Shown: positions 1-64,000 of the stretch, in pieces
Position numbering within the stretch: the first letter of the stretch is position 1
How the letters are laid out: every line of letters begins with the position of its first letter
Source of the DNA: Carboxylicivirga sp. M1479
Lineage (GTDB): Bacteria; Bacteroidota; Bacteroidia; Bacteroidales; Marinilabiliaceae
Length of the DNA: 64,000 nt
Assembly (NCBI RefSeq): GCF_007097485.1
Contig: NZ_VKDE01000002.1
Location: forward strand, 186,001 to 250,000
Reading direction: 5' to 3'
Made by a program: the position numbers and the translations under genes
The notes under the pieces: model-generated
Told to the model about the DNA's origin: nothing
Database searches by the model: none
Seen by the model: only the letters and a program-made list of their open reading frames with translations

Positions 1-142
1 TGGCGTGCCTAAATACAAAGGTAAGCCAGCTTCGGAGGAACTATAAGAGAATCATGATAGTACTCTGGTGGACTAATTGACTGTGTACAGGATGGTGCAT
101 AGTAGTAATTAAGAGTAATTAATCGTTTGCCCGATAATTACG

Positions 143-3100
143 ATGATTAATAAAGAACAAACTATGCAGCAAATTAAAATACGTACCTTCTTTTGGGTTT
201 TGTCCCTTTGTTTATCTTTTTCAAGCGCAAGTTTTGCACAGTCTTTCGACTTTAAGGTATACAATACTTCTGAAGGGCTAGCCGATAACGATATTATTGC
301 ACTTACACAGGATAAAAACGATTATATCTGGATGGCCACAGACGAGGGCTTAATCCGATACGATGGGATTGAATATGTGGTTTATACTGTTGCAGATTCT
401 TTGGCTCATAATTATATCAATTGTTTGCATTTCGATAAAAAAGATCGCCTATGGATCGGTCATAAAAATGGCCTGATTACCTATCGTGAAGACGATGAGT
501 TTCATAAAATTGCTGTAGAAGGATCTTCTCAATTGATTTCAGCTATTGCCGACGATGAGCATGGCAATATATGGGCTATTGACCAAAAAAGGGGTTTGAT
601 ACGAATCGATACAAAGGGAGTAGTCACTACTTTTTTCGATCGAAAAATATATGGTCGTAAAAACTATACTTCCTTTCAATGTCTGTCCAACAATCGATTT
701 TTGATAGGAACCGCACGTCAGGGGCTTTTTGTTTTTCAATTCGATGCAACTTATTCTTCAGTCGAAATTACAAAAGTGCCAGATATTCCTCACACCTGGA
801 TTAATACCATTAATAAAAGCAACAGAAGTAATAACTATTGGATTGGCACGCGTGGAAAAGGTTTTTATGAGTTTATCGATCAGGTAGATGGTGTTGGGGC
901 TGAGCATGTTTCTGATCATACTTTGTGTCAGAAATTTGATATTGAATCGGAAAGTGTAACTGATATTTATGAAGAAACAGAAGGTCATTTGCTAATATCG
1001 ACCCTCGGAAGTGGTGTTGTGCGTTTAATTTATGATCCAGTTGTTGGGCAATTTAACGACTCCTTTAAATACTCAAACAATAACGGATTAAGTAATAATG
1101 ATGTACAAGATATTTTGTGCGATAGAGAGGGAAATTACTGGTTTGGAACAAAGGGTGGCGGTGTATCACTTTTGGTAAATCAGTACTTTGTTTTTTATAA
1201 TCTTGATGAAATAGGATTTCATTATAAAGCTTCTTCGGTTTATAAAGATGGTGAAAACCTTTGGGTTGGGCTTGATCGAGGCATGATGCTAACCGACCCT
1301 TTGTGTTTTGATATACGTTATTATGATGATCAATACGGAGGCATACCCAACGATGAGATAGTCGATTATTATAAAGATGAGAATGAAACATTATGGATGG
1401 CTACTGCTAAAAGTGGTTTGTATTTCAGGACTAAGAACTCAGAAACATTCCGAAAAAAGAACTATTACAACGATAAGTTAGCACTTTGTATTAATGGCAT
1501 CACAGGTGTCAAAGACGAGCTGTTTTTAGCTACACAAAGAGGTTTATTTATTATTGATACCCAAAAAGGAGCCATAAAAAATTACGAGATTAAAGATGGA
1601 TTATCTCATAACAACATCAATTTTGTTTATGTCGATTCGAAAACGAATATATGGGTGGGCCCTAAAGACGGAGGGCTTTGTAAAATCAATCCAGTTCAAA
1701 ATAGAATAGAACGACACCCATTAAAAGATAATCGGGCGGTTGACGTAACAGACATGACCGAAGATGATGATGGAAATCTATGGATTAGCACCAAAGGAGA
1801 AGGTGTTATGTCGTATGTCGATGATGTGGTTACGCAGCAATTTACCACTGCAGATGGGTTGAAAAAAGATTTTTGTTATGCCATCCATAGCGATATCAAA
1901 AATAGACTATGGGTTTGTCACGATGGTGGATTATCGCGAATTGATGTTGCCAATGATGCCCTTAAGAACGATAAGGTTAAAATATATGGCCATAACGAAA
2001 AATTGGGTAGCTCTTTTTACCAGATAAGGCAAGATGCTACCGGTGGTTTGTGGTTTGCTTCAGACAAGGGGGTGGTCAACTACCTTCCTGAAAATGATAG
2101 ACCCAATACTGTGGCGCCAATTTTAAATGTACTTACAATGCATTTAGATGATGAGGAAATTCCAGTAACGAAGCGCTTGCAACTGAAATACCCTTATGGT
2201 AAGAAACATTATAAATTGAGTTTTGATTTTAGGGCTATTAGTTTTAAAAAACCAGAGGATGTTAGTTATCAGGTAAGAATTGATAAGGCGGGGGATGATA
2301 ATACAACTCAAAAATGGTCGGATTTAGGAAATGTTAATCGAAAAGAGATTGATTACCTAGGCTATGGCGATTATAAAATTCGTATCAGAGCTTTTAATGC
2401 CGACGGAATAGAAACGAGTTTGCAAAAAACAATAAGTGTTTCAATTGATAAGCCTGTTTATTTATCAGTTTGGTTTATTGTGTTGATGGTAGTTCTTTTT
2501 GTAGTTTGCGTTTACCTGATAATGAAGTATCGCGAGCGACTATTAATAAAGCAAAAGCAACAGCTACAAAATGAAGTGGCATCACAGACTGTTGTGTTGA
2601 GGGAGCAGAAAGCTGAGATTGAGCGTAAAAATCGAGACATTACCGACAGTATTAATTATGCAAAAAAAATACAATCATCCATATTGCCTGCGATGGATGA
2701 TTTAATGAATGTCTTTCCTAATTCGTTTGTTTACTTCAAGCCTCGTGACATTGTAAGTGGCGATTTTTATTGGTTTAACCATTCCAAAGATTATTTCATA
2801 GCCTGTTGTGCTGATTGTACTGGGCATGGTGTTCCAGGTGCTTTTATGTCAATGATTGGAACCACCATTTTAAACGATATTTTTCGCTTACCCGAAATAG
2901 ATTCTCCAGCCGCTATGCTTGAGCGTTTGGATGAAGAAGTGAAGAAGCTACTTCAGAAGAACGAAGGAAATGAAAGTATGGATGGTATGGATATCTCAGT
3001 ATTAGAAGTACACATCCCGACTAGGGAAATACGCGTTGCATCAGCTAAACGTCCGGTTTATATGATTATTAACGATGAAATGTCGGTGTATAAAGGAAGC

Positions 3101-3388
3101 CGACGAAGTATCGGAGATAATTATGAAGAGCAACTAAGTCCATTTGTAAATGTAGAATATAGCTGTAATAAGGGTGATACAATCTATATGTTCTCCGATG
3201 GTTACCCCGATCAGTTTGGAGGTCCATATGGTAAGAAGTTTATGAAGGCTGGTGTAGAGAATTTGATTGTTGAAATGCAAGATAAAGCTGGAAATGAACA
3301 GCTTGAATTAGTAGATAATAATTTTGAACAGTGGCGAGGTGATTTGGAACAGATTGATGATGTTTTGTTTATGGGAATAAGACTCTAA
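143..3388 (+). CDS. Two-component-type beta-propeller sensor with C-terminal SpoIIE/PP2C phosphatase
   Basis: A 1081-residue membrane sensor. A signal peptide ends near residue 33 (...SASFAQS). It is followed by many propeller repeats of the form 'D..G..W.GT..GL', for example NYIWMATDEGL and DRLWIGHKNGL, filling roughly residues 40-670. A Y_Y_Y-type domain follows (about 690-765), then one membrane helix (about 772-796), a coiled coil (797-850) and a SpoIIE/PP2C-type serine phosphatase domain. Its metal-binding motifs are visible as SGDFYW, DCTGHGVPGAFM, DGMDISV and FSDGYPDQFGG. By family knowledge the periplasmic propeller senses a ligand and the cytoplasmic phosphatase acts on an anti-sigma-antagonist-like partner. 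No such partner is adjacent. An internal ATG at 164 directly before the signal peptide is an alternative start. The gene stands alone. Confidence 0.9.
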   Translation: MINKEQTMQQIKIRTFFWVLSLCLSFSSASFAQSFDFKVYNTSEGLADNDIIALTQDKNDYIWMATDEGLIRYDGIEYVVYTVADSLAHNYINCLHFDKKDRLWIGHKNGLITYREDDEFHKIAVEGSSQLISAIADDEHGNIWAIDQKRGLIRIDTKGVVTTFFDRKIYGRKNYTSFQCLSNNRFLIGTARQGLFVFQFDATYSSVEITKVPDIPHTWINTINKSNRSNNYWIGTRGKGFYEFIDQVDGVGAEHVSDHTLCQKFDIESESVTDIYEETEGHLLISTLGSGVVRLIYDPVVGQFNDSFKYSNNNGLSNNDVQDILCDREGNYWFGTKGGGVSLLVNQYFVFYNLDEIGFHYKASSVYKDGENLWVGLDRGMMLTDPLCFDIRYYDDQYGGIPNDEIVDYYKDENETLWMATAKSGLYFRTKNSETFRKKNYYNDKLALCINGITGVKDELFLATQRGLFIIDTQKGAIKNYEIKDGLSHNNINFVYVDSKTNIWVGPKDGGLCKINPVQNRIERHPLKDNRAVDVTDMTEDDDGNLWISTKGEGVMSYVDDVVTQQFTTADGLKKDFCYAIHSDIKNRLWVCHDGGLSRIDVANDALKNDKVKIYGHNEKLGSSFYQIRQDATGGLWFASDKGVVNYLPENDRPNTVAPILNVLTMHLDDEEIPVTKRLQLKYPYGKKHYKLSFDFRAISFKKPEDVSYQVRIDKAGDDNTTQKWSDLGNVNRKEIDYLGYGDYKIRIRAFNADGIETSLQKTISVSIDKPVYLSVWFIVLMVVLFVVCVYLIMKYRERLLIKQKQQLQNEVASQTVVLREQKAEIERKNRDITDSINYAKKIQSSILPAMDDLMNVFPNSFVYFKPRDIVSGDFYWFNHSKDYFIACCADCTGHGVPGAFMSMIGTTILNDIFRLPEIDSPAAMLERLDEEVKKLLQKNEGNESMDGMDISVLEVHIPTREIRVASAKRPVYMIINDEMSVYKGSRRSIGDNYEEQLSPFVNVEYSCNKGDTIYMFSDGYPDQFGGPYGKKFMKAGVENLIVEMQDKAGNEQLELVDNNFEQWRGDLEQIDDVLFMGIRL

Positions 3389-3523
3389 TTTAAGTTATGG
3401 TAAATAGTGTAAGGTGCTGTCTACTAGCTTTTATGGTGTGTTTTAGTGCTGTTTTGGATCTAAAATGTGTTACGTTTCTCGATTTTTGCAATTAATAAGT
3501 AGAGAACCACTAACCAATTTAGT

Positions 3524-3871
3524 ATGAGAAATCCACTAATCAACAGTCTTGTTCAAAAAGCAATTGTCGTTTGGAGCGATATTGAATCAGAAAGGGAGCA
3601 ACGAATTGATGTTTTAAACACAGTAAGACATAGCTTAGCTCAAATTGCTACACCAAACGAAGAAAACAATGTTAAAATTGACTTAGTACGTCGCATATGT
3701 GAGCGACTAAGAAGAATGTATCCATCCTACACAAATTCAATTGATGAGATTGTAATGCCTTTCGAACAGCATCTAACAAAAGATGAGTTAGCAATATTAC
3801 CTTTTAAGCAGATAGATGAACTCACGTATCGGATTTTTATGAAGCAAAATATGATGGGTTTTGTAGGTTAA
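3524..3871 (+). CDS. Hypothetical small cytosolic protein
   Basis: A 115-residue protein I do not recognise. It has no signal peptide and no membrane segment. It is predicted mostly helical, with charged stretches such as DLVRRICERLRRMYPSY. The length, an in-frame ATG after an AT-rich leader and coding-like composition support a real gene. It follows the propeller phosphatase by 135 bases on the same strand, so co-transcription is possible but not shown. No function is proposed. Confidence 0.6.
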   Translation: MRNPLINSLVQKAIVVWSDIESEREQRIDVLNTVRHSLAQIATPNEENNVKIDLVRRICERLRRMYPSYTNSIDEIVMPFEQHLTKDELAILPFKQIDELTYRIFMKQNMMGFVG

Positions 3872-3938
3872 TAAATGGTTGACTAATCACTTTCTTACAA
3901 AAAACCTTTCATTCATATAGATTTTGTGAAAGAAAAAA

Positions 3939-3953
3939 GAGCTGCTTAGCTCG
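3939..3953 (-). terminator. Rho-independent terminator of the CotH-like gene
   Basis: Read on the minus strand, a GAGCT / AGCTC stem closes a four-base loop and is followed by six T. It lies 22 bases past the stop of the minus-strand gene at 3975-5018. The stem is only 5-6 bp, so strength is uncertain. Confidence 0.5.
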
Positions 3954-3974
3954 CACTTACGTTTATTTATTGTT

Positions 3975-5018
3975 TCAATAACTCTCCATGCATTCTTGAT
4001 GCAACATACGAATAAAAGACTTAGGCCTGTGTAGCTCTTTGTAAAAAGAAGTTATGTACTTATATATTTGCTTTCGCTGCTTTAAATCCAACTCTTCAAA
4101 ATTTAATATTGTTTCATAAATACTTTCTTCGACAGCCAAATACTCATCAATCAGAGTATGGTAATTATCATCATTGCTACGACAGCGGCCAATGTATTGG
4201 CGCTCAGTTACCGACCCAACAGACGCCCATTCAGCAGGCATTGCGTAAGATGTATTAACCAAACCAGCATGGTCAAAATCGTAGGGTATCGAGGTAACCT
4301 CTTCTCGACGATGTCCAAACCGCTTAATAAACTTGACATTATGACCACTCTTGATGCGCCAATCGGTATTCCCTATCATGTAGCAAAAAAATGCCATTCG
4401 ATCTGCATCCATTGTGTTAATTTCATGATCTTTAAAATACTCACCATCCACCTCAATGGTATTCGTTCGATAAGCCATCATGTACATGGGCTCAATTAAG
4501 AAGCCTTTAGCCTGCAAATTCTTACCTTTTTTACCTGTATCGACGTAATTAATATCTAATAATTTCGTACGGAATGCATAAGGACTAATAAGCTCCCATA
4601 ATTTATAAATCAAATACTCCTCGAGCACATACTCCGTATATTGTCGAGAATTTACACAATGGGTCACCATCTTAACCTTTGTTAATGGCCCATCAGTCGT
4701 GAATAATGTATCAGGTTTAAAATTAAGAATTAAAGGAGCAAAAAAACATTTTTCTTTGCGATAGTTACCTCTGGCACGACACCTCACATCCACCATAATC
4801 GAATCTTCATCATCAAAATAAAAAACAATTTTACCTGGTTTATAATCTTCACTTTTTTTGCGTAAATGCGTCGTTATATCAAAATGCAAGCTTATTGGCA
4901 AAACATCATCGCCATCAAATAAAGATGGACAAACAGCTGTTGCTTTCTCTTGCGCAGAAACCTGAGAACAATAAAAAGCAAACAAAACTACTGTGATTAC
5001 AAGCCGATTAAGAGTCAT
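3975..5018 (-). CDS. Secreted CotH-kinase-like protein
   Basis: A 347-residue exported protein. A signal peptide ends at about residue 22 (CSQVSAQ). The mature part contains RARGNYRKEKC, a block around EYLIYKLWELI, then NTDWRIKSGHNVKF and SIPYDFDHAGLVN. The order 'GNTDW ... HNVK ... PYDFD' resembles the catalytic-loop and DFD-like motifs of CotH-type atypical kinases, which share the protein-kinase fold. Kinase activity is inference only. Several cysteines in the mature part suit an exported protein with disulfides. The start at 5018 places the signal peptide correctly. It is monocistronic and divergent from the CHAD gene. Confidence 0.6.
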   Translation of the reverse strand: MTLNRLVITVVLFAFYCSQVSAQEKATAVCPSLFDGDDVLPISLHFDITTHLRKKSEDYKPGKIVFYFDDEDSIMVDVRCRARGNYRKEKCFFAPLILNFKPDTLFTTDGPLTKVKMVTHCVNSRQYTEYVLEEYLIYKLWELISPYAFRTKLLDINYVDTGKKGKNLQAKGFLIEPMYMMAYRTNTIEVDGEYFKDHEINTMDADRMAFFCYMIGNTDWRIKSGHNVKFIKRFGHRREEVTSIPYDFDHAGLVNTSYAMPAEWASVGSVTERQYIGRCRSNDDNYHTLIDEYLAVEESIYETILNFEELDLKQRKQIYKYITSFYKELHRPKSFIRMLHQECMESY

Positions 5019-5119
5019 ATCATTTGGTTGTTAGAACCATAATGTATAAAAAAAACAGAGCACATGAAAATCACCTTGATATTGAAAATATTAATACGTA
5101 GTTTGAAGTATCAAAACAC

Positions 5120-6025
5120 ATGCTTATGTATAGATATGCAATTGACAATGAGGAAGAATTAAAAGAAGGTTTAACGAGAGTGCTAATAGAGCAGTATGCT
5201 TTCATTATAGACCAAATAACTATACCACTAAATATTGATTCGACTGTACACCAAATTAGGAAAGCACTGAAAAGAATAAGAGCGGTTCTTCGATTAGTAC
5301 GTTGGGATATTGGTGAAGAGTTGTACCAAAGCGAAAATATGCGCTATCGTGATTTAGCACGTCAGATATCAAAACTACGTGATTATCACGTTATCATTTC
5401 CTATTTAGCTGATATATTTGAAGCCGAAGAATTACAAATACCAGAGAGTCAATTTATCCAATTGATGAGTCACCTCAATGGCGAGAAAGAAATAGAACTA
5501 AAGCGCTTAGTAAATGAGCAAACGCTCGAAACCCTCAAAGATCAAATGGAATTGGCAATCAAGGATGTTCAAAGTTATCCTTTTGACTTTCTTGGCCCTC
5601 ATACTATCAGACAAGGTGTAACGAATGCTTATAGCCAGTGTTTGAATAAAATGACCAAAACCCAACTAAAACTGGGCGATCAGCCATTGCATGAACTACG
5701 AAAAAGAGTGAAATATCTACTCAATCAGATGAATTTGATTAGAGAGGTTTGGCCTGATTTTTTTACCACTTATTCTACTTCCCTTAAAAGAGCCTCTGAT
5801 TTATTAGGCGACGACCATAATAGAGCGGAAGCCATTAATGCTATTAACGAACTCCCAAGTAGAATTATTTCTAATGAGGACAAAACGAGCTTAACGGCTG
5901 ATTTCACTCAAGAAAGGGAGCACATTCATCGTGAGCTATGGCCGCTACTTGGTAAACTTTTTACCGAAGACACAAAATCATTCGTAAAACGTATCACTTC
6001 GTATTGGTTAATTAGTCGCGAATAA
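5120..6025 (+). CDS. CHAD domain protein
   Basis: A 301-residue, all-helical cytosolic protein matching the conserved histidine alpha-helical domain (CHAD). The family's recurring basic motifs are visible twice: VHQIRKALKRIRAVLRLVR near residue 48 and LHELRKRVKYLLNQM near residue 193, with LGDDHNRAEA towards the end. CHAD domains bind inorganic polyphosphate through such histidine/arginine/lysine patches. There is no attached CYTH triphosphatase domain, so this is a stand-alone CHAD protein. An exopolyphosphatase-family gene lies 3.3 kb downstream, which fits a polyphosphate theme. ATG codons at 5120 and 5126 are both possible starts. Confidence 0.8.
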   Translation: MLMYRYAIDNEEELKEGLTRVLIEQYAFIIDQITIPLNIDSTVHQIRKALKRIRAVLRLVRWDIGEELYQSENMRYRDLARQISKLRDYHVIISYLADIFEAEELQIPESQFIQLMSHLNGEKEIELKRLVNEQTLETLKDQMELAIKDVQSYPFDFLGPHTIRQGVTNAYSQCLNKMTKTQLKLGDQPLHELRKRVKYLLNQMNLIREVWPDFFTTYSTSLKRASDLLGDDHNRAEAINAINELPSRIISNEDKTSLTADFTQEREHIHRELWPLLGKLFTEDTKSFVKRITSYWLISRE

Positions 6026-6081
6026 AATCATGCGAACAATTAGCCTATCATACTGTTTCTTAATTTTAAAACAAGAAGCAT

Positions 6082-6522
6082 ATGTACAACGGACTATTAC
6101 ATGCCCATAGCGGTTTCAGATATTTAGTATTAATTACCTTAGTAATGGTAATCGGCCAAAGCCTTATGGGTTGGCTTCGTCAGAGAAAATACAGCAATAA
6201 GCACAATTGGCTCATAAGAACCAATGTGGTATTACTGCTAATTCAAACTGCCGTTGGACTTGGTCTATTCTTCATGAGTAGCAAAGTTCTTTTTTCTGTT
6301 GAAACAATGAAGAGTACCATTTTACGTTTTTTTACTGTTGAACATCCGGTATTAATGATTTTTGCAGCCATTTTAATTCTCATAAGCTCACTTAAGGCAA
6401 AACCTTATAGCAACTACAAAACTCACAAACAACTATTCTTAAACCACATAATGGCATTCGTATTAATAATTATCTCCATTCCATGGCCATTTAGAGAACA
6501 GTTAGGTGCGGGTTGGTTCTAG
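6082..6522 (+). CDS. Small four-helix membrane protein, possibly cytochrome b-like
   Basis: A 146-residue integral membrane protein with four hydrophobic helices (about residues 12-29, 44-65, 85-104 and 119-136). The opening MYNGLLHAHSGFRY carries His7 and His9. His88 lies near helix 3 and His115/His122 around helix 4. The histidines near helix ends could ligate heme, and similar short proteins in Bacteroidota are often labelled 'cytochrome B', but no classical heme motif is certain. The length and start are well supported. It follows the CHAD gene by 56 bases on the same strand and may be co-transcribed. Confidence 0.65.
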   Translation: MYNGLLHAHSGFRYLVLITLVMVIGQSLMGWLRQRKYSNKHNWLIRTNVVLLLIQTAVGLGLFFMSSKVLFSVETMKSTILRFFTVEHPVLMIFAAILILISSLKAKPYSNYKTHKQLFLNHIMAFVLIIISIPWPFREQLGAGWF

Positions 6523-6864
6523 GCCCGTAATGGCTATTTAGATTCTCACATACTACTAAAAAGACAGGTTTAGACTGATAGCTCATGGAAGAGTTTGGTC
6601 TAAATTGTTGAACAGTTTGTGTATAATAATACCTGTAAACTTGCCATTACTAAGCTGTCAATTATGCAAATTGCAACAATTTACTATCTCACATATTAAG
6701 TCCAAAAACTGAATTTGCTAAATAATTCAAATACCTAAAACTTCCACCTTAGTCTCTTACTTAAGTTGAGGTAGGACATCATCCATGATTTTCAGTGCAG
6801 CTGTATTTTATCCTTTATCTAAAAGTCTTATCTTCACTGCACAATAAAAATCAACTACTAACCT
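6523..6864. other. Gene-free interval before the ABC exporter
   Basis: 342 AT-rich bases with no open frame of coding quality. Short inverted stretches such as GTGCAG near 6797 and CTGCAC near 6833 could form a weak hairpin. I see no convincing promoter, terminator or RNA gene. It presumably holds the promoter of the downstream ABC pair. Confidence 0.4.
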
Positions 6865-7800
6865 ATGATGTTTCTTGAAGCAAAACAGGTGGTTAAGAAG
6901 TACGCTAACCACCTTGCACTTAATAACGTTAATTTACAAGTGCCTGAAAACAGTATCTATGGTCTGCTTGGTCCTAATGGAGCTGGAAAAACAACACTAA
7001 TACGTATCATCAACCAAATTACTGGCCCTGATTCTGGCGAGATAATTTTTAATGGTCGCCCCTTGCAGTCAGATGATGTACATCGCATTGGCTATCTGCC
7101 CGAAGAACGTGGTTTATACAAAAAGATGAAAGTGGGAGAGCAAGCACTTTACTTGGCTCGCATGAAAGGACTATCAAGGCATGATGCTCTACAAAAACTT
7201 AAATACTGGTTCGAAAAATTTGAAATTCAACCTTGGTGGGATAAAAAAGTTGAAGAGTTATCCAAGGGTATGCAACAGAAAATACAGTTTGTAGTCACTG
7301 TGCTGCACGAACCTAAACTATTAATTTTCGATGAGCCTTTTAGTGGATTTGACCCCATAAATGCCAATATTTTAAAACAGGAAATTTTAAGGCTAAAAGA
7401 AAACGGTGCGACCATTTTGTTTTCAACACATAACATGGGATCGGTTGAAGAACTATGCGACCACATTACACTCATCAATCAATCACAAACAATACTCAAC
7501 GGACAAATTGATGACATCAGGCAAAGCTACAAAGACAATCTCATAAAGCTTGAGTTTGCAGGCGATGGAAACATCATTAAAGAAAAGTTGACAACTGACT
7601 TTCATATCGACAGCATTAGCAGCATTAACAGCCACCAGGTTGCTTACGTGAAAATGCAAAACAACGCAACGGTTAACCAACTAATTGGCAATGTTATTAA
7701 TGATGTTCAAATACTTGGATTACAAGAAGTATTGCCAACAATGAATGACATCTTTATTAAAGTTGTTGAACAAAGCAACCTATCTAAAACCCAAAAATAA
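6865..7800 (+). CDS. ABC transporter ATP-binding protein (NatA-like)
   Basis: A 311-residue ATPase. The Walker A GPNGAGKT is at residues 36-43, the signature-like LSKGMQ at 132-137 and the Walker B LLIFDEP at 152-158, with the downstream H-loop STHNMGS. The last 80-90 residues form the extra C-terminal domain (DUF4162-like) typical of ATPases that pair with NatB/ABC-2 permeases. It powers export by the membrane protein encoded 6 bases downstream. The family includes Na+ and drug exporters, and the substrate cannot be read from sequence. ATG codons at 6865 and 6868 are adjacent alternatives. Confidence 0.9.
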   Translation: MMFLEAKQVVKKYANHLALNNVNLQVPENSIYGLLGPNGAGKTTLIRIINQITGPDSGEIIFNGRPLQSDDVHRIGYLPEERGLYKKMKVGEQALYLARMKGLSRHDALQKLKYWFEKFEIQPWWDKKVEELSKGMQQKIQFVVTVLHEPKLLIFDEPFSGFDPINANILKQEILRLKENGATILFSTHNMGSVEELCDHITLINQSQTILNGQIDDIRQSYKDNLIKLEFAGDGNIIKEKLTTDFHIDSISSINSHQVAYVKMQNNATVNQLIGNVINDVQILGLQEVLPTMNDIFIKVVEQSNLSKTQK

Positions 7801-7806
7801 TCTGCC

Positions 7807-9156
7807 ATGAGTAAAATTTCATTAATCATACAGCGCGAATATTTAACACGCGTAAGAAAAAAGAGCTTTATTGTAATGACCATTATTGGTCCATTGCTCT
7901 TTGCTGCCATGATGGTTTTACCTGGTTGGTTTGCTTCCATGGAAGATACCGATGCCAAAAAGATTGCCGTGGTTGATCATACTGGTAAATACACCAACCG
8001 AATTTCAAGCACCGAATATCTGAAATTTAGTTGGCTAAACGACCAAGAAGCAACCACTATTGCAGATGAATATCGGGATAACGGATTTGAGGCTTACCTG
8101 GTAATTGAAAATGATTTATTAGAAAAGCCTGATGCAGCAAAGATTTATTCCGACACACAAATAACCATTGACGTTAAAGAACATATTTCAAGAAGCCTGG
8201 AGAAACATCTGGAAAACGAAAAACTTAACAGTTACAAAATTGATGGTTTAGATGCGATTATTTCAGACATAAATGACGTAAACGTTAAGCTAAAGACTAT
8301 TAAACTTTCGGAGGATGGTTCTGAAAAAGAAAGCTCTACCTTTTTAGCAATGATTGCTGCCATTGTTTTTGCAATGATGGTATATATGTTTGTATTAGTT
8401 TACGGCATGCAGGTAATGCGTGGTGTGATGGAAGAAAAAACAAATCGAATAGTTGAAGTTATTATTTCTTCGGTTAAGCCTTTTCAGTTAATGATGGGGA
8501 AAATCATTGGAATTGCTTTAGTGGCTATCACACAATTTATGCTTTGGATTATCCTTACACTAAGTATTGTAGCGGTGCTCTATAGCGTTTTTGGAGGCAA
8601 CGTAGCCGACTCGGTTGATGCCAACCAAATAAACATGGTTAACTCCATGAACGAACAAGCGGTTGACGCTGAGCAAATGTCAGATATGGCCATTGAGTTC
8701 AATAAAGTCATTGATGGCGCCTTATCATTGGATCTTATTTCAAGTCTATTTTTATTCCTGCTTTACTTCTTGGGTGGTTACCTACTTTATGCCAGCTTAT
8801 TTGCCGCTTTGGGTGCTGCCCTAGACAACGAAGCTGACAGCCAGCAATTTGTAATGCCTGTAATGATGCCTTTAATCCTCTCCATATATGTGGCAATGGC
8901 AGCATTTCGTAACCCAGCAGGCGATTTGGCTTTTTGGTTTTCTATGATACCATTTACATCGCCAGTGGTAATGATGGCACGTATACCATTTCAGCCGCCT
9001 GTTTGGCAAATCGCTTTATCATTATTCATACTTATTGCCAGCTTTGTATTTACAACTTGGTTTGCAGGCCGCATCTACCGAACTGGTATTCTGATGTATG
9101 GTAAAAAAGTAAGCTATAAAGAATTATGGAAATGGTTCCGTTTCTCAGGAAAATAA
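7807..9156 (+). CDS. ABC-2 type permease (NatB-like)
   Basis: A 449-residue membrane partner of the preceding ATPase, starting 6 bases after it. The layout is typical: one N-terminal helix (about residues 19-41), a large extracytoplasmic domain (about 45-175), then about five further helices (179-203, 228-262, 305-338, 348-368 and 408-428). The VMRGVMEEKTNRIVEVIISS stretch is the conserved coupling segment of ABC-2 exporters. With the ATPase it would form a homodimeric export complex in the inner membrane. The substrate is unknown. Confidence 0.88.
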   Translation: MSKISLIIQREYLTRVRKKSFIVMTIIGPLLFAAMMVLPGWFASMEDTDAKKIAVVDHTGKYTNRISSTEYLKFSWLNDQEATTIADEYRDNGFEAYLVIENDLLEKPDAAKIYSDTQITIDVKEHISRSLEKHLENEKLNSYKIDGLDAIISDINDVNVKLKTIKLSEDGSEKESSTFLAMIAAIVFAMMVYMFVLVYGMQVMRGVMEEKTNRIVEVIISSVKPFQLMMGKIIGIALVAITQFMLWIILTLSIVAVLYSVFGGNVADSVDANQINMVNSMNEQAVDAEQMSDMAIEFNKVIDGALSLDLISSLFLFLLYFLGGYLLYASLFAALGAALDNEADSQQFVMPVMMPLILSIYVAMAAFRNPAGDLAFWFSMIPFTSPVVMMARIPFQPPVWQIALSLFILIASFVFTTWFAGRIYRTGILMYGKKVSYKELWKWFRFSGK

Positions 9157-9231
9157 AACATCTATATTCAAGCAATTTATAGAATGTGAGTGGTAAAAAA
9201 TTACTTCTTGCAAGCAAAACAAACATCAAAC

Positions 9232-9262
9232 GAGGCTGTTTCATTTATTCGAAGCAGCCTCT
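9232..9262 (+). terminator. Terminator after the ABC exporter pair
   Basis: A stem of GAGGCTG with CAGCCTC, plus an inner TTC/GAA extension, is followed by a short T-rich stretch. It lies 76 bases past the permease stop. The U-tract is modest. Confidence 0.6.
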
Positions 9263-9263
9263 G

Positions 9264-9296
9264 TTTATTAGAAACAACTTGTTTTATGTATTTTTG
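9264..9296 (+). promoter_or_regulatory. Candidate Bacteroidota-type promoter of the ppx operon
   Basis: The -7 box TATTTTTG at 9289-9296 matches TAnnTTTG exactly. A TTTA at 9264-9267 (one mismatch to TTTG) sits 21 bases upstream. Transcription would start about 17-20 bases before the ATG at 9320 and immediately follows the upstream terminator. Confidence 0.45.
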
Positions 9297-9319
9297 AGCT
9301 CCTAATTTAATTACACTAT

Positions 9320-10249
9320 ATGAGAACAGCCATCATTGATTTGGGTACCAACACTTTCAACCTGTTAATTGCCGAACAGTTTGATAACACATATAAGATA
9401 CTACGTGAAGAAAAGTACCCAGCTAAATTGGGTAAAGGAGGTATCAATGATAAAAAAATACTTCCCGAAGCAATGGATAGGGGCATTGAGGCCTTAAAAA
9501 CACATTTAAATACGATTGAACCCTATCAGGTGGATAAAATATTATGCATGGCTACTGCCGCCATTCGTAGTGCTTCCAATGGTAGTGAATTTGTAAAACG
9601 TGTAAAGAATGAACTCGATTTAGATATTAACGTAATTGACGGACAAAAAGAAGCTGAACTTATTTTCGATGGCGTTAAGCAAGTGGTGCCAATTGGCGAT
9701 GAGCGTGTCATGATTTTGGATATAGGCGGAGGATCAAACGAGTTTATCATCGCTAACAAAAATGGCGTACTTTGGAAACACAGCTTTGATTTGGGAATGG
9801 CCCGCTTATTAGACCGATTTAACCCAACTGACCCTATTTCACAAAAAGAAATTAGAGAAGTTGAATCATACATTAAAACTGAGCTAGACCTACTTTATAA
9901 AGCACTTGAGAAATATCCAACCACAACATTAATAGGATCATCGGGCTCATTTGACACCATTTCAAATATGATAGCTGCCAAGCATCATCCTTTCCTGGAT
10001 ATGAAAAAAGTAACGACCTATCACATACCTTTGGCTTATGCAAAAGAGATGCATCAAAAATTTCTTTCTTCAAGCATTGAGGAACGCAGAAACATGCAAC
10101 GGATGGATTTACATAGGGTTGAAATGATTGTTCTGGCAAGTATTTTTATTAACTTCATCGTTGATGAATTTCAAATCGAAGAAATTTGGCAGTGTGGCTT
10201 CGCACTAAAAGAAGGTACCATCCTACAGATTTTAAATAACCAACTATAA
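9320..10249 (+). CDS. ppx: Ppx/GppA-family phosphatase (exopolyphosphatase-like)
   Basis: A 309-residue protein of the ASKHA-fold Ppx/GppA family. Visible motifs are IDLGTNTFNLL (residues 6-16, phosphate-binding loop 1), QKEAELIFDG (109-118) with the catalytic Glu near 111, and LDIGGGSNEF (133-142, loop 2). The length matches the short catalytic-core form without the C-terminal HD domain of E. coli Ppx. It hydrolyses terminal phosphates of polyphosphate or pppGpp, and sequence alone does not decide which. The sigma-54-type regulator starts 10 bases downstream, suggesting one transcript. Confidence 0.87.
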   Translation: MRTAIIDLGTNTFNLLIAEQFDNTYKILREEKYPAKLGKGGINDKKILPEAMDRGIEALKTHLNTIEPYQVDKILCMATAAIRSASNGSEFVKRVKNELDLDINVIDGQKEAELIFDGVKQVVPIGDERVMILDIGGGSNEFIIANKNGVLWKHSFDLGMARLLDRFNPTDPISQKEIREVESYIKTELDLLYKALEKYPTTTLIGSSGSFDTISNMIAAKHHPFLDMKKVTTYHIPLAYAKEMHQKFLSSSIEERRNMQRMDLHRVEMIVLASIFINFIVDEFQIEEIWQCGFALKEGTILQILNNQL

Positions 10250-10259
10250 CTCACTAAAC

Positions 10260-11423
10260 ATGGCAAAGATACTAGTAATCGACGATCAAAGAAGCATACG
10301 CAATACACTCAAAGACATTCTTGAATACGAAAACCACACTGTAGACCTTGCCGAAGATGGCGAACTAGGCCTTGAGCAATATAAGAACAACAAGTACGAT
10401 GTGGTACTTTGCGATATTAAAATGCCTAACATGGATGGCATGGAGGTATTGGACAAAATTCACGCTACAAATGTTGACACTCCAGTAATTATGATATCTG
10501 GGCATGGAAACATTGATACGGCTGTTGAAGCAATAAAAAAAGGTGCTTATGATTTCATCGAGAAGCCGCTGGATTTGAACCGCATGCTGGTTACCATTAG
10601 AAATGCCATTGAAAAGAAAGACTTGGTAACCGAAACAAAGGTGCTAAAACGAAAAGTGAGCAAAACCTACGATATGATTGGCGAATCGGAGCCAATAAGC
10701 AAGGTTAAAGACATGATTGATAAGGTGGCTCCTACCGATGCACGCGTATTAATCACTGGCGAAAATGGTACTGGAAAAGAATTAGTTGCCCGTTGGCTGC
10801 ATGAGAAGAGCAACCGAGCTGGTCAGCCATTTATCGAAGTCAATTGTGCTGCCATACCGTCGGAACTCATCGAAAGTGAACTATTTGGTCACGAAAAAGG
10901 CGCCTTTACTTCAGCTCATAAACAGCGCAAAGGTAAGTTTGAACAAGCCAATGGTGGCACTATTTTCCTTGATGAAATTGGTGACATGAGTCTTCCTGCA
11001 CAGGCCAAAGTATTGCGAGCTCTACAAGAAAATATTGTTAGCAGAGTAGGTAGTGACAAAGACATTAAAGTTGATGTAAGAGTATTAGCTGCAACCAACA
11101 AAAGCCTGAAAGATGAAATTGCCAACACCAATTTCAGAGAAGATTTATACCATCGTTTAAGTGTTATTCTTATTCATGTACCCGCACTTAACGATCGTAA
11201 AGAGGACATTCCAATGCTCACAGAGCATTTTCGTAACCTTATTTGCGATGAGTTGGGAATGCCAATCAAAACATTTTCAGATGATGCTATTGAAGAATTA
11301 AAAGCCATTAATTGGACTGGTAACATACGTGAGTTCCGCAATGTAATTGAGCGTTTAATTATTTTAGGTCAGGAAATCATTACTAAAGACGACGTGGCCT
11401 CATACGCTCGTCCTATGAATTAG
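10260..11423 (+). CDS. NtrC-type response regulator lacking a DNA-binding domain
   Basis: A 387-residue regulator. A receiver domain spans about residues 1-120, with Asp52 as the phosphoacceptor (LCDIKMPNMDG) and the Lys of EKPL. A sigma-54 interaction AAA+ domain spans about 140-380, with Walker A GENGTGKE at 167-174, Walker B GGTIFLDEIG at 232-241 and a GAFTSA loop at 214-219 where GAFTGA is canonical. The protein stops soon after the AAA+ lid (IREFRNVIERLIIL...). The usual C-terminal Fis-type helix-turn-helix is absent. No histidine kinase is adjacent, though an orphan-like kinase lies 2.2 kb downstream. The aspartase-like gene begins 4 bases downstream. Confidence 0.9.
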   Translation: MAKILVIDDQRSIRNTLKDILEYENHTVDLAEDGELGLEQYKNNKYDVVLCDIKMPNMDGMEVLDKIHATNVDTPVIMISGHGNIDTAVEAIKKGAYDFIEKPLDLNRMLVTIRNAIEKKDLVTETKVLKRKVSKTYDMIGESEPISKVKDMIDKVAPTDARVLITGENGTGKELVARWLHEKSNRAGQPFIEVNCAAIPSELIESELFGHEKGAFTSAHKQRKGKFEQANGGTIFLDEIGDMSLPAQAKVLRALQENIVSRVGSDKDIKVDVRVLAATNKSLKDEIANTNFREDLYHRLSVILIHVPALNDRKEDIPMLTEHFRNLICDELGMPIKTFSDDAIEELKAINWTGNIREFRNVIERLIILGQEIITKDDVASYARPMN

Positions 11424-11427
11424 ATTT

Positions 11428-12870
11428 ATGAGAGTTGAAAGTGATTTTTTAGGAGAAGTAAACATACCAGATGATGCACTTTATGGTGTTCATTCGGTTC
11501 GTGCTGTTGAAAACTTCCCTGATAATACGCCATTCTCTAAGGAATGGTACAAAGCAATCGGATACACCAAACTAGCGTGTTATATTACCTATAGTAAATT
11601 CAAAAGGGCTGCCTCGCAAAAGTATCAGCCAAATGAGTTACCAATCGATTTTTTTGATGATACTATTATACAATCCTTAATTGCGAGTGCAGAACAAGTG
11701 GCCAAGGGAGATCACTTTCAACATTTTATTACGCCAGCTATACAGGGAGGTGCCGGAACATCCATTAATATGAATGTTAATGAGATAATTACGAATGCCT
11801 CACTTTTAAAACTAAAACAAACTCTAGGTGATTATTCAATCATTGATCCTTTTGAACAAGCAAATGTTTTTCAATCAACCAATGATATAATTCCTACAGC
11901 TTTAACTGTTGCTGCCATGCAACTATTATACGAACTGGAAGAGTCTATTAATGACTTACGTCAGCAGGTAGAAATTAAAGAAGGGGAACATCGTAATGCT
12001 ATACGTCAGGCCTACACTCAAATGCAAGCTGCCACTCCCAGCACCTACGACAAACTTTTTAGCACCTACAATAATGCGCTTTCAAGAGATTGGTGGCGCG
12101 TAAGCAAATGCTTTGAACGAATTAAAGAAGTAAATTTAGGTGGGGGAGCAATTGGAACGGGTTTAAGCATTCCACGATTTTTTATCATGCAAGTGGTTAA
12201 TGAGCTACAACAACTAACAGGACTTCCGGTAGCTCGCAGTGAAAACATGAGCGATGCTACTTCCAACCTTGACCGTTTTGTGGAAGTGCACGCAACACTT
12301 AAAGCCCACGCCGTTAACCTGGAAAAAATGGTTAACGACCTGCGCTTGCTAGGCTCTGATTTATTTAATAATCGCGAGCTGAGCATACCTCAAAGGCAAG
12401 TTGGTAGTTCAATCATGCCTGGTAAAATAAATCCTGTTATTCCTGAGTTTGTGATCAGTGCCGTGCAAAAAATATATGCCAATGATCAGTTAATTTCATC
12501 TTTATGCGGGCAGGGCTGCCTTGAGCTTAATGCCTATCTGCCAAGTATTGGTCATGCACTGCTTAATACTTTAAAGCTCCTTATTGCGTGTAACAATACC
12601 CTGCGCAAGAACTTAATTATCGACCTTCAAATTAAAGCCAGCAATAACACTGTTAATGCTGTTTACTTTAATCCATCGGTAACCACTGCACTAACGCCAT
12701 ACATAGGTTACCATAAGTCTGCTGAGTTGGCTGCCTTAATGAAGAAAGCTGAATTGAGCATATTTGAAGCAAATCAAAAGCTCAAAATAATTGATGATGC
12801 CAGGCTTAACAAACTGATGAAGCCAGAATCATTAATACAGCAAGGGTATAGTTTAAAGGACTTTACTTAA
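11428..12870 (+). CDS. aspA: Aspartate ammonia-lyase-like enzyme (divergent)
   Basis: A 480-residue member of the aspartase/fumarase superfamily. The N-terminus VESDFLGEVNIPDDALYGVHSVRA is aspartase-like. Superfamily signatures are QSTND (149-153), QGGAGTSINMN (106-116) and the mobile catalytic loop GSSIMPGKINPV (326-337). The segment that usually reads GRTQLQDAVP is YTQMQAATPS here (196-205), and the HPND stretch before QSTND is also altered, so it is a divergent paralogue. Canonical activity would be L-aspartate to fumarate plus ammonia. It is tightly spaced behind the regulator, and hydF lies about 5 kb away on the other strand. Confidence 0.75.
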   Translation: MRVESDFLGEVNIPDDALYGVHSVRAVENFPDNTPFSKEWYKAIGYTKLACYITYSKFKRAASQKYQPNELPIDFFDDTIIQSLIASAEQVAKGDHFQHFITPAIQGGAGTSINMNVNEIITNASLLKLKQTLGDYSIIDPFEQANVFQSTNDIIPTALTVAAMQLLYELEESINDLRQQVEIKEGEHRNAIRQAYTQMQAATPSTYDKLFSTYNNALSRDWWRVSKCFERIKEVNLGGGAIGTGLSIPRFFIMQVVNELQQLTGLPVARSENMSDATSNLDRFVEVHATLKAHAVNLEKMVNDLRLLGSDLFNNRELSIPQRQVGSSIMPGKINPVIPEFVISAVQKIYANDQLISSLCGQGCLELNAYLPSIGHALLNTLKLLIACNNTLRKNLIIDLQIKASNNTVNAVYFNPSVTTALTPYIGYHKSAELAALMKKAELSIFEANQKLKIIDDARLNKLMKPESLIQQGYSLKDFT

Positions 12871-12975
12871 AAGTTCAGGACTAAAAAAGGACATATCGAT
12901 GCCAATATTTCAAACATCTTTTATATATTTAACACAATTATTATTCAAACACCAACTTAAATACCCCAAAATACT

Positions 12976-13575
12976 GTGATACCTTTCTCTACAGAGGACA
13001 AAAATCAATCGTTTGATGATACATCGGAATTGAAACGTCCTTTTAATTTTTCGTATGACCTAAGCGCTGTAGGTCAGGTTAAAGGTACTATATCAACCCA
13101 AGATCAAATTGTTGAATTTCACCTACACAACAATACCAATCCATTAATCGATTTATTAAAAGGAATGATAAATCTGGTATTTGAACCATCTCACATTTGG
13201 GGAGAGGATAATATTAGTTGGGTGGACTGGTATGAAGAAGAAGGTGGCATTAAGTGGGTGTTATCCACTGAAGATGGGCTATTGGTTAGAATAAAAATAA
13301 TTCGTTACGAAGACTTTTTTGATGAGTCAACAGGCAAATTAGTTCTCGACACTGCCCTGAATTTACTCGATTTTTATTATGTCGTAGTGCATCGCTTAGA
13401 TATTCTTATTAAAAAAGAAGGCCTACTCAATTATGAGCAAAAGTGGCAAAAGGATGAGTTTCCATTCACTTACTTTCTATTACTAAAAAAGCACCTTATC
13501 GAAAAGGGACATTGGATTTCTACAAAAGAGCGTTTAGGTCCCTTGAGTGATGAAATTGATTTTTTATTAACGTAA
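12976..13575 (+). CDS. Hypothetical protein, GTG start
   Basis: A 199-residue acidic soluble protein that I do not recognise. It has no signal peptide or membrane helix. It is rich in Trp and acidic residues (for example GEDNISWVDWYEEEGGIKWV) and ends with FPFTYFLLLKKHLIEKGHWIS. The only start compatible with this length is GTG at 12976. The next in-frame ATG would remove about 65 residues, including well-formed beta-strand-like sequence. It follows aspA by 105 bases and precedes a histidine kinase. Confidence 0.6.
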   Translation: MIPFSTEDKNQSFDDTSELKRPFNFSYDLSAVGQVKGTISTQDQIVEFHLHNNTNPLIDLLKGMINLVFEPSHIWGEDNISWVDWYEEEGGIKWVLSTEDGLLVRIKIIRYEDFFDESTGKLVLDTALNLLDFYYVVVHRLDILIKKEGLLNYEQKWQKDEFPFTYFLLLKKHLIEKGHWISTKERLGPLSDEIDFLLT

Positions 13576-13668
13576 TTCGTCACAGATTACTTACAATCTA
13601 TCAACAATTCAATGATTTGTGATTCATTTTTATTACATTGATTAAACCATTTTATTAGTTTAGTCACA

Positions 13669-15210
13669 ATGAGTAAAAAACCATCATATCGGCAACTTGA
13701 ACAACGCATTAAAGAGTTGGAAGATAAACTTGCTCAACAAATTCCCGAAGATTTTAATCAAGAGTTAATCGACAGCGAAGAGCGCTTTAGAGCCTTATCT
13801 GAGGCTGCTAATGAAGGTATTTTTATAACAGAAAATGGCACTTGCGTTGAAGCCAACAAGAGTGGATATGAGCTTTTTGGTTATAGCCACGAGGAGGTAA
13901 TTGGCATGTTTGCTACTGAAGTTTTTGCTGATGAATCAAAAGAATTGGTAAAAACTAAAATAAGAGAGGAGTTCAGTGGAAAATACGAAGCTATCGGAAA
14001 ACGTAAAGATGGCTCTATCTTAATCGTTGAGATACAGGGGCGCAACTACATTTATAAAAATAAAAACGTTCGTATAACTTCGGTAAGAGACATAACAGAA
14101 TATAAAAATGCTCAAAAAGCACTTATAGACAGTGAAGAGAAGTACAGAGAGGTAGTAGAGAATGCGGGCGACGGCATTTTGCTTGGTAACCTAAAAGGCG
14201 AAATAATTGAAGTGAACAATGCCTTTTTAAACATGACTGGTTTTACCAAGGAAGAAATTATAAAAAAACACATAAAGTACATATTTGCACCAAACGAAAT
14301 TAAGAATAAACCCCTGCGATTTGACTTGATTAACAAAGGTGAATCGGTATTGATAGAAAGAAACCTCATGGGGAAGGATGGATCTAGCATCCCTGTGGAA
14401 ATGAATTCAAAACGACCTCATTCGAATTATTATCTAGCTATTATACGGGACTTGAGAGAACGTAAAAAAGCAGAAGAAGCTCTCAAAAGAACCAATAAAA
14501 AGTTATTAAAAGCAAAAGAGCAAGCAGAGGAAAGTGATCGTTTGAAATCGGCATTTTTGGCAAACATGAGCCATGAAATACGTACGCCTATGAATGGAAT
14601 AATAGGCTTTTCAGAATTGATGAAAGCAGAAAGTGCTAATGATAGTAATAAAAGCAAACATTTAGATGTGATAATTAGCAGTGGTCATCAACTGCTTAAA
14701 ATCATTAATGATGTATTAGAAATATCAAGAATTGAAACAGGACAAATACACTTAGTCAAGCAGCATTTTAGCCTGAGCAAACTTATTAAAGAGCTACAAA
14801 CATTCTTCACACCTACTGCACTCAAACAAAATTCTGAATTGAAGATTGAGATTCCCGATCAAGAAGTTTTCATAATTGGCGATGAAGCTAAAATAAAACA
14901 GATACTAACTAACCTTATTAGTAACGCTATAAAGTTTACAGAAAACGGAACAATATCGACATCACTAATAGTGGAGAATAACCATATTTCAATATCAGTT
15001 AAAGACACCGGCATTGGCATTCCAAGTAGCTTTATTAATAAAGTATTTGATCGATTTCTTCAGGCCACTAACAAACGTGATGTTTATAGTGGCACTGGTT
15101 TGGGACTTTCGATAAGTAAAAAATACGTTGATTTAATGCATGGTGAAATTACAGTCCAATCTACTGAAGGACTAGGATCTGAGTTCACTATTCAATTACC
15201 ACAAGACTAA
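13669..15210 (+). CDS. Cytosolic PAS-PAS hybrid-less sensor histidine kinase
   Basis: A 513-residue histidine kinase with no membrane segment. A short coiled coil (1-25) is followed by two PAS domains (about 36-150 and 153-270, each opening with DSEE(R/K)(F/Y)R), a coiled-coil linker, and the HisKA H-box MSHEIRTPMNG with His302. The HATPase_c domain shows an N-box (ILTNLISNAIKFT), a G1 box (DTGIGIP) and a G2 box (GTGLGLSIS). There is no receiver domain. The input is presumably a soluble or redox signal through PAS, but no cofactor-binding residues can be assigned. Its 3' end overlaps the convergent minus-strand fusion gene by 4 bases. Confidence 0.9.
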   Translation: MSKKPSYRQLEQRIKELEDKLAQQIPEDFNQELIDSEERFRALSEAANEGIFITENGTCVEANKSGYELFGYSHEEVIGMFATEVFADESKELVKTKIREEFSGKYEAIGKRKDGSILIVEIQGRNYIYKNKNVRITSVRDITEYKNAQKALIDSEEKYREVVENAGDGILLGNLKGEIIEVNNAFLNMTGFTKEEIIKKHIKYIFAPNEIKNKPLRFDLINKGESVLIERNLMGKDGSSIPVEMNSKRPHSNYYLAIIRDLRERKKAEEALKRTNKKLLKAKEQAEESDRLKSAFLANMSHEIRTPMNGIIGFSELMKAESANDSNKSKHLDVIISSGHQLLKIINDVLEISRIETGQIHLVKQHFSLSKLIKELQTFFTPTALKQNSELKIEIPDQEVFIIGDEAKIKQILTNLISNAIKFTENGTISTSLIVENNHISISVKDTGIGIPSSFINKVFDRFLQATNKRDVYSGTGLGLSISKKYVDLMHGEITVQSTEGLGSEFTIQLPQD

Positions 15211-17678
15211 CTCTTCACAACACTCTGGTTAAGTGAAATACTATCATAAACCAATTCAGTAAGGTGCTCGTAAGTTTCTCCACTTGGATATACGGGTTTT
15301 AAAAATTCAACACTTACCTTTTTAAAAGGCCGTGGAAACTTAGCTCCACGAGGCAATGCATTAATCGCACCTTTAATCGACACTGGAACAATTGGCACAT
15401 TTAACTCACGACTAAGGATGGCAAATGTCTTTTTAAATTCACCCATATTACCATCGAAAGAACGAGTTCCCTCTGGAAAGATAATCAGCTTTTTCTTTTT
15501 CTTTAAAGCTTCACCCATTTTTTGGATAGATTCTTTCAAATCCTTATTTAAATCCATGATGATAATATGGTGGCGATTGGCAAAGTACTTCAAGAATCGC
15601 GACTTAATATGCTTCTCTTTGGCATAAAAGTAGGTATTACGAATACTCTTGTTTTTTAACCATGAAGCCACAAATAGACCATCGAAATAACTCTGATGAT
15701 TAGGCGCTATAATACAGGCTCCATCAGGAATATTATTTGCTCCTGTTCCTCTAAACCTGAAATATAAATGAAAGAAAAATTTTGATATTTTTAAAAATAC
15801 AGCACCAGTGAACCAGGTTTTTGGCAATTGTAACACTACTTTTTCTTTCAATATCTTCGACCAGTTAATTTTCTCAACTGACATTTTAGTGCGCTTATCA
15901 GCAATGTATTCGCTCAAGTCAAGAATTGAAGAAAAACCAATCAATTGATCAACTTCCATCTCAATACCAAAGGTTGATTGAATAAACACTAAAAGCCCAA
16001 CCTTATCTAAGGAATCCATTGCCAGATCATATTCAATATGATCCTTTGGACGAACGTTGCAGTTTTTTTCACTAGCAATAAAATCGGCTACGATCTTATA
16101 CTCTTCCAACTTAACCTCTTCAGCTAACTCTTCGGCTTGATCCTTTTGTGCAGCAAACTCCACCAATTTAAATCGCTGTAACTTACCCAAGCGTGTTCGC
16201 GGCAACTCCATATCTGTCACCGAAAACTCCATAATTTTTTTATAGGCTGAAACCGACTGATTGTAAACATCTACAACCTCCCAACGCAACTTCTCCAGAA
16301 CTTGCTCAGATGACAAGCCAGCAACATCAGCTCGATTTGGAACAATAATGGCTTTTAACTGATCTTTATCGGCATAAACACCAATATCTGCAACACAAGC
16401 TGCATTATTTTCAATTTTGGCCTCTACCTCTGATGGGTTAATATTTTTACCATTTGACATGACGATGATTTCTTTTCGTCGTCCAGTTATATATAGGTAG
16501 CCATCATCATCTAAGCGTCCTAAATCACCGGTATACAACCAACCATCTTTAAGAACATCGGCAGTTTCATCAGGTCTATTGAAGTAACCCTGCATCACAT
16601 TAGGTCCTTTCACAACCACTTCATCATCGCGAATTTCTACCGTTGCATTAGGCAATACTTCACCAGGACTGCCAATACGAACTCGTCCAGGTCGCGTAAA
16701 TGTAATCATTGGTGCAGCCTCTGTCATTCCAAAACCCTCAAGCACTTCAAAACCGAGTGTTTGATAATCGCCGCCCACTTCAGGGTCTAAGGCAGCGCCG
16801 CCACAGACCATAAACTCTACTGCTCCACCAAATTTTTGATGAACTGATTTAAATATGGTGCGCGAAAAGCCTTTAGAATTAATGGCTTTAGCTAATTTAA
16901 ACAAGGCCGAAGCAATTTTGCTTGCATCAATTTTCGTTCGAATGCCTTTTCGTATTGCAGAGTAAAGTCTTGGTACACCAATTACAATGGATACTTTATT
17001 ATCCTGCAATGTTTTAATTATATCTTCGGAGGCCATTGATGGAGAAACAGCTATGGTACCACCAACAAATAAGGGCGCGATCATTGTACCCATTAGAGGA
17101 AAAATATGATGCATCGGTAAGAGCATCATAACAACACAATCCTTTGTATAAATATTGATGTGATTAGACACAGCATCAACATTAGCCATTAGGTTCTGGT
17201 ATGATAGCATAACACCTTTAGGGCTACCTGTAGTACCAGATGTATATATAATTACTGCTGTCTTTTCTTCTTCTGTTTTAATTTCACCTAAATTATCAAT
17301 GCCAGAAGTAGGTAATTGATTACAGTCTTCTATTACGTAAATTTTGGTGTCGATACCAGCCTTTAGAACTGCACTTTCTAACAACTCTTTCTTTTCCTGA
17401 GAAGTGAAAACAACTTCAGGGAAACAGTCTTTTAAAATGTAGGCAACTTCATCTTCTGAAGACATAAAATCAATAGGAACAATGGTTGCATCATTATACC
17501 AACCAGCATAAAAAGAATATACCCATCCTACCTGATTTTCAGAGAAGATAGCCATCCGCTGTACTTTGTTTTCCGAAAGTAGGTTCGCATAAGTCGCAAT
17601 TTTCTGCATCAGTGAATTATAACTCACTTTAACATTACCGCACGAAATAGCTGTCTTTTCTCCTCCATTATAAATCAT
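15207..17678 (-). CDS. Acyl ligase - acyl carrier protein - acyltransferase fusion
   Basis: An 823-residue three-part enzyme. Residues about 1-520 form an AMP-forming acyl ligase with the P-loop YTSGTTGSPKG (145-155) and the hinge region WLYTGDLGRLDDDGYLYITGR. Residues about 530-610 look like an acyl carrier protein whose phosphopantetheine serine is in the motif MDSLDKVG. The C-terminal part (about 640-823) is a PlsC-type acyltransferase with the HX4D motif NHQSYFDG and the FPEGTRS motif. It probably activates a free fatty acid, loads it on its own carrier domain and transfers it to a lysophospholipid, like E. coli Aas but with the domain order reversed. A single promoterless gap of 92 bases separates it from hydF upstream. 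Confidence 0.88.
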   Translation of the reverse strand: MIYNGGEKTAISCGNVKVSYNSLMQKIATYANLLSENKVQRMAIFSENQVGWVYSFYAGWYNDATIVPIDFMSSEDEVAYILKDCFPEVVFTSQEKKELLESAVLKAGIDTKIYVIEDCNQLPTSGIDNLGEIKTEEEKTAVIIYTSGTTGSPKGVMLSYQNLMANVDAVSNHINIYTKDCVVMMLLPMHHIFPLMGTMIAPLFVGGTIAVSPSMASEDIIKTLQDNKVSIVIGVPRLYSAIRKGIRTKIDASKIASALFKLAKAINSKGFSRTIFKSVHQKFGGAVEFMVCGGAALDPEVGGDYQTLGFEVLEGFGMTEAAPMITFTRPGRVRIGSPGEVLPNATVEIRDDEVVVKGPNVMQGYFNRPDETADVLKDGWLYTGDLGRLDDDGYLYITGRRKEIIVMSNGKNINPSEVEAKIENNAACVADIGVYADKDQLKAIIVPNRADVAGLSSEQVLEKLRWEVVDVYNQSVSAYKKIMEFSVTDMELPRTRLGKLQRFKLVEFAAQKDQAEELAEEVKLEEYKIVADFIASEKNCNVRPKDHIEYDLAMDSLDKVGLLVFIQSTFGIEMEVDQLIGFSSILDLSEYIADKRTKMSVEKINWSKILKEKVVLQLPKTWFTGAVFLKISKFFFHLYFRFRGTGANNIPDGACIIAPNHQSYFDGLFVASWLKNKSIRNTYFYAKEKHIKSRFLKYFANRHHIIIMDLNKDLKESIQKMGEALKKKKKLIIFPEGTRSFDGNMGEFKKTFAILSRELNVPIVPVSIKGAINALPRGAKFPRPFKKVSVEFLKPVYPSGETYEHLTELVYDSISLNQSVVKS

Positions 17679-17770
17679 ATCTTTCTCCTTTGCATTGTTT
17701 TCCTTGTGACAAACCTAAGTAATTTTTCGAATTTAAGCATGACCATTCACACTTTGCTTCATCAGCATCA

Positions 17771-18994
17771 CTACAGATAATCGGGTGTTGATACTTCTTC
17801 AGTTCTCACAAATGGCTGAATAGCTCTTTGATAAATTCCCTGCACATAAGCAATAGCCATACCATAATTAGTAATGGCTACATTATTGGCTTTTGCTGGT
17901 CCCAATCGGTTTAATAATTGTTTGCGCGTAATCATGCATCCTCCACATTGAATAACGAGCGCATAGTCTTCAATTGGCCTTTCCACTTTATCGAGTCCAG
18001 CTACGACATCAAAATTCAGTTGTTTACCCGTATAAGACGCTATCCATCGAGGTATTTTCACACGGCCAATATCATCGCAGGCAACATGGTGTGAGCAAGA
18101 CTCTAGCATTAGTATTCGGTCGCCATCTGTCAAGGTATCAATTTTAGAGCTTCCATTTAAATAGCTTTCAAAATCGCCTTTAAAATGTGCCAATAGAATA
18201 CTAAAGCTGGTTAATGGAATGTCCTTTGGGACAGAGGCGTCAGCTTTTAAAAATATTTGACTATCGGTAATGGCCAAGGCTGGTTTGATCTTTGTTTTTC
18301 GTAAAAAGACATCTACTTCACGTTCTTTTAAAACAACACAAATAGCATCGTTATCCAGAATATCGCGAATTGCTTGTACCTGCGGCAAAATCATTCGTCC
18401 TTCAGGGGCCTCTATATCAATAGGGGTTATTAGTAGAACAATATCGCCGTAACTGATTAAATCGCCTACTAAAGATGGCGTGGTAAAGGCTGATTCTGGT
18501 ATGGCGTTTTTTATCGCACTAACAAGAGCGTCCGCATTCGATTCAAGAGCACTAAAAGGGAGTACGGCTGACGCACCAAGTTGCATACAGGCTTCTTGCC
18601 ATTTTATTAACATCGGCACCACATCCGTTTTGTTATGAACAACTAAAAACGGGGTATCGAATTTGTTAAAATCATTAAGCAAGTTCTGTTCATCATCTCC
18701 CCATTGGTTATTAACGACTACTAAAACAGCTAAATCGACTAGTTTAATAGCCTCGCGAGTTTTCTTAATCCTTTTTTTGCCCAACTCACCGACATCATCA
18801 ATCCCAGCTGTATCGATAAGAACAACGGGCCCAAATCCAGAAATTTCAAACGATTTTTTGACAGGATCAGTAGTTGTACCTGCAAAATCAGAAACAATAG
18901 CTATTTCCTGCTTAGCTAAACAGTTAATGAGTGAACTTTTTCCATTATTACGCTTTCCGAAAATACCAATGTGTGGTGTTCTTTCTTTGCCCAT
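17771..18994 (-). CDS. hydF: [FeFe]-hydrogenase H-cluster maturation GTPase HydF
   Basis: A 407-residue HydF. The N-terminal GTPase domain has G1 GKRNNGKSS (13-21), G2 AGTTTDP (39-45), G3 DTAG (61-64) and G4 NKTD (121-124). A dimerisation domain follows. The C-terminal [4Fe-4S] domain carries Cys300-Ser-His302 and Cys350-Gly-Gly-Cys353. The residue before Cys350 is Gln, where many HydF proteins have His. HydF is the scaffold that receives the diiron subcluster made with HydE and HydG and passes it to the hydrogenase. Neither hydE, hydG nor a hydrogenase gene is in this window. Confidence 0.93.
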   Translation of the reverse strand: MGKERTPHIGIFGKRNNGKSSLINCLAKQEIAIVSDFAGTTTDPVKKSFEISGFGPVVLIDTAGIDDVGELGKKRIKKTREAIKLVDLAVLVVVNNQWGDDEQNLLNDFNKFDTPFLVVHNKTDVVPMLIKWQEACMQLGASAVLPFSALESNADALVSAIKNAIPESAFTTPSLVGDLISYGDIVLLITPIDIEAPEGRMILPQVQAIRDILDNDAICVVLKEREVDVFLRKTKIKPALAITDSQIFLKADASVPKDIPLTSFSILLAHFKGDFESYLNGSSKIDTLTDGDRILMLESCSHHVACDDIGRVKIPRWIASYTGKQLNFDVVAGLDKVERPIEDYALVIQCGGCMITRKQLLNRLGPAKANNVAITNYGMAIAYVQGIYQRAIQPFVRTEEVSTPDYL

Positions 18995-19066
18995 TTTATC
19001 ATTTTAAACAGGGTACAAATTTAAAGGAAAAAAACCAATTTATCACAGGTGCTAATGGCAGTGTGA

Positions 19067-19292
19067 TAGACACTTAGGTGGGTGGTGTAAATATAGCTTT
19101 AAAAATAAGTGATATTCTGTCACCCTAAAAGCATATAAAAGTGTCTTACTAAATGAATACGAAAGCGTATTTAGCTATTGGCGTAAGTGAATAGTTTCTC
19201 ATGGGTTTAGTAAGGACTGTGGTTTTGTAAGAACTTTCATAATAGACTAAAGGTATAAGCGAATACAAAAAATACCCGCAGTCCTTTTTTTT
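19067..19292 (+). ncRNA. Candidate structured RNA ending in an intrinsic terminator
   Basis: A chain of good stems on the plus strand. GACACTT (19069-19075) can pair with AAGTGTC (19139-19145). A 9-bp hairpin with an AAAG loop spans 19154-19173, and a short hairpin spans 19175-19194. A long hairpin at 19212-19286 has an 11-bp outer stem (AAGGACTGTGG with CCGCAGTCCTT) and a 7-bp inner stem (TTTTGTA with TACAAAA), and is followed by eight T. No open frame explains the region. It is upstream of hydF but in the opposite direction, so it is not the hydF leader. I found no signature of tmRNA, RNase P or SRP RNA. Boundaries and promoter are unknown. Confidence 0.4.
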
Positions 19293-19307
19293 AGACGAAT
19301 CAATTGT

Positions 19308-19329
19308 GTTAAAATGAATCCATTTTAAC
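19308..19329 (+). other. Perfect 9-bp hairpin between two terminators
   Basis: GTTAAAATG pairs with CATTTTAAC around a four-base loop. It sits between the U-tract at 19285-19292 and the UUCG terminator at 19348-19376. It has no U-tract itself. It may be part of the same RNA or an RNase-processing element. Confidence 0.35.
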
Positions 19330-19347
19330 CCTTAGATAATTAACCTG

Positions 19348-19376
19348 AAAAGGCTCATTCGTGAGCCTTTTTTTTA
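19348..19376 (+). terminator. Strong UUCG-capped intrinsic terminator
   Basis: A 10-bp stem, AAAAGGCTCA with TGAGCCTTTT, is capped by TTCG and followed by a run of eight or nine T. It is a very strong plus-strand terminator, although no plus-strand coding gene precedes it. This implies a non-coding transcript upstream. Confidence 0.75.
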
Positions 19377-19532
19377 TTTGGTGAAATACCAGTCGCAATA
19401 TTCAGGAAAATCTTTTTGTATATGTTTTTGATTGTAGTTGATATAGTAGTGTTTTCGATATCTATATTGAGCTAAATAAAAGGTGAATAGGATGGTTTGA
19501 TCTTACTATCTGGCACCTTGAATCTAATGTTT

Positions 19533-19706
19533 CTAGCCATTTTTCTTGGTCTGATCAGCTAATTTAGGTCCAACCGTGGCTTGTACAAATTCTTTGCGCA
19601 ATTCATCAGCTAAATTGTTAAATTTCAATAACTTTGTTGTCCACAAAATAAAGTGTGTTCTGTGATTAATTGTTTGGATGATAGTCGTTTCAAGAAGTTG
19701 GGGTTG
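19533..19706 (-). pseudogene. Possible remnant of a protein gene, C-terminal part only
   Basis: On the minus strand a 57-codon open stretch with no ATG ends in a protein-like tail (NLADELRKEFVQATVGPK, then LADQTKKNG and a stop at 19533-19535). A stop codon at 19707-19709 bounds it upstream. The amino acid mix looks like real coding sequence rather than random AT-rich translation, and it could be the end of a decayed gene, perhaps of a mobile element. The family is not identified, and chance is possible. Confidence 0.25.
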
Positions 19707-19810
19707 TTATTTATTTCCTATTATGAAACGAGCCAGTAGAATGGTTTCTCACACAATGGAACGACGAAAATAGTGAGTTCCATGTGGCAATAGAAAATAA
19801 ATTTAAGCAG

Positions 19811-20626
19811 ATGAAAAAGTCAATCAGTATTTTGGGATGTGGATGGTTTGGGATGCCTTTGGCTGTGTTTCTTCGTGAGAAGGGATGGCATGTGAACGGT
19901 TCTACTACATCGGAGGAGAAATTGATTCAACTGGAGCAAGACGGTATCAAACCTTATTTGATTAATATCGCGGAAGATGATGGCTTTGATACTGACTTTT
20001 TTAATGCCAAGGTTATTTTAGTTAATGTTCCTCCTAGCAAACTAATGCGAAATGTGAATAACTATAAACCTCTGATTAAATCCATTGAGAGAGCGAAAGT
20101 AGAAAAGGTTATTTTCATTAGCTCAACATCGGTTTATAAGGCTAAAGATTCGGAAGTGACTGAAGATGCAACTGAATTAATACCCGACGGAGAGAATGCT
20201 CTTTTAGATATAGAAAGGGCATTTCAAAATGCAAGCTTTCAGACAGTAGTGATTCGGTTTGGAGGTTTGGTGGGGGGTGCTCGATATCCTGGAAGATTTT
20301 TTAAAGGTGATAAGCCCGTTAATGAATCTCAGCAGTCCATCAACCTCATTCATTTAGAAGATTGTATACAAATGGTTGATAGGGTTTTGGAATTAGAGTG
20401 TTATCCCCAAGTTTTAAATGGTGTTGCCGATACACATCCCACTAAAGAAGCGTTTTATTCTCTTGCTGCAGAGTTGAATGGAACGGAGCTTCCTACTTTT
20501 ATTAAAGGGGTGGAGCCGAGTAAGCTTATCTCTAATCAAAAGGCGAAGACATTATTGGGCATTGATTTTATACATGCTGATTTAATGGATATGTTACGCA
20601 ACGATTTGCTGTGGAGCAGAAAATGA
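19811..20626 (+). CDS. NAD(P)-dependent epimerase/dehydratase-like protein (YeeZ family)
   Basis: About 271 residues from the preferred ATG at 19811, because the Rossmann motif LGCGWFGMPLA begins only a few residues later. An upstream ATG at 19784 would add nine residues with no fold role. Further SDR features are the NVPPS stretch after strand 4 and FISSTSVY, where the active-site region would lie, followed by GGLVGGARYPGRFF. It resembles the extended-SDR YeeZ group of unknown substrate. It is a single gene, followed by the independent promoter of lysC. Confidence 0.8.
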   Translation: MKKSISILGCGWFGMPLAVFLREKGWHVNGSTTSEEKLIQLEQDGIKPYLINIAEDDGFDTDFFNAKVILVNVPPSKLMRNVNNYKPLIKSIERAKVEKVIFISSTSVYKAKDSEVTEDATELIPDGENALLDIERAFQNASFQTVVIRFGGLVGGARYPGRFFKGDKPVNESQQSINLIHLEDCIQMVDRVLELECYPQVLNGVADTHPTKEAFYSLAAELNGTELPTFIKGVEPSKLISNQKAKTLLGIDFIHADLMDMLRNDLLWSRK

Positions 20627-20639
20627 TAAAATACATTTG

Positions 20640-20671
20640 TTTGGAAGTTAATTAGCAATAAACTAAGTTTG
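20640..20671 (+). promoter_or_regulatory. Bacteroidota-type promoter of the lysC riboswitch transcript
   Basis: TTTG at 20640-20643, a 20-base spacer, then TAAGTTTG at 20664-20671 gives an exact match to the TTTG / TAnnTTTG pattern. The predicted transcription start near 20678 lies just upstream of the riboswitch, so the aptamer is transcribed independently of the YeeZ-like gene. Confidence 0.65.
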
Positions 20672-20698
20672 CAGCAGCTCTGTCAACTGTGACAGATG

Positions 20699-20815
20699 TT
20701 TGAGTTTATAAAGAAGAGGGGAGAGACAGGCTCTGTGAACCTCTGGCAACCACCAAAATGGCAGGTGCCAAAACCTGATTCCCAAGGGAAGTTGATGAAT
20801 TTAAACAAACACAAA
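20699..20815 (+). promoter_or_regulatory. SAM-I (S-box) type riboswitch aptamer
   Basis: The core follows the S-box consensus closely. A purine-rich GAGGGGAGAGACAGG lies around 20715-20730, then CTCTGTGAACC, the GGCAACC junction (20745-20751) and the 3' GGTGCCAAAACCTG element (20764-20777). AT-rich flanks form the closing helix. Binding of S-adenosylmethionine is the established function of this class. It is followed by a terminator hairpin at 20839-20864 and then lysC, so SAM should switch transcription off. I cannot fold it here, so the exact P1 limits are approximate. Confidence 0.85.
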
Positions 20816-20838
20816 TGATGCAATTATTTTACTTTCGA

Positions 20839-20864
20839 ATGCCCTGTCGGGCATAGCTTTTTTT
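20839..20864 (+). terminator. Expression-platform terminator of the SAM riboswitch
   Basis: ATGCCC pairs with GGGCAT around a TGTC loop and a run of seven T follows at 20858-20864. It lies between the aptamer and the lysC start at 20949, which fits transcriptional control. Confidence 0.65.
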
Positions 20865-20948
20865 ACACCAAAAATTCAATGCTGACATAGTTCAGTTAGT
20901 TAATCTGTTTACTAACGGCGGTAAGCCAATACCTATTTATATCATATA

Positions 20949-22319
20949 ATGAAAAAAATTGTTGCCAAGTTCGGAGGCTCCAACCTTAAGAAAAAGGAAG
21001 ATATCCAAAAGCTAGTACGTGTGATCAAGACATATGACCGACCAATGGTTATTGTTGTATCTGCTTTTTACGGTATTACGAATCATCTGATTAAGTCCAT
21101 GGAAGCAGTGCAAGAGGAAGAATCCAATATTGAGAAATTAGGTCATTTTCTTAAAGAATTAAAAAAAGAGGCGATTCTTGAGAACTTTGAAGATAAAGAA
21201 TGGCAGGATAAAACCTTATGCGCCGTTCAATCACGCATAAAAGAATTAAATAGGTATCTAACCGGTATTCATTACATTGGTGATGTTCCCGATTTTGTGG
21301 GTGATGTTATTTTAAGTTATGGCGAGCGTTTAAGTTCACTGGTGCTGACATCTATTTTGCAAAGCAAGAGCATAGATGCCGAAGAGGTTTTGCCTGAGCA
21401 GATGCCTTTGGTTACTGATGGTGAATTTGGTAATGCCACGGTTAATTTTGATATATCAACACCAAATGTTCAAAAGCGTCTGGCTGGTAATAAAATATAT
21501 GTGGTACCTGGTTTTTACGGAGTATCAGAGCAAGGGAAAATTACCTTATTAGGCAGGGGAGGAAGTGATTATTCTGCCGCAGCCTTGGCGCGTTGCTTGG
21601 ATGCGGAGTCTTTAGATGTGTGGAAGGATGTTGATGGCTTTTTGAGTGCTGATCCAAAATTGGTGAAAACGCCCCAACGTGTAACGCATCTGTCCTATGC
21701 CGAAGCAGCTGAATTATCCTATTTTGGCGCTAGCATTCTTCATCCTCGAACAGTGGAGCCTTTAAAAGAGGTGGGTATTCCAATTCACATTGGAAATATT
21801 GATGCTTTTACCGATAGTGTGAAGCCAAGGACGGTGGTGCATGGTAAGGAAACAGTTAGTGAATGCATTATTAAAAGCGTTACCTATAGCGATGATTTTT
21901 GCATTTTAAAATTACGCGGAGCGGGAGTTGGTGTTAAAAAAGGGGTTCTTGCTAAAGTAACGGTGGCGCTCGATAAGGCGGGCATAAATATTAAATCTGT
22001 TATTACTTCGCAAATCGTTATTAATTTATTATTGGCCGAAAAGGATATCAGACGGGCCTATAAGATTGTGGAAGAATTAGAACTATCTTCTATCACAGAG
22101 TTGATTGCTAGTGAGCAAATGTCGACGATTGCTGTTGTTGGCGAAGGTTTGTTAGATGCTCCTGGTGTATCGGGGCGTTTGTTCATGTCTTTGGCTAAGC
22201 GTTCTATCAATGTGGAGATGATTGTTTCTGGAGCATCGGCGGTGGCAAGTTATTTTATGGTGTCGAACAAAGATCGAAATGCTGCCATCGAAGCCATTCA
22301 TGAAGAGTTTTTTAGTTGA
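20949..22319 (+). CDS. lysC: Aspartate kinase, monofunctional with ACT domains
   Basis: A 456-residue aspartate kinase. The nucleotide-binding start is KFGGSNLKK (residues 5-13; KFGGT/S in the family). Further on are the RGGSDYSAAALA catalytic region and WKDVDGFLSADPK. Tandem ACT domains occupy roughly residues 310-456 (ILKLRGAGVGVKKGVLAKV, and IAVVGEGLLDAPGVSGRLF). It phosphorylates L-aspartate in the first step to lysine, threonine and methionine. It has no homoserine dehydrogenase domain, so it is not the ThrA fusion. The SAM riboswitch upstream ties this isozyme to methionine demand. Confidence 0.93.
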   Translation: MKKIVAKFGGSNLKKKEDIQKLVRVIKTYDRPMVIVVSAFYGITNHLIKSMEAVQEEESNIEKLGHFLKELKKEAILENFEDKEWQDKTLCAVQSRIKELNRYLTGIHYIGDVPDFVGDVILSYGERLSSLVLTSILQSKSIDAEEVLPEQMPLVTDGEFGNATVNFDISTPNVQKRLAGNKIYVVPGFYGVSEQGKITLLGRGGSDYSAAALARCLDAESLDVWKDVDGFLSADPKLVKTPQRVTHLSYAEAAELSYFGASILHPRTVEPLKEVGIPIHIGNIDAFTDSVKPRTVVHGKETVSECIIKSVTYSDDFCILKLRGAGVGVKKGVLAKVTVALDKAGINIKSVITSQIVINLLLAEKDIRRAYKIVEELELSSITELIASEQMSTIAVVGEGLLDAPGVSGRLFMSLAKRSINVEMIVSGASAVASYFMVSNKDRNAAIEAIHEEFFS

Positions 22320-22347
22320 TTTAAAGCATAAGAATAAACAAAGAAGA

Positions 22348-22377
22348 ATGGCCTGCAAAACGTTTATGCAGGCCATT
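22348..22377. terminator. Bidirectional terminator between lysC and amt
   Basis: A 10-bp stem, ATGGCCTGCA with TGCAGGCCAT, lies between the two convergent genes. T-rich bases follow on the plus side and, less clearly, on the minus side. Confidence 0.65.
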
Positions 22378-22463
22378 ACTTTTCAATATAAAATAAAACA
22401 ACGCAACATTTAATCTTAGCCCTTATGCGATGGAATTTTCATCACCGCACAGAGTTTATGTTT

Positions 22464-23654
22464 TTAGTAGTTGTACGAACTTTGTCCGTGTTCATGAATA
22501 TCTAGTCCTTCACGCTCTTCCTGTTCCGAAACGCGTAATCCCATAGTAGCTTTTAAGGTTTTAAACAGGATCAAGCCAAGTATGAATGCCCAGGCTCCAA
22601 TGGCTAAAATGCCAATTGTCTGTGTTCCTAATAATGAAAATCCTCCACCATAGAATACGCCACCATCGGTAGCGAAGAAGCCAACAAGCAATGTTCCTGC
22701 TGCACCGCATACGCCGTGTACCGAAATGGCACCAACGGGATCATCGATTTTTAGTTTTTGGTCGATAAATTCAATTGAGAAGACAACGATAAGGCCAGCG
22801 ATAGCACCGATCGCTACAGCACCTGTTGGTGAAACAATGTCGCATCCTGCTGTTATGCCTACTAGGCCAGCTAAGGCTCCGTTTAATGTCATCGACAAGT
22901 CTGGTTTACCATAGCGGAACCAGGTGACGAACATAGTAACAACGGCTCCTGCTGCTGCCGCTAGGTTGGTTGTTATAACAATGAGTGCAACGGAATAGGC
23001 GTTATCTCCACTAATAGCTAACTGCGATCCAGGGTTAAAACCGAACCAGCCCAGCCATAAGATGAAAACACCTAAGGCACCCAAAACCATATTGTGACCT
23101 GGGATGGCATTTGTTTTACCATTGTACTTACCAATTCTGGGTCCAATCGTCCAGGCTCCAGCAAGGGCAACCCATCCACCTACCGAGTGTACAACAGTTG
23201 AGCCAGCGAAATCGTGGAAGCCAAGGTCGCTTAACCAACCACCGCCCCATACCCAGTGACCTGAAATTGGGTAAATAACCACAGTAATGATGAGTGAGAA
23301 AATAAGGTATGTGCTGAACTTTGTGCGTTCTGCCATAGCACCAGACACGATGGTAGCTGCTGTAGCTGCAAATACTGTTTGAAAGAATAAATTGTGTAAG
23401 TCTGTTCCGTCGTTGTAGAAGAAGTCAAATGCCCCAAAGAAAGCACCTTCGCCTCCATACATTATGCTATAACCAATTACCCAGAACATAATTGATCCCA
23501 CAGAAAAGTCCATGAAATTCTTCATGATAATGTTGCCCACGTTTTTAGCTCTGGTAAAGCCAGCTTCCACCATGGCAAATCCGGCCTGCATAAAAAAAAC
23601 TAATATCCCGGCCAGTAAGACCCATAATATATCTAATGCACTGTTTGCGTCCAT
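22464..23654 (-). CDS. amt: Ammonium transporter
   Basis: A 396-residue Amt/Rh-family channel with about eleven hydrophobic helices. Characteristic segments are FFMQAGFAMVEAGFTRAKNV, SGAMAERTKF, STVVHSVGGWVALAGA and ISVHGVCGAAGTLLVG, which carries the second pore histidine. It imports ammonium (or ammonia) across the inner membrane. The gene follows glnK by 36 bases on the minus strand, the classical glnK-amt pairing in which the PII protein blocks the channel under nitrogen excess. Confidence 0.95.
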   Translation of the reverse strand: MDANSALDILWVLLAGILVFFMQAGFAMVEAGFTRAKNVGNIIMKNFMDFSVGSIMFWVIGYSIMYGGEGAFFGAFDFFYNDGTDLHNLFFQTVFAATAATIVSGAMAERTKFSTYLIFSLIITVVIYPISGHWVWGGGWLSDLGFHDFAGSTVVHSVGGWVALAGAWTIGPRIGKYNGKTNAIPGHNMVLGALGVFILWLGWFGFNPGSQLAISGDNAYSVALIVITTNLAAAAGAVVTMFVTWFRYGKPDLSMTLNGALAGLVGITAGCDIVSPTGAVAIGAIAGLIVVFSIEFIDQKLKIDDPVGAISVHGVCGAAGTLLVGFFATDGGVFYGGGFSLLGTQTIGILAIGAWAFILGLILFKTLKATMGLRVSEQEEREGLDIHEHGQSSYNY

Positions 23655-23690
23655 AATACTATAATTTTGTAAGGTTTCGATTCGATTTTT

Positions 23691-24035
23691 TTATTTCTCG
23701 TAAAGTGTTTCAGGACCCGATTCACCAGTGCGAATACGATAGGTGTCTGCAATGTCTGAAACGAAGATTCTACCATCGCCTATTTCGCCTGTTTTGGCTG
23801 CATTAATGATGGTTTCAACAGTTTTATCCATGTTCTCGTCACGCACAATTATTGATAAAATACGTCTTTCAATAATGCTGGTGTCGTAAACAGTACCACG
23901 GTAAAGGTGACCCTCGCGCGCTACGCCAGTGCCCCTTACATCCCAGTAAGAGAAAAAGGTAATGTCTTGTTCTTCGAGTGATTTTTTTACTGCTTCAAAT
24001 CGAGATAACCGAATGATGGCTTCAATTTTCTTCAT
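23691..24035 (-). CDS. glnK: Nitrogen regulatory PII protein (GlnB/GlnK family)
   Basis: A 114-residue PII signalling protein. It begins MKKIEAIIRLSRFEAVKKSL and has a T-loop at about residues 37-55 (REGHLYRGTVYDTS) with Tyr45 and Tyr50. The C-terminal signature GEIGDGRIFVSDIADTYRIRTGE follows. The T-loop lacks the usual KGQ...EYRG pattern around Tyr51, so uridylylation cannot be assumed. The position directly before amt indicates control of ammonium uptake in response to 2-oxoglutarate and ATP/ADP. Confidence 0.93.
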   Translation of the reverse strand: MKKIEAIIRLSRFEAVKKSLEEQDITFFSYWDVRGTGVAREGHLYRGTVYDTSIIERRILSIIVRDENMDKTVETIINAAKTGEIGDGRIFVSDIADTYRIRTGESGPETLYEK

Positions 24036-24129
24036 CTTGTTTGTTGTTAGTCGTTAATATTTCTTTTGAAAAGACCGAAAGCAACAGAATTGTACTGGTT
24101 CTTACCGTGTCTTGTAATTGATAAAATGA

Positions 24130-24208
24130 AAAATAAGAGCAGCCTTAAATGGCGATAAAGGTTTAAGTCAATTAAGACAAGTTTAAAATGTTAGGCTGCT
24201 CTTATTTT
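24130..24208 (-). terminator. Long-stem hairpin between porin and glnK
   Basis: A perfect 16-bp stem (arms 24130-24145 and 24193-24208, core AGAGCAGCCT with AGGCTGCTCT) encloses a 47-base AT-rich loop. On the minus strand it follows the porin stop and is trailed by a T-rich stretch. It may terminate most porin transcripts or protect the 3' end while allowing read-through into glnK-amt. Confidence 0.5.
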
Positions 24209-24263
24209 CTTCCATAGATTTGGTTTGTTGTTGGTTTATTTGGCGATTTTTTAATGTTGATGT

Positions 24264-25298
24264 TTAAAATGCATAGATCGCAGCCACTAAAAATTGAGAT
24301 GCTGATCCGTGTGGATCTTCATCGCTATTGACGAACCAATCTTCACTGGCGCTATCCATTCTTAGTTCTGTTGAAAATGTTAAAGGACCTGCGTAGTAAT
24401 TAAGAGTGAATGTATTTGAAAACACGTTCTCGCTTGCCATATCATTTATTTTATCCTCTTTAAGAATGAAGTATTCACCTCTGTAGCCTAAGCTTAATTT
24501 TTCGCTAAAAGCAACTTGCGGATATAATGCAAAACCAGTATAACCTCCCAGGTCACTTTCGTCATAAGTATAGTCGGCAGCATTTAGTCCTAAATAAAAA
24601 CCGTCTGTTATTTGAAAACCAGTTGTAAGGTCGATGATCATACCAGACTCTGAGCCGGTTAAAAAGTTGAGGTAGGCGTCCCATCCATCAACAGGACTAG
24701 CAAATAATTGAATACCGAGGTCAGAAATGCCATTCACGTCTTCATATACATTCCAGTCGTCAAATACTCCTGCCATTAAGCCAAATCGCTCACTAATTGA
24801 CCAATCGATTTTAAAACCTGCATTCTGAAAGGGACCAGCACTAAAAAGGTATGAAGTACTGTAGTTAAAGTTTCCAGCTGGTGAAATAACCTCATATCCT
24901 ACGAATGTTCCCATGTATCCACCTGTTAGTGATACCTTTTCACTTAATGCGTAGGAAATAAATAAGTTTTGAATATTAACGTTTTGTCCATCACCAAAAC
25001 CATCGTGGTTGGTGTCAAATGTCGGAATTGATTTAAAACTGCGTGGTCCAAATGAAATCTCACCCACAAAACTTGCTTTCCCAATTGTTTGTGATAAAGC
25101 AATGTCTAGCATACCTATCGAAATAGAGTTGTGGTTGTCGGCAAAACTTGTTGGTATGTTTGATTCGCCTGCAAAATCATACTTAAAGTAGGTGTCAACT
25201 GAACCTGAAATGTCAAGGCCTTTCTTTTCTTCTTGAGCATTAATCGTGTTTAATACAAGCCCTAATCCCAAAATCAATAAAATCTTTTTCATACTCAT
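24264..25298 (-). CDS. Outer membrane beta-barrel porin of the ammonium-uptake cluster
   Basis: A 344-residue protein with a signal peptide (MKKILLILGLGLVLNTINAQ) and a beta-barrel pattern of alternating aromatic and polar residues, ending in a strand with terminal Phe (AAIYAF). It resembles the BBP2-like outer membrane porins that accompany amt-glnK genes in Bacteroidota. It probably lets small solutes reach Amt. The ATG at 25298 sits directly before the signal peptide, with a second ATG two codons later. It is first in the minus-strand order porin, glnK, amt. Confidence 0.8.
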   Translation of the reverse strand: MSMKKILLILGLGLVLNTINAQEEKKGLDISGSVDTYFKYDFAGESNIPTSFADNHNSISIGMLDIALSQTIGKASFVGEISFGPRSFKSIPTFDTNHDGFGDGQNVNIQNLFISYALSEKVSLTGGYMGTFVGYEVISPAGNFNYSTSYLFSAGPFQNAGFKIDWSISERFGLMAGVFDDWNVYEDVNGISDLGIQLFASPVDGWDAYLNFLTGSESGMIIDLTTGFQITDGFYLGLNAADYTYDESDLGGYTGFALYPQVAFSEKLSLGYRGEYFILKEDKINDMASENVFSNTFTLNYYAGPLTFSTELRMDSASEDWFVNSDEDPHGSASQFLVAAIYAF

Positions 25299-25430
25299 GT
25301 GTGGTTAATAGTTAATATTCTATTTCATGCCTTGTTGATTGGGGGTGTCGGCTTAAAAAAACATCTTTTCGAAGTGGGTACCCTCTATTTTCTATAGCTT
25401 GACACTACAAACAAATAAAAAATATTTATC

Positions 25431-25610
25431 ACCCCCTAATTTTATGGGGGTAAAAATTCAAAATAATATAAAATACAATGAAATACCCCTGATTCGAAAG
25501 GGGTGTTTGTTGAAAAAGTATCAATTTGAAAGATTGAGGGGTGTTTTTGATGGGGTGTCGTGTTTTTGATGAGGTGTTTTAAATGTGTATCCAGATAATT
25601 GAGGGGGTAA
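25431..25610. repeat. G-rich direct and inverted repeat cluster
   Basis: Two small palindromes (ACCCCC/GGGGGT at 25431-25451 and ACCCCT/AGGGGT at 25485-25504) are followed by GGGGTGT at 25500, 25538 and 25552 and GAGGTGT at 25571. The 12-mer GTGTTTTTGATG occurs at 25541 and 25560. Such G clusters stand out in AT-rich DNA and look like tandem binding sites or a G-rich RNA structure. Confidence 0.5.
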
Positions 25611-25793
25611 TGATCAATAAATGGCAAATGTGATTGGATTTAATCCTTTTTTTTAGTGCTTGTCCGAAATATTGATAAGATTTATATAAATGCTCCTTCG
25701 TGAATTATAGAAGCCTTAGTTCTAATAAATGAACCAGAATTGACGAAAAACATGTCAAAAGTCATAAAAAAGAACAGCTTTTCTCATGATGTG

Positions 25794-25824
25794 TTGGTAT
25801 ATATAAATGAAAATTCTATTTTTG
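25794..25824 (+). promoter_or_regulatory. Candidate promoter of gltBD
   Basis: TTG at 25794-25796 and TATTTTTG at 25817-25824 (exact TAnnTTTG) are separated by 20 bases. The leader to the ATG at 25959 would be about 130 bases. Confidence 0.5.
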
Positions 25825-25958
25825 CTTTCGAATTATAACACAAAAGACTATAAAACATTCTAAATGTAAGATAGTGTGTTATTGATTTATCCATTCCAAT
25901 AGCGAAAAAGGAAAGCCTTATATAAGGGGTGCAGTAGATTTCTCAAAAACAAAGCAAT

Positions 25959-28900
25959 ATGACAAAACGATTTCCAAATCCTCAGGGTCTGTATGATCCT
26001 GCTAATGAAAGAGATAATTGTGGGATAGGATTTGTGGCCAATATTAAAGGTTCACAGTCCAATGAAATAGTGACAAGGGGCTTGGAGGTGCTTACGAATA
26101 TGACTCATAGAGGTGCCGAAAGTTCAGATAACAAATCGGGCGATGGGGCAGGTATTTTAATGCAAGTGCCTCATGAGTATTTTTCAACCTTTGGTTTTAA
26201 CCTGCCGGCAGCTGGTAAATATGGTACCGGACTAGTGTTTTTACCTCAAGGTGAGAAAGAGGCTGCTTTTTGTCAGCAAACGCTTGATCGCTTTTTCGTA
26301 GCTGAAGGACTGGAGCTTATTGGATATCGCGATGTTCCCGTGGATAGTGATGTAATTGGTGAAATAGCAAAAGGAACTGAACCAAAGATTGTTCAGGTAT
26401 TTGTTCAGGGTAACTATGAGCAGGATGCGCTGGAGCGTCGTATGTATTTAGCACGTAAGCAGGCCGAGAATACGATTCGCAGTTCTGATCTTAAGGAGAA
26501 AGAGGCTTTTTACTTGCCAAGTTTATCTTCCAAGATATTTATATATAAAGGTATGTTAACGCCTGCACAGCTCGGTTTATATTTTGAAGACCTGAAAGAT
26601 GCTCGCGTGAAAAGTGCAATTTCTCTAGTGCACTCACGTTTTAGTACTAATACCTTTCCAACATGGGATTTGGCACAGCCTTTCCGTATTATGGCTCATA
26701 ATGGGGAGATTAATACCATTAAAGGGAACCGTTTGTGGATGCAGGCACGTGAGAGTTTGTTAGAGTCTGATTTGTTTGGCGATGACTTAAAGAAATTATT
26801 TCCGGTTGTGACACCTAATATGAGTGATTCAGCATCGCTGGATAATGTTTTAGAATTTTTGTTCTTAACAGGTCGCTCTTTGCCTCATGCATTAAGTATG
26901 TTGGTGCCCGAGTCGTGGAACAGTAAAAACCCAATTCCTAAAAGCTTAAAGGCTTATTACGAGTATCACTCCACTATTATGGAACCTTGGGATGGACCTG
27001 CGTCTATTGTTTTTTCCGATGGCCGTTATGTGGGCGGAACACTTGATAGAAATGGATTACGCCCGTCACGCTATGTAATCACCAAAGATGATATGATAGT
27101 GATGGGCTCGGAAGTGGGTGTTCAGACTTTTGCTGCCGAAGATATTAAAGAGAAAGGGCGTTTAAAGCCTGGGAAATTATTATTAGTGGATACACAATTG
27201 GGGGTTATTATTCCTGATGAAGAAATTAAATCGCAATTGGCCAAGAGCCGTCCTTATGGCAACTGGCTAAAGGAGAATCGAATTCGCATGCGCGATATTG
27301 ATGTGCAAGAGCGTGTGCCATCTGGATTAGGCGATAAATATGATACTTACATTAAAGCCTTTGGGTACAATCGTGATGATTTTGAGCATATTATTGCACC
27401 CATGGCCAAGTCGGGAGGCGAGCCAATTGGTTCAATGGGTAATGATACGCCTATTGCGGTTTTGTCAGATAAGCCACAGCGCTTTTTCTCCTACTTCCGT
27501 CAGCTTTTTGCCCAGGTAACCAATCCGCCAATCGATCCAATTCGTGAGGGCTTGGTAATGGCATTGACCAATTACATTGGTTCTGTATCAAAGAATTTCT
27601 TAAGAGAAGAACCATCGCAGTGTCGCTCCATAAAGTTTGAGTCGCCTTTGATGACCAATACCGACCTGGGGAAGATCAAAGATTACATGCGTGAGGAATT
27701 TACACACGTAAAGATACCAATGACTTTTGCCGCCGATAAGGGTGGAAGTGGCTTGGAAGAAGCGCTTGAGCGTATTTGTAAAGCTGCAGAAAAAGCGGTG
27801 GACGATGGCATGAATTACATCATCCTGAGTGATAGGGATATTGACGAGCAACATGCGCCTGTGCCATCGTTGTTGGCAGTGGCGGCAACGCATCATCATC
27901 TTATTAAGGCCAAAAAGCGTATGCAAGTTGGTTTGGTGGTTGAAACAGGTGAAGCACGTGAAGTAATGCATTTTGCCTTATTGTTAGGTTTTGGTGCCAG
28001 TGTAATTAATCCATATGTATGTTTTGCAACCATTAACAAAATGGTGAAAGATGGTAAAATTGACATGGATTATGCTTCTGCTCGTGAGAATTATATGAAG
28101 GCTGTGGACAAGGGCTTATTAAAGGTTCTTTCGAAAATGGGTATTAGTACCTTGCGTTCGTACCATGGAGCACAAATATTTGAAGCCATTGGAGTTTCGG
28201 AAGAGGTGATAAATAAATACTTTATTGGTACACCTACTAAAATTGGTGGTGTGGGACTCGATGAAATTGCCAAAGAAAGTACACTGGATCTTCAAAAAGC
28301 TTTTAAGCCGAAGTTTCAGAGTAACCCATTTGATACGAAAGGGAGTTACTCATACCGCAAGTATGGCGAAAAGCATGGATGGAACCCTGAAACCATTGGT
28401 TTATTGCAGTGGGCAACATCTGAGGGAGATTATAAAAAATACAAAGAATATAGCCATCAGGTTGATAAGGATAACCAAACGCCACTATTTATACGTGGTT
28501 TGATGAAGCTGAAAGGGAAAAAGCCAATTGATATTGGTGAGGTGGAACCTGCTTCTGAAATTATGAAACGCTTTGTTACGGGGGCCATGTCCTATGGTTC
28601 TATTTCTAAGGAAGCACATGAAGCCATGGCTTTGGCCATGAATGAGGTGGGCGGACGAAGCAATACGGGTGAAGGTGGAGAAGATGCGAAACGACTTAAT
28701 AGTCCGGCACGAAGCTCAATTAAGCAAATTGCCAGTGGGCGTTTTGGAGTAACTAATAATTACTTAACCAATGCCGATGAACTGCAGATTAAAATAGCAC
28801 AGGGCGCTAAGCCAGGTGAAGGTGGTCAGTTGCCAGGTTTTAAGGTGGATAAAATTATCGCTCGTTTGCGTAATTCAACGCCGGGTATTACTTTAATTTC

Positions 28901-30476
28901 ACCGCCTCCACACCACGATATTTATTCCATTGAAGATTTGGCACAGCTGATCTTTGATTTAAAAAGCACCAATCCATCGGCGCGTGTGAGTGTTAAATTG
29001 GTGTCGGAGAATGGCGTAGGTACTGTTGCAGCAGGTGTAGCCAAGGCACATGCCGACTTAATAGTGATTAGTGGAACAGAGGGAGGAACAGGTGCGAGCC
29101 CAAGCAGTTCGATTAAACATGCTGGCTTACCGGTTGAAATTGGTTTATCTGAAACACAACAGACGCTGGTAATGAATAATCTGCGTGGACGTGTTAAAAT
29201 ACAAACCGATGGTCAGTTAAAAACTGGTTTAGATGTTATTAAAATGGCTTTGTTGGGTGCCGAGGAATATGGTTTTGCCACTTCAGCCTTGGTAACCTTG
29301 GGTTGTGTAATGATGCGTAAGTGTCACTTGAATACTTGTCCTGCAGGTATTGCCACGCAAGACGAAGAATTACGTAAGCGCTTTATCGGTAAATATAAAT
29401 ACGTGGTTAATTTCTTCAACTTTATTGCTGAAGAGGTGCGTGAGTATTTAGCTGAATTGGGTTATAAATCCCTTGATGAGGTTATCGGACGTACTGACCT
29501 TTTGGAGCAAGACCAAGAAGTTAAGAATTGGAAATCGACGGGTGTTGATTTAAGCCGATTATTATACTTCCCTGAGGAGGGTAAGAAGTATCCGATAAGA
29601 AATACAACGGAACAAGACCATGGTTTAGATAAGGTGTTGGATCGTTTTCTAATTAAAGAAGCACAGTCGGCACTCATCAATAAGGAAAAAGTGTGGCTGG
29701 CCAGCGATATAATTAATACAGATCGTACCGTAGGAGCCATGTTATCGGGTGAGGTATCTAAGCGATATGGCGAAGAAGGATTGCCAAAGAATACTATTAA
29801 CTGTAGTTTTCATGGTTCAGCAGGGCAGAGTTTTGGAGCTTTCCTAAGTAAAGGAGTCAGCTTTAAGCTAGATGGTGATGCCAACGATTACCTGGGTAAA
29901 GGTTTGTCAGGGGGTAAAATTATTGTGGTACCTCCACATGGAACAAGCTTTAAGCCTGAGGAGAATATTATCATTGGTAACACTGTATTATACGGTGCTA
30001 CATCAGGATTTTTATATGCACGAGGTGTTGCAGGTGAACGATTTGCAGTGCGTAACTCAGGTGCTCATGCAGTGGTTGAGGGAGTAGGAGATCATTGTTG
30101 TGAATACATGACTGGTGGACGTGTTGTTGTTCTGGGATCGACTGGACGAAACTTTGCTGCTGGTATGAGTGGCGGTATTGCTTATGTGCTGGATGAGTCT
30201 GGGAATCTAGATTATTACTGTAACAAGGGATTGGTTGATTTAACGCCTGTTGAAGATGCAGCTGATATTCAGGAACTTCAGTTTATGCTAAACAAACACC
30301 TCTTACATACCAATAGTAGCAAGGCGCAAGAAATATTAGTGAATTGGACTACTTACTTGCCAAAGTTTGTGAAAGTTATTCCGTTTGAATATAAAAAAGT
30401 ATTGCAAGAGCAGAAGATTAAAGAGTTGGAGCGCAAACTACTTGAAACGGAAGATGAGCCTCATTTACGAGAGTAA
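25959..30476 (+). CDS. gltB: Glutamate synthase large subunit
   Basis: A 1505-residue ferredoxin- or NADPH-type glutamate synthase large chain. A short propeptide precedes Cys21 of NCGIGF, the N-terminal nucleophile of the glutamine amidotransferase domain (about residues 21-430). A central domain, then the FMN-binding synthase domain (about 860-1230), follow. Cys1116, Cys1122 and Cys1127 (CVMMRKCHLNTC) bind the [3Fe-4S] cluster. The C-terminal GXGXG beta-helix repeats are visible (GKGLSGGKIIV, GNTVLYGATSGFLYARG). It makes two glutamates from glutamine and 2-oxoglutarate with GltD, encoded next. Confidence 0.96.
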   Translation: MTKRFPNPQGLYDPANERDNCGIGFVANIKGSQSNEIVTRGLEVLTNMTHRGAESSDNKSGDGAGILMQVPHEYFSTFGFNLPAAGKYGTGLVFLPQGEKEAAFCQQTLDRFFVAEGLELIGYRDVPVDSDVIGEIAKGTEPKIVQVFVQGNYEQDALERRMYLARKQAENTIRSSDLKEKEAFYLPSLSSKIFIYKGMLTPAQLGLYFEDLKDARVKSAISLVHSRFSTNTFPTWDLAQPFRIMAHNGEINTIKGNRLWMQARESLLESDLFGDDLKKLFPVVTPNMSDSASLDNVLEFLFLTGRSLPHALSMLVPESWNSKNPIPKSLKAYYEYHSTIMEPWDGPASIVFSDGRYVGGTLDRNGLRPSRYVITKDDMIVMGSEVGVQTFAAEDIKEKGRLKPGKLLLVDTQLGVIIPDEEIKSQLAKSRPYGNWLKENRIRMRDIDVQERVPSGLGDKYDTYIKAFGYNRDDFEHIIAPMAKSGGEPIGSMGNDTPIAVLSDKPQRFFSYFRQLFAQVTNPPIDPIREGLVMALTNYIGSVSKNFLREEPSQCRSIKFESPLMTNTDLGKIKDYMREEFTHVKIPMTFAADKGGSGLEEALERICKAAEKAVDDGMNYIILSDRDIDEQHAPVPSLLAVAATHHHLIKAKKRMQVGLVVETGEAREVMHFALLLGFGASVINPYVCFATINKMVKDGKIDMDYASARENYMKAVDKGLLKVLSKMGISTLRSYHGAQIFEAIGVSEEVINKYFIGTPTKIGGVGLDEIAKESTLDLQKAFKPKFQSNPFDTKGSYSYRKYGEKHGWNPETIGLLQWATSEGDYKKYKEYSHQVDKDNQTPLFIRGLMKLKGKKPIDIGEVEPASEIMKRFVTGAMSYGSISKEAHEAMALAMNEVGGRSNTGEGGEDAKRLNSPARSSIKQIASGRFGVTNNYLTNADELQIKIAQGAKPGEGGQLPGFKVDKIIARLRNSTPGITLISPPPHHDIYSIEDLAQLIFDLKSTNPSARVSVKLVSENGVGTVAAGVAKAHADLIVISGTEGGTGASPSSSIKHAGLPVEIGLSETQQTLVMNNLRGRVKIQTDGQLKTGLDVIKMALLGAEEYGFATSALVTLGCVMMRKCHLNTCPAGIATQDEELRKRFIGKYKYVVNFFNFIAEEVREYLAELGYKSLDEVIGRTDLLEQDQEVKNWKSTGVDLSRLLYFPEEGKKYPIRNTTEQDHGLDKVLDRFLIKEAQSALINKEKVWLASDIINTDRTVGAMLSGEVSKRYGEEGLPKNTINCSFHGSAGQSFGAFLSKGVSFKLDGDANDYLGKGLSGGKIIVVPPHGTSFKPEENIIIGNTVLYGATSGFLYARGVAGERFAVRNSGAHAVVEGVGDHCCEYMTGGRVVVLGSTGRNFAAGMSGGIAYVLDESGNLDYYCNKGLVDLTPVEDAADIQELQFMLNKHLLHTNSSKAQEILVNWTTYLPKFVKVIPFEYKKVLQEQKIKELERKLLETEDEPHLRE

Positions 30477-30609
30477 GTGTGGGAAGTATTAAGAGATAAT
30501 GAAAAAGATTTAATAGCTATTCGCTACTAATGAAAGAATATTGGGGGATTAGGAGAATGAGTGAATGGGTTCAAAGGAACCGCCCCCAATTTCTTTAAAA
30601 ATTACGATT

Positions 30610-32040
30610 ATGGCAGATCCAAAAGGGTTTATAAAATATGGGCGTAAAGAGGGCGGATATCGTCCCGTAGCCGAGCGTGTTGATGATTATGGTGAGGTGG
30701 AGCAAGTGTTAAACGTTGCCGACCGAACTTTACAGGCTTCACGCTGTATGGATTGTGGTATTCCATTTTGTCACTGGGCCTGCCCGGTGGGAAGTAAAAT
30801 ACCCGAATGGCAAGATGCTGTTTATAAAGGTGAGTGGAAATTGGCAAGTGACATTTTGCATTCAACCAATAGCTTCCCGGAGTTTACAGGGCGAATTTGT
30901 CCTAATCCATGTGAAAAATCGTGTGTACTGGCCATTCACGATGAAGCGGTAACTATACGCGAGAATGAGTGTTCGATTGTAGAAAGGGCTTTTGATGAGG
31001 GCTATATCGAACCACGCATTCCTGAATTTAGAACGGGTAAAAAAGTTGCAGTAGTGGGTGGTGGTCCTGCCGGGCTTTCGGTGGCTGACCTACTGAATCA
31101 AGCTGGTCATTCCGTTACAGTATTTGAAAAGGACGATGCTGTTGGTGGTTTACTTCGTTATGGTATTCCTGATTTTAAGCTGAACAAGAAAGTGATTGAT
31201 CGCCGAGTGGCCATTTTCGAAACCGAAGGCATCGAATTTAAAACGGGTGTTTCGGTTGGTGAGGATGTAAAAGGACAGGCGATATTGAACGATTACGATG
31301 CTGTTGTGCTTACCATTGGCGCCATGAAACCTCGTGACTTACCAGTTGAGGGGCGTGATTTAGAGGGTGTTCATTTTGCCATGGATTTTTTAAAGCAGCA
31401 AAACAAAGTTAACCGTGGCGAGACATTCACCAACGGTGAACGTTTGTTGGCAACAGGTAAAAATGTATTGGTGATTGGTGGTGGCGATACAGGAAGCGAT
31501 TGTGTTGGTACATCCAACCGCCAGAAAGCAAAGTCGGTAACACAAATAGAAATATTGCCAAAGCCATCTGTTAAAAGGGCGGAAGGTAACCCATGGCCCT
31601 ATTGGCCTACAACGCTTAAGTCTTCTACCTCTCATGCCGAAGGTTGTGAGCGTAAATGGAGCTTGAGCACCAAGCGTTTTATTGGTGAAAATGGTAGGTT
31701 GAAACAGGTAGAGCTTGTTGAGGTCGATTGGAGTAAGGGAGATAATGGGCAGTGGCAAATGACTGAAAAGCCTGGTTCGGTATTCGTCATGGATGTAGAA
31801 TTGGTTCTTCTGTCAATGGGCTTTGTGAGTCCTGTGCATGAGGGTCTAGTCAACGAATTTGGTTTGGACCTCGATGCTCGTGGTAATATCAAAGTTAGTG
31901 AGGCTTATCAAACGAGTAAAGAAAAGGTGTTTGCCGCAGGTGATGCCTCAAACGGTGCCAGTTTGGTGGTAACGGCCATCGCGAAAGGGCGAGAAGCTGC
32001 TAAAAGTGTGCATGAATTTTTAATGAACGAAGAAGTTTAA
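30610..32040 (+). CDS. gltD: Glutamate synthase small subunit
   Basis: A 476-residue electron-input subunit from the preferred ATG at 30610 (MADPKGFIKYGR). An upstream ATG at 30565 adds 15 unlikely residues. N-terminal cysteines CMDCGIPFCHWACPVG and CPNPCEKSC bind [4Fe-4S] clusters. Two dinucleotide-fold motifs bind FAD (VAVVGGGPAGLSVAD) and NAD(P)H (VLVIGGGDTGSD), and a C-terminal FAD motif VFAAGDASNGASLVV is also present. It passes reducing equivalents to GltB. It follows gltB by about 130 bases in the same transcript. Confidence 0.95.
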   Translation: MADPKGFIKYGRKEGGYRPVAERVDDYGEVEQVLNVADRTLQASRCMDCGIPFCHWACPVGSKIPEWQDAVYKGEWKLASDILHSTNSFPEFTGRICPNPCEKSCVLAIHDEAVTIRENECSIVERAFDEGYIEPRIPEFRTGKKVAVVGGGPAGLSVADLLNQAGHSVTVFEKDDAVGGLLRYGIPDFKLNKKVIDRRVAIFETEGIEFKTGVSVGEDVKGQAILNDYDAVVLTIGAMKPRDLPVEGRDLEGVHFAMDFLKQQNKVNRGETFTNGERLLATGKNVLVIGGGDTGSDCVGTSNRQKAKSVTQIEILPKPSVKRAEGNPWPYWPTTLKSSTSHAEGCERKWSLSTKRFIGENGRLKQVELVEVDWSKGDNGQWQMTEKPGSVFVMDVELVLLSMGFVSPVHEGLVNEFGLDLDARGNIKVSEAYQTSKEKVFAAGDASNGASLVVTAIAKGREAAKSVHEFLMNEEV

Positions 32041-32089
32041 AAGCAAAGATTCGAATATTATCAATTAGGTTAAGATTAAATGCAGAAAG

Positions 32090-32121
32090 AGCTGTTCCAA
32101 AGGGAATGGCTTTTTTTATGG
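32090..32121 (+). terminator. Terminator of gltBD
   Basis: A 9-bp stem, AGCTGTTCC with GGGAATGGCT including two G-T pairs, carries an AAA loop and is followed by seven T. It lies 50 bases past the gltD stop. Confidence 0.65.
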
Positions 32122-32199
32122 ATCATAGGATATTTCTGCGGATAAATATAATTTGTAACGAAAGGAAGCAATTAAATACCCTGTTTTGTGAGATGGTTT

Positions 32200-32745
32200 T
32201 CCTTTCTTTTGTATTGCCCAAAAGAAACAAAATGCTAGTCCCATTGATACTCCCACTCGCTCTAATGATTAATCGATTAAATAATGCACCAGCAGAGCTT
32301 ATCCTTTTTCTCCTTGATGAGAAAAGGATACAAAAGAATCAAGGCTGCTTTTAATCTTGTATTCTTTTTTTTCTAAAGCCCAAGTGCAACCGAACGATCT
32401 TCGAACAAGTTCTCAGCTTTTCGGTTTTACTAAGGCTTTTTTCAAAACGAAACCAAAATTAAAAGAGGCCACAATGCATGACGCATAAAAAAGCTAATCA
32501 AACCATCCAAACCAAATCCTCAATACAATACTCATAATCTACCCCAATCGAAACAAGGTTTCGAACGATTGAAAGTAAGTGATAAGAGTGGATATTGCGG
32601 AATGGCGTCCTTGACGAAGGAAAGGGGAAGTCTGTAGCAATAAATCCATCTCTGGTGCGTAGCAATCACCTCTTTCAATCAGGTTTTGCATCCTTTTTTG
32701 AAAAGGATGTGCCAGCCCGGCACTAAGGGCAGTGAATTATTTGTT
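32200..32745. repeat. Decayed interspersed-repeat-like segment
   Basis: No credible gene between gltD and DUF6261 (about 940 bases in all). The segment is built of degenerate palindromic modules. CTTTTGTATTGCCCAAAAG lies near 32214, and CTCCTTGATGAGAAAAGGAT lies near 32312 with a matching CCTTTTT arm. A perfect 9-bp hairpin CATCCTTTT/AAAAGGATG lies near 32690. This style of 'ctttcttttgt...acaaaagaaa' module is familiar from dispersed repeats in Bacteroidota genomes. The 82-codon open frame inside it (32106-32354) looks accidental. Confidence 0.35.
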
Positions 32746-32977
32746 CTTACAGTACTAATTATTTCTCTATACTTTCTATTGTATCACCCAAAAGAATGAA
32801 TAACGATTGTAGTGTTTTTTGTATAACCATTGATTAGAAGGTATACTGTTTACTTTTTTGTCCACAAGAATATCTATTGATCCCTTTTTTTATGCACGGT
32901 TTCTATTGGCTGATTAAAATTAAAAAGGGACTATCCAGAAAATGAATAGCCCCATGTGTGGATTGAATTTATAATGG

Positions 32978-33700
32978 TTACTCAGCAATCGGTTTTGCTT
33001 CTCGTCGCGTTTTGCGTGCTTTAGCGCTTGAGGTTACATCGGTAATAATCTCATTGATGTTGCCAATTAGGTTTTCAAGTTCGCTGGTGCTGTTAAATTC
33101 GGCCATGGTCTCGAGATACGATAAAGTCGATTTCAAGTCTCCATAAAGCATTTTGCGCGTTGTTGATACAATCGGTTTATCTTCAGTATCAAGTTTTACT
33201 CTTTCAACGCTGGTGTTCTCAAAATCGTTCTGGCACTTGCTAAAATTGCTTAACCATTCGCCTAAAGTGCTTGTTGCTATGTGTGTTGCTGCTGGTTCCT
33301 TTTGTAGTTCTGATATTAATGCATTGCTGCTGGCCGATTGGGCTGTGTAGCCACTGTGGTGCATGGTCCAACCATTTCTTCTAATGACTTCAACAATGTA
33401 ATTAGCAGCTTCTTTAATAGTCTCATCCCAATGGTAAGTTAAGGCCTCAGCACTGGTTCTTAATCCCATAAATAAGTTGTCGCGTTCATCATCGAGCTGC
33501 TCAAGCTTTTCGGTTAATGGGTTGGTCTTTTTTCGGTTGAGGGCTTCATCAAAAATGATTAATTGTTGCAGAAGCCTGCTTTTTAGCATTGATTTTGTTG
33601 CCTCGTCAATTGATGAGTTTTCAATGGCGGTAATAATCCTTTTTACAAGCGTATAAAACTCGCTCGAAAACAATAAGTGATTTAAAATAGGTTTAATCAT
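32978..33700 (-). CDS. DUF6261-like hypothetical protein
   Basis: A 240-residue soluble, mostly helical protein. The pattern of an N-terminal helical pair, a central RTSAEALTYHWDETIKEAA / VIRRNGWTMHHSGYTAQSA region and a C-terminal basic tail (KARKTRREAKP) resembles the Bacteroidota-restricted DUF6261 family. The function is unknown. It has no signal peptide or membrane helix. It is monocistronic on the minus strand and flanked by gene-poor DNA on both sides. Confidence 0.65.
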   Translation of the reverse strand: MIKPILNHLLFSSEFYTLVKRIITAIENSSIDEATKSMLKSRLLQQLIIFDEALNRKKTNPLTEKLEQLDDERDNLFMGLRTSAEALTYHWDETIKEAANYIVEVIRRNGWTMHHSGYTAQSASSNALISELQKEPAATHIATSTLGEWLSNFSKCQNDFENTSVERVKLDTEDKPIVSTTRKMLYGDLKSTLSYLETMAEFNSTSELENLIGNINEIITDVTSSAKARKTRREAKPIAE

Positions 33701-34380
33701 ACATTTAAATTTAGTTGTATACTAAAACTAGATTTAATTCTATGAAACAAAAAATAACGTTTGATAGTTAGGAACTTTTTAGTCTAAGTGGTTTAGTAGT
33801 TGGCAATAGATTGGCATTTGTTTATCAAAATATTCTATCCGTTCGTCAATATAAGCCTTGGCTTGACTAATTTTTATTTTTCGTATTATCAATCAAGCAT
33901 TGGATTACGATGTATTGGTTTTCCAGAGCGCCAATCAAACGTTTGTTGATGACCCTGTGAAATTGCAGGGAGGTAATTGAGTGTTTAATTGTGACTACCA
34001 ATATCTTAAGCTTATTAATTAAACACTAGAATAGAGCAACCTTATTTTACGAACTGTAAATCAAGCATTAGTTCACCGTTATTTAAAATACTGGGATGAT
34101 ATTAATGTGTTTGAATGATGCATTGGTGTTTTCAAGGTTTTCAATTCAATGTGTGAATGCTGCTCTGTGGTTTTCCCAGAAGGCACGCAAATGATAGTTG
34201 TTCGTGCCATCAAAATAAGAATGGAGTCCACTTCCTAAGAATCTCTAAGATGCTAAGGAAGTGAGAAGTGACTAATGTGCTTTGTGAGAATTTTATAAAC
34301 AAATAGCCTGGAACAAATGCTCCAGGCCATTCACTTTTTAATTTGTATATACTATTCGGTAATACCTAAGATTTTTACTA
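33701..34380. other. Gene-free interval between DUF6261 and the lipoprotein gene
   Basis: 680 bases without a convincing frame on either strand. AATCAAGCATT recurs at about 33889 and 34062. Small hairpins are present (CCCTG/CAGGG near 33953 and CACTTCCT/AGGAAGTG at 34229-34263). I recognise no gene, RNA or mobile element. It probably includes the DUF6261 promoter and decayed DNA. Confidence 0.4.
34303..34330 (-). terminator. Terminator of the duplicated NTF2-like gene
   Basis: GCCTGGA and TCCAGGC form a 7-bp stem around an eight-base loop. On the minus strand a T-rich stretch follows. It lies about 55 bases past the stop codon at 34381. Confidence 0.55.
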
Positions 34381-35481
34381 CTATAATGGGCAATCAAATT
34401 GTGGGTCTACGTCGCATTTGTAGTATATGCGGAAATTCTCTACAGCATCTTTTAGCTGAGGAACACCTAGCATTACATCACCCTCTGAGTAATAGTCGCG
34501 TGAGTACAAAACGTTAGTCGTGCCTTTCTCAAACTTCACAATCGACATGCCTGGAGCAACAAGCTCTGCTCCGTCAACATTGCCACTCATGGTCCATGTT
34601 GCCATATAGATATCGTCCACTAAAGTTTCGTCCTCCACAACAGTAATCAAGGCCTCTGAAGTAGACTCATCAAATAAATTACCTAGTAATCCATTCATCT
34701 TGTCCTTGCTGTTAATAAGTGTGATGGTTTCACCGGGCTTAGCAGGGTCTTGCATCGAGACAATTGGATCATGATAATTGTAAGCTTTATCCAGGAATGG
34801 ACTTACCTCTTTATAATTACACCTATCGAGCTGAACCAAAAGGCGAGCAACTTCTAGCTGATTATTGTATGTTGGATTTGGTTCGCATGGTTCTGAACCT
34901 TGCGTGCTTGCAGCTGCAGTTGGAGGTGGTAGTTGGCATTGGTGATCTGGAACAACAGAGCATTTGTATTGCTCCCTGAAGAAAAACATCATTTGATCCA
35001 TACCTTCTATAGTGGCCATTATATCACCCTCTGAATAGTAGTCGCGTTGATAGTATACCTGATGCGAGTAAGGTTTGAACTTAAAAATGGAAATGCCATG
35101 GGCGTAATACGGAATTCCGTTAAACAACCCTTCCATTACCCAGGTTGCGCAATAGGTGTCGTCAATAAGGGTCTCATCTAATACAGTTGTGGTAAGGTCC
35201 ATGCCATCACCTTCAATAATGCGATAGAGGAATTCCTTCATGTCTTTCTTTCCATCTATTTCCACAATTGGATCCTGATAGTCAATGTCATATGAGTAGT
35301 AAGGCATTATTTCATCTACTCCACCTCGTGTAACAACAAGCAGCGCTTCTCCAACATCAAGTCGCTTCTCGTGTAGTTTGTCAAGCATGGCCGAACCGGC
35401 AGGTGAATCAATGTAGTCACAGGCTTGGGCAATTAGGGTAATGCCAATGAGCATTGCGAGTGCTTTGGTAATTTTTCTCAT
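34381..35481 (-). CDS. Exported protein with two tandem NTF2/SnoaL-like domains
   Basis: A 366-residue secreted or lipid-anchored protein. The N-terminus MRKITKALAMLIGITLIAQAC has a cysteine at residue 21 with an atypical lipobox (AQAC). Two homologous halves follow, each with the order 'Y.YDI.Y.DPIV...LIDDTYCATWVMEG' and 'Y..DYYSEGD': the first ends with YYQRDYYSEGDIMATI and the second with LYSRDYYSEGDVMLGV. This is an internal duplication of an NTF2-like alpha+beta cone fold. The halves are joined by a Pro/Ala-rich linker (QLPPPTAAASTQG). Ligand or activity is unknown. It is divergent from the lipoprotein gene at 35781. Confidence 0.65.
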   Translation of the reverse strand: MRKITKALAMLIGITLIAQACDYIDSPAGSAMLDKLHEKRLDVGEALLVVTRGGVDEIMPYYSYDIDYQDPIVEIDGKKDMKEFLYRIIEGDGMDLTTTVLDETLIDDTYCATWVMEGLFNGIPYYAHGISIFKFKPYSHQVYYQRDYYSEGDIMATIEGMDQMMFFFREQYKCSVVPDHQCQLPPPTAAASTQGSEPCEPNPTYNNQLEVARLLVQLDRCNYKEVSPFLDKAYNYHDPIVSMQDPAKPGETITLINSKDKMNGLLGNLFDESTSEALITVVEDETLVDDIYMATWTMSGNVDGAELVAPGMSIVKFEKGTTNVLYSRDYYSEGDVMLGVPQLKDAVENFRIYYKCDVDPQFDCPL

Positions 35482-35780
35482 GTCTTTAATGGTTTAATTA
35501 AACGATAGTAAATTAAAAACACGAATTGCTTAAAGATTGTAGGTTAATGGATTAGCTAAATTAGACCAATAATTGTAGAATGTAAACTTATTTAAGTGTT
35601 ATTTATTTCTGATAAGGTAGTTTGCTAACGAATGTTAATAACTATGTGGTACTTAAGTTGTAAAGAAGAGCCTTTCGGCTTTGTATAGTATTTGTTTGTT
35701 GGACTTGTACGTGTAGCTGAGCATTTCATTGTCTTGTTATTAGGAAAGAGATTAGCAGCAATTCTATTTGGAAAAATTAA
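35482..35780. other. Divergent intergenic region between the two lipoprotein-like genes
   Basis: 299 bases that must carry both promoters. It is AT-rich, with TTTG elements near 35620 and 35690, but no clean TAnnTTTG box at matching spacing that I could settle on. No gene, RNA or repeat was recognised. Confidence 0.35.
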
Positions 35781-36995
35781 ATGATGTATCGAATCAGTAA
35801 ATTATTAGCGATAGGAGCGCTTGTTATATGCGCGGCATGTAGTAGCGATGAGGTGGTGGATAGTTATAGTGAGCATGGTGCTGACTACGATAAGTTAATG
35901 CTGGCTAAGAGTGCCGAATTGCTCGATATGGAGTTGGTGAATTTGGGTACTGCCGATTTTCCTACCTTATGTCATTCCATGGCGAAACGAATTGACGGTG
36001 TTGACCTTGATGGGAATGCTGTTTTTGTTGAGGCTATCATCGATATTGGCGAACTCATGTTTGATGGAGAAACAGCGGACTGTTACTTTGAAGAGCTAAT
36101 GAAGCTTACTTTCGATAAGGAGTATTACTGCAATGTGTTGATAAGTGAGGGTTTTGGTGTTTGGCAATGGAATCAGGATATAGAAGATTTTGAGAAAATA
36201 GCTGAGCACGAGTCGGAGATTCAGTTTGTATTTCCGTCAGCTGATGGCGATGACACTGATAATGCCATTTTATCGGTATCCGAAATTGTATTCTTCAATG
36301 GTGCCTTTCCGGGTAAGGGCGATGAATTGACCGATGGTACAATTGTTAATGCTGCTTTGGAAGCATTAAAGCTAAACATTAGAATAAACGATAAGCTTGT
36401 TTTAAGTAGTAACGTGTTGGCTTCTTTTAATGATGAGGGCTATTACAACGATGTGGCCATGACCTTTAATCCGCAGCCTTATTATTTGCGATGCGAGCTG
36501 GCTCGTGAAGATGAAAATGCTTATTGGATGTTTTCTTTCAACCGCAATGAGGAGGTTATATTGAGTCACGATTTAGTTTTAGGCCTCAATAATAAAAATA
36601 CTGAAGATCCGGTGCGTAGTTTAGCAAATCAGCTTCGAATTGATGATGTGGTGTTTAATACTGAAGCGGCCAATGCTGAGTTATATGCTGAGCTTTTAAA
36701 AGTGGATGAGCTGGAGAAAGGAACGAAAAATCATGCGGAAGCGATGGTGATGGCGCTTAATAATTATGCCACGATGGATGTTCGTTATGTGAGTAATAAT
36801 GCCATTATTGCCAAAGCAGAAGCAGTGGCCAAAAGAACTGAAAGTGATATTGACGAATGGTGGGTTGATTTGGAATTAGAATTTAGTGATGCCAGTCGTA
36901 TGAGTAGCGAAGTATATTTTGACGATTACCTGGCTAATTTTAAAGTTGAGCTAGAGCAACTTGTTGCTGAGTTTGAAAGTAAGTTTGGAATTTGA
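35781..36995 (+). CDS. Putative lipoprotein of unknown function
   Basis: A 404-residue acidic lipoprotein. The signal peptide MMYRISKLLAIGALVICAAC ends in a good lipobox, with Cys at residue 20 followed by SSDE. The acidic +2-region suits surface or outer membrane sorting in Bacteroidota. The rest has no domain I recognise. Repeated phrases such as LDLEL / YFDDYLANFKVEL suggest helices near the C-terminus. It is single-gene, and the following 300 bases hold the three-way palindromic element. ATG at 35781 or 35784 is possible. Confidence 0.65.
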   Translation: MMYRISKLLAIGALVICAACSSDEVVDSYSEHGADYDKLMLAKSAELLDMELVNLGTADFPTLCHSMAKRIDGVDLDGNAVFVEAIIDIGELMFDGETADCYFEELMKLTFDKEYYCNVLISEGFGVWQWNQDIEDFEKIAEHESEIQFVFPSADGDDTDNAILSVSEIVFFNGAFPGKGDELTDGTIVNAALEALKLNIRINDKLVLSSNVLASFNDEGYYNDVAMTFNPQPYYLRCELAREDENAYWMFSFNRNEEVILSHDLVLGLNNKNTEDPVRSLANQLRIDDVVFNTEAANAELYAELLKVDELEKGTKNHAEAMVMALNNYATMDVRYVSNNAIIAKAEAVAKRTESDIDEWWVDLELEFSDASRMSSEVYFDDYLANFKVELEQLVAEFESKFGI

Positions 36996-37012
36996 CTCTT
37001 GATGCCTGATTA

Positions 37013-37286
37013 TATAATAACCCGAGTTCGATTAAAATTAAACAGCTCAGATTTTATTAAATGACTGATATGCAATATAAATTTTTGGAAGCATAGCGAG
37101 CTATGTTGATAAAATTTAGAGAAGTAGATCAGTTATTTAATGAAAAGCCAAGTTCTCCACTTGTAAACAACTGTTTTCTTCGTCATATTTGCTTAGCATA
37201 GCCCGCTATGCCTTCGCAAAGATTCCTTGAAAACAATTATCTACAAGCGGTCTGAGCTATTAATTTTATGTCGAACTCGGGTTAAT
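37013..37286. repeat. Three-way-junction palindromic element (MITE/REP-like)
   Basis: A 274-base nested inverted repeat. The outer arms pair along about 33 bases (perfect core AACCCGAGTTCGA at 37019-37031 with TCGAACTCGGGTT at 37271-37283, and AGCTCAGA with TCTGAGCT at 37251-37258). Inside are two hairpins. Hairpin B (37057-37140) has arms ending TTAAATGACTGAT / ATCAGTTATTTAA and an apical GCATAG CGAG CTATG. Hairpin C (37157-37250) has an apical GCATAG CCCG CTATGC. Both apices share the same GCATAG/CTATG core. There is no open frame. It has the form of a cruciform DNA or RNA with three helices. Confidence 0.7.
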
Positions 37287-37301
37287 AATCGATGAACTAA
37301 G

Positions 37302-37329
37302 AAAGGTGCTCATAGTAAGCACCTTTTTT
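37302..37329. terminator. Terminator beyond the palindromic element
   Basis: GGTGCT and AGCACC form a 6-bp stem around CATAGTA. Six T follow on the plus side and a shorter T-rich stretch on the minus side, so it can serve both the plus-strand lipoprotein gene and the Dabb gene on the minus strand. Confidence 0.65.
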
Positions 37330-37346
37330 ATTTGCTAGATGTTCGT

Positions 37347-37646
37347 TTAAAACTCGTAATCCACACACGAACGCGATTCTAAAACTTCTCTAACTATTTT
37401 GCCTACCGCTAAATGATCAGGATGTTGAGCATAGGCATGCATATCGTCCATGTTATTAAATGTGGTGCTTAAGGCAATGTCAAATGTTTCATTGGGGTTG
37501 CAGTTTAATCCAACTTCAATAGATTGTAACGATGGCACTTTACCATCTAAAGCCAATAGTCCTTGTTTAATCTCCTCTTGTTTGGCCGTTTTTAAAGCTT
37601 CGCTCTCAAAGCTTTTTAGTTTAAAAAGAACAATGTGTTTAATCAT
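37347..37646 (-). CDS. Dabb-family stress-responsive alpha/beta-barrel protein
   Basis: A 99-residue protein starting MIKHIVLFKLKSFE and containing the Dabb landmarks (HIVLFKLK; VPSLQSIEVGLNCNP; DIALSTTFNNMDDMHAYAQHPDHLAV). It is a small dimeric ferredoxin-like fold. Physiological roles of bacterial members are unsettled. It lies head-to-head with udk, 56 bases apart. Confidence 0.85.
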   Translation of the reverse strand: MIKHIVLFKLKSFESEALKTAKQEEIKQGLLALDGKVPSLQSIEVGLNCNPNETFDIALSTTFNNMDDMHAYAQHPDHLAVGKIVREVLESRSCVDYEF

Positions 37647-37702
37647 AACGGAATTATTTTCTTATTTTGTTTTTCTCATAATAGAAAAGCAAAATTAGTA
37701 AA

Positions 37703-38320
37703 ATGCTGATAATAGGAATAGCCGGCGGCACAGGATCGGGCAAAACAACAGTGGTACGTAAGATAATGGAACAACTGCCCGAGGGCGAAGTGGCTATTCT
37801 TCCACAAGACTGTTATTACAAGGATAGTAAACACTTACCTTTGGCAGAGAGGCAGAAAATAAATTTTGATCATCCCAATGCCATCGAATGGGAGTTGCTG
37901 ATTCAGCACATCAACGAACTTAAGGCTGGTCGTTCAATTAAAATGCCCCAGTATTCTTACCTAACTTGCACTCGATCAGACGAAACCATTACTATTGAGC
38001 CACGCGATGTTATTATAGTTGAGGGTATTTTAATTTTAGGAAATGCCGATTTAAGAGATTTGATGGATTTAAGGGTATTTGTGCATGCCGATGCCGATGA
38101 TCGCTTGTCGCGCGTAATTCAACGCGATATATTAGAGCGTGGTCGAACTGTAGAAATGGTTTTGGAGCGCTACGATCAAACGGTAAAACCAAGTCACCTG
38201 CAATTTATTGAACCAACTAAGCGCTATGCCGATTTAATTGTGCCCCAAGGAGGAAGTAACCTCATAGCCATTGATATTTTAAGGCATTTTATTGAACGTA
38301 ACCTAAGTAGCTTAAAATAA
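37703..38320 (+). CDS. udk: Uridine kinase
   Basis: A 205-residue kinase with the Walker A GGTGSGKTT (residues 8-16), the QDCYYKD motif with the catalytic/substrate region, FDHPNAIEWELL and a basic RDILERGRT near residue 150. It converts uridine or cytidine to the monophosphates using ATP or GTP in pyrimidine salvage. Length fits the family (about 205-215). Translation probably continues into the exonuclease gene 6 bases downstream. Confidence 0.92.
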   Translation: MLIIGIAGGTGSGKTTVVRKIMEQLPEGEVAILPQDCYYKDSKHLPLAERQKINFDHPNAIEWELLIQHINELKAGRSIKMPQYSYLTCTRSDETITIEPRDVIIVEGILILGNADLRDLMDLRVFVHADADDRLSRVIQRDILERGRTVEMVLERYDQTVKPSHLQFIEPTKRYADLIVPQGGSNLIAIDILRHFIERNLSSLK

Positions 38321-38326
38321 ACCACT

Positions 38327-39043
38327 ATGCTCGATAATATTAAAGTAGAAGATATCATGTTTTTAGATATCGAAACTGTGCCGCAAGAATCCAGTTTTGA
38401 TAATGTTGATCCGGTTATTCAGGAGTTGTGGGATAAAAAATCGACCTACTTCAGGCAAGATGATGAATCGCCTGCTGATGTTTATGGGCGAGCGGGTATT
38501 TATGCCGAGTTTGGTCAAATCGTTTGTATCTCGGTAGGTGTTATTTCTGCCCGTGGCGGTAAACGCATTTTTAGAGTCAAATCATTTGCTGGCGATAATG
38601 AAAAAGTTTTGCTCGAGGACTTTGGTCAAATGTTGAATAATTTCGCACGCGATATTCATAAAAATATCTGTGGACATAATGCCCGTGAGTTTGACTTTCC
38701 ATTTATTGCCCGCCGTATGTTAATACACGGTGTTAAATTGCCCGCTATACTTGACGTGGCTGGTAAAAAGCCATGGGAAGTTAAGTTCTTAGATACCATG
38801 GATATGTGGAAGTTTGGTGATTATAAACATTATACCTCACTTAATTTACTAACCACCATATTTAATATTCCATCGCCCAAAGATGATATTGATGGTAGTC
38901 AGGTGGCAGCAGTTTTTTACGAAGAGAATGATGTGGAGCGCATTGCTCGTTACTGTGAAAAAGATGTATTGGCTACGGCTCAGTTGTTTTTACGTTTCAA
39001 GGGCGAAGACTTGCTCGATGATGAAGCCTTGGAGCACGCTTAA
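38327..39043 (+). CDS. DEDDy 3'-5' exonuclease, PolB-type
   Basis: A 238-residue stand-alone exonuclease domain. The DEDDy motifs are visible: Exo I FLDIETV (Asp/Glu), Exo II GHNAREFDFPFIARRML, and Exo III YCEKDVLATAQL with the Tyr-x3-Asp. It resembles the predicted exonuclease related to the polymerase B proofreading domain (PF10108-like). Its nucleic acid substrate is unknown. It overlaps the converging alpha/beta hydrolase by 4 bases. Confidence 0.85.
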   Translation: MLDNIKVEDIMFLDIETVPQESSFDNVDPVIQELWDKKSTYFRQDDESPADVYGRAGIYAEFGQIVCISVGVISARGGKRIFRVKSFAGDNEKVLLEDFGQMLNNFARDIHKNICGHNAREFDFPFIARRMLIHGVKLPAILDVAGKKPWEVKFLDTMDMWKFGDYKHYTSLNLLTTIFNIPSPKDDIDGSQVAAVFYEENDVERIARYCEKDVLATAQLFLRFKGEDLLDDEALEHA

Positions 39044-39846
39044 TCCAATAAGAAATAGGCCAGTGTTTTAATAAGAAGTTCTGGCTGTTCAGCATGTAAC
39101 CAATGGCCAGCATCAGGAATACTTATGAGTTCAGCATCTTTAAAAAACTTGCGAATAATCATGGTGTCTTCATCCATTATATAGCCCGATTTCTCTCCAC
39201 GAATAAAAACTGCCGGCAAGCGTACTTGTTGTTCTTCTGGATTAAAATGGGAGAAACCATCCATTATTAACTCCAGTGTTTGTTTGATTATTGGTAAGTT
39301 AAGTCGCCATTGGTAGGTGCCATCTTTTTGTCGCTCAACATTTTTAAGTAGGAACTGACGTAGTTTAGCATCGGGAAGTTTGGCAGATAATTGTTGATCA
39401 ATATTTTGGCGCGATTTAACCTCATCAAAACACACGTCTAGCATGCTGTTAATTATCAGTTCGTGATTGTTGGTGATTTGGGCGTAATTGCTAAAGGATG
39501 CATAGGATTTAGGTGCTATATCTAAAATCACCAATTTGTTGACCCTTTCTGCATGCTTTAAGGCAAAATGCATGGCAGTTTTTCCACCCATCGAGTGCCC
39601 AACTAAATGCGCACTCTCAATTTGTTTGTCATTGAAAAATTCGAGCAAGTCTTCCGACATGCTATCAAAGTCATGGACAGGGCTGTGGGGTGATTGACCG
39701 TGATTGCGCTGGTCAAGAATATAAATTCGATAATCTTTTTCGAGCTGTCGGGCTATTGAAACCCAATTATCAGAAGCGCCATATAGGCCATGCAATATTA
39801 CCAGGGTTGGTCCGGCATGGCCATATTCACGGTGAAACAGTTTCAT
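39040..39846 (-). CDS. Alpha/beta hydrolase (YbfF-type esterase)
   Basis: A 268-residue alpha/beta hydrolase. It has the oxyanion stretch LHGLYGASDNW, the nucleophile elbow VGHSMGGKTAM with the catalytic Ser, DQRNHGQSP, and a late His in the DAGHWLHAEQPE motif. The organisation matches YbfF-like esterases acting on short acyl esters. The true substrate is unknown. It is 7 bases downstream of pdxJ and likely in the same transcript. Confidence 0.85.
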   Translation of the reverse strand: MKLFHREYGHAGPTLVILHGLYGASDNWVSIARQLEKDYRIYILDQRNHGQSPHSPVHDFDSMSEDLLEFFNDKQIESAHLVGHSMGGKTAMHFALKHAERVNKLVILDIAPKSYASFSNYAQITNNHELIINSMLDVCFDEVKSRQNIDQQLSAKLPDAKLRQFLLKNVERQKDGTYQWRLNLPIIKQTLELIMDGFSHFNPEEQQVRLPAVFIRGEKSGYIMDEDTMIIRKFFKDAELISIPDAGHWLHAEQPELLIKTLAYFLLD

Positions 39847-39853
39847 GATTAGC

Positions 39854-40570
39854 TTATTTAATCAATTGCTGTTGGTAAAGTTGTATGGTTTTTTCAAGGC
39901 CAATGTATAGAGCATCACTTATTAAGGCATGGCCAATCGAAACCTCCTTTAAATACGGAATACGCTCGTTGAAAAACTTCAGGTTATCCAAATTTAAATC
40001 GTGACCTGCATTAATCTTTAAGCCAATTTTGTTCGCTAGCTCCGAGGCTTCAACAAAAGGAGCAATAGCTGCTTCTCTGTCTTTGCTGTATCCAATCGCA
40101 TATGGTTCGGTATATAATTCTATGCGGTCGGTATTGGTTTTTACAGCACCCTCAATGTTGCTAAGGTTGGTGTCGATAAAAATAGATGTACGAATACCAG
40201 CTTCACTAAAACGTCCGATTACATCCTGTAAAAAAGTAAGGTTATTTATCGTGTCCCAGCCTGCATTTGAGGTTAACGCTTCAGGTGGATCAGGTACCAA
40301 TGTTACCTGGTGGGGGCGCACTGCTAATACCAAGTCTATAAACTCTTTTGAAGGATAGCCTTCGATATTAAACTCCGTTTTTATGGCAGGACGAATGTCA
40401 TGAACATCTTTATAGCGTATGTGCCTTTCGTCTGGCCTGGGATGAACTGTTACGCCATCGCCACCAAATTCTTGTACATCAATAGCTGCTTTTAACACAC
40501 TTGGTGTATTGCCTCCACGTGAATTGCGTAGCGTAGCAACCTTATTTATGTTAACACTTAATTTTGTCAT
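39854..40570 (-). CDS. pdxJ: Pyridoxine 5'-phosphate synthase
   Basis: A 238-residue TIM barrel. Family features are [39 protein letters not shown]-like text (here [18 protein letters not shown]), [11 protein letters not shown] and [15 protein letters not shown]. It condenses 1-deoxy-D-xylulose 5-phosphate with 3-amino-2-oxopropyl phosphate in vitamin B6 synthesis. It is first of the two-gene minus-strand unit with the hydrolase. Confidence 0.94.
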
Positions 40571-40633
40571 TACTTTTTAATTGATGAACACCCTTTATTG
40601 GGTGACTAAATGCAAAATAAACTATCCTTAAAC

Positions 40634-40665
40634 TTTGTTTGTTATAATCATTGACAGTATTTTTA
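40634..40665 (+). promoter_or_regulatory. Candidate promoter of the envelope gene run
   Basis: TTTG at 40634-40637 and TATTTTTA at 40658-40665 (one mismatch from TAnnTTTG) are 20 bases apart. It lies upstream of the CBS-ACT gene. Confidence 0.35.
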
Positions 40666-40739
40666 ATACTCAAACAATTACGCAGACAAAGGGTTCTTAA
40701 TTGTCGCGCAAAATTATAAAGTATTTCCGAAAGTAATCT

Positions 40740-41405
40740 ATGTTGGCAAAAGAATTAATATCAGAAGTAGTACCATCTCTTAAAACCTCAGACACAGGGC
40801 TCGATGCTTTAAACTGGATGGAGGTCTTTAGAGTTTCTCATCTGCCAATTGTTAATCGGAAAGATTTTTTGGGTTTAATAGGAGATGTTGATATCTACGA
40901 TTTAAACAAAGCCGAAGAGGCTTTGGGCAATCATTCATTGTCATATGCAAGGCCATATGTATATGTGCATCAGCATATTTTTGATGTTATTGAAGTGGCA
41001 TCGCGATTAAAATTAACTGTTGTGCCTGTTTTAGATAAGAATGAAGAGTACATGGGATTAATCACACAAAGCGATCTCTTACATACCTTTGCTGATTTGA
41101 TTGCAGCACATACTTCAGGGGGTATTATTGAGCTAGAGCTTATGCCTCATGATTATTCTTTATCTGAGATATCTCGTATTGTTGAGGATGCAGATGCGAA
41201 AATATTAAGCTTGTATGTGTCTCAGCCAACCGATTCTGAAAAACTGTGTATTGCCATTAAATTGAATAGAACAGATTTGCGTTCGGTTATTAATGCGTTC
41301 GATAGATATGATTATTCCGTTAAAACAACCTATATTGGGGATGATTCCTACGATGATACTATGAAAAAGAACTACGATGCACTCATGCGGTATCTTGATA
41401 TGTAG
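40740..41405 (+). CDS. CBS-domain pair with C-terminal ACT-like domain
   Basis: A 221-residue regulatory protein. Two CBS motifs cover about residues 5-125 (HLPIVNRKDFLGLIGD; LTVVPVLDKNEEYMGLITQSDLL). The remainder (about 130-215) has an ACT-like pattern (GIIELELMPHDYSLSEISRIVEDADAKI). It probably senses adenosyl nucleotides or amino acids. Its position immediately upstream of the envelope genes and nadK is conserved in Bacteroidota, but its target is unknown. Confidence 0.8.
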   Translation: MLAKELISEVVPSLKTSDTGLDALNWMEVFRVSHLPIVNRKDFLGLIGDVDIYDLNKAEEALGNHSLSYARPYVYVHQHIFDVIEVASRLKLTVVPVLDKNEEYMGLITQSDLLHTFADLIAAHTSGGIIELELMPHDYSLSEISRIVEDADAKILSLYVSQPTDSEKLCIAIKLNRTDLRSVINAFDRYDYSVKTTYIGDDSYDDTMKKNYDALMRYLDM

Positions 41406-41422
41406 TAGTTAAAAAGTGATTT

Positions 41423-42856
41423 ATGGATAAGGCTTATTTGAATAGCCTCAAAATCTTGATTTGGTGTATCTTATTGCACATCTTTTGTTTACCTGTTATT
41501 GCCAATAATTCAATTGATGATGGCGGTACACAGTTGAATGATGGCTATGTTGTGGTGCAAAAGGTCTTAATCTCAGGGAATAAAATCACAAAGCCACGGG
41601 TGATATTAAACGAATTAATTTTTCAGCAAGGCGACAAACTGTTGGTGAGTAAATTGGGGCAAGTTGTCAAGCGGAGTCGGCATAATCTTCTTAATACTTC
41701 CCTCTTTAATTTTGTAACGATTCGATATACTCTTCAAGCAGATAACACCGTAGTTTTTCATGTAAATGTTGATGAGCGATGGTATTGGTGGGTTTTCCCA
41801 ATATTTGAAGTGGCCGATCGTAACCTTAGTTCTTTTTTTAATAATGGGGATTGGTCAAGGGTAAATTATGGTGTTTACTTAAAACGCGATAATTTTCGTG
41901 GCCGTAATGAACAAATAGTTGCGCGTATTAGACTTGGTTTTACTACACAAATTATGTTGGGGTATAAATCACCCGAATTTCAGAAACGAGGTGGTTGGGG
42001 TGCTTATTTCGATTTTCGCATGTACGACCAATTGCCTTATACTACCGAAGGTAATCAACAACTTTTTACAGGATTGGAAGAAGGTTTGGCACAGGTAACC
42101 TATTTTGGCTCTTTGTACTATTCCTTACGTTCAAATATTTATAATCGACATCGACTAGAGCTTAGCTATAAAAACTATAATGTGAGCGATTCAATAATTG
42201 ACAAAAATCCCAATTACCTGGTTGACGGAGGAAATGAACTGCAATTTATGGAGTTGAAATACGCCTTTGCTCGTGATAAACGAGATTCAAAAGTGTATCC
42301 CCTTAAGGGTAATCGATTAATGGTTGATGCCATGCAATCTGGATTTGGTGTGTGGGAAGGCGGATTAAGTAATTTGAAAATAGCCAGTCAGTACGATCAG
42401 CATTTTAAACTATATGATCGCTGGCATTGGTCGAGTAGTTTATACGGTGAATATAATACGAGTAATAACCTGCCCTATGTGCTGAATACTGGGAGTGGGT
42501 ATCGAAGTTTTATGAATGGATATGAATTATACGTAATAGATGGAACGCGATTAGGAACTATGAAAAATCAAATGTTATTTACCCTGTTAAAGCCGCGCGT
42601 TAAAAATATTGGCTTTATGCCATTAACCCAATTCGCGAAGGTCAATTATGCATTCTATCTGAAAGCCTACTACGATTTTGGATATGTTTGGCATGAGAAT
42701 CCGGCAATAACTAATACATTTGCTAATGATTGGCAGTATGGTTACGGTGCCGGACTCGACTTTGTTACTTTTTACGATATGGTCTGGAGTTTTAATTATT
42801 CCGTCAATAAGCACAAGCAACATGGCTTTTTTGTACATTTCAATATGGCCATTTAA
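41423..42856 (+). CDS. Omp85/TamA-like outer membrane protein
   Basis: A 477-residue protein. It has a signal sequence (hydrophobic ILIWCILLHIFCLPVIA), one or more POTRA-like repeats (VVVQKVLISGNKITKPRVILNEL) and a C-terminal barrel. It is much shorter than BamA (871). Barrel-like text such as YKDLYDRWHWSSSLYGEYNTS and a terminal aromatic strand (FFVHFNMAI) fit the BamA/TamA superfamily. It sits between the CBS-ACT gene (17 bases) and nadK. It probably assists a subset of outer membrane or surface proteins. Confidence 0.75.
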   Translation: MDKAYLNSLKILIWCILLHIFCLPVIANNSIDDGGTQLNDGYVVVQKVLISGNKITKPRVILNELIFQQGDKLLVSKLGQVVKRSRHNLLNTSLFNFVTIRYTLQADNTVVFHVNVDERWYWWVFPIFEVADRNLSSFFNNGDWSRVNYGVYLKRDNFRGRNEQIVARIRLGFTTQIMLGYKSPEFQKRGGWGAYFDFRMYDQLPYTTEGNQQLFTGLEEGLAQVTYFGSLYYSLRSNIYNRHRLELSYKNYNVSDSIIDKNPNYLVDGGNELQFMELKYAFARDKRDSKVYPLKGNRLMVDAMQSGFGVWEGGLSNLKIASQYDQHFKLYDRWHWSSSLYGEYNTSNNLPYVLNTGSGYRSFMNGYELYVIDGTRLGTMKNQMLFTLLKPRVKNIGFMPLTQFAKVNYAFYLKAYYDFGYVWHENPAITNTFANDWQYGYGAGLDFVTFYDMVWSFNYSVNKHKQHGFFVHFNMAI

Positions 42857-42880
42857 TACTTATTGATTAAAACTATTATC

Positions 42881-43759
42881 ATGCAAATAGCTGTATTTGG
42901 CAAGCAGTTTAATAAAGTGTTTTTTAATTCCTGTAGAAACTTATTTCAGCTTTTTAAAGAGCACGAAGTGGAAGTGATTATTTATAAGCCATTTTATGAG
43001 TTTTTGCTGACGGATGTTAAAATGAAACCCGAAGTGAGTGGTTTTTTTACTGATCACGAAGGAGTTCGACATGCTGATTTGGTTTTTAGTATTGGAGGTG
43101 ATGGAACTTTTTTAGAGGCTGTTACATTTGTTGGGGATAAAGGGATTCCAATTGTGGGTGTTAATAGTGGTCGCTTAGGTTTTTTAGCAGATATTTCCCA
43201 ATCGGAGATGCAAGTTGCCATTCGTCAGGTGTTGGAGGGGAATTACCAAGTAAGACAGCTAGATTTGTTAGCTCTTAAAACGGAAGATGGATGTTTTGGC
43301 AATAATAATTTTGCTTTAAACGAATTGGCTATTACCAAAAGAGATAGTTCGGCCATGATTACCATTCATACCTATGTCAACGATAAGTTCTTAAATTCTT
43401 TTTGGGCCGATGGTTTAATTATATCAACAACAACTGGTTCAACAGCATATTCTTTAAGTGTTGGAGGTCCTATTCTGCACCCTGATAGTAAAAGTTTCAT
43501 TATTACTCCTATTGCTCCGCACAATTTAAACGTTCGACCTGTTGTTGTCCCTAACGATGTGGAAATTACCTTAAAAGTTGAGGGTCGCGATTCGAAGTTT
43601 TTGGCTTCTCTTGATTCTCGAAGTGAAGTGTTTGAAAATACGGTTCATCTCAAAGTGAAAAAAGCAGGGTTTAGCGTTAAAGTAATTGAACTGGAGGGGC
43701 ATTCATTCTTCACAACATTGCGTAATAAATTAATGTGGGGTGTTGATAAGCGCAATTAA
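42881..43759 (+). CDS. nadK: NAD kinase
   Basis: About 292 residues from ATG 42881, preferred over an upstream TTG at 42863. The GGDGT motif (IGGDGTFLEA) with the catalytic Asp, the NSGRLGFLAD loop and TTTGSTAYSLSVGGPIL are diagnostic. It phosphorylates NAD+ to NADP+ using ATP. Co-location with the CBS-ACT gene, DUF6089 and uppS is the usual Bacteroidota arrangement. Confidence 0.94.
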   Translation: MQIAVFGKQFNKVFFNSCRNLFQLFKEHEVEVIIYKPFYEFLLTDVKMKPEVSGFFTDHEGVRHADLVFSIGGDGTFLEAVTFVGDKGIPIVGVNSGRLGFLADISQSEMQVAIRQVLEGNYQVRQLDLLALKTEDGCFGNNNFALNELAITKRDSSAMITIHTYVNDKFLNSFWADGLIISTTTGSTAYSLSVGGPILHPDSKSFIITPIAPHNLNVRPVVVPNDVEITLKVEGRDSKFLASLDSRSEVFENTVHLKVKKAGFSVKVIELEGHSFFTTLRNKLMWGVDKRN

Positions 43760-43894
43760 TCTTTATTTTAGTGCAATATTTTTTGCATAATTGTGTTTGA
43801 AACTTGTATTATTCTTCGAGAATGCTGCAACTGACCCAACAATGTATTCCGTATAAAAATGTTGAAAATAGCAACCGTATTACAAATATTTAAA

Positions 43895-44620
43895 ATGAAG
43901 CGCTATGCCCTTTTGGGTGTTGTTGTATTGATGATTTTTAAAAGTATGGTCGTTGGTGCGCAAGATAGGCTTGAACTGGGTGGGTTTGTAGGTGCTTCAT
44001 ATTATTTTGGTGATTTAAGCAAGGGTATTCCCTTTGCGAATTCTCATTTTGCAGGTGGGGGTATCGGACGTTATGTGTTTACCGATCGAATAGCGCTAAA
44101 AGGGATGGCCCTTTTTGGGAGTATTAGTGGTGACTATCATGGCCAAGATCTTAAATATCTAGAATCAAGCGATGCTAACTATGAATTTAATAGAAGTATT
44201 GGTGATTTGTCTGCCCAGGTAGAGTTTAATTTTCGTTCATACGACCATAAATTTATTTCATCAACAACTTTTACGCCGTACATATCAGCGGGGCTTGCTA
44301 CAACTATTTATAACAGAATTGATACTGATAATGAAAATTCTGCCGGCAAACCAAGTTTTATATTATCTTTGCCGTTCGGTATAGGTGCGAAGTACAAGAT
44401 TAATAAATATGTTAGAGTAGGGGCCGAGTGGACCTTTCGCAAAACATTTGTTGATGACTTGGATTACATGGGCGATGGGAGTATTAATCCTTCTGACCCA
44501 TATGGATTTGGAGAGAGTACCTATACGCATAATAACGATTGGATATCGTTTGCAGGTGTTTACGTGACAATAAGTATGTTGAAACGGAAAACCAAATGTA
44601 ATGATGGTATAAAAAAATAG
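43895..44620 (+). CDS. DUF6089-like outer membrane beta-barrel protein
   Basis: About 241 residues from ATG 43895, which opens a clean signal peptide (MKRYALLGVVVL...VVGAQ). An upstream ATG at 43859 would add twelve residues before it. The mature part is an eight-strand-like barrel (LGGFVGASYYFGDLSKG; VGAEWTFRKTFVDDLDYMGD). DUF6089 proteins occur in this exact neighbourhood in Bacteroidota. The role is unknown, presumably in the outer membrane. Confidence 0.8.
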   Translation: MKRYALLGVVVLMIFKSMVVGAQDRLELGGFVGASYYFGDLSKGIPFANSHFAGGGIGRYVFTDRIALKGMALFGSISGDYHGQDLKYLESSDANYEFNRSIGDLSAQVEFNFRSYDHKFISSTTFTPYISAGLATTIYNRIDTDNENSAGKPSFILSLPFGIGAKYKINKYVRVGAEWTFRKTFVDDLDYMGDGSINPSDPYGFGESTYTHNNDWISFAGVYVTISMLKRKTKCNDGIKK

Positions 44621-44633
44621 ACAGTTTGAACGA

Positions 44634-45377
44634 ATGTCGTTAAAAGACGAACTAATAAAGGATAGACTGCCAAAGCATGTGGCAATTATAATGGATGGTA
44701 ACGGGCGCTGGGCTAAAAAACGAGGTAATGCTCGTGTTTTTGGTCATAAGCATGGTGTTACCGCCGTTCGTGAAACTACAGAAACCGCCGCTGAGTTGGG
44801 TATTGAGTACTTAACGCTTTATGCTTTCAGTACCGAAAACTGGAATCGTCCTAAAACAGAGGTCGATGCTTTGATGAGTCTATTAGTTTCTACCATCAGT
44901 TCAGAAACTGGCACCTTAATGAAAAATAACGTACGCCTAAATACAATAGGCTGCAAAGAATCATTACCTAAAGGTGTTCAGAAAAAACTCAATGACTGTA
45001 TCGAAAAAACTTCTGCAAATAGCGGATTGACTTTAACATTGGCCCTGAGCTATAGTTCGCGATGGGAAATTATTGAGGCATTTAAAAAAGTGGCTCAGGA
45101 TGTTAAAGATAATCAATTAGATGTGGATGATATTGATGCTGACATGGTATCCAATTATATGACTACTGCCGGTATTCCTGATCCTGAATTAATGATCAGA
45201 ACTAGCGGTGAGTATCGGATAAGTAATTTTTTACTTTGGCAGTTAGCTTATTCTGAGCTATATTTCTGCGATATTTTATGGCCCGACTTTAGGAGAGATG
45301 ATTTATATCGGGCTCTACTTGATTTTCAAGGGCGCGAAAGGCGTTTTGGAAAAACAGGTGATCAGATAAAAAAATAA
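44634..45377 (+). CDS. uppS: Undecaprenyl diphosphate synthase
   Basis: A 247-residue cis-prenyltransferase. The signature MDGNGRWAKKRG with the catalytic Asp, YAFSTENWNRP, and RTSGEYRISNFLLWQLAYSE are all present. It makes the C55 lipid carrier for peptidoglycan and O-antigen assembly. It follows the DUF6089 gene and precedes bamA, a conserved envelope pairing. Confidence 0.95.
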   Translation: MSLKDELIKDRLPKHVAIIMDGNGRWAKKRGNARVFGHKHGVTAVRETTETAAELGIEYLTLYAFSTENWNRPKTEVDALMSLLVSTISSETGTLMKNNVRLNTIGCKESLPKGVQKKLNDCIEKTSANSGLTLTLALSYSSRWEIIEAFKKVAQDVKDNQLDVDDIDADMVSNYMTTAGIPDPELMIRTSGEYRISNFLLWQLAYSELYFCDILWPDFRRDDLYRALLDFQGRERRFGKTGDQIKK

Positions 45378-45465
45378 AGGTTATTCAGAGCGAGAGGATG
45401 AGAGGAGAGGATGACACTTTATAGTAATCTAAACGAACAAACTATTGAATTGCATGAAGGGTAAT

Positions 45466-48060
45466 ATGCTTAATAAGATAATAATTGTTTTACTATTTGT
45501 ATTTTCATTAATAAATATAAATGGACAAACAACCGAAGTCCCCAATATCTCCTATTCAGGAACGCCACGTAAATATGTGATAGCCGAGATTAATGTTACA
45601 GGAGTAGAAAATCTCGATCCAAAAATATTGGTGAATATTAGTGGCTTGAAAGTAGGACAGCAAATTACAGTTCCTGGAGATGAAATATCGGAAGCCATTC
45701 GTCGCTATTGGCAACACGGACTTTTTTCTGATGCAAAAATCAAAGCAACTAAAATTGAAGGACGTGATATATATCTTGAGATTTATTTGAAAGAACGTCC
45801 GCGATTGTCGGAGATGTATTTCAGCGGTTTAAAAAAGAACGAAATTGAAACAGTGGAAGAGAAAGTGGCCATGATGAAAGGTTCACAGGTAACTCCATTT
45901 ATGGTTTCAAGGGCTGAGAAATATATTACGCGTCATTTTGTTGATAAGGGATTTTACAATGTGGAAGTCAACATTGTTCAAAAAGATGACCCAGCAAAAG
46001 CCAACCACGTAACTTTAGATATTAACGTTGATAAGAAAGATAAAGTAAAAGTTAACTCTCTATCATTTGAAGGTAACGAGGTGCTGACAGATAGCAAGCT
46101 TAATCGTACCATGAAAAAGACCAACGAAAAGGGTCAGGTACTTAATTTCTTCCGTAGTAAAAAATTCATCGTTGAAAAATACGAAGAAGATGTAGCTGCT
46201 ATTATCACAAAGTATAATGAAATGGGTTATCGCGATGCCCGAATTGTAACCGAAGAAGTTTCAAAAAATATTGAGGACAATACTGTAGATGTAAAACTTG
46301 TTCTCGAAGAAGGTAATAAGTATTTCTTTGGTGATATTTCTTGGGTGGGAAATACAATTTATCCATCTGAATTATTAGCATACGATTTACGCATTCAAAA
46401 AGGTGATGTTTTTAACCAAACCTATTTGGATGAACGTTTAATAAGTGATGAAGATGCTGTTCATAATCGCTACATGGATAATGGCTACTTATTTTCTAAC
46501 ATCAACCCTGTGGAAACAGGTGTTAGAGGTGATACCATTGATATTGAAATGCGTATTTATGAAGGACAGCAAGCAACCATTAATAAAGTAATTATAAGGG
46601 GTAACACAAAAACACACGAGCATGTTGTTCGTCGTGAGATACGTACCAAGCCAGGTCAGTTATTTAGCAAGTCTGAATTAATCAGAACAGTACGTGAATT
46701 GGCTCAGTTAGGTCACTTCGATCCTGAAAATATTTCGCCAGATGTTCAGCCTAATCCTGATAACGGAACAGTAGATTTAGTTTATCAGCTTGAAGAAAAA
46801 GCCAACGATCAGATTGAATTATCTGGAGGTTGGGGTGCTGGTATGTTTGTAGGTTCCTTAGGTTTGAAGTTTACTAACTTCTCAATGCGTAACTTCTTTA
46901 ATAAAGAAGCATGGCGACCTTTACCAACAGGTGACGGACAAACTTTAGCATTAAGAGCTCAAACAAACGGAAAATTTTACCAATCATATAGTTTATCATT
47001 TACTGAGCCTTGGTTAGGTGGTAAGAAACCAAATTCACTTAGTTTTTCTATTTACCATTCTATTCAAACTGGTGTAAGTTCTAATTATTATGATCCTCGT
47101 TATGGTTATGGCGGTGGTTATGGCGGTTACGGCGGAGGCTATGGTGGAGGCTACGGCGGTGGTTATGGCGGTGGCTACGGAATGACTGATCCCGAGGCCA
47201 TTGATCAGCACATGAAAATTACTGGTATGTCTTTAGGTTTTGGTAAACGCTTACGTTGGCCTGATGATTTCTTCTCGTTATACACTGAGGTGAGTTACCA
47301 ACGTTATGATATGCTTGATTGGAACTACTTTATTATGCAGAACGGTATTTCTAATAATCTTAACTTTAAAGTTATGTTGAGCCGTCGTTCTATTAATAAC
47401 CCAATTTATACACGAAATGGATCTGATTTCTCGGTAGGTTTAGAATTTACACCACCTTGGTCAATGTTCCAGGAAGATAAAGATTGGGCCAATGCATCTG
47501 ATGAAGAAAAGTATCAACGTATAGAATATCATAAATGGACTTTCAAGGGAGCTGTTTACAAACCAATTGATGCCGCACAAAAACTAGTTGTGATGGGTAA
47601 AATGGAAATGGGTTTCCTCGGGTATTATAATAAAGATCTTCAATCGCCTTTCGAGAAGTTTGTATTAGGAGGTGATGGAATGGCTGGATTTAGTATGGCT
47701 GGTAGTGAGACAATTGGTTTAAGAGGATATGAAAATTCATCATTAACCCCATATAATACAACAGGCTCGTACGATGGTAATATTTATAATAAGTTAACCA
47801 TGGAAGTACGTTATCCTCTTGCACTTCAACCATCTGCTACTGTTTATGCTTTAGCGTTCTTAGAAGCAGGTAACGCTTGGAGTCAGTACGAAGATTATAA
47901 CCCGTTTGAGTTGAAACGTGCTGCCGGTGTTGGATTACGTATATTCTTACCTATTTTTGGATTAATGGGTATTGATTGGGGTTATGGTTTCGACGATAGC
48001 TTGTATCGACGCAATGCTGGAGGTAGTCAATTCCATTTCGTAATTGGTCAAAGTTTCTAA
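45466..48060 (+). CDS. bamA: Outer membrane assembly factor BamA
   Basis: About 864 residues from ATG 45466, which starts a signal peptide (MLNKIIIVLLFVFSL...NGQ). An ATG at 45445 is upstream. Five POTRA repeats (for example YVIAEINVTGVENLDP and KVNSLSFEGNEVLTDSKL) lead to the C-terminal barrel ending FHFVIGQSF. The barrel carries a low-complexity insert of about 28 residues rich in Gly and Tyr (repeats of YGGG near residue 546-572). BamA inserts beta-barrel proteins into the outer membrane. It is followed by three OmpH/Skp-type periplasmic chaperones. Confidence 0.95.
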   Translation: MLNKIIIVLLFVFSLININGQTTEVPNISYSGTPRKYVIAEINVTGVENLDPKILVNISGLKVGQQITVPGDEISEAIRRYWQHGLFSDAKIKATKIEGRDIYLEIYLKERPRLSEMYFSGLKKNEIETVEEKVAMMKGSQVTPFMVSRAEKYITRHFVDKGFYNVEVNIVQKDDPAKANHVTLDINVDKKDKVKVNSLSFEGNEVLTDSKLNRTMKKTNEKGQVLNFFRSKKFIVEKYEEDVAAIITKYNEMGYRDARIVTEEVSKNIEDNTVDVKLVLEEGNKYFFGDISWVGNTIYPSELLAYDLRIQKGDVFNQTYLDERLISDEDAVHNRYMDNGYLFSNINPVETGVRGDTIDIEMRIYEGQQATINKVIIRGNTKTHEHVVRREIRTKPGQLFSKSELIRTVRELAQLGHFDPENISPDVQPNPDNGTVDLVYQLEEKANDQIELSGGWGAGMFVGSLGLKFTNFSMRNFFNKEAWRPLPTGDGQTLALRAQTNGKFYQSYSLSFTEPWLGGKKPNSLSFSIYHSIQTGVSSNYYDPRYGYGGGYGGYGGGYGGGYGGGYGGGYGMTDPEAIDQHMKITGMSLGFGKRLRWPDDFFSLYTEVSYQRYDMLDWNYFIMQNGISNNLNFKVMLSRRSINNPIYTRNGSDFSVGLEFTPPWSMFQEDKDWANASDEEKYQRIEYHKWTFKGAVYKPIDAAQKLVVMGKMEMGFLGYYNKDLQSPFEKFVLGGDGMAGFSMAGSETIGLRGYENSSLTPYNTTGSYDGNIYNKLTMEVRYPLALQPSATVYALAFLEAGNAWSQYEDYNPFELKRAAGVGLRIFLPIFGLMGIDWGYGFDDSLYRRNAGGSQFHFVIGQSF

Positions 48061-48123
48061 TAAAGAGATGAATAGTAGTTTGGTTTGATTTTTGTTTAAG
48101 CTTGTTGCATAAAAATATAAGCT

Positions 48124-48636
48124 ATGAAAAATATCTTGTTATTATTATTGTTGTTTGTTGGCCAAATGGCAATTGCACAAAAGTATGCTTTTGTTGACTC
48201 GGAATATATTTTACGCAATGTGCCCGCTTACGAAGCTGCGAATGAACAACTTTCACAGCTTTCAAGTAAATGGCAATCGGAAGTTGAAGTGCGTTTTGAC
48301 GAAATAGCACAGCTTTACAAAACCTATCAGGCCGAAAATGTTTTCTTGTCCAACGAAATGAAAGTGAAACGAGAAAATGAAATCATTGAAAAGGAAAAAC
48401 AGGCTAAACAGTTACAGCAAAATTATTTTGGTCAAGATGGTGAATTGTTTAAGCGACGTGAAGCCTTGGTAAAACCAATACAAGATGAAATATTTAATGC
48501 GATATCTGATTTGGCATCAGAAAACAACATCGCTGCAGTATTTGATAAAGCATCCGGTATGGGAATAATGTTTGTCGATTCTAAGTACGATATAAGTGAT
48601 GATGTATTGGTTGAACTTGGATATAAAAGTGAATAA
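48124..48636 (+). CDS. OmpH/Skp-family periplasmic chaperone 1
   Basis: A 170-residue periplasmic protein with a signal peptide (MKNILLLLLLFVGQMAIAQ) and a long coiled-coil region (about residues 35-125). The mature part opens with the family-typical KYAFVDSEYILRNVPAY. Skp-like chaperones form trimers with helical tentacles that hold unfolded outer membrane proteins for BamA. This copy is the most divergent of three neighbouring paralogues; its coiled coil is charged (KRENEIIEKEKQ) rather than Gln-rich. Confidence 0.85.
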   Translation: MKNILLLLLLFVGQMAIAQKYAFVDSEYILRNVPAYEAANEQLSQLSSKWQSEVEVRFDEIAQLYKTYQAENVFLSNEMKVKRENEIIEKEKQAKQLQQNYFGQDGELFKRREALVKPIQDEIFNAISDLASENNIAAVFDKASGMGIMFVDSKYDISDDVLVELGYKSE

Positions 48637-48650
48637 CTAAATAATTAAAT

Positions 48651-49163
48651 ATGAAGATTTACTACACACTGCTAGCATTAATGCTTTTTTCTATTGGAGC
48701 TGTTAATGCACAGCAGCCAATGAAGTTTGGACATATAAATAGTGCTGAAATTTTGCAAGCCATGCCCGATTTGAAGGCGGTTGAAACTCAGCTTGAAGGT
48801 GAGTATAAAGAAAAAGAGGCTCAACTATTAACGATGCAGGAAGAGTTACAGGGCATGCAGCAAGCCTATCAGCAACAGGCTGCAAGTTTGACTCCTGCCG
48901 AAAGAAGTCAGAAAGAACAAGAGTTAATGGAGCTTAATCAAAAGGTTCAGAATTATTACATGTTATCTCAACAGCAGATTCAAGCCAAACAAAATGAATT
49001 GCAAGCACCAATTATTCAAAAATTACAAGCTGCCATTAGAGAAGTTGGTGATGAAGGAAGCTTCTTGTACATCTTTGAAATGACTAGTAGAGTTCCTGTT
49101 TATGCCTCCGATAAGAGCGTTGACATAGGGCCTTTGGTAAAAGCAAAATTAGGAATACAATAA
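48651..49163 (+). CDS. OmpH/Skp-family periplasmic chaperone 2
   Basis: A 170-residue paralogue with signal peptide MKIYYTLLALMLFSIGAVNAQ. Then comes MKFGHINSAEILQAMPDLKAVE, a glutamine-rich coiled coil (EELQGMQQAYQQQAASLTPAER) and a C-terminal PVYASDKSVDIGPLVKAKLG. That tail is shared with copy 3, where it reads VVYHSDKSVDCAPLVKAKLG. It is 14 bases after copy 1 and 24 before copy 3. Confidence 0.87.
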   Translation: MKIYYTLLALMLFSIGAVNAQQPMKFGHINSAEILQAMPDLKAVETQLEGEYKEKEAQLLTMQEELQGMQQAYQQQAASLTPAERSQKEQELMELNQKVQNYYMLSQQQIQAKQNELQAPIIQKLQAAIREVGDEGSFLYIFEMTSRVPVYASDKSVDIGPLVKAKLGIQ

Positions 49164-49187
49164 TCAGTAATTAAAAAATAGACATAT

Positions 49188-49700
49188 ATGAAATCTTTAA
49201 AAGTACTAATTGTTATAGCAGCCTTTGCCTTTGTAGGTAAAGTGCAGGCACAAGATTTAAAATTCGGTCATGTAAACATTCAGCAATTGGTTGCTGAGTT
49301 ACCTGAGAAAATGAGTGCTGATCAGGCTTTGCAAGGCGAAGCAACAAAGTTACAAGAGCAATTACAGGTAATGCAAGAAGATTTGCAGAATCGTTACAAT
49401 ACTTACATGTCTCAGCGCGATACTTTACCAGATTTAATTCGTGCAACAAAGGAGAAAGAAATTCAAGACCAAGAACAACGTATGCAGCAGTATAGCCAAA
49501 TGGCTCAACAGTCGTTAGGTCAAAAAGAGCAACAATTGCTGCAGCCAATTATTATGAAGGTGCAAAAAGCAATTGATGAAGTAGGTCAGGAACAAGGCCT
49601 GATTTATATTTTTGATATTAGTACGCAGGTAGTTGTTTATCATTCAGATAAAAGTGTAGACTGTGCACCACTAGTGAAAGCTAAGTTGGGCGTTCAGTAA
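49188..49700 (+). CDS. OmpH/Skp-family periplasmic chaperone 3
   Basis: A 170-residue paralogue of the preceding gene with signal peptide MKSLKVLIVIAAFAFVGKVQAQ, then LKFGHVNIQQLVAELPEKMSAD and a coiled coil rich in Gln (QEDLQNRYNTYMSQRD). The C-terminal LVKAKLGVQ matches copy 2 almost exactly, indicating tandem duplication. It is last in the bamA-ompH group and followed by a strong terminator. Confidence 0.87.
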   Translation: MKSLKVLIVIAAFAFVGKVQAQDLKFGHVNIQQLVAELPEKMSADQALQGEATKLQEQLQVMQEDLQNRYNTYMSQRDTLPDLIRATKEKEIQDQEQRMQQYSQMAQQSLGQKEQQLLQPIIMKVQKAIDEVGQEQGLIYIFDISTQVVVYHSDKSVDCAPLVKAKLGVQ

Positions 49701-49723
49701 AACCCACAATATTAAATTATGTA

Positions 49724-49755
49724 AGCGGGTGACTAGTTTTAGTCACCCGCTTTTG
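49724..49755 (+). terminator. Strong terminator after the OmpH trio
   Basis: A 12-bp stem, AGCGGGTGACTA with TAGTCACCCGCT, is capped by GTTT and followed by T-rich DNA. It separates the ompH genes from murI. Confidence 0.8.
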
Positions 49756-49770
49756 TATCTTTAAAGTTGT

Positions 49771-50601
49771 ATGGAAAGGATTAAAAATGGACCAATTGCG
49801 ATTTTTGACTCAGGTTATGGCGGGTTAACGGTGCTTAATAAAATTAAAAAGCATCTGCCCCATTACGATTACATCTATTTGGGCGATAATGCTCGTACTC
49901 CATACGGTACTCGTTCCTTTGAGGTGGTGTACGACTATACATTAGAAGCTGTGAAGAAACTGTTTTCTATGGGGGCGCATTTAGTTATTTTAGCCTGTAA
50001 TACCGCTTCGGCAAAAGCATTGCGTAATATTCAACAAAAAGATTTGCCTAACATTGATGTATCACGACGTGTTCTTGGGGTAATCAGACCCAGTGTTGAA
50101 GTGGTCGATGAATTAAGTGATACGAAGCATGTAGGTGTTTTCGGCACTTTAGGAACCGTACAGTCTGAATCTTATCCAATCGAAATCAATAAACTTTATC
50201 CTAATATTAAGGTGTCTCAAGAAGCTTGTCCTATGTGGGTGCCGTTGGTTGAAAACAATGAGTTTGGGAGTGCAGGAGCCGATTACTTCGTGCATAAACA
50301 TGTTGATCGTTTATTAACGAATGACCCTTTAATTGATACCATTGTTTTAGGATGTACCCATTATCCCTTATTGCTTAAGAAAATAAAAAAATATCTACCT
50401 ACCCACATTCAAATTGTTGAGCAAGGTGATATTGTTGGGGAGAGCTTAAAGGATTATTTGATTCGTCATCCGGGGATGGATGAAAAATGCTCAAAAGAAG
50501 GGGAGATGCACTTTTATACCACAGAGCAAGTTGAAAAGTTCAAACAAACTGCTGGCATATTTTTCGATGGAGACTTAAATGTTGAACACCTAGTATTGTA
50601 A
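49771..50601 (+). CDS. murI: Glutamate racemase
   Basis: A 276-residue racemase. The IAIFDSGYGGLTVL start, the first catalytic Cys in LACNTASAKAL and the second in GCTHYPLLLKK are diagnostic. It makes D-glutamate for peptidoglycan by a two-cysteine mechanism. It is immediately downstream of the OmpH terminator, so it may have a promoter in the short gap. Confidence 0.94.
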   Translation: MERIKNGPIAIFDSGYGGLTVLNKIKKHLPHYDYIYLGDNARTPYGTRSFEVVYDYTLEAVKKLFSMGAHLVILACNTASAKALRNIQQKDLPNIDVSRRVLGVIRPSVEVVDELSDTKHVGVFGTLGTVQSESYPIEINKLYPNIKVSQEACPMWVPLVENNEFGSAGADYFVHKHVDRLLTNDPLIDTIVLGCTHYPLLLKKIKKYLPTHIQIVEQGDIVGESLKDYLIRHPGMDEKCSKEGEMHFYTTEQVEKFKQTAGIFFDGDLNVEHLVL

Positions 50602-50635
50602 GGCTATCAACATTTGATTACATGCTGATAGCCTT
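50600..50635. terminator. Terminator between murI and the gamma-CA-like gene
   Basis: AAGGCTATCA pairs with TGATAGCCTT across a 16-base loop. It spans the gap between the convergent genes, so it can serve both. T-runs are weak. Confidence 0.55.
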
Positions 50636-50641
50636 AATGTT

Positions 50642-51166
50642 TTATTTGTCATCTTCTTTAAACCACCCTGCATACATTAAGTAATTGTTGGCAATTTTTT
50701 GAACCATCTCTCTTGATTGTTCAGGTTCAATGTCTTTGACCTTTTTGGCTGGTACACCCGCATAAATGCTATTAGGCTCAACAATTGTTCCTGTTAAAAC
50801 CAATGAGTTAGCCGCAATAATAGAATTAGTGCCGATAACAGCATGGTCTAGTACAGTTGCTCCTATACCTATTAATACATTATCTTCAATTTTTGCTCCA
50901 TGTATTGTTACATTATGGCCAATAGAAACATTATGCCCAATTTCAACCGTTGATTTTTGGTAAAGTGTATGTAGTACCGAACCATCTTGGATGTTTACTT
51001 TATTGCCAATTCGAATTGAATTAACATCTCCGCGTAGCACGGCATTAAACCAAATGCTACAATCGTCTCCCATTTCTACATCCCCTATTATTGTTGCATT
51101 TTCTGCCAGATAAGCATTTTTACCAATTTTTGGTGTGAAATCTCTTACTGTTTTTATTAATGCCAT
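50642..51166 (-). CDS. Gamma-type carbonic anhydrase-like left-handed beta-helix protein
   Basis: A 174-residue hexapeptide-repeat protein (IGDVEMGDDCSIWFNAVLRGD; IGHNVSIGHNVTIHGAKI). His66, His84 and His89 are positioned as the zinc ligands of gamma carbonic anhydrases. Similar proteins are also annotated as acyltransferases or YrdA-like. Activity as a carbonic anhydrase is plausible but unproven. It is monocistronic on the minus strand. Confidence 0.8.
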   Translation of the reverse strand: MALIKTVRDFTPKIGKNAYLAENATIIGDVEMGDDCSIWFNAVLRGDVNSIRIGNKVNIQDGSVLHTLYQKSTVEIGHNVSIGHNVTIHGAKIEDNVLIGIGATVLDHAVIGTNSIIAANSLVLTGTIVEPNSIYAGVPAKKVKDIEPEQSREMVQKIANNYLMYAGWFKEDDK

Positions 51167-51547
51167 ATTTGTATTTTTTGATTGTTATTGTTTACTTTAA
51201 AAGTAACAGTATAAGAAACAATTAGTTTGATTTGAATATTGATGAATCATACAGCAAAAATACAATCATCTTTTTGAATAAAAGATGAATTAGCGCGCAA
51301 TATTAATAGAATATTAATAATGACCTAATGCCATGATGTGTTTAATAAATGTGTTGTATAACACAAGGGGTGCAGAGGCTAAACATGACAAAAGTCACTA
51401 TGTTGACATGGTCATATCTCTACCTTTACCAGCGTATTTAGAAGGAAATTAATGTCGATAAGAGAGTGCTTATTTTCATTGATTTCCTTTTTATCGATTG
51501 CTTAACTTTGTTTTAATATATAGATACAAATCAGAACCTTATCAATC
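51167..51547. other. korAB upstream control region
   Basis: 381 bases without a gene. Landmarks are the palindrome GTGTTGTATAACAC near 51351-51364, AAGGGGTGCAG at 51365-51375, and a TGAC-AAAA-GTCA site at 51386-51397 with a nearby TTGACATGGTCA. The TGAC-N4-GTCA spacing is like sites of Crp/Fnr-family regulators. No convincing -7 box was found. Confidence 0.5.
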
Positions 51548-53395
51548 ATGGGTAAAAGGTCAAAAGTTATTGAAAGAGATGAAGTAGTAGTTAGGTTTTC
51601 TGGAGATTCCGGCGATGGGATGCAGTTGACAGGAACCTTATTCTCTTACACCTCAGCAATTTTCGGAAACGACATATCAACGTTTCCAGATTATCCATCT
51701 GAAATACGTGCCCCACAGGGTACCATTAGCGGAGTATCCGGGTTTCAGGTGCATTTTGGACATACCGAAGTTTTTACTCCGGGTGATTATTGCGATGTAT
51801 TAGTAGCGATGAATCCTGCGGCATTAAAAGCAAATGCCAAATGGATGAAGCCTGGTGGTACTGTTGTTCTTGACGTTGATAGTTGCGACGAAAAGAACTT
51901 GCGTAAAGCCGGTTACGAAACTGACGATCCAATTACTGAAAGTAAATTAGGAGATTACAACATTGTAAAAGCACCAATCACAACTCTCACAAAAGAGAGT
52001 TTAAAAGATATGGGGCTTGATAATAAAAGTATTCTTCGAAGTAAGAATATGTATGCTCTTGGATTGGTTTACTGGTTATTCGACCGTCCTTTAGATCACA
52101 CAAAAGAATACATAAGTAAAAAGTTTAAGAAAAATCAACTGGTTGTTGATGCCAACTTAAAGGTGTTGGATGATGGTTACAACTATGGTAACATTATTCA
52201 GGCATTAACACCATCATACCATATACACCCTGCCGACATTAAAAAAGGTAAGTACCGTAACTTAAGCGGTAATGTTGCCGTGGCTTGGGGATTTTTAGCT
52301 GCTGCAGAAAAGAGTGGACTTGAATTATTCCTAGGGTCATACCCTATTACGCCAGCTACGGAGATTCTTCAAGAGTTAAGTGCACGTAAAGATTTAGGTG
52401 TAAAGGTATTTCAGGCTGAAGATGAGATTGCAGGTATTTGTACAACCATAGGAGCTAGTTTTGCTGGTGACTTAGCAGTAACTACTACATCGGGTCCTGG
52501 TTTAGCATTAAAAGGTGAAGCGATTGGTTTGGCTGTAATTGCCGAATTACCAATGGTAATTGTAAATGTACAGCGTGGTGGTCCATCAACAGGTTTGCCA
52601 ACGAAAACAGAGCAATCGGATTTAATGCAAGCCCTATACGGACGTAATGGTGAAAGCCCATGCGTTGTGATAGCGGCTAGCTCACCAACTAATTGTTTTG
52701 ATTATGCGTTTTATGCTGCTAAAATTGCAGTTGAGCATATGACGCCTGTAATATTATTAACTGATGGTTTCTTAGCCAACGGAACACAACCATGGCGTTT
52801 ACCTAATTTAGAGGAGTGGCCAAGTATTAATGTTCCTAAGGCTGATGTTAACGATAAAGACTGGCATCCGTATAAACGTGATGTGGAAAAATTGTCACGT
52901 TACTGGGCTACGCCAGGTGTTGCAGGTTTAGAGCACCGAATTGGAGGTCTTGAAAAAGATGAGCACACTGGAGCTGTATCGCACGATGCGCTTAATCACG
53001 AGCGTATGGTTGAAATACGTGAGGATAAAGTTCAGCGTGTTGCTACTAATATTCCTGAATTGGAATTGTTAGGTGATGAAAATGCTAATGTTTTAGTTGT
53101 AGGCTGGGGTGGTACCTTTGGTCACTTATTTACCGCTGTTGATGAGTTGGCAAATGAGGGGCATAACTTCGCTTTGGCTCATTTTAACTACATTAAGCCA
53201 CTTCCACGCAATACATATGATGTGTTAAAGCGTTACAAGAAAATTGTAGTGTGCGAATTAAACCGTGGTCAGTTTGCTGACTATTTGACAATGAATTTCC
53301 CTGATATTCAAACACTACGTTTTAATAAAATACAGGGACAACCATTTACGGTAGTAGAATTAAAAGATCACTTTAAAACATTGCTGGAGGAATAA
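51548..53395 (+). CDS. korA: 2-oxoacid:ferredoxin oxidoreductase, fused gamma-alpha subunit
   Basis: A 615-residue subunit. An N-terminal gamma domain (FSGDSGDGMQLTGTLFSYT; SEIRAPQGTISGVSGFQVHFG) occupies about residues 10-200. It is followed by the alpha domain (from about 225) with SYPITPATEILQEL, the TTTSGPGLALKGEAIGL stretch and VPKADVNDKDWHPYKRD. It pairs with KorB, encoded 3 bases later, and contributes TPP-binding partners at the dimer interface. It probably oxidises 2-oxoglutarate or another 2-oxoacid to the acyl-CoA while reducing ferredoxin. The substrate is not decided by sequence. Confidence 0.9.
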   Translation: MGKRSKVIERDEVVVRFSGDSGDGMQLTGTLFSYTSAIFGNDISTFPDYPSEIRAPQGTISGVSGFQVHFGHTEVFTPGDYCDVLVAMNPAALKANAKWMKPGGTVVLDVDSCDEKNLRKAGYETDDPITESKLGDYNIVKAPITTLTKESLKDMGLDNKSILRSKNMYALGLVYWLFDRPLDHTKEYISKKFKKNQLVVDANLKVLDDGYNYGNIIQALTPSYHIHPADIKKGKYRNLSGNVAVAWGFLAAAEKSGLELFLGSYPITPATEILQELSARKDLGVKVFQAEDEIAGICTTIGASFAGDLAVTTTSGPGLALKGEAIGLAVIAELPMVIVNVQRGGPSTGLPTKTEQSDLMQALYGRNGESPCVVIAASSPTNCFDYAFYAAKIAVEHMTPVILLTDGFLANGTQPWRLPNLEEWPSINVPKADVNDKDWHPYKRDVEKLSRYWATPGVAGLEHRIGGLEKDEHTGAVSHDALNHERMVEIREDKVQRVATNIPELELLGDENANVLVVGWGGTFGHLFTAVDELANEGHNFALAHFNYIKPLPRNTYDVLKRYKKIVVCELNRGQFADYLTMNFPDIQTLRFNKIQGQPFTVVELKDHFKTLLEE

Positions 53396-53398
53396 ATA

Positions 53399-54415
53399 AT
53401 GGCTGAAAATTGTCAAGTTAAATTTACAGAATTTAAGAGCGACCAAAGTGTAAAATGGTGTCCTGGATGTGGAGACCATGCTATTCTTAATTCAGTGCAG
53501 AAAGCAATGGCCGCTATGGGATATAAGAAAGAAGAAGTAGCCGTTATTTCAGGTATCGGCTGTTCATCTCGTTTTCCCTATTATATGGAAACTTACGGGT
53601 TTCATACCATTCATGGACGTGGCTCAGCAGTAGCTTCAGGTGTTAAAGTTGCGAATCCTGATTTGCAGGTTTGGCAAATTACCGGTGACGGTGATGCCTT
53701 AGCTATTGGTGGTAACCACTTTATTCATACCATTCGTCGTAACATCGACCTAAATGTGATTTTATTTAATAATCAGATTTATGGTTTGACAAAGGGGCAG
53801 TATTCTCCAACTTCTAAGCGTGGTTTTATTTCTAAAACATCGCCTTTTGGTACAGTAGAAGCTCCATTCCGTCCGGGTGAGTTATGTATTGGTGCTCGTG
53901 GTCAATTTTTTGCTCGATGCATTGATACGGATATTAAACATTCGGTTGTAATGATGGAAGCAGCAGCACGCCATGAGGGAACATCGATTGTTGAAGTATT
54001 GCAAAACTGTGTGATTTACAATGATAAAACACATAATGCAATTACGGATAAAGCGCACAATGCTGATAGAACGATTAAACTAGAGCATGGAAAACCAATG
54101 ATCTTCGGAAAAGAAAGAAACAAAGGTTTAATGCTTGATGGTTTAACGCTAAAAATTGTAACGATTGGTGAAGATGGTATTACTGAAGCAGATATTTTGG
54201 TTCACGATGCCACATGTGACGATATTACTTTGCACTTAAAGCTAGCTGATATGGAATATCCTGAATATCCAGTTGCATTAGGTGTTATTCGTTCTGTTGA
54301 AGCACCAGTATATGATCAGTGTGTAACTGAACAATTGGCAGCAGTTCAAGAAAAGTCAACAATAAAATCCTTTACAGATCTGATTCATTCAGGAGATGTT
54401 TGGGATGTAGAATAA
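53399..54415 (+). CDS. korB: 2-oxoacid:ferredoxin oxidoreductase beta subunit
   Basis: A 338-residue TPP-binding subunit. It has the cysteine motif WCPGCGDHAILN and GIGCSSRFPYYM, and the TPP motif ITGDGDALAIGGNH with a downstream NNQIYGLTKGQYSPTS. Cysteines bind one [4Fe-4S] cluster. It follows korA with 3 bases between. No separate ferredoxin-like delta subunit is encoded here, as expected for two-subunit KorAB enzymes that use free ferredoxin. Confidence 0.92.
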   Translation: MAENCQVKFTEFKSDQSVKWCPGCGDHAILNSVQKAMAAMGYKKEEVAVISGIGCSSRFPYYMETYGFHTIHGRGSAVASGVKVANPDLQVWQITGDGDALAIGGNHFIHTIRRNIDLNVILFNNQIYGLTKGQYSPTSKRGFISKTSPFGTVEAPFRPGELCIGARGQFFARCIDTDIKHSVVMMEAAARHEGTSIVEVLQNCVIYNDKTHNAITDKAHNADRTIKLEHGKPMIFGKERNKGLMLDGLTLKIVTIGEDGITEADILVHDATCDDITLHLKLADMEYPEYPVALGVIRSVEAPVYDQCVTEQLAAVQEKSTIKSFTDLIHSGDVWDVE

Positions 54416-54439
54416 TTTTTTATTTGAATTAGCACTTCA

Positions 54440-54472
54440 GGCCGTTTGGAATTTATTCTGAACGGCTTTTTT
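54440..54472 (+). terminator. Terminator of korAB
   Basis: GCCGTT and AACGGC form the outer stem of a hairpin followed by seven T, about 25 bases past the korB stop. Confidence 0.7.
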
Positions 54473-54486
54473 TATACAATAAAAAA

Positions 54487-54507
54487 CCCGTGAATAATAT
54501 TCACAGG
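54487..54507 (-). terminator. Terminator of the TetR gene
   Basis: On the minus strand the hairpin CCTGTGAATA / TATTCACGGG is followed by six T. It lies 46 bases past the stop codon of the minus-strand TetR gene. Confidence 0.6.
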
Positions 54508-54552
54508 TTGTAGTTTTATCTTTTTCTTGAAATCTTACGATTCCATATAGAT

Positions 54553-55230
54553 TTATTTCGCTAGTAGAGAGTCGGTAAATTTCTCAAGCATTGTTTTGAC
54601 TTCCTCATAATCATCGTCTTTAACCCTTACATCGGTTAAGCGTGGCAAATGAATAGCAAAATAACTATGGCTGTTTGCCATTTCAAATAAATTACTAGCC
54701 AAAGCCCTAGGGTAGGCAAAATCCGGATTTACTTCTGAAATTACACCGGCTACTTTCTCACAGAGCATTTTGTAATTAGAGAAAAAACCTTCTGTGTTTT
54801 CTTTGTCAACCAACTTTGTGTAATATGCTTTGGTCCCTTCGGCAATTATTAAACGGTGTAAAACACTTTCGTTAACATAGTCGATGGCAGGGTTTTCTTT
54901 GTAAGCATAAACCAATGTGCCTATGATTACCTTCAGGCGCTCTTGGGGCGATTTAATATTCATTGTGTGGATATCGATTAGATAGCTAACCCATTCCCAG
55001 TACCACGAAACAAGATACAGTAATAATAAGTGTTTGTTTTCGAAATAGCGATACACCGAAGCTTCAGTTGACCCCATTTTAATGGCCAACTTTTTAAAAG
55101 TAAAAGCTTCAAACCCGATTTCGTCAATTAATAAAATACTGTGTCGTATAATGTTTTGACCTAATGAAGTCTCTTGCGGGTCGCGAAGATAGAGCTTGTC
55201 GTTTAAGCTGATTTTTATTCCAATAGACAT
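54553..55230 (-). CDS. TetR-family transcriptional regulator
   Basis: About 225 residues from the preferred ATG at 55230 (MSIGIKISL). An upstream start at 55275 adds an unlikely 15-residue stretch. The N-terminal helix-turn-helix reads ...FKKLAIKMGSTEASVYRYFENKHLLLLYLV, a clear TetR DNA-binding domain. The rest is a helical ligand-binding domain of unknown specificity. It is divergent from the SulP gene (about 200 bases apart), which may be its target. Confidence 0.85.
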   Translation of the reverse strand: MSIGIKISLNDKLYLRDPQETSLGQNIIRHSILLIDEIGFEAFTFKKLAIKMGSTEASVYRYFENKHLLLLYLVSWYWEWVSYLIDIHTMNIKSPQERLKVIIGTLVYAYKENPAIDYVNESVLHRLIIAEGTKAYYTKLVDKENTEGFFSNYKMLCEKVAGVISEVNPDFAYPRALASNLFEMANSHSYFAIHLPRLTDVRVKDDDYEEVKTMLEKFTDSLLAK

Positions 55231-55432
55231 AGATGCAAAAGTATTTGTAACAAAAGTAAAATTTTTTTTGAACAAATTGGCGATTTTGACGTTCTAGTAA
55301 AACATACTTGTGTGATAGTATTGCTATTGTAACAAAAAGTAATAGCTTTGTACCGGATTTATTGCTAAGTTCAATTATTAATTACGACACTGTTGACCGG
55401 TAGCAGTTCAAATGAAAAATAAGTAAAATACG

Positions 55433-57028
55433 ATGAGTGTCACAAAAAAAGATGGTTTGTTTAGCAACCTGAAGCAGGATATTCCTGCCTCGGTGGTAGT
55501 GTTTTTAGTTGCGGTTCCTCTTTGTTTAGGAATTGCTTTAGCATCCGGAGCTCCTTTATTCTCCGGTATAATTGCAGGTATAATTGGGGGTATAGTTGTT
55601 GGTGCTTTTAGTGGCTCACAGCTAGGCGTTAGTGGCCCTGCGGCAGGTCTGGCGGTTATTGTCCTTTCTGCCATTAGTGAATTGGGTTCTTTCGAAATAT
55701 TTTTAGCTGCTGTTGTTTTAAGTGGTGTATTTCAGCTCATTTTGGGGTATGCAAAGGCCGGTATTATAGGGTATTATTTTCCATCATCCGTAATTAAAGG
55801 GATGTTGTCAGGAATCGGTATCATTATAATTCTAAAACAAATACCTCATAGTTTAGGATACGATAAAGATTATCATGGCAGTTTGGCATTTTCACAGCCC
55901 GATGGGCACAATACTTTGTCAGAACTATATTACATGTTTGAGGCGATAACACCAGGAGCGGCTTTAATAACAATTATATCAATGGCAGTTCTTATCTTAT
56001 GGGAGCAGCCTTTTATGAAGAAAGTCAAGCTTTTTAGTGTTGTACAAGGCCCATTAGTGGTTGTAGCATCAGGTATTGGTTTAAATGTATTATTTCAATC
56101 GATTCCGTCTCTTTCATTAAAAGCCAATCAGGTGGTTGCCATTCCTGTGGCTGATAGTTTCTCTGGCTTCATAGGTCAGTTTACTACGCCTGATTTTAGT
56201 CAAATGTTAAATCCGGGTATTTGGGTTGTTGCTGCCACTATTGCTATTGTAGCAAGTTTAGAAACGCTACTATGTTTGGAGGCCACCGATAAACTGGATC
56301 CTCAAAAGCGTGTGACGCCAACGAACAGGGAGTTAAAGGCTCAAGGAATTGGAAATATTTTGTCTGGACTTGTTGGGGGATTACCGATTACCCAAGTAAT
56401 TGTGCGTAGTTCAACCAATATTCAGTCGGGTGGAAAAACAAAGATGTCGGCCATATTACATGGTGTTATTATGCTGTTATGTGCCATGGCTATACCAGCA
56501 GTTCTTAATTTGATTCCTTTGGCTAGTTTAGCGGCTATCTTATTCATTGTTGGTTATAAGTTAGCCAAGCCAGTTGTGTTTAAGCAAATGTATAAATTAG
56601 GTGTTGAGCATTTTGCTCCGTTCATGGTAACCATTGCTGGTATCATATTTACCGATTTATTGGTGGGAATTATTTTAGGGCTAGTTGTCGCGGTTATGTA
56701 CATCCTTTATAATAATTATAAAAAGCCATTTTTATTTGAAACCGATAAGCACTTAAAAGAAAAAGAACTGCACTTAGAGCTGGCTGAGGATGTTACTTTT
56801 ATTAATAAAGCAAGCATCTTAAATACACTTGGTCAGGTGCCTAATGGATCCAAAGTAGTGATAAATGCCACTCGTTCAGTTAACATTTGTCAGGATGTAA
56901 TCGAGATAATTGATGAATTTGAAACGAGTGCTAAATATCGGGATATTACGGTTGAGATATTAAAGCGTGAAAGGCGAGGGGTTGAAAATCAGCGTAAAGT
57001 TGCCGAATTTGCCTTGAATGAAGTATAA
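55433..57028 (+). CDS. SulP-family anion transporter (probable bicarbonate carrier)
   Basis: A 531-residue membrane transporter with about ten to twelve helices. Typical features are LKQDIPASVVVFLVAVPLCLGIALASGAPL (helix 1 region, prolines at the binding site) and the GSQLGVSGPAAGLAV segment. A C-terminal STAS-like domain is present (from about residue 440). The carbonic anhydrase gene follows by 21 bases. That gene pair is the usual sign of a SulP bicarbonate uptake system (BicA-like), though sulfate cannot be excluded from sequence alone. Confidence 0.85.
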   Translation: MSVTKKDGLFSNLKQDIPASVVVFLVAVPLCLGIALASGAPLFSGIIAGIIGGIVVGAFSGSQLGVSGPAAGLAVIVLSAISELGSFEIFLAAVVLSGVFQLILGYAKAGIIGYYFPSSVIKGMLSGIGIIIILKQIPHSLGYDKDYHGSLAFSQPDGHNTLSELYYMFEAITPGAALITIISMAVLILWEQPFMKKVKLFSVVQGPLVVVASGIGLNVLFQSIPSLSLKANQVVAIPVADSFSGFIGQFTTPDFSQMLNPGIWVVAATIAIVASLETLLCLEATDKLDPQKRVTPTNRELKAQGIGNILSGLVGGLPITQVIVRSSTNIQSGGKTKMSAILHGVIMLLCAMAIPAVLNLIPLASLAAILFIVGYKLAKPVVFKQMYKLGVEHFAPFMVTIAGIIFTDLLVGIILGLVVAVMYILYNNYKKPFLFETDKHLKEKELHLELAEDVTFINKASILNTLGQVPNGSKVVINATRSVNICQDVIEIIDEFETSAKYRDITVEILKRERRGVENQRKVAEFALNEV

Positions 57029-57049
57029 CAACTTAAAATCAGAACAATT

Positions 57050-57679
57050 ATGAGTACAATAACACAAAATGCACAATCACAGTCGAGTATAACGCCCGGT
57101 AAGGCCATTGAATTATTAAAAGAGGGAAATAAGCGTTTTTTAGCAGCTAAAGCTTTAAATCGTGATTGGCATCAACAAGTGAAAGAAACAGCCACAGGTC
57201 AATATCCATTTGCTGCTATTGTTAGTTGTATCGATTCGCGTATACCAACAGAAGTCGTTTTTGATCAAGGTATTGGAGATGTATTTAATGCACGTGTTGC
57301 AGGTAATATTGTTAATGAAGATATACTTGGAAGCCTTGAGTTTGCATGTAAGCTAGCTGGTGCAAAAAGCATTGTTGTTTTGGGTCATACTTCATGTGGT
57401 GCAGTTAAAGGCGCTTGTGATAATGCACAACTTGGCAACTTAACACAAATGCTTGATAAAATTAAGCCCGCTGTTGACTTAACACCAACTGCCGATGGTG
57501 AAGAAAGAAACTCTGGCAATATTGGTTTTGTCAATAAAGTGGCGGATAAAAATGTAGAGTTAACCATTGAAAATATAAAATCGCAAAGTACAGTACTAAA
57601 TCAGATGCTAGAAGCAGGTGAGATAAATATTGTAGGTGCTATGTACGATGTGAAAACAGGAGAAATTACCTTTAGTTAG
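57050..57679 (+). CDS. Beta-class carbonic anhydrase
   Basis: A 209-residue zinc enzyme. The ligand motifs CIDSR (Cys60, with the Asp62-Arg64 dyad) and GHTSCG (His113 and Cys116) are complete. It interconverts CO2 and bicarbonate and would sustain bicarbonate flux through the adjacent SulP protein. There is no clear signal peptide, so it is cytoplasmic. The ORF ends immediately before a convergent small frame on the other strand. Confidence 0.93.
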   Translation: MSTITQNAQSQSSITPGKAIELLKEGNKRFLAAKALNRDWHQQVKETATGQYPFAAIVSCIDSRIPTEVVFDQGIGDVFNARVAGNIVNEDILGSLEFACKLAGAKSIVVLGHTSCGAVKGACDNAQLGNLTQMLDKIKPAVDLTPTADGEERNSGNIGFVNKVADKNVELTIENIKSQSTVLNQMLEAGEINIVGAMYDVKTGEITFS

Positions 57680-57817
57680 TTATGTTCCCGGATTGAATGT
57701 TATCTGTTCCTGAGTTAATTGACATTCAATCCATTTAATTTTACCTGAGTGGGGTGGTTCGATTTCAGACGTGATTTCGACCCACCTTTTTTGTTTTAAA
57801 TCATCGAAATATACCTG
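57680..57817 (-). CDS. Possible small protein convergent with the carbonic anhydrase gene
   Basis: A 45-codon frame starting at ATG 57817, with protein-like text (QVYFDDLKQKRWVEITSEIE then a C-terminal ITFNPGT). A longer TTG-started version reaches 57952 (90 codons), but its 5' part would overlap the trp promoter. A perfect 11-bp hairpin (57690-57732) lies in its 3' end. It may be genuine, a decayed gene or coincidence. The function is unknown. Confidence 0.35.
   Translation of the reverse strand, partial: QVYFDDLKQKRWVEITSEIEPPHSGKIKWIECQLTQEQITFNPGT
57690..57732 (+). terminator. Hairpin after the carbonic anhydrase gene
   Basis: GGATTGAATGT and ACATTCAATCC form an 11-bp stem around a 21-base loop, 11 bases past the stop. 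Only scattered T follow, so it may stabilise the 3' end rather than terminate strongly. Confidence 0.45.
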
Positions 57818-57897
57818 CATACTTGTACGATTTATTAGCTGATGCAGGTGTTTTATGACAATTGGTAGCAATTGAATTAAAAAAATGCCAAATAGTG

Positions 57898-57930
57898 TTT
57901 GGTTTTTAAAATTATTATTCCAAATATTTG
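57898..57930 (+). promoter_or_regulatory. Candidate promoter of the trp operon
   Basis: TTTG at 57898-57901, 21 bases, then AATATTTG at 57923-57930 (one mismatch to TAnnTTTG). Transcription would start near 57937, about 19 bases before the trpL ATG. Confidence 0.45.
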
Positions 57931-57955
57931 TGACGAACAATTGCAAAAGCAAAAC

Positions 57956-58018
57956 ATGAATTTGATTTTAACACATAAAGGCTGGTGGCATTATACTTTT
58001 CTTTCCAACGAGAGTTAA
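57956..58018 (+). CDS. trpL: trp operon leader peptide with tandem Trp codons
   Basis: A 20-codon frame starting at ATG 57956 and ending with TAA at 58016-58018. It reads MNLILTHKG, then TGG TGG at 57983-57988, then HYTFLSNES. Two adjacent tryptophan codons in a short frame immediately upstream of trpE are the hallmark of a translational attenuator. The stop codon overlaps an antiterminator segment (58009-58016), so the leader ribosome position can be read by the RNA fold. The frame is too short for usual gene calling. Confidence 0.85.
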   Translation: MNLILTHKGWWHYTFLSNES

Positions 58019-58083
58019 GGGGAACCGTCGTATATATAAAATATGAACAAAGGCTTACCGAAACTCTCGGTAAGCCTTTTTTT
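58009..58083 (+). promoter_or_regulatory. trp attenuator: antiterminator segment plus terminator hairpin
   Basis: The terminator hairpin (58049-58080, arms AAGGCTTACCGA and TCGGTAAGCCTT, loop AACTC) ends in seven T at 58077-58083, 22 bases before the trpE ATG at 58106. The eight bases CGAGAGTT at 58009-58016 are complementary to AACTCTCG at 58062-58069, inside the terminator loop and 3' arm. A ribosome stalled on TGG TGG leaves 58009-58016 free to pair there and destroy the terminator. A ribosome that reaches the stop codon covers that segment and termination follows. Free tryptophan thereby lowers trpE-B transcription. Confidence 0.8.
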
Positions 58084-58105
58084 ATTTCATAAATTTAACC
58101 AAACC

Positions 58106-59521
58106 ATGGATACAATAACAATCAAAACAACTGCAACTCCCATACCAGCTAATGTAGCCGATGTAACCACTCCGGTAAGTTTATACCTAAAGCTGAGAGA
58201 TGCATACCCTAATACTATTTTATTGGAAAGTAGTGATTATCATGGAAGTAGTAATTCTATGTCATTTATTTGTTTCAAACCATTGTATGAGTTTGTGGCC
58301 GACAAGGGGCAGGTTTTACAAGGGGAAGCACACAAAGAGCTTCAGCCGATAAGCATTACTAAAGAAAATAATGTGCCAGAGCTTTTGGATGCTTTTATAA
58401 AAAGCTTTGAAGTGGATAATGCCAATTGCCCGGTTAAGGTGAATGGATTATTTGGGTATTCAACCTTTGATGCCGTTCAGTATTTCGATTCTTTAAACTT
58501 CAGCGCAGAAAAAAAGGAAGAACACTCAATACCCGAATTACGATATGCATTTTATAAATACATTATTGCTTTTAATCATTTCACTAATCAGTTGCATCTG
58601 ATTGAGAATTTGCAAGAGGGAGAAGAATCGCAGAGTAATGCTTTAATCGATCAGTTTTACAACCGCTCCATACCAACCTTTCAGTTTCAACCATCCAATA
58701 ACGAGAAATCAAACCTCACGGATGAAGAATACATGAACATGGTGACCAAAGGAAAGGAACATTGTTTCCGGGGAGATGTGTTTCAGATAGTCTTATCGCG
58801 TCAGTTTCGTCAGCAGTTTTCGGGTGATGAGTTCAATGTTTATCGTGCCTTGCGTAACATTAACCCTTCGCCTTATTTGTTTTATTTCGATTATGGTAGT
58901 TATAAAATATTTGGTTCATCGCCCGAAGCACAATTGATTATTGAAAATAATGTTGCAACAATCAATCCTATTGCAGGCACTTTTAAACGTACTGGCGATG
59001 ATACAAAGGATCAGGAATTAGCCATTCAATTAAGTAAGGATGAAAAGGAGAATGCAGAGCATGTGATGCTGGTTGATTTGGCTCGTAACGATTTGAGTCG
59101 TAACTGCCAGGATGTAACTGTGAATACCTACAAAGAAGTGCAATACTATTCTCATGTACTACACCTTGTGTCTGATGTGAGTGGTAAACTGCAAAAAGGG
59201 TCCATTGCTTCGCGCGTAATGGCCGATACCTTTCCGGCAGGCACACTATCTGGCGCTCCAAAATACAAAGCCATGCAATTGATCGACTCCATTGAAAACC
59301 AAAATCGCAGCTATTACGGTGGCTGTATTGGTAACATTGGCTTAGATGGAAGTTTCAATCAGGCCATTATGATACGTTCATTTCTGAGTAAAAACAATAC
59401 TTTGTTTTACCAGGCTGGTGCGGGCGTAGTGAGCGAATCAAAAGAGGAGAACGAATTAAATGAAGTCAACAACAAGTTAGGTGCCTTAAAAAAGGCCATT
59501 CACATGGCTGAGGAGTTTTAG
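58106..59521 (+). CDS. trpE: Anthranilate synthase component I
   Basis: A 471-residue enzyme from ATG 58106. An earlier in-frame ATG at 58043 would encode the terminator arms, so it is rejected. The LLESS motif (residues 39-43) is the tryptophan feedback site. The catalytic domain shows GSSPEAQLI, AGTFKRTGDD, LSGAPKYKAM and IGLDGSFNQAIMIRS. With TrpG it turns chorismate and glutamine into anthranilate. It is the first structural gene after the attenuator. Confidence 0.94.
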   Translation: MDTITIKTTATPIPANVADVTTPVSLYLKLRDAYPNTILLESSDYHGSSNSMSFICFKPLYEFVADKGQVLQGEAHKELQPISITKENNVPELLDAFIKSFEVDNANCPVKVNGLFGYSTFDAVQYFDSLNFSAEKKEEHSIPELRYAFYKYIIAFNHFTNQLHLIENLQEGEESQSNALIDQFYNRSIPTFQFQPSNNEKSNLTDEEYMNMVTKGKEHCFRGDVFQIVLSRQFRQQFSGDEFNVYRALRNINPSPYLFYFDYGSYKIFGSSPEAQLIIENNVATINPIAGTFKRTGDDTKDQELAIQLSKDEKENAEHVMLVDLARNDLSRNCQDVTVNTYKEVQYYSHVLHLVSDVSGKLQKGSIASRVMADTFPAGTLSGAPKYKAMQLIDSIENQNRSYYGGCIGNIGLDGSFNQAIMIRSFLSKNNTLFYQAGAGVVSESKEENELNEVNNKLGALKKAIHMAEEF

Positions 59522-59637
59522 GTTAACTTGTAAGGAGAAACGAATTAAACCAACAAGTTTGGTTTTAAACAAGCAAACTTAATTTAACCAAGCTGTTTGA
59601 CTCAAAGGAATAGCCAACAGCATCAAGCTTAGAAATT

Positions 59638-60222
59638 ATGAAAATTTTAGTCCTAGATAATTACGATTCATTCACTTATAACCTTGTTCATTACGTTGAG
59701 GAAATTATAAATGAAAAGGTAGATGTATTTCGTAATGATGAAATAAGCATTGCCGATGTGGCCAATTACGATAAGATATTGTTATCGCCAGGTCCTGGTA
59801 TACCGGAAGAGGCTGGTATTTTAAAAGAGCTAATTGCTAGCTATGCCTCAAGCAAAAGTATATTAGGTGTATGCTTGGGTTGTCAGGCAATTGCTGAAGT
59901 ATTTGGCGGGAGTATTCGCAACTTAAACAAGGTATACCATGGGGTAGCTACTCCGGTAAGTGTGCTTGATCAAAACGAAATACTATTTAAAGGACTTCCA
60001 GATACTTTTAAAGCAGGACGTTACCATAGTTGGGTGGTTAACGAGGAGGATTTGCCCAAGGAGCTAACCATCACTTCAAAAGAGGCTGAGGGGCAAATAA
60101 TGGGTTTACGACATAAAGACTATGATGTGCGAGGAGTGCAATTTCATCCTGAATCGGTATTAACCGAACATGGAAAAGAAATGATTAGAAACTGGATAGA
60201 AAATACAGCAACTAGCCTTTAG
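59638..60222 (+). CDS. trpG: Anthranilate synthase component II (glutamine amidotransferase)
   Basis: A 194-residue class I amidotransferase. LLSPGPGIPEEAG (about 48-60), the nucleophile Cys79 in GVCLGCQAIAE and the His170-x-Glu172 pair in QFHPES form the catalytic triad. The residue after GVCLG is Cys rather than the usual His. It supplies ammonia from glutamine to TrpE. It is separated from trpE by 116 bases of AT-rich DNA. A PabA role is also possible. Confidence 0.9.
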   Translation: MKILVLDNYDSFTYNLVHYVEEIINEKVDVFRNDEISIADVANYDKILLSPGPGIPEEAGILKELIASYASSKSILGVCLGCQAIAEVFGGSIRNLNKVYHGVATPVSVLDQNEILFKGLPDTFKAGRYHSWVVNEEDLPKELTITSKEAEGQIMGLRHKDYDVRGVQFHPESVLTEHGKEMIRNWIENTATSL

Positions 60223-60290
60223 CTGTGTTTCCTTGCTACTTAAATTTGAATATCAACCAAACGCTAGCTGCTTAAAGCTGGTTCCCAGAT

Positions 60291-61298
60291 ATGAATAGTA
60301 TGAGTATAAAAAATATCATCAAACAATTAATTGATCACAAATTCCTTTCGCGCCAGGAGGCTAAAGAGGTATTAATAAGTATTGCCAAAGAAGAGTACAA
60401 CCAATCGGAGGTAGTGGCTTTTCTTACGGTTTTTATGATGCGTCCCGTAACTGTTGAAGAACTTTCTGGTTTTCGTGATGCTCTTCTGGAATTGTGCATT
60501 CGCATTAACTTATCAGACTATCGAACCATTGATATGTGTGGAACAGGGGGCGATGGACAGAATACCTTTAATATTTCTACCCTTGCATCCTTGGTGGTAG
60601 CTGGTGCGGGTGCAAAAGTATCTAAGCATGGTAACTACGGCGTGTCCTCCTCTTGTGGATCATCCAATGTAATGGAGTATTTAGGTTATAAGTTTACTAA
60701 CGATGAGGATCTGTTGAAGCATCAGTTGGATAAAGCGAATATATGCTTTTTACACGCGCCCATGTTTCATCCAGCCATGAAGGTGGTAGCTCCAATTAGA
60801 AAAGAGCTTGGCCTGAAAACTTTTTTTAATATGCTGGGGCCTATGGTCAATCCATCATTTCCACAGCATCAGTTGGTAGGTGTGTTTAGCCTGGAACTGG
60901 CCCGCGTCTATCAATATATTTTTCAACAGACTAATAAGGGTTATACCATTTTACACGCGTTGGATGGCTACGACGAAGTTTCGTTAACGGGTGATGTAAA
61001 AGCCATTAGTAATAATGAAGAGCAAGTTTATTCGCCTGCAGATTTTGGTATGCGTCAGATAAAAGCCAATGAAATTTTTGGTGGTGATACAGTGCCCGAG
61101 GCAGCAGCCATATTTAAAACAGTATTAAATGGCGAGGGAACAGAAGCCCAGAGTAATGTGGTGATTGCCAATGCAGCTATGGCTTTAAATTGCTATTATC
61201 CCGATCGCAGTATGGAGCAGAACATTGTTGAAGCACGCAAGTCGCTATTGGAGGGGAAGGCAGCACAAGTATTAACCACTCTATTGAGTTTATCTTAA
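60291..61298 (+). CDS. trpD: Anthranilate phosphoribosyltransferase
   Basis: A 335-residue enzyme. The PRPP loop CGTGGDGQNTFNISTLAS and the KHGNYGVSSSCGSSNVMEYLGY region are diagnostic. It transfers phosphoribose from PRPP to anthranilate, the second step to tryptophan. ATG codons at 60291 and 60300 are both possible starts. It is part of the trp operon. Confidence 0.94.
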   Translation: MNSMSIKNIIKQLIDHKFLSRQEAKEVLISIAKEEYNQSEVVAFLTVFMMRPVTVEELSGFRDALLELCIRINLSDYRTIDMCGTGGDGQNTFNISTLASLVVAGAGAKVSKHGNYGVSSSCGSSNVMEYLGYKFTNDEDLLKHQLDKANICFLHAPMFHPAMKVVAPIRKELGLKTFFNMLGPMVNPSFPQHQLVGVFSLELARVYQYIFQQTNKGYTILHALDGYDEVSLTGDVKAISNNEEQVYSPADFGMRQIKANEIFGGDTVPEAAAIFKTVLNGEGTEAQSNVVIANAAMALNCYYPDRSMEQNIVEARKSLLEGKAAQVLTTLLSLS

Positions 61299-61308
61299 GC
61301 TAGTAATC

Positions 61309-62106
61309 ATGAACATCCTGAATAAAATAGTTGATCAAAAGAAAATAGAAGTAGAGAATGCCAAAAAGACAAGGCCCATTGAGCAGTTGATGGACATACC
61401 TATGTTCTTTGAAGCCGTTCCATCTTTAAAAAACTCAATAAGCTGTCATAGCAAAACAGGTGTTATTACCGAGTTTAAACGTCAGTCGCCCTCAAAAGGC
61501 CTTATTAACGGAACAGCTAAGGTGGAAGAGGTGGTAAAAGGCTATGAGGAGGTTGGTTCATCGGCTTTGTCGGTGCTGACTGATACGCAGTTTTTTGGTG
61601 GATGCAACGACGACTTAAGCGCTGCACGCAAGGTGACAAGCATACCAATTTTGCGCAAAGATTTTATTATTGATCCTTATCAGGTATATGAAGCTAAGGC
61701 CATTGGAGCCAGTGCAATTTTATTAATCGCTGCCATATTGGAAGAAAATCAGGCCAAAGAATTGGGTGCGTTAGCCAATTATTTGGGCATGGAGGTGTTA
61801 ATGGAATTGCACGAGCCAGATGAAGCATCGCGCCTTAATGCTTTTGTTGATGTGGTGGGGATTAATAATCGTAACCTAAAAACTTTTAAGGTTGATTTGA
61901 AGCAGTCCATTGCTTTGGCCAAGTCGTTACCATCCGACAAATTAAAGATTTCGGAAAGCGGTATTCATTCGCCTAAGGATGTTCATTTTCTTAGAAGACA
62001 TGGCTTTGATGGTTTTTTAATTGGCGAGAACTTTATGAAAACCGATAATCCAGGTAAGGCTTTTGCCGATTTTGCCAAAGAAATAAAGGTTAAAGAGAAA
62101 GTTTAG
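61309..62106 (+). CDS. trpC: Indole-3-glycerol phosphate synthase
   Basis: A 265-residue TIM-barrel enzyme. Family residues are visible in VITEFKRQSPSKG, SALSVLTDTQFFGG, PILRKDFIIDPYQVYEA, GINNRNLKTFKVD and ISESGIHSPKDV. It closes the indole ring, releasing CO2 and water. It is not fused to TrpF, unlike E. coli TrpC. Only 10 bases follow trpD. Confidence 0.95.
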   Translation: MNILNKIVDQKKIEVENAKKTRPIEQLMDIPMFFEAVPSLKNSISCHSKTGVITEFKRQSPSKGLINGTAKVEEVVKGYEEVGSSALSVLTDTQFFGGCNDDLSAARKVTSIPILRKDFIIDPYQVYEAKAIGASAILLIAAILEENQAKELGALANYLGMEVLMELHEPDEASRLNAFVDVVGINNRNLKTFKVDLKQSIALAKSLPSDKLKISESGIHSPKDVHFLRRHGFDGFLIGENFMKTDNPGKAFADFAKEIKVKEKV

Positions 62107-62151
62107 TAAGTCATCAGGCAGATAAAAAACTTAACGCTATTGATTAATGTG

Positions 62152-62787
62152 ATGATGAACCAAAGCCCCAAAATAAAAGTATGTGGCATGCGCAACGACG
62201 AGAATCTTGCAGCATTGTTAGAGTTAAAGCCCGATTATGTAGGTTTTATTTTCTACGATAAATCGCCACGTTATACTGATAGTAGGCCTCAAGTGAATAT
62301 TCCATCCACTGTAAAAAAAGTGGGGGTGTTTGTTAATGCCAGCGAACGAACAATTAATGAAAAGCGTATTCAGTTTGGCTTAGATATTATCCAGTTGCAC
62401 GGCGATGAATCGCCCGAATTGTGTTTTTTACTTAAGCAAACAGGCGTGCAAGTGATGAAAGTGTTCAGGGTGGATGAGACTTTTGATTTTCAGCAGACTC
62501 GCCGTTACCAGGATTACTGCGATTATTTTTTGTTCGACACACAAACGAAAGCCTTTGGCGGCAGTGGTAAAAGGTTTGATTGGCGTTTGTTGAAAAATTA
62601 TAACCAGGCTCGTCCGATGTTTTTAAGTGGCGGCATTGGACCCGATGATGTGAATGACATTCGCCAGATTACCGAGCTGAATATAAAAGCCATTGATGTG
62701 AACAGTAAGTTTGAAACGGAACCAGCTCTTAAGAATATAGAATTACTGTCCGAGTTTATGAGTGAAATAAGGAAAACAGAAGCATAA
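62152..62787 (+). CDS. trpF: Phosphoribosylanthranilate isomerase
   Basis: About 211 residues from ATG 62152 (a nearby ATG at 62155 and a TTG at 62140 are alternatives). [39 protein letters not shown] and [11 protein letters not shown] are characteristic, with the catalytic Cys in the first motif. It is a free-standing TIM-barrel isomerase. Its stop codon overlaps the trpB start by one base (TAATG). Confidence 0.93.
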
Positions 62788-63980
62788 TGAGCAAGCAAAA
62801 TAAATACCATGTAGATGAGAAAGGCATGTATGGCCAGTTTGGAGGGGCTTACATTCCCGAAATGCTATATCCCAATATTGAAAACCTAAAAGCTGTTTAT
62901 AAAGACATCATCGGCTCTGATGCTTTTCAAGATGAATACAAATCTTTGTTAAAAGATTATGTCGGACGCCCATCGCCTTTGTATTTGGCCAAGCGTTTAT
63001 CAGAAAAATACCAAACCAATGTATATTTAAAGCGTGAGGATTTAAACCATACTGGCGCGCATAAGATAAACAACACCGTGGGGCAAATTTTAATTGCCAA
63101 ACACATGGGTAAGCAACGCATTATTGCCGAAACGGGTGCTGGCCAACATGGTGTGGCAACCGCCACAGCCTGTGCTTTAATGGGTTTACAGTGCGTGGTG
63201 TACATGGGAGAGGTTGATATAGAACGTCAGGCACCGAATGTGGCTCGTATGAAGATGTTGGGCGCAGAGGTTGTTGCGGCCACTTCAGGCAGTAGAACCT
63301 TAAAGGATGCTACCAACGAAGCCTTGCGCGATTGGATTTGTAACCCTGAAGATACTTTTTATTTGATTGGTTCAGTGGTTGGGCCGCATCCATATCCTGA
63401 TATGGTGGCACAATTACAAGCCGTTATCAGCGAAGAAATTAAGCTGCAGATTGCCGAGAAAACCAATAAAGATTATCCCGATTATGTGATTGCTTGTGTG
63501 GGAGGAGGCAGTAATGCAGCAGGTTCGTTTTATCATTTTTTAGACGATGAGCGTGTTCAATTGGTAGCTGTTGAGGCTTCGGGTATGGGTGTTGATTCAG
63601 GAGAAACAGCAGCAACCATTGCTAAGGGCGATAAAGGTTTGATACACGGAAGCCTTACCTTTTTAATGCAAAGCAACGATGGACAGATAACTGAGCCTTA
63701 TTCTATTTCAGCAGGCTTGGATTATCCTGGTATTGGGCCGCAACATGCGCATTTGTTTGATACGGGTCGCGCACAGTTTTTGTCGGCTACCGATAAGGAG
63801 GCCTTAGATGCAGCATTGCAGTTAACACAGCTGGAGGGCATTATACCAGCCTTGGAATCGTCGCATGCTTTGGCTGCACTTGATAAAATGAGCTTTAAAA
63901 AAGACGATTCAGTGGTTATAACACTATCGGGCCGAGGAGATAAAGACATGGCGACTTATATGAAACGCTTTGGCTTTTAA
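62787..63980 (+). CDS. trpB: Tryptophan synthase beta subunit
   Basis: A 397-residue PLP enzyme of the TrpB1 type. The PLP lysine is in [10 protein letters not shown], and the phosphate-binding glycine loop is [12 protein letters not shown]. The N-terminal [13 protein letters not shown] and the [14 protein letters not shown] motif are typical. It joins indole and serine to tryptophan with TrpA. The trpA gene would lie to the right, since the window ends 20 bases after this stop and no trpA sequence is recognisable here. Confidence 0.96.
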
Positions 63981-64000
63981 GTGAATGATGATGATCGTCA

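Follow-up and report, generated by a model that had tools for sequence, protein, structure and literature searches.

The 64,000-nt stretch of Carboxylicivirga sp. M1479 DNA analyzed here (the window) carries, ahead of trpE, what is very probably a ribosome-mediated attenuator controlling transcription of the trp operon; it most probably shares ancestry with the Rfam Bacteroid-trp leader. The case is a convincing one for a trp attenuator of known kind with a topological variant, and its anatomy, conservation, covariation, constant distance from the Trp codons to the antiterminator strand and folding order were established by computation (Table 1). The original prediction had placed a leader ORF with adjacent TGG TGG codons in this region, and that ORF is present in the sequence. 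The intrinsic terminator had been given a 12-bp stem and a T tract ending 22 bases before trpE; the spacing from the end of the T tract at 58083 to the trpE ATG was correct, and the stem was found to contain 13 bp. An octamer at the leader stop codon had further been described as complementary to a segment of the terminator, and the two strands proved to be exact 8-nt complements, with a helix score that was matched by shuffles of the same region at a frequency of 0.003 (300 shuffles). None of the pairs of this antiterminator helix involves the 5′ arm of the terminator; five involve the loop and three the 3′ arm. Folding of positions 58019-58088 gave a z-score of -5.88.

Table 1. Features of the trp leader region, numbered from the first letter of the window.
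Feature	Positions	Strand	Basis or detail
Promoter-like motif	57898-57930	+	TTTG, ~21-nt spacer, AA-TA-TTTG; sequence
Leader peptide ORF, 20 codons, MNLILTHKGWWHYTFLSNES (predicted)	57956-58018	+	ATG 57956, TAA 58016-58018
Weak counterpart of the anti-antiterminator hairpin	57980-58029	+	GGC-U-GGU 57980-57986 with ACC-GUC 58024-58029; centroid fold
Regulatory Trp codons TGG TGG, proposed stall site	57983-57988	+	Sequence
Antiterminator 5′ strand CGAGAGTT	58009-58016	+	Folding, complementarity, covariation
Intrinsic terminator (predicted)	58049-58083	+	13-bp stem 58049-58061/58067-58079, loop 58062-58066 AACTC, T's to 58083
Antiterminator 3′ strand AACTCTCG	58062-58069	+	Terminator loop and top 3 nt of the terminator 3′ arm
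trpE	58106-59521	+	First gene of the proposed operon trpE-G-D-C-F-B (to 63980)

Model matches for trpE, trpG, trpD, trpC, trpF and trpB coincided with the ORFs that run from 58106 to 63980, at the end of the window. Those for the trpG subfamily, trpD, trpC and trpB lay over the model cut-offs; the best model for trpE, TIGR00564, scored 412.5 bits, below its cut-off of 517.7, and the trpF match was also below the cut-off of its model. TrpE shares 88% identity with its counterpart in Carboxylicivirga sediminis. The 5′ neighbor of the trp region is a gene of the carbonic anhydrase family that ends at 57679. Between this gene and the trp leader an imperfect hairpin followed by a T run was seen at 57753-57786 (9 of 10 pairs, 14-nt loop), and it is probably the carbonic anhydrase gene's own terminator; note that it was read by eye and is unlisted by the terminator scan, which took loops of 3-8 nt only. 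The promoter-like motif departs by one mismatch from what we take to be the Bacteroidota-type promoter consensus, and the transcript start is guessed to lie near 57937. A similar motif was found 5′ of the leaders of close relatives, and a loose promoter regular expression matched 19 of 30 leaders with poor discrimination, which makes it weak evidence. Elsewhere in the window, a SAM riboswitch (RF00162, 20703-20801, 70.2 bits) precedes the ORF at 20949-22319, which resembles an aspartate kinase, a name given by inspection alone.

Conservation of the leader was explored in 60 genomes (own included), of which the 46 with a strong full-length TrpE match made up the set examined. The scan applied near the window sought ORFs of 8-40 codons that begin with ATG and include a Trp run, with an intrinsic terminator behind them. 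Such a uORF and terminator were present before the trp genes in 44 of the 46 genomes, the window's own included, and this retention places the trp leader beyond chance. Lack of the Trp codons and of the octamer complementarity in relatives had been named beforehand as what would speak against the attenuator, and the comparison of relatives spoke for it instead. The leader lies a short way upstream of trpE save in four cases (L043, L046, L050 and L051), where it lies ~1.3-1.5 kb further upstream, past unannotated intervening sequence. No leader was returned by the scan for the remaining two genomes (L039 and L054), and both have a match to RF01692, the Rfam Bacteroid-trp model, below its cut-off (43.7 and 29.8 bits). 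The leader set comprised 45 leaders from the 44 genomes, with uORF matches in L021 and L053 excluded as not trp-like; one genome (G041, L040:111-389, minus strand) has tandem trp leader peptides before trpE, both with Trp-Trp-Trp and each with its own terminator. A set of one leader per genus held 30 leaders from 29 genera, and the permutation tests reported below ignore residual relatedness among genera.

In the alignment of the 45 leaders the second TGG (57986-57988) provided the sole invariant columns, and the peptide outside the Trp run varied. For the terminator, 11 of 12 consensus pairs showed changes on both sides that preserved the pair, and consensus folding of the same alignment yielded no structure besides the terminator. 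A looser class-wide search, in which GTG and TTG starts and W.W were allowed, covered 29 of the 49 class genomes positive for TrpE (the window's own among the 49), one of the 29 (L080) being of the window's order. A leader with a terminator was found at 19 of the 29 loci, with L055 and L062, which have less than 140 nt of upstream sequence, counted as misses, and at none of the 29 on the reversed strand.

The pairing of the octamer was then considered across the leaders. When each leader was taken singly, a best-helix test gave p < 0.05 in 26 of 45 and a duplex-energy test in 32 of 45. In a swap test on the 30 leaders, strands scored 17.05 with their own partners and 11.78 with swapped partners (0/5000 permutations), and the result was again 0/5000 both in the window's family (17 leaders) and in the other families (13 leaders). 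Resolved by part of the terminator in the same 30 leaders, covariation with the antiterminator strand was found for the loop (0/5000) and the 3′ arm (7/5000) and not for the 5′ arm (3568/5000), and on this ground the classical 5′-arm antiterminator is rejected for the window's order. At least two antiterminator pairs fell in the 3′ arm in 24 of the 30 leaders and in the 5′ arm in six. On a plain MAFFT alignment, not fitted to structure, 66.1% of the octamer cells were paired and 34% unpaired. The cells paired, the doubly changed cells and the covariation score were each reached by 0/500 shuffles of this alignment, the other two of the five measures being within the shuffles (219/500 and 170/500), and register 0 was better than slides of 1-3 columns for both the percentage paired and the covariation score. 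Note that the swap test weighs more than the shuffles because kinship alone may beat shuffles without structure. Conservation in relatives and covariation together support the earlier proposal of a leader-peptide trp attenuator in which the octamer is the antiterminator strand. Among 19 leaders of the wider class, the whole apex covaried (0/5000) by way of the 5′ arm (13/5000), with no signal from the loop alone (920/5000) or the 3′ arm alone (1644/5000). The class leaders covary through the 5′ arm and those of the window's order through the loop and 3′ arm, which suggests that the side serving as partner has switched within the Bacteroidia.

The position of the antiterminator helix was constant with respect to the Trp codons. 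Its midpoint lay a median of 22.5 nt past the last Trp codon in the 45 leaders, and within 18-28 nt of it in 44 of them (the outlier being L041). Measured from the Trp codons, helix position had a standard deviation of 2.8 nt, compared with 6.8 nt when the stop codon was the reference and 17.5 nt for shuffled leaders, and the stop codons themselves were found anywhere from 9 to 42 nt past the Trp run. The stop codon is thereby ruled out as the ruler. The overlap of the antiterminator strand with the leader stop, which the original prediction had pointed out, is seen in the window; what is conserved is instead the distance to the Trp codons. In the 30 leaders the helix started 15-23 nt past the Trp run (search range 12-34 nt). 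A ribosome covers ~12 nt downstream of the translated codon, according to the relevant passage of PMC4833913, and the helix starts just past the edge of a stalled ribosome, which is a requirement of a stalled-ribosome sensor.

Folding of the window's leader at successive RNA ends gave a defined order. With the strand free, the antiterminator was dominant for RNA ends from 58068 to 58074, with a probability of 0.98-0.99 at 58070-58072, and the terminator was dominant from 58076. Masking of all positions upstream of 58031 left the terminator as the sole structure formed. A comparison of folds with and without the strand blocked had been proposed at the outset, and the antiterminator did appear at intermediate RNA ends only when the strand was free. 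In the window the full terminator is favored over the antiterminator at equilibrium, and therefore the switch must be kinetic. Some 13 nt of RNA lie inside the polymerase, so that a polymerase at 58083 exposes RNA to ~58070, inside the antiterminator interval. In such a model the choice between termination and read-through would be a kinetic one.

From this anatomy we infer translation of the leader, ribosome stalling, Trp dependence and termination near 58083. When charged tRNA-Trp is scarce, the ribosome would stall at TGG TGG and leave the antiterminator strand free ahead of it. The freed strand would pair with the apical loop and the top of the 3′ arm of the terminator as these are extruded by the polymerase, and this pairing would block nucleation of the terminator and allow trpE-G-D-C-F-B to be transcribed. 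When Trp is plentiful, the ribosome would reach the stop codon and cover the strand, and the terminator would form. It could be that a pseudoknot is involved, in which the lower 10 bp of the terminator are kept while the loop is captured, a structure beyond the scoring of the fold programs used.

The state of the leader in the absence of a ribosome was modelled in the same way. With a stalled ribosome the mean antiterminator probability was 0.91, and it was above 0.5 in 29 of the 30 leaders; low values even when stalled were obtained for L017 (0.16) and L022 (0.00). Without a ribosome the mean was 0.14, with a drop of more than 0.3 in 27 of 30. The real upstream piece gave 0.15 in this state and shuffled pieces 0.66; the real value was the lower in 27 of the 30 leaders (Wilcoxon p 1.6e-7), the others being L001, L014 and L048. 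In most folds the Trp run paired ~30-45 nt downstream (from ~20 nt in several other families), and a small inner hairpin held the antiterminator strand. The window itself gave 0.99 when stalled and 0.98 without a ribosome, and the group L001-L007, made up of the window and the relatives nearest to it in TrpE identity, gave 0.85-0.98 without a ribosome. Values above 0.5 in this state were also seen for L013, L042 and L048, and the near kin L011 and L016 gave 0.38 and 0.32, which became 0.14 and 0.57 when the start was slightly shifted. The exception made by L001-L007 is a prediction of the energy model. The upstream hairpin around the Trp codons is weak in the window and is predicted, as a strong one, in most of the other genera compared. 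A swap test applied to the Trp-run helix gave a weak signal (159/5000 for the 30 leaders, 2163/5000 for the window's family and 246/5000 for the other families), and has low power because the strand is mostly fixed by the Trp codons; in 13 of 45 leaders, the window not being one of the 13, the duplex energy of this helix was better than in shuffles at p < 0.05. The earlier idea that the switch needs no extra hairpin fits the window and its nearest kin in the fold model, but not the leaders at large, given the strong drop without a ribosome in 27 of 30.

These observations can be combined, tentatively and with somewhat less than even confidence, into a scheme in which the window's order uses apical capture, with the loop as a toehold from which the freed strand zips into the 3′ arm, and other Bacteroidia prefer the 5′ arm. 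In this scheme the anti-antiterminator hairpin has been lost from the nearest group in the genus, where a leader left untranslated would read through. If true, this default in the nearest group would be the opposite of that in E. coli.

Trp attenuation had initially been regarded as little described in the Bacteroidota. This view could not be upheld, as trp leaders of the phylum were already recognized in Weinberg 2010 and carry the Rfam entry RF01692 'Bacteroid-trp', according to the relevant passage of PMC2864571, and a kind undescribed in the Bacteroidota is ruled out by that family. RF01692 aligned end to end (model 1-131 of 131) to positions 57936-58059, with the window's start codon, Trp codons and terminator 5′ arm in the model register. 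The score was 29 bits, below the gathering cut-off of 49, with an E-value of about 0.13-0.19 (0.8 against the whole genome), and a better E-value was obtained over the terminator for Thr_leader (RF00506), which likewise scored under its cut-off. Across the 60 genomes (own included), RF01692 matches with E up to 1 were found in 39 and matches over the cut-off in two. The single match alone is insignificant; homology is argued because of the shared register of start codon, Trp codons and terminator arm together with the graded scores of the relatives. The window is thus a below-cut-off relative of RF01692, not a formal member. The model as aligned has one upstream hairpin and ends within the terminator 5′ arm, and it is thus without a complete terminator and without an antiterminator. 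The two genomes over the cut-off (G046, leader L051, and G054, leader L050) carry a loop/3′-arm antiterminator like that of the window. A description of a Bacteroid-trp antiterminator was not found in titles and abstract openings among the matches listed; subscription papers and supplements lay outside this scope, and absence is not claimed.

The leader shares with E. coli trpL (NC_000913.3) a short Trp-Trp leader peptide, an intrinsic terminator and an antiterminator strand past the stall site. In E. coli, segment 2 pairs with segment 3, including the terminator 5′ arm, whereas the window's strand pairs with the loop and 3′ arm. It is unlikely that the window nevertheless holds a classic four-segment attenuator, with a 5′-arm antiterminator and a functional 1:2 hairpin through which an untranslated leader turns the operon off. 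The strand-hiding pairing of the Trp run predicted in most genera, where the majority hairpin resembles the E. coli 1:2 hairpin, speaks for such an arrangement, as does the leaning of wider-class leaders to the 5′ arm, but covariation in the window's order involves the loop and 3′ arm and not the 5′ arm. The window moreover has no 5′-arm pairs, and its hiding hairpin is weak and leaves the strand available without a ribosome, so that neither a 5′-arm antiterminator nor a 1:2 hairpin blocking antitermination was found there. The E. coli leader, folded likewise using segment coordinates that we take to be correct, gave 0.00 without a ribosome and 0.78-0.79 when stalled for RNA ends 119-128 (0.09 at 134 and 140); in the model, leaving out the ribosome abolishes the E. 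coli antiterminator and not that of the window.

The other two accounts considered dispense with the Trp codons as a sensor or with transcription attenuation by a stalled ribosome. A constitutive partial terminator that trims read-through, beside a decorative uORF with idle Trp codons, would agree with the terminator being the strongest structural signal and the sole product of consensus folding; it is nonetheless highly improbable, in that the Trp run is retained while other peptide residues vary and the antiterminator position follows the Trp codons, not the stop. Slightly less credence still is given to translational or protein-mediated control (TRAP, T-box or reinitiation type), for which no supporting point was found. 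At curated thresholds, neither a T-box nor any other Rfam family was matched in the trp leader, the SAM riboswitch being the window's single match, and the 87 nt from the leader stop to the trpE start exceed the reinitiation distances of 10-16 nt in the passage of PMC4833913 concerned.

Related arrangements have been described in other bacteria. Actinobacterial trp attenuators, as presented in the relevant passages of PMC1262725, likewise have a leader peptide with Trp codons, and an antiterminator and terminator before trp operons. The same passages describe conserved complementary triples common to antiterminator and terminator, which are taken as the usual 5′-arm arrangement. Within the Bacteroidota, strong clues to leader-peptide attenuation before amino-acid operons have been reported for Flavobacterium psychrophilum (PMC9723704), in passages that contain no trp case and no antiterminator topology, and this kind of attenuation is also suggested for Bacteroides thetaiotaomicron by a passage on sORFs that resemble leader peptides (PMC7366714).

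The present data suggest that leader-peptide trp attenuation is widespread in the Bacteroidia and commoner than is reported by the RF01692 cut-off, because in the same 60 genomes only two matches exceed that cut-off, whereas 44 genomes have a leader and terminator. The leaders also form a natural series in which the antiterminator partner and the default state vary while the Trp-codon ruler is fixed, and this series permits a clean test of whether attenuators pre-empt the 5′ arm or block apical nucleation of the terminator.

Comparable leader ORFs were seen before other amino-acid genes in uncontrolled scans. At least one His-run leader ORF with a terminator was found before hisG at 20 of 21 loci. 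Tandem His-attenuator candidates, with two His-run ORFs each followed by a terminator, were present at 10 of these 21 loci, namely L102 in the window's own genome (G000:C43, near 266564, outside the window), L089, L090, L092, L093, L094, L097, L098, L100 and L103. Similarly, an Ile/Leu/Val-rich leader ORF with a terminator lay before ilvD at 17 of the 21 loci L105-L125, including L117 (G000:C13), and here many of the antiterminator candidates seem to pair with the 5′ arm and loop.
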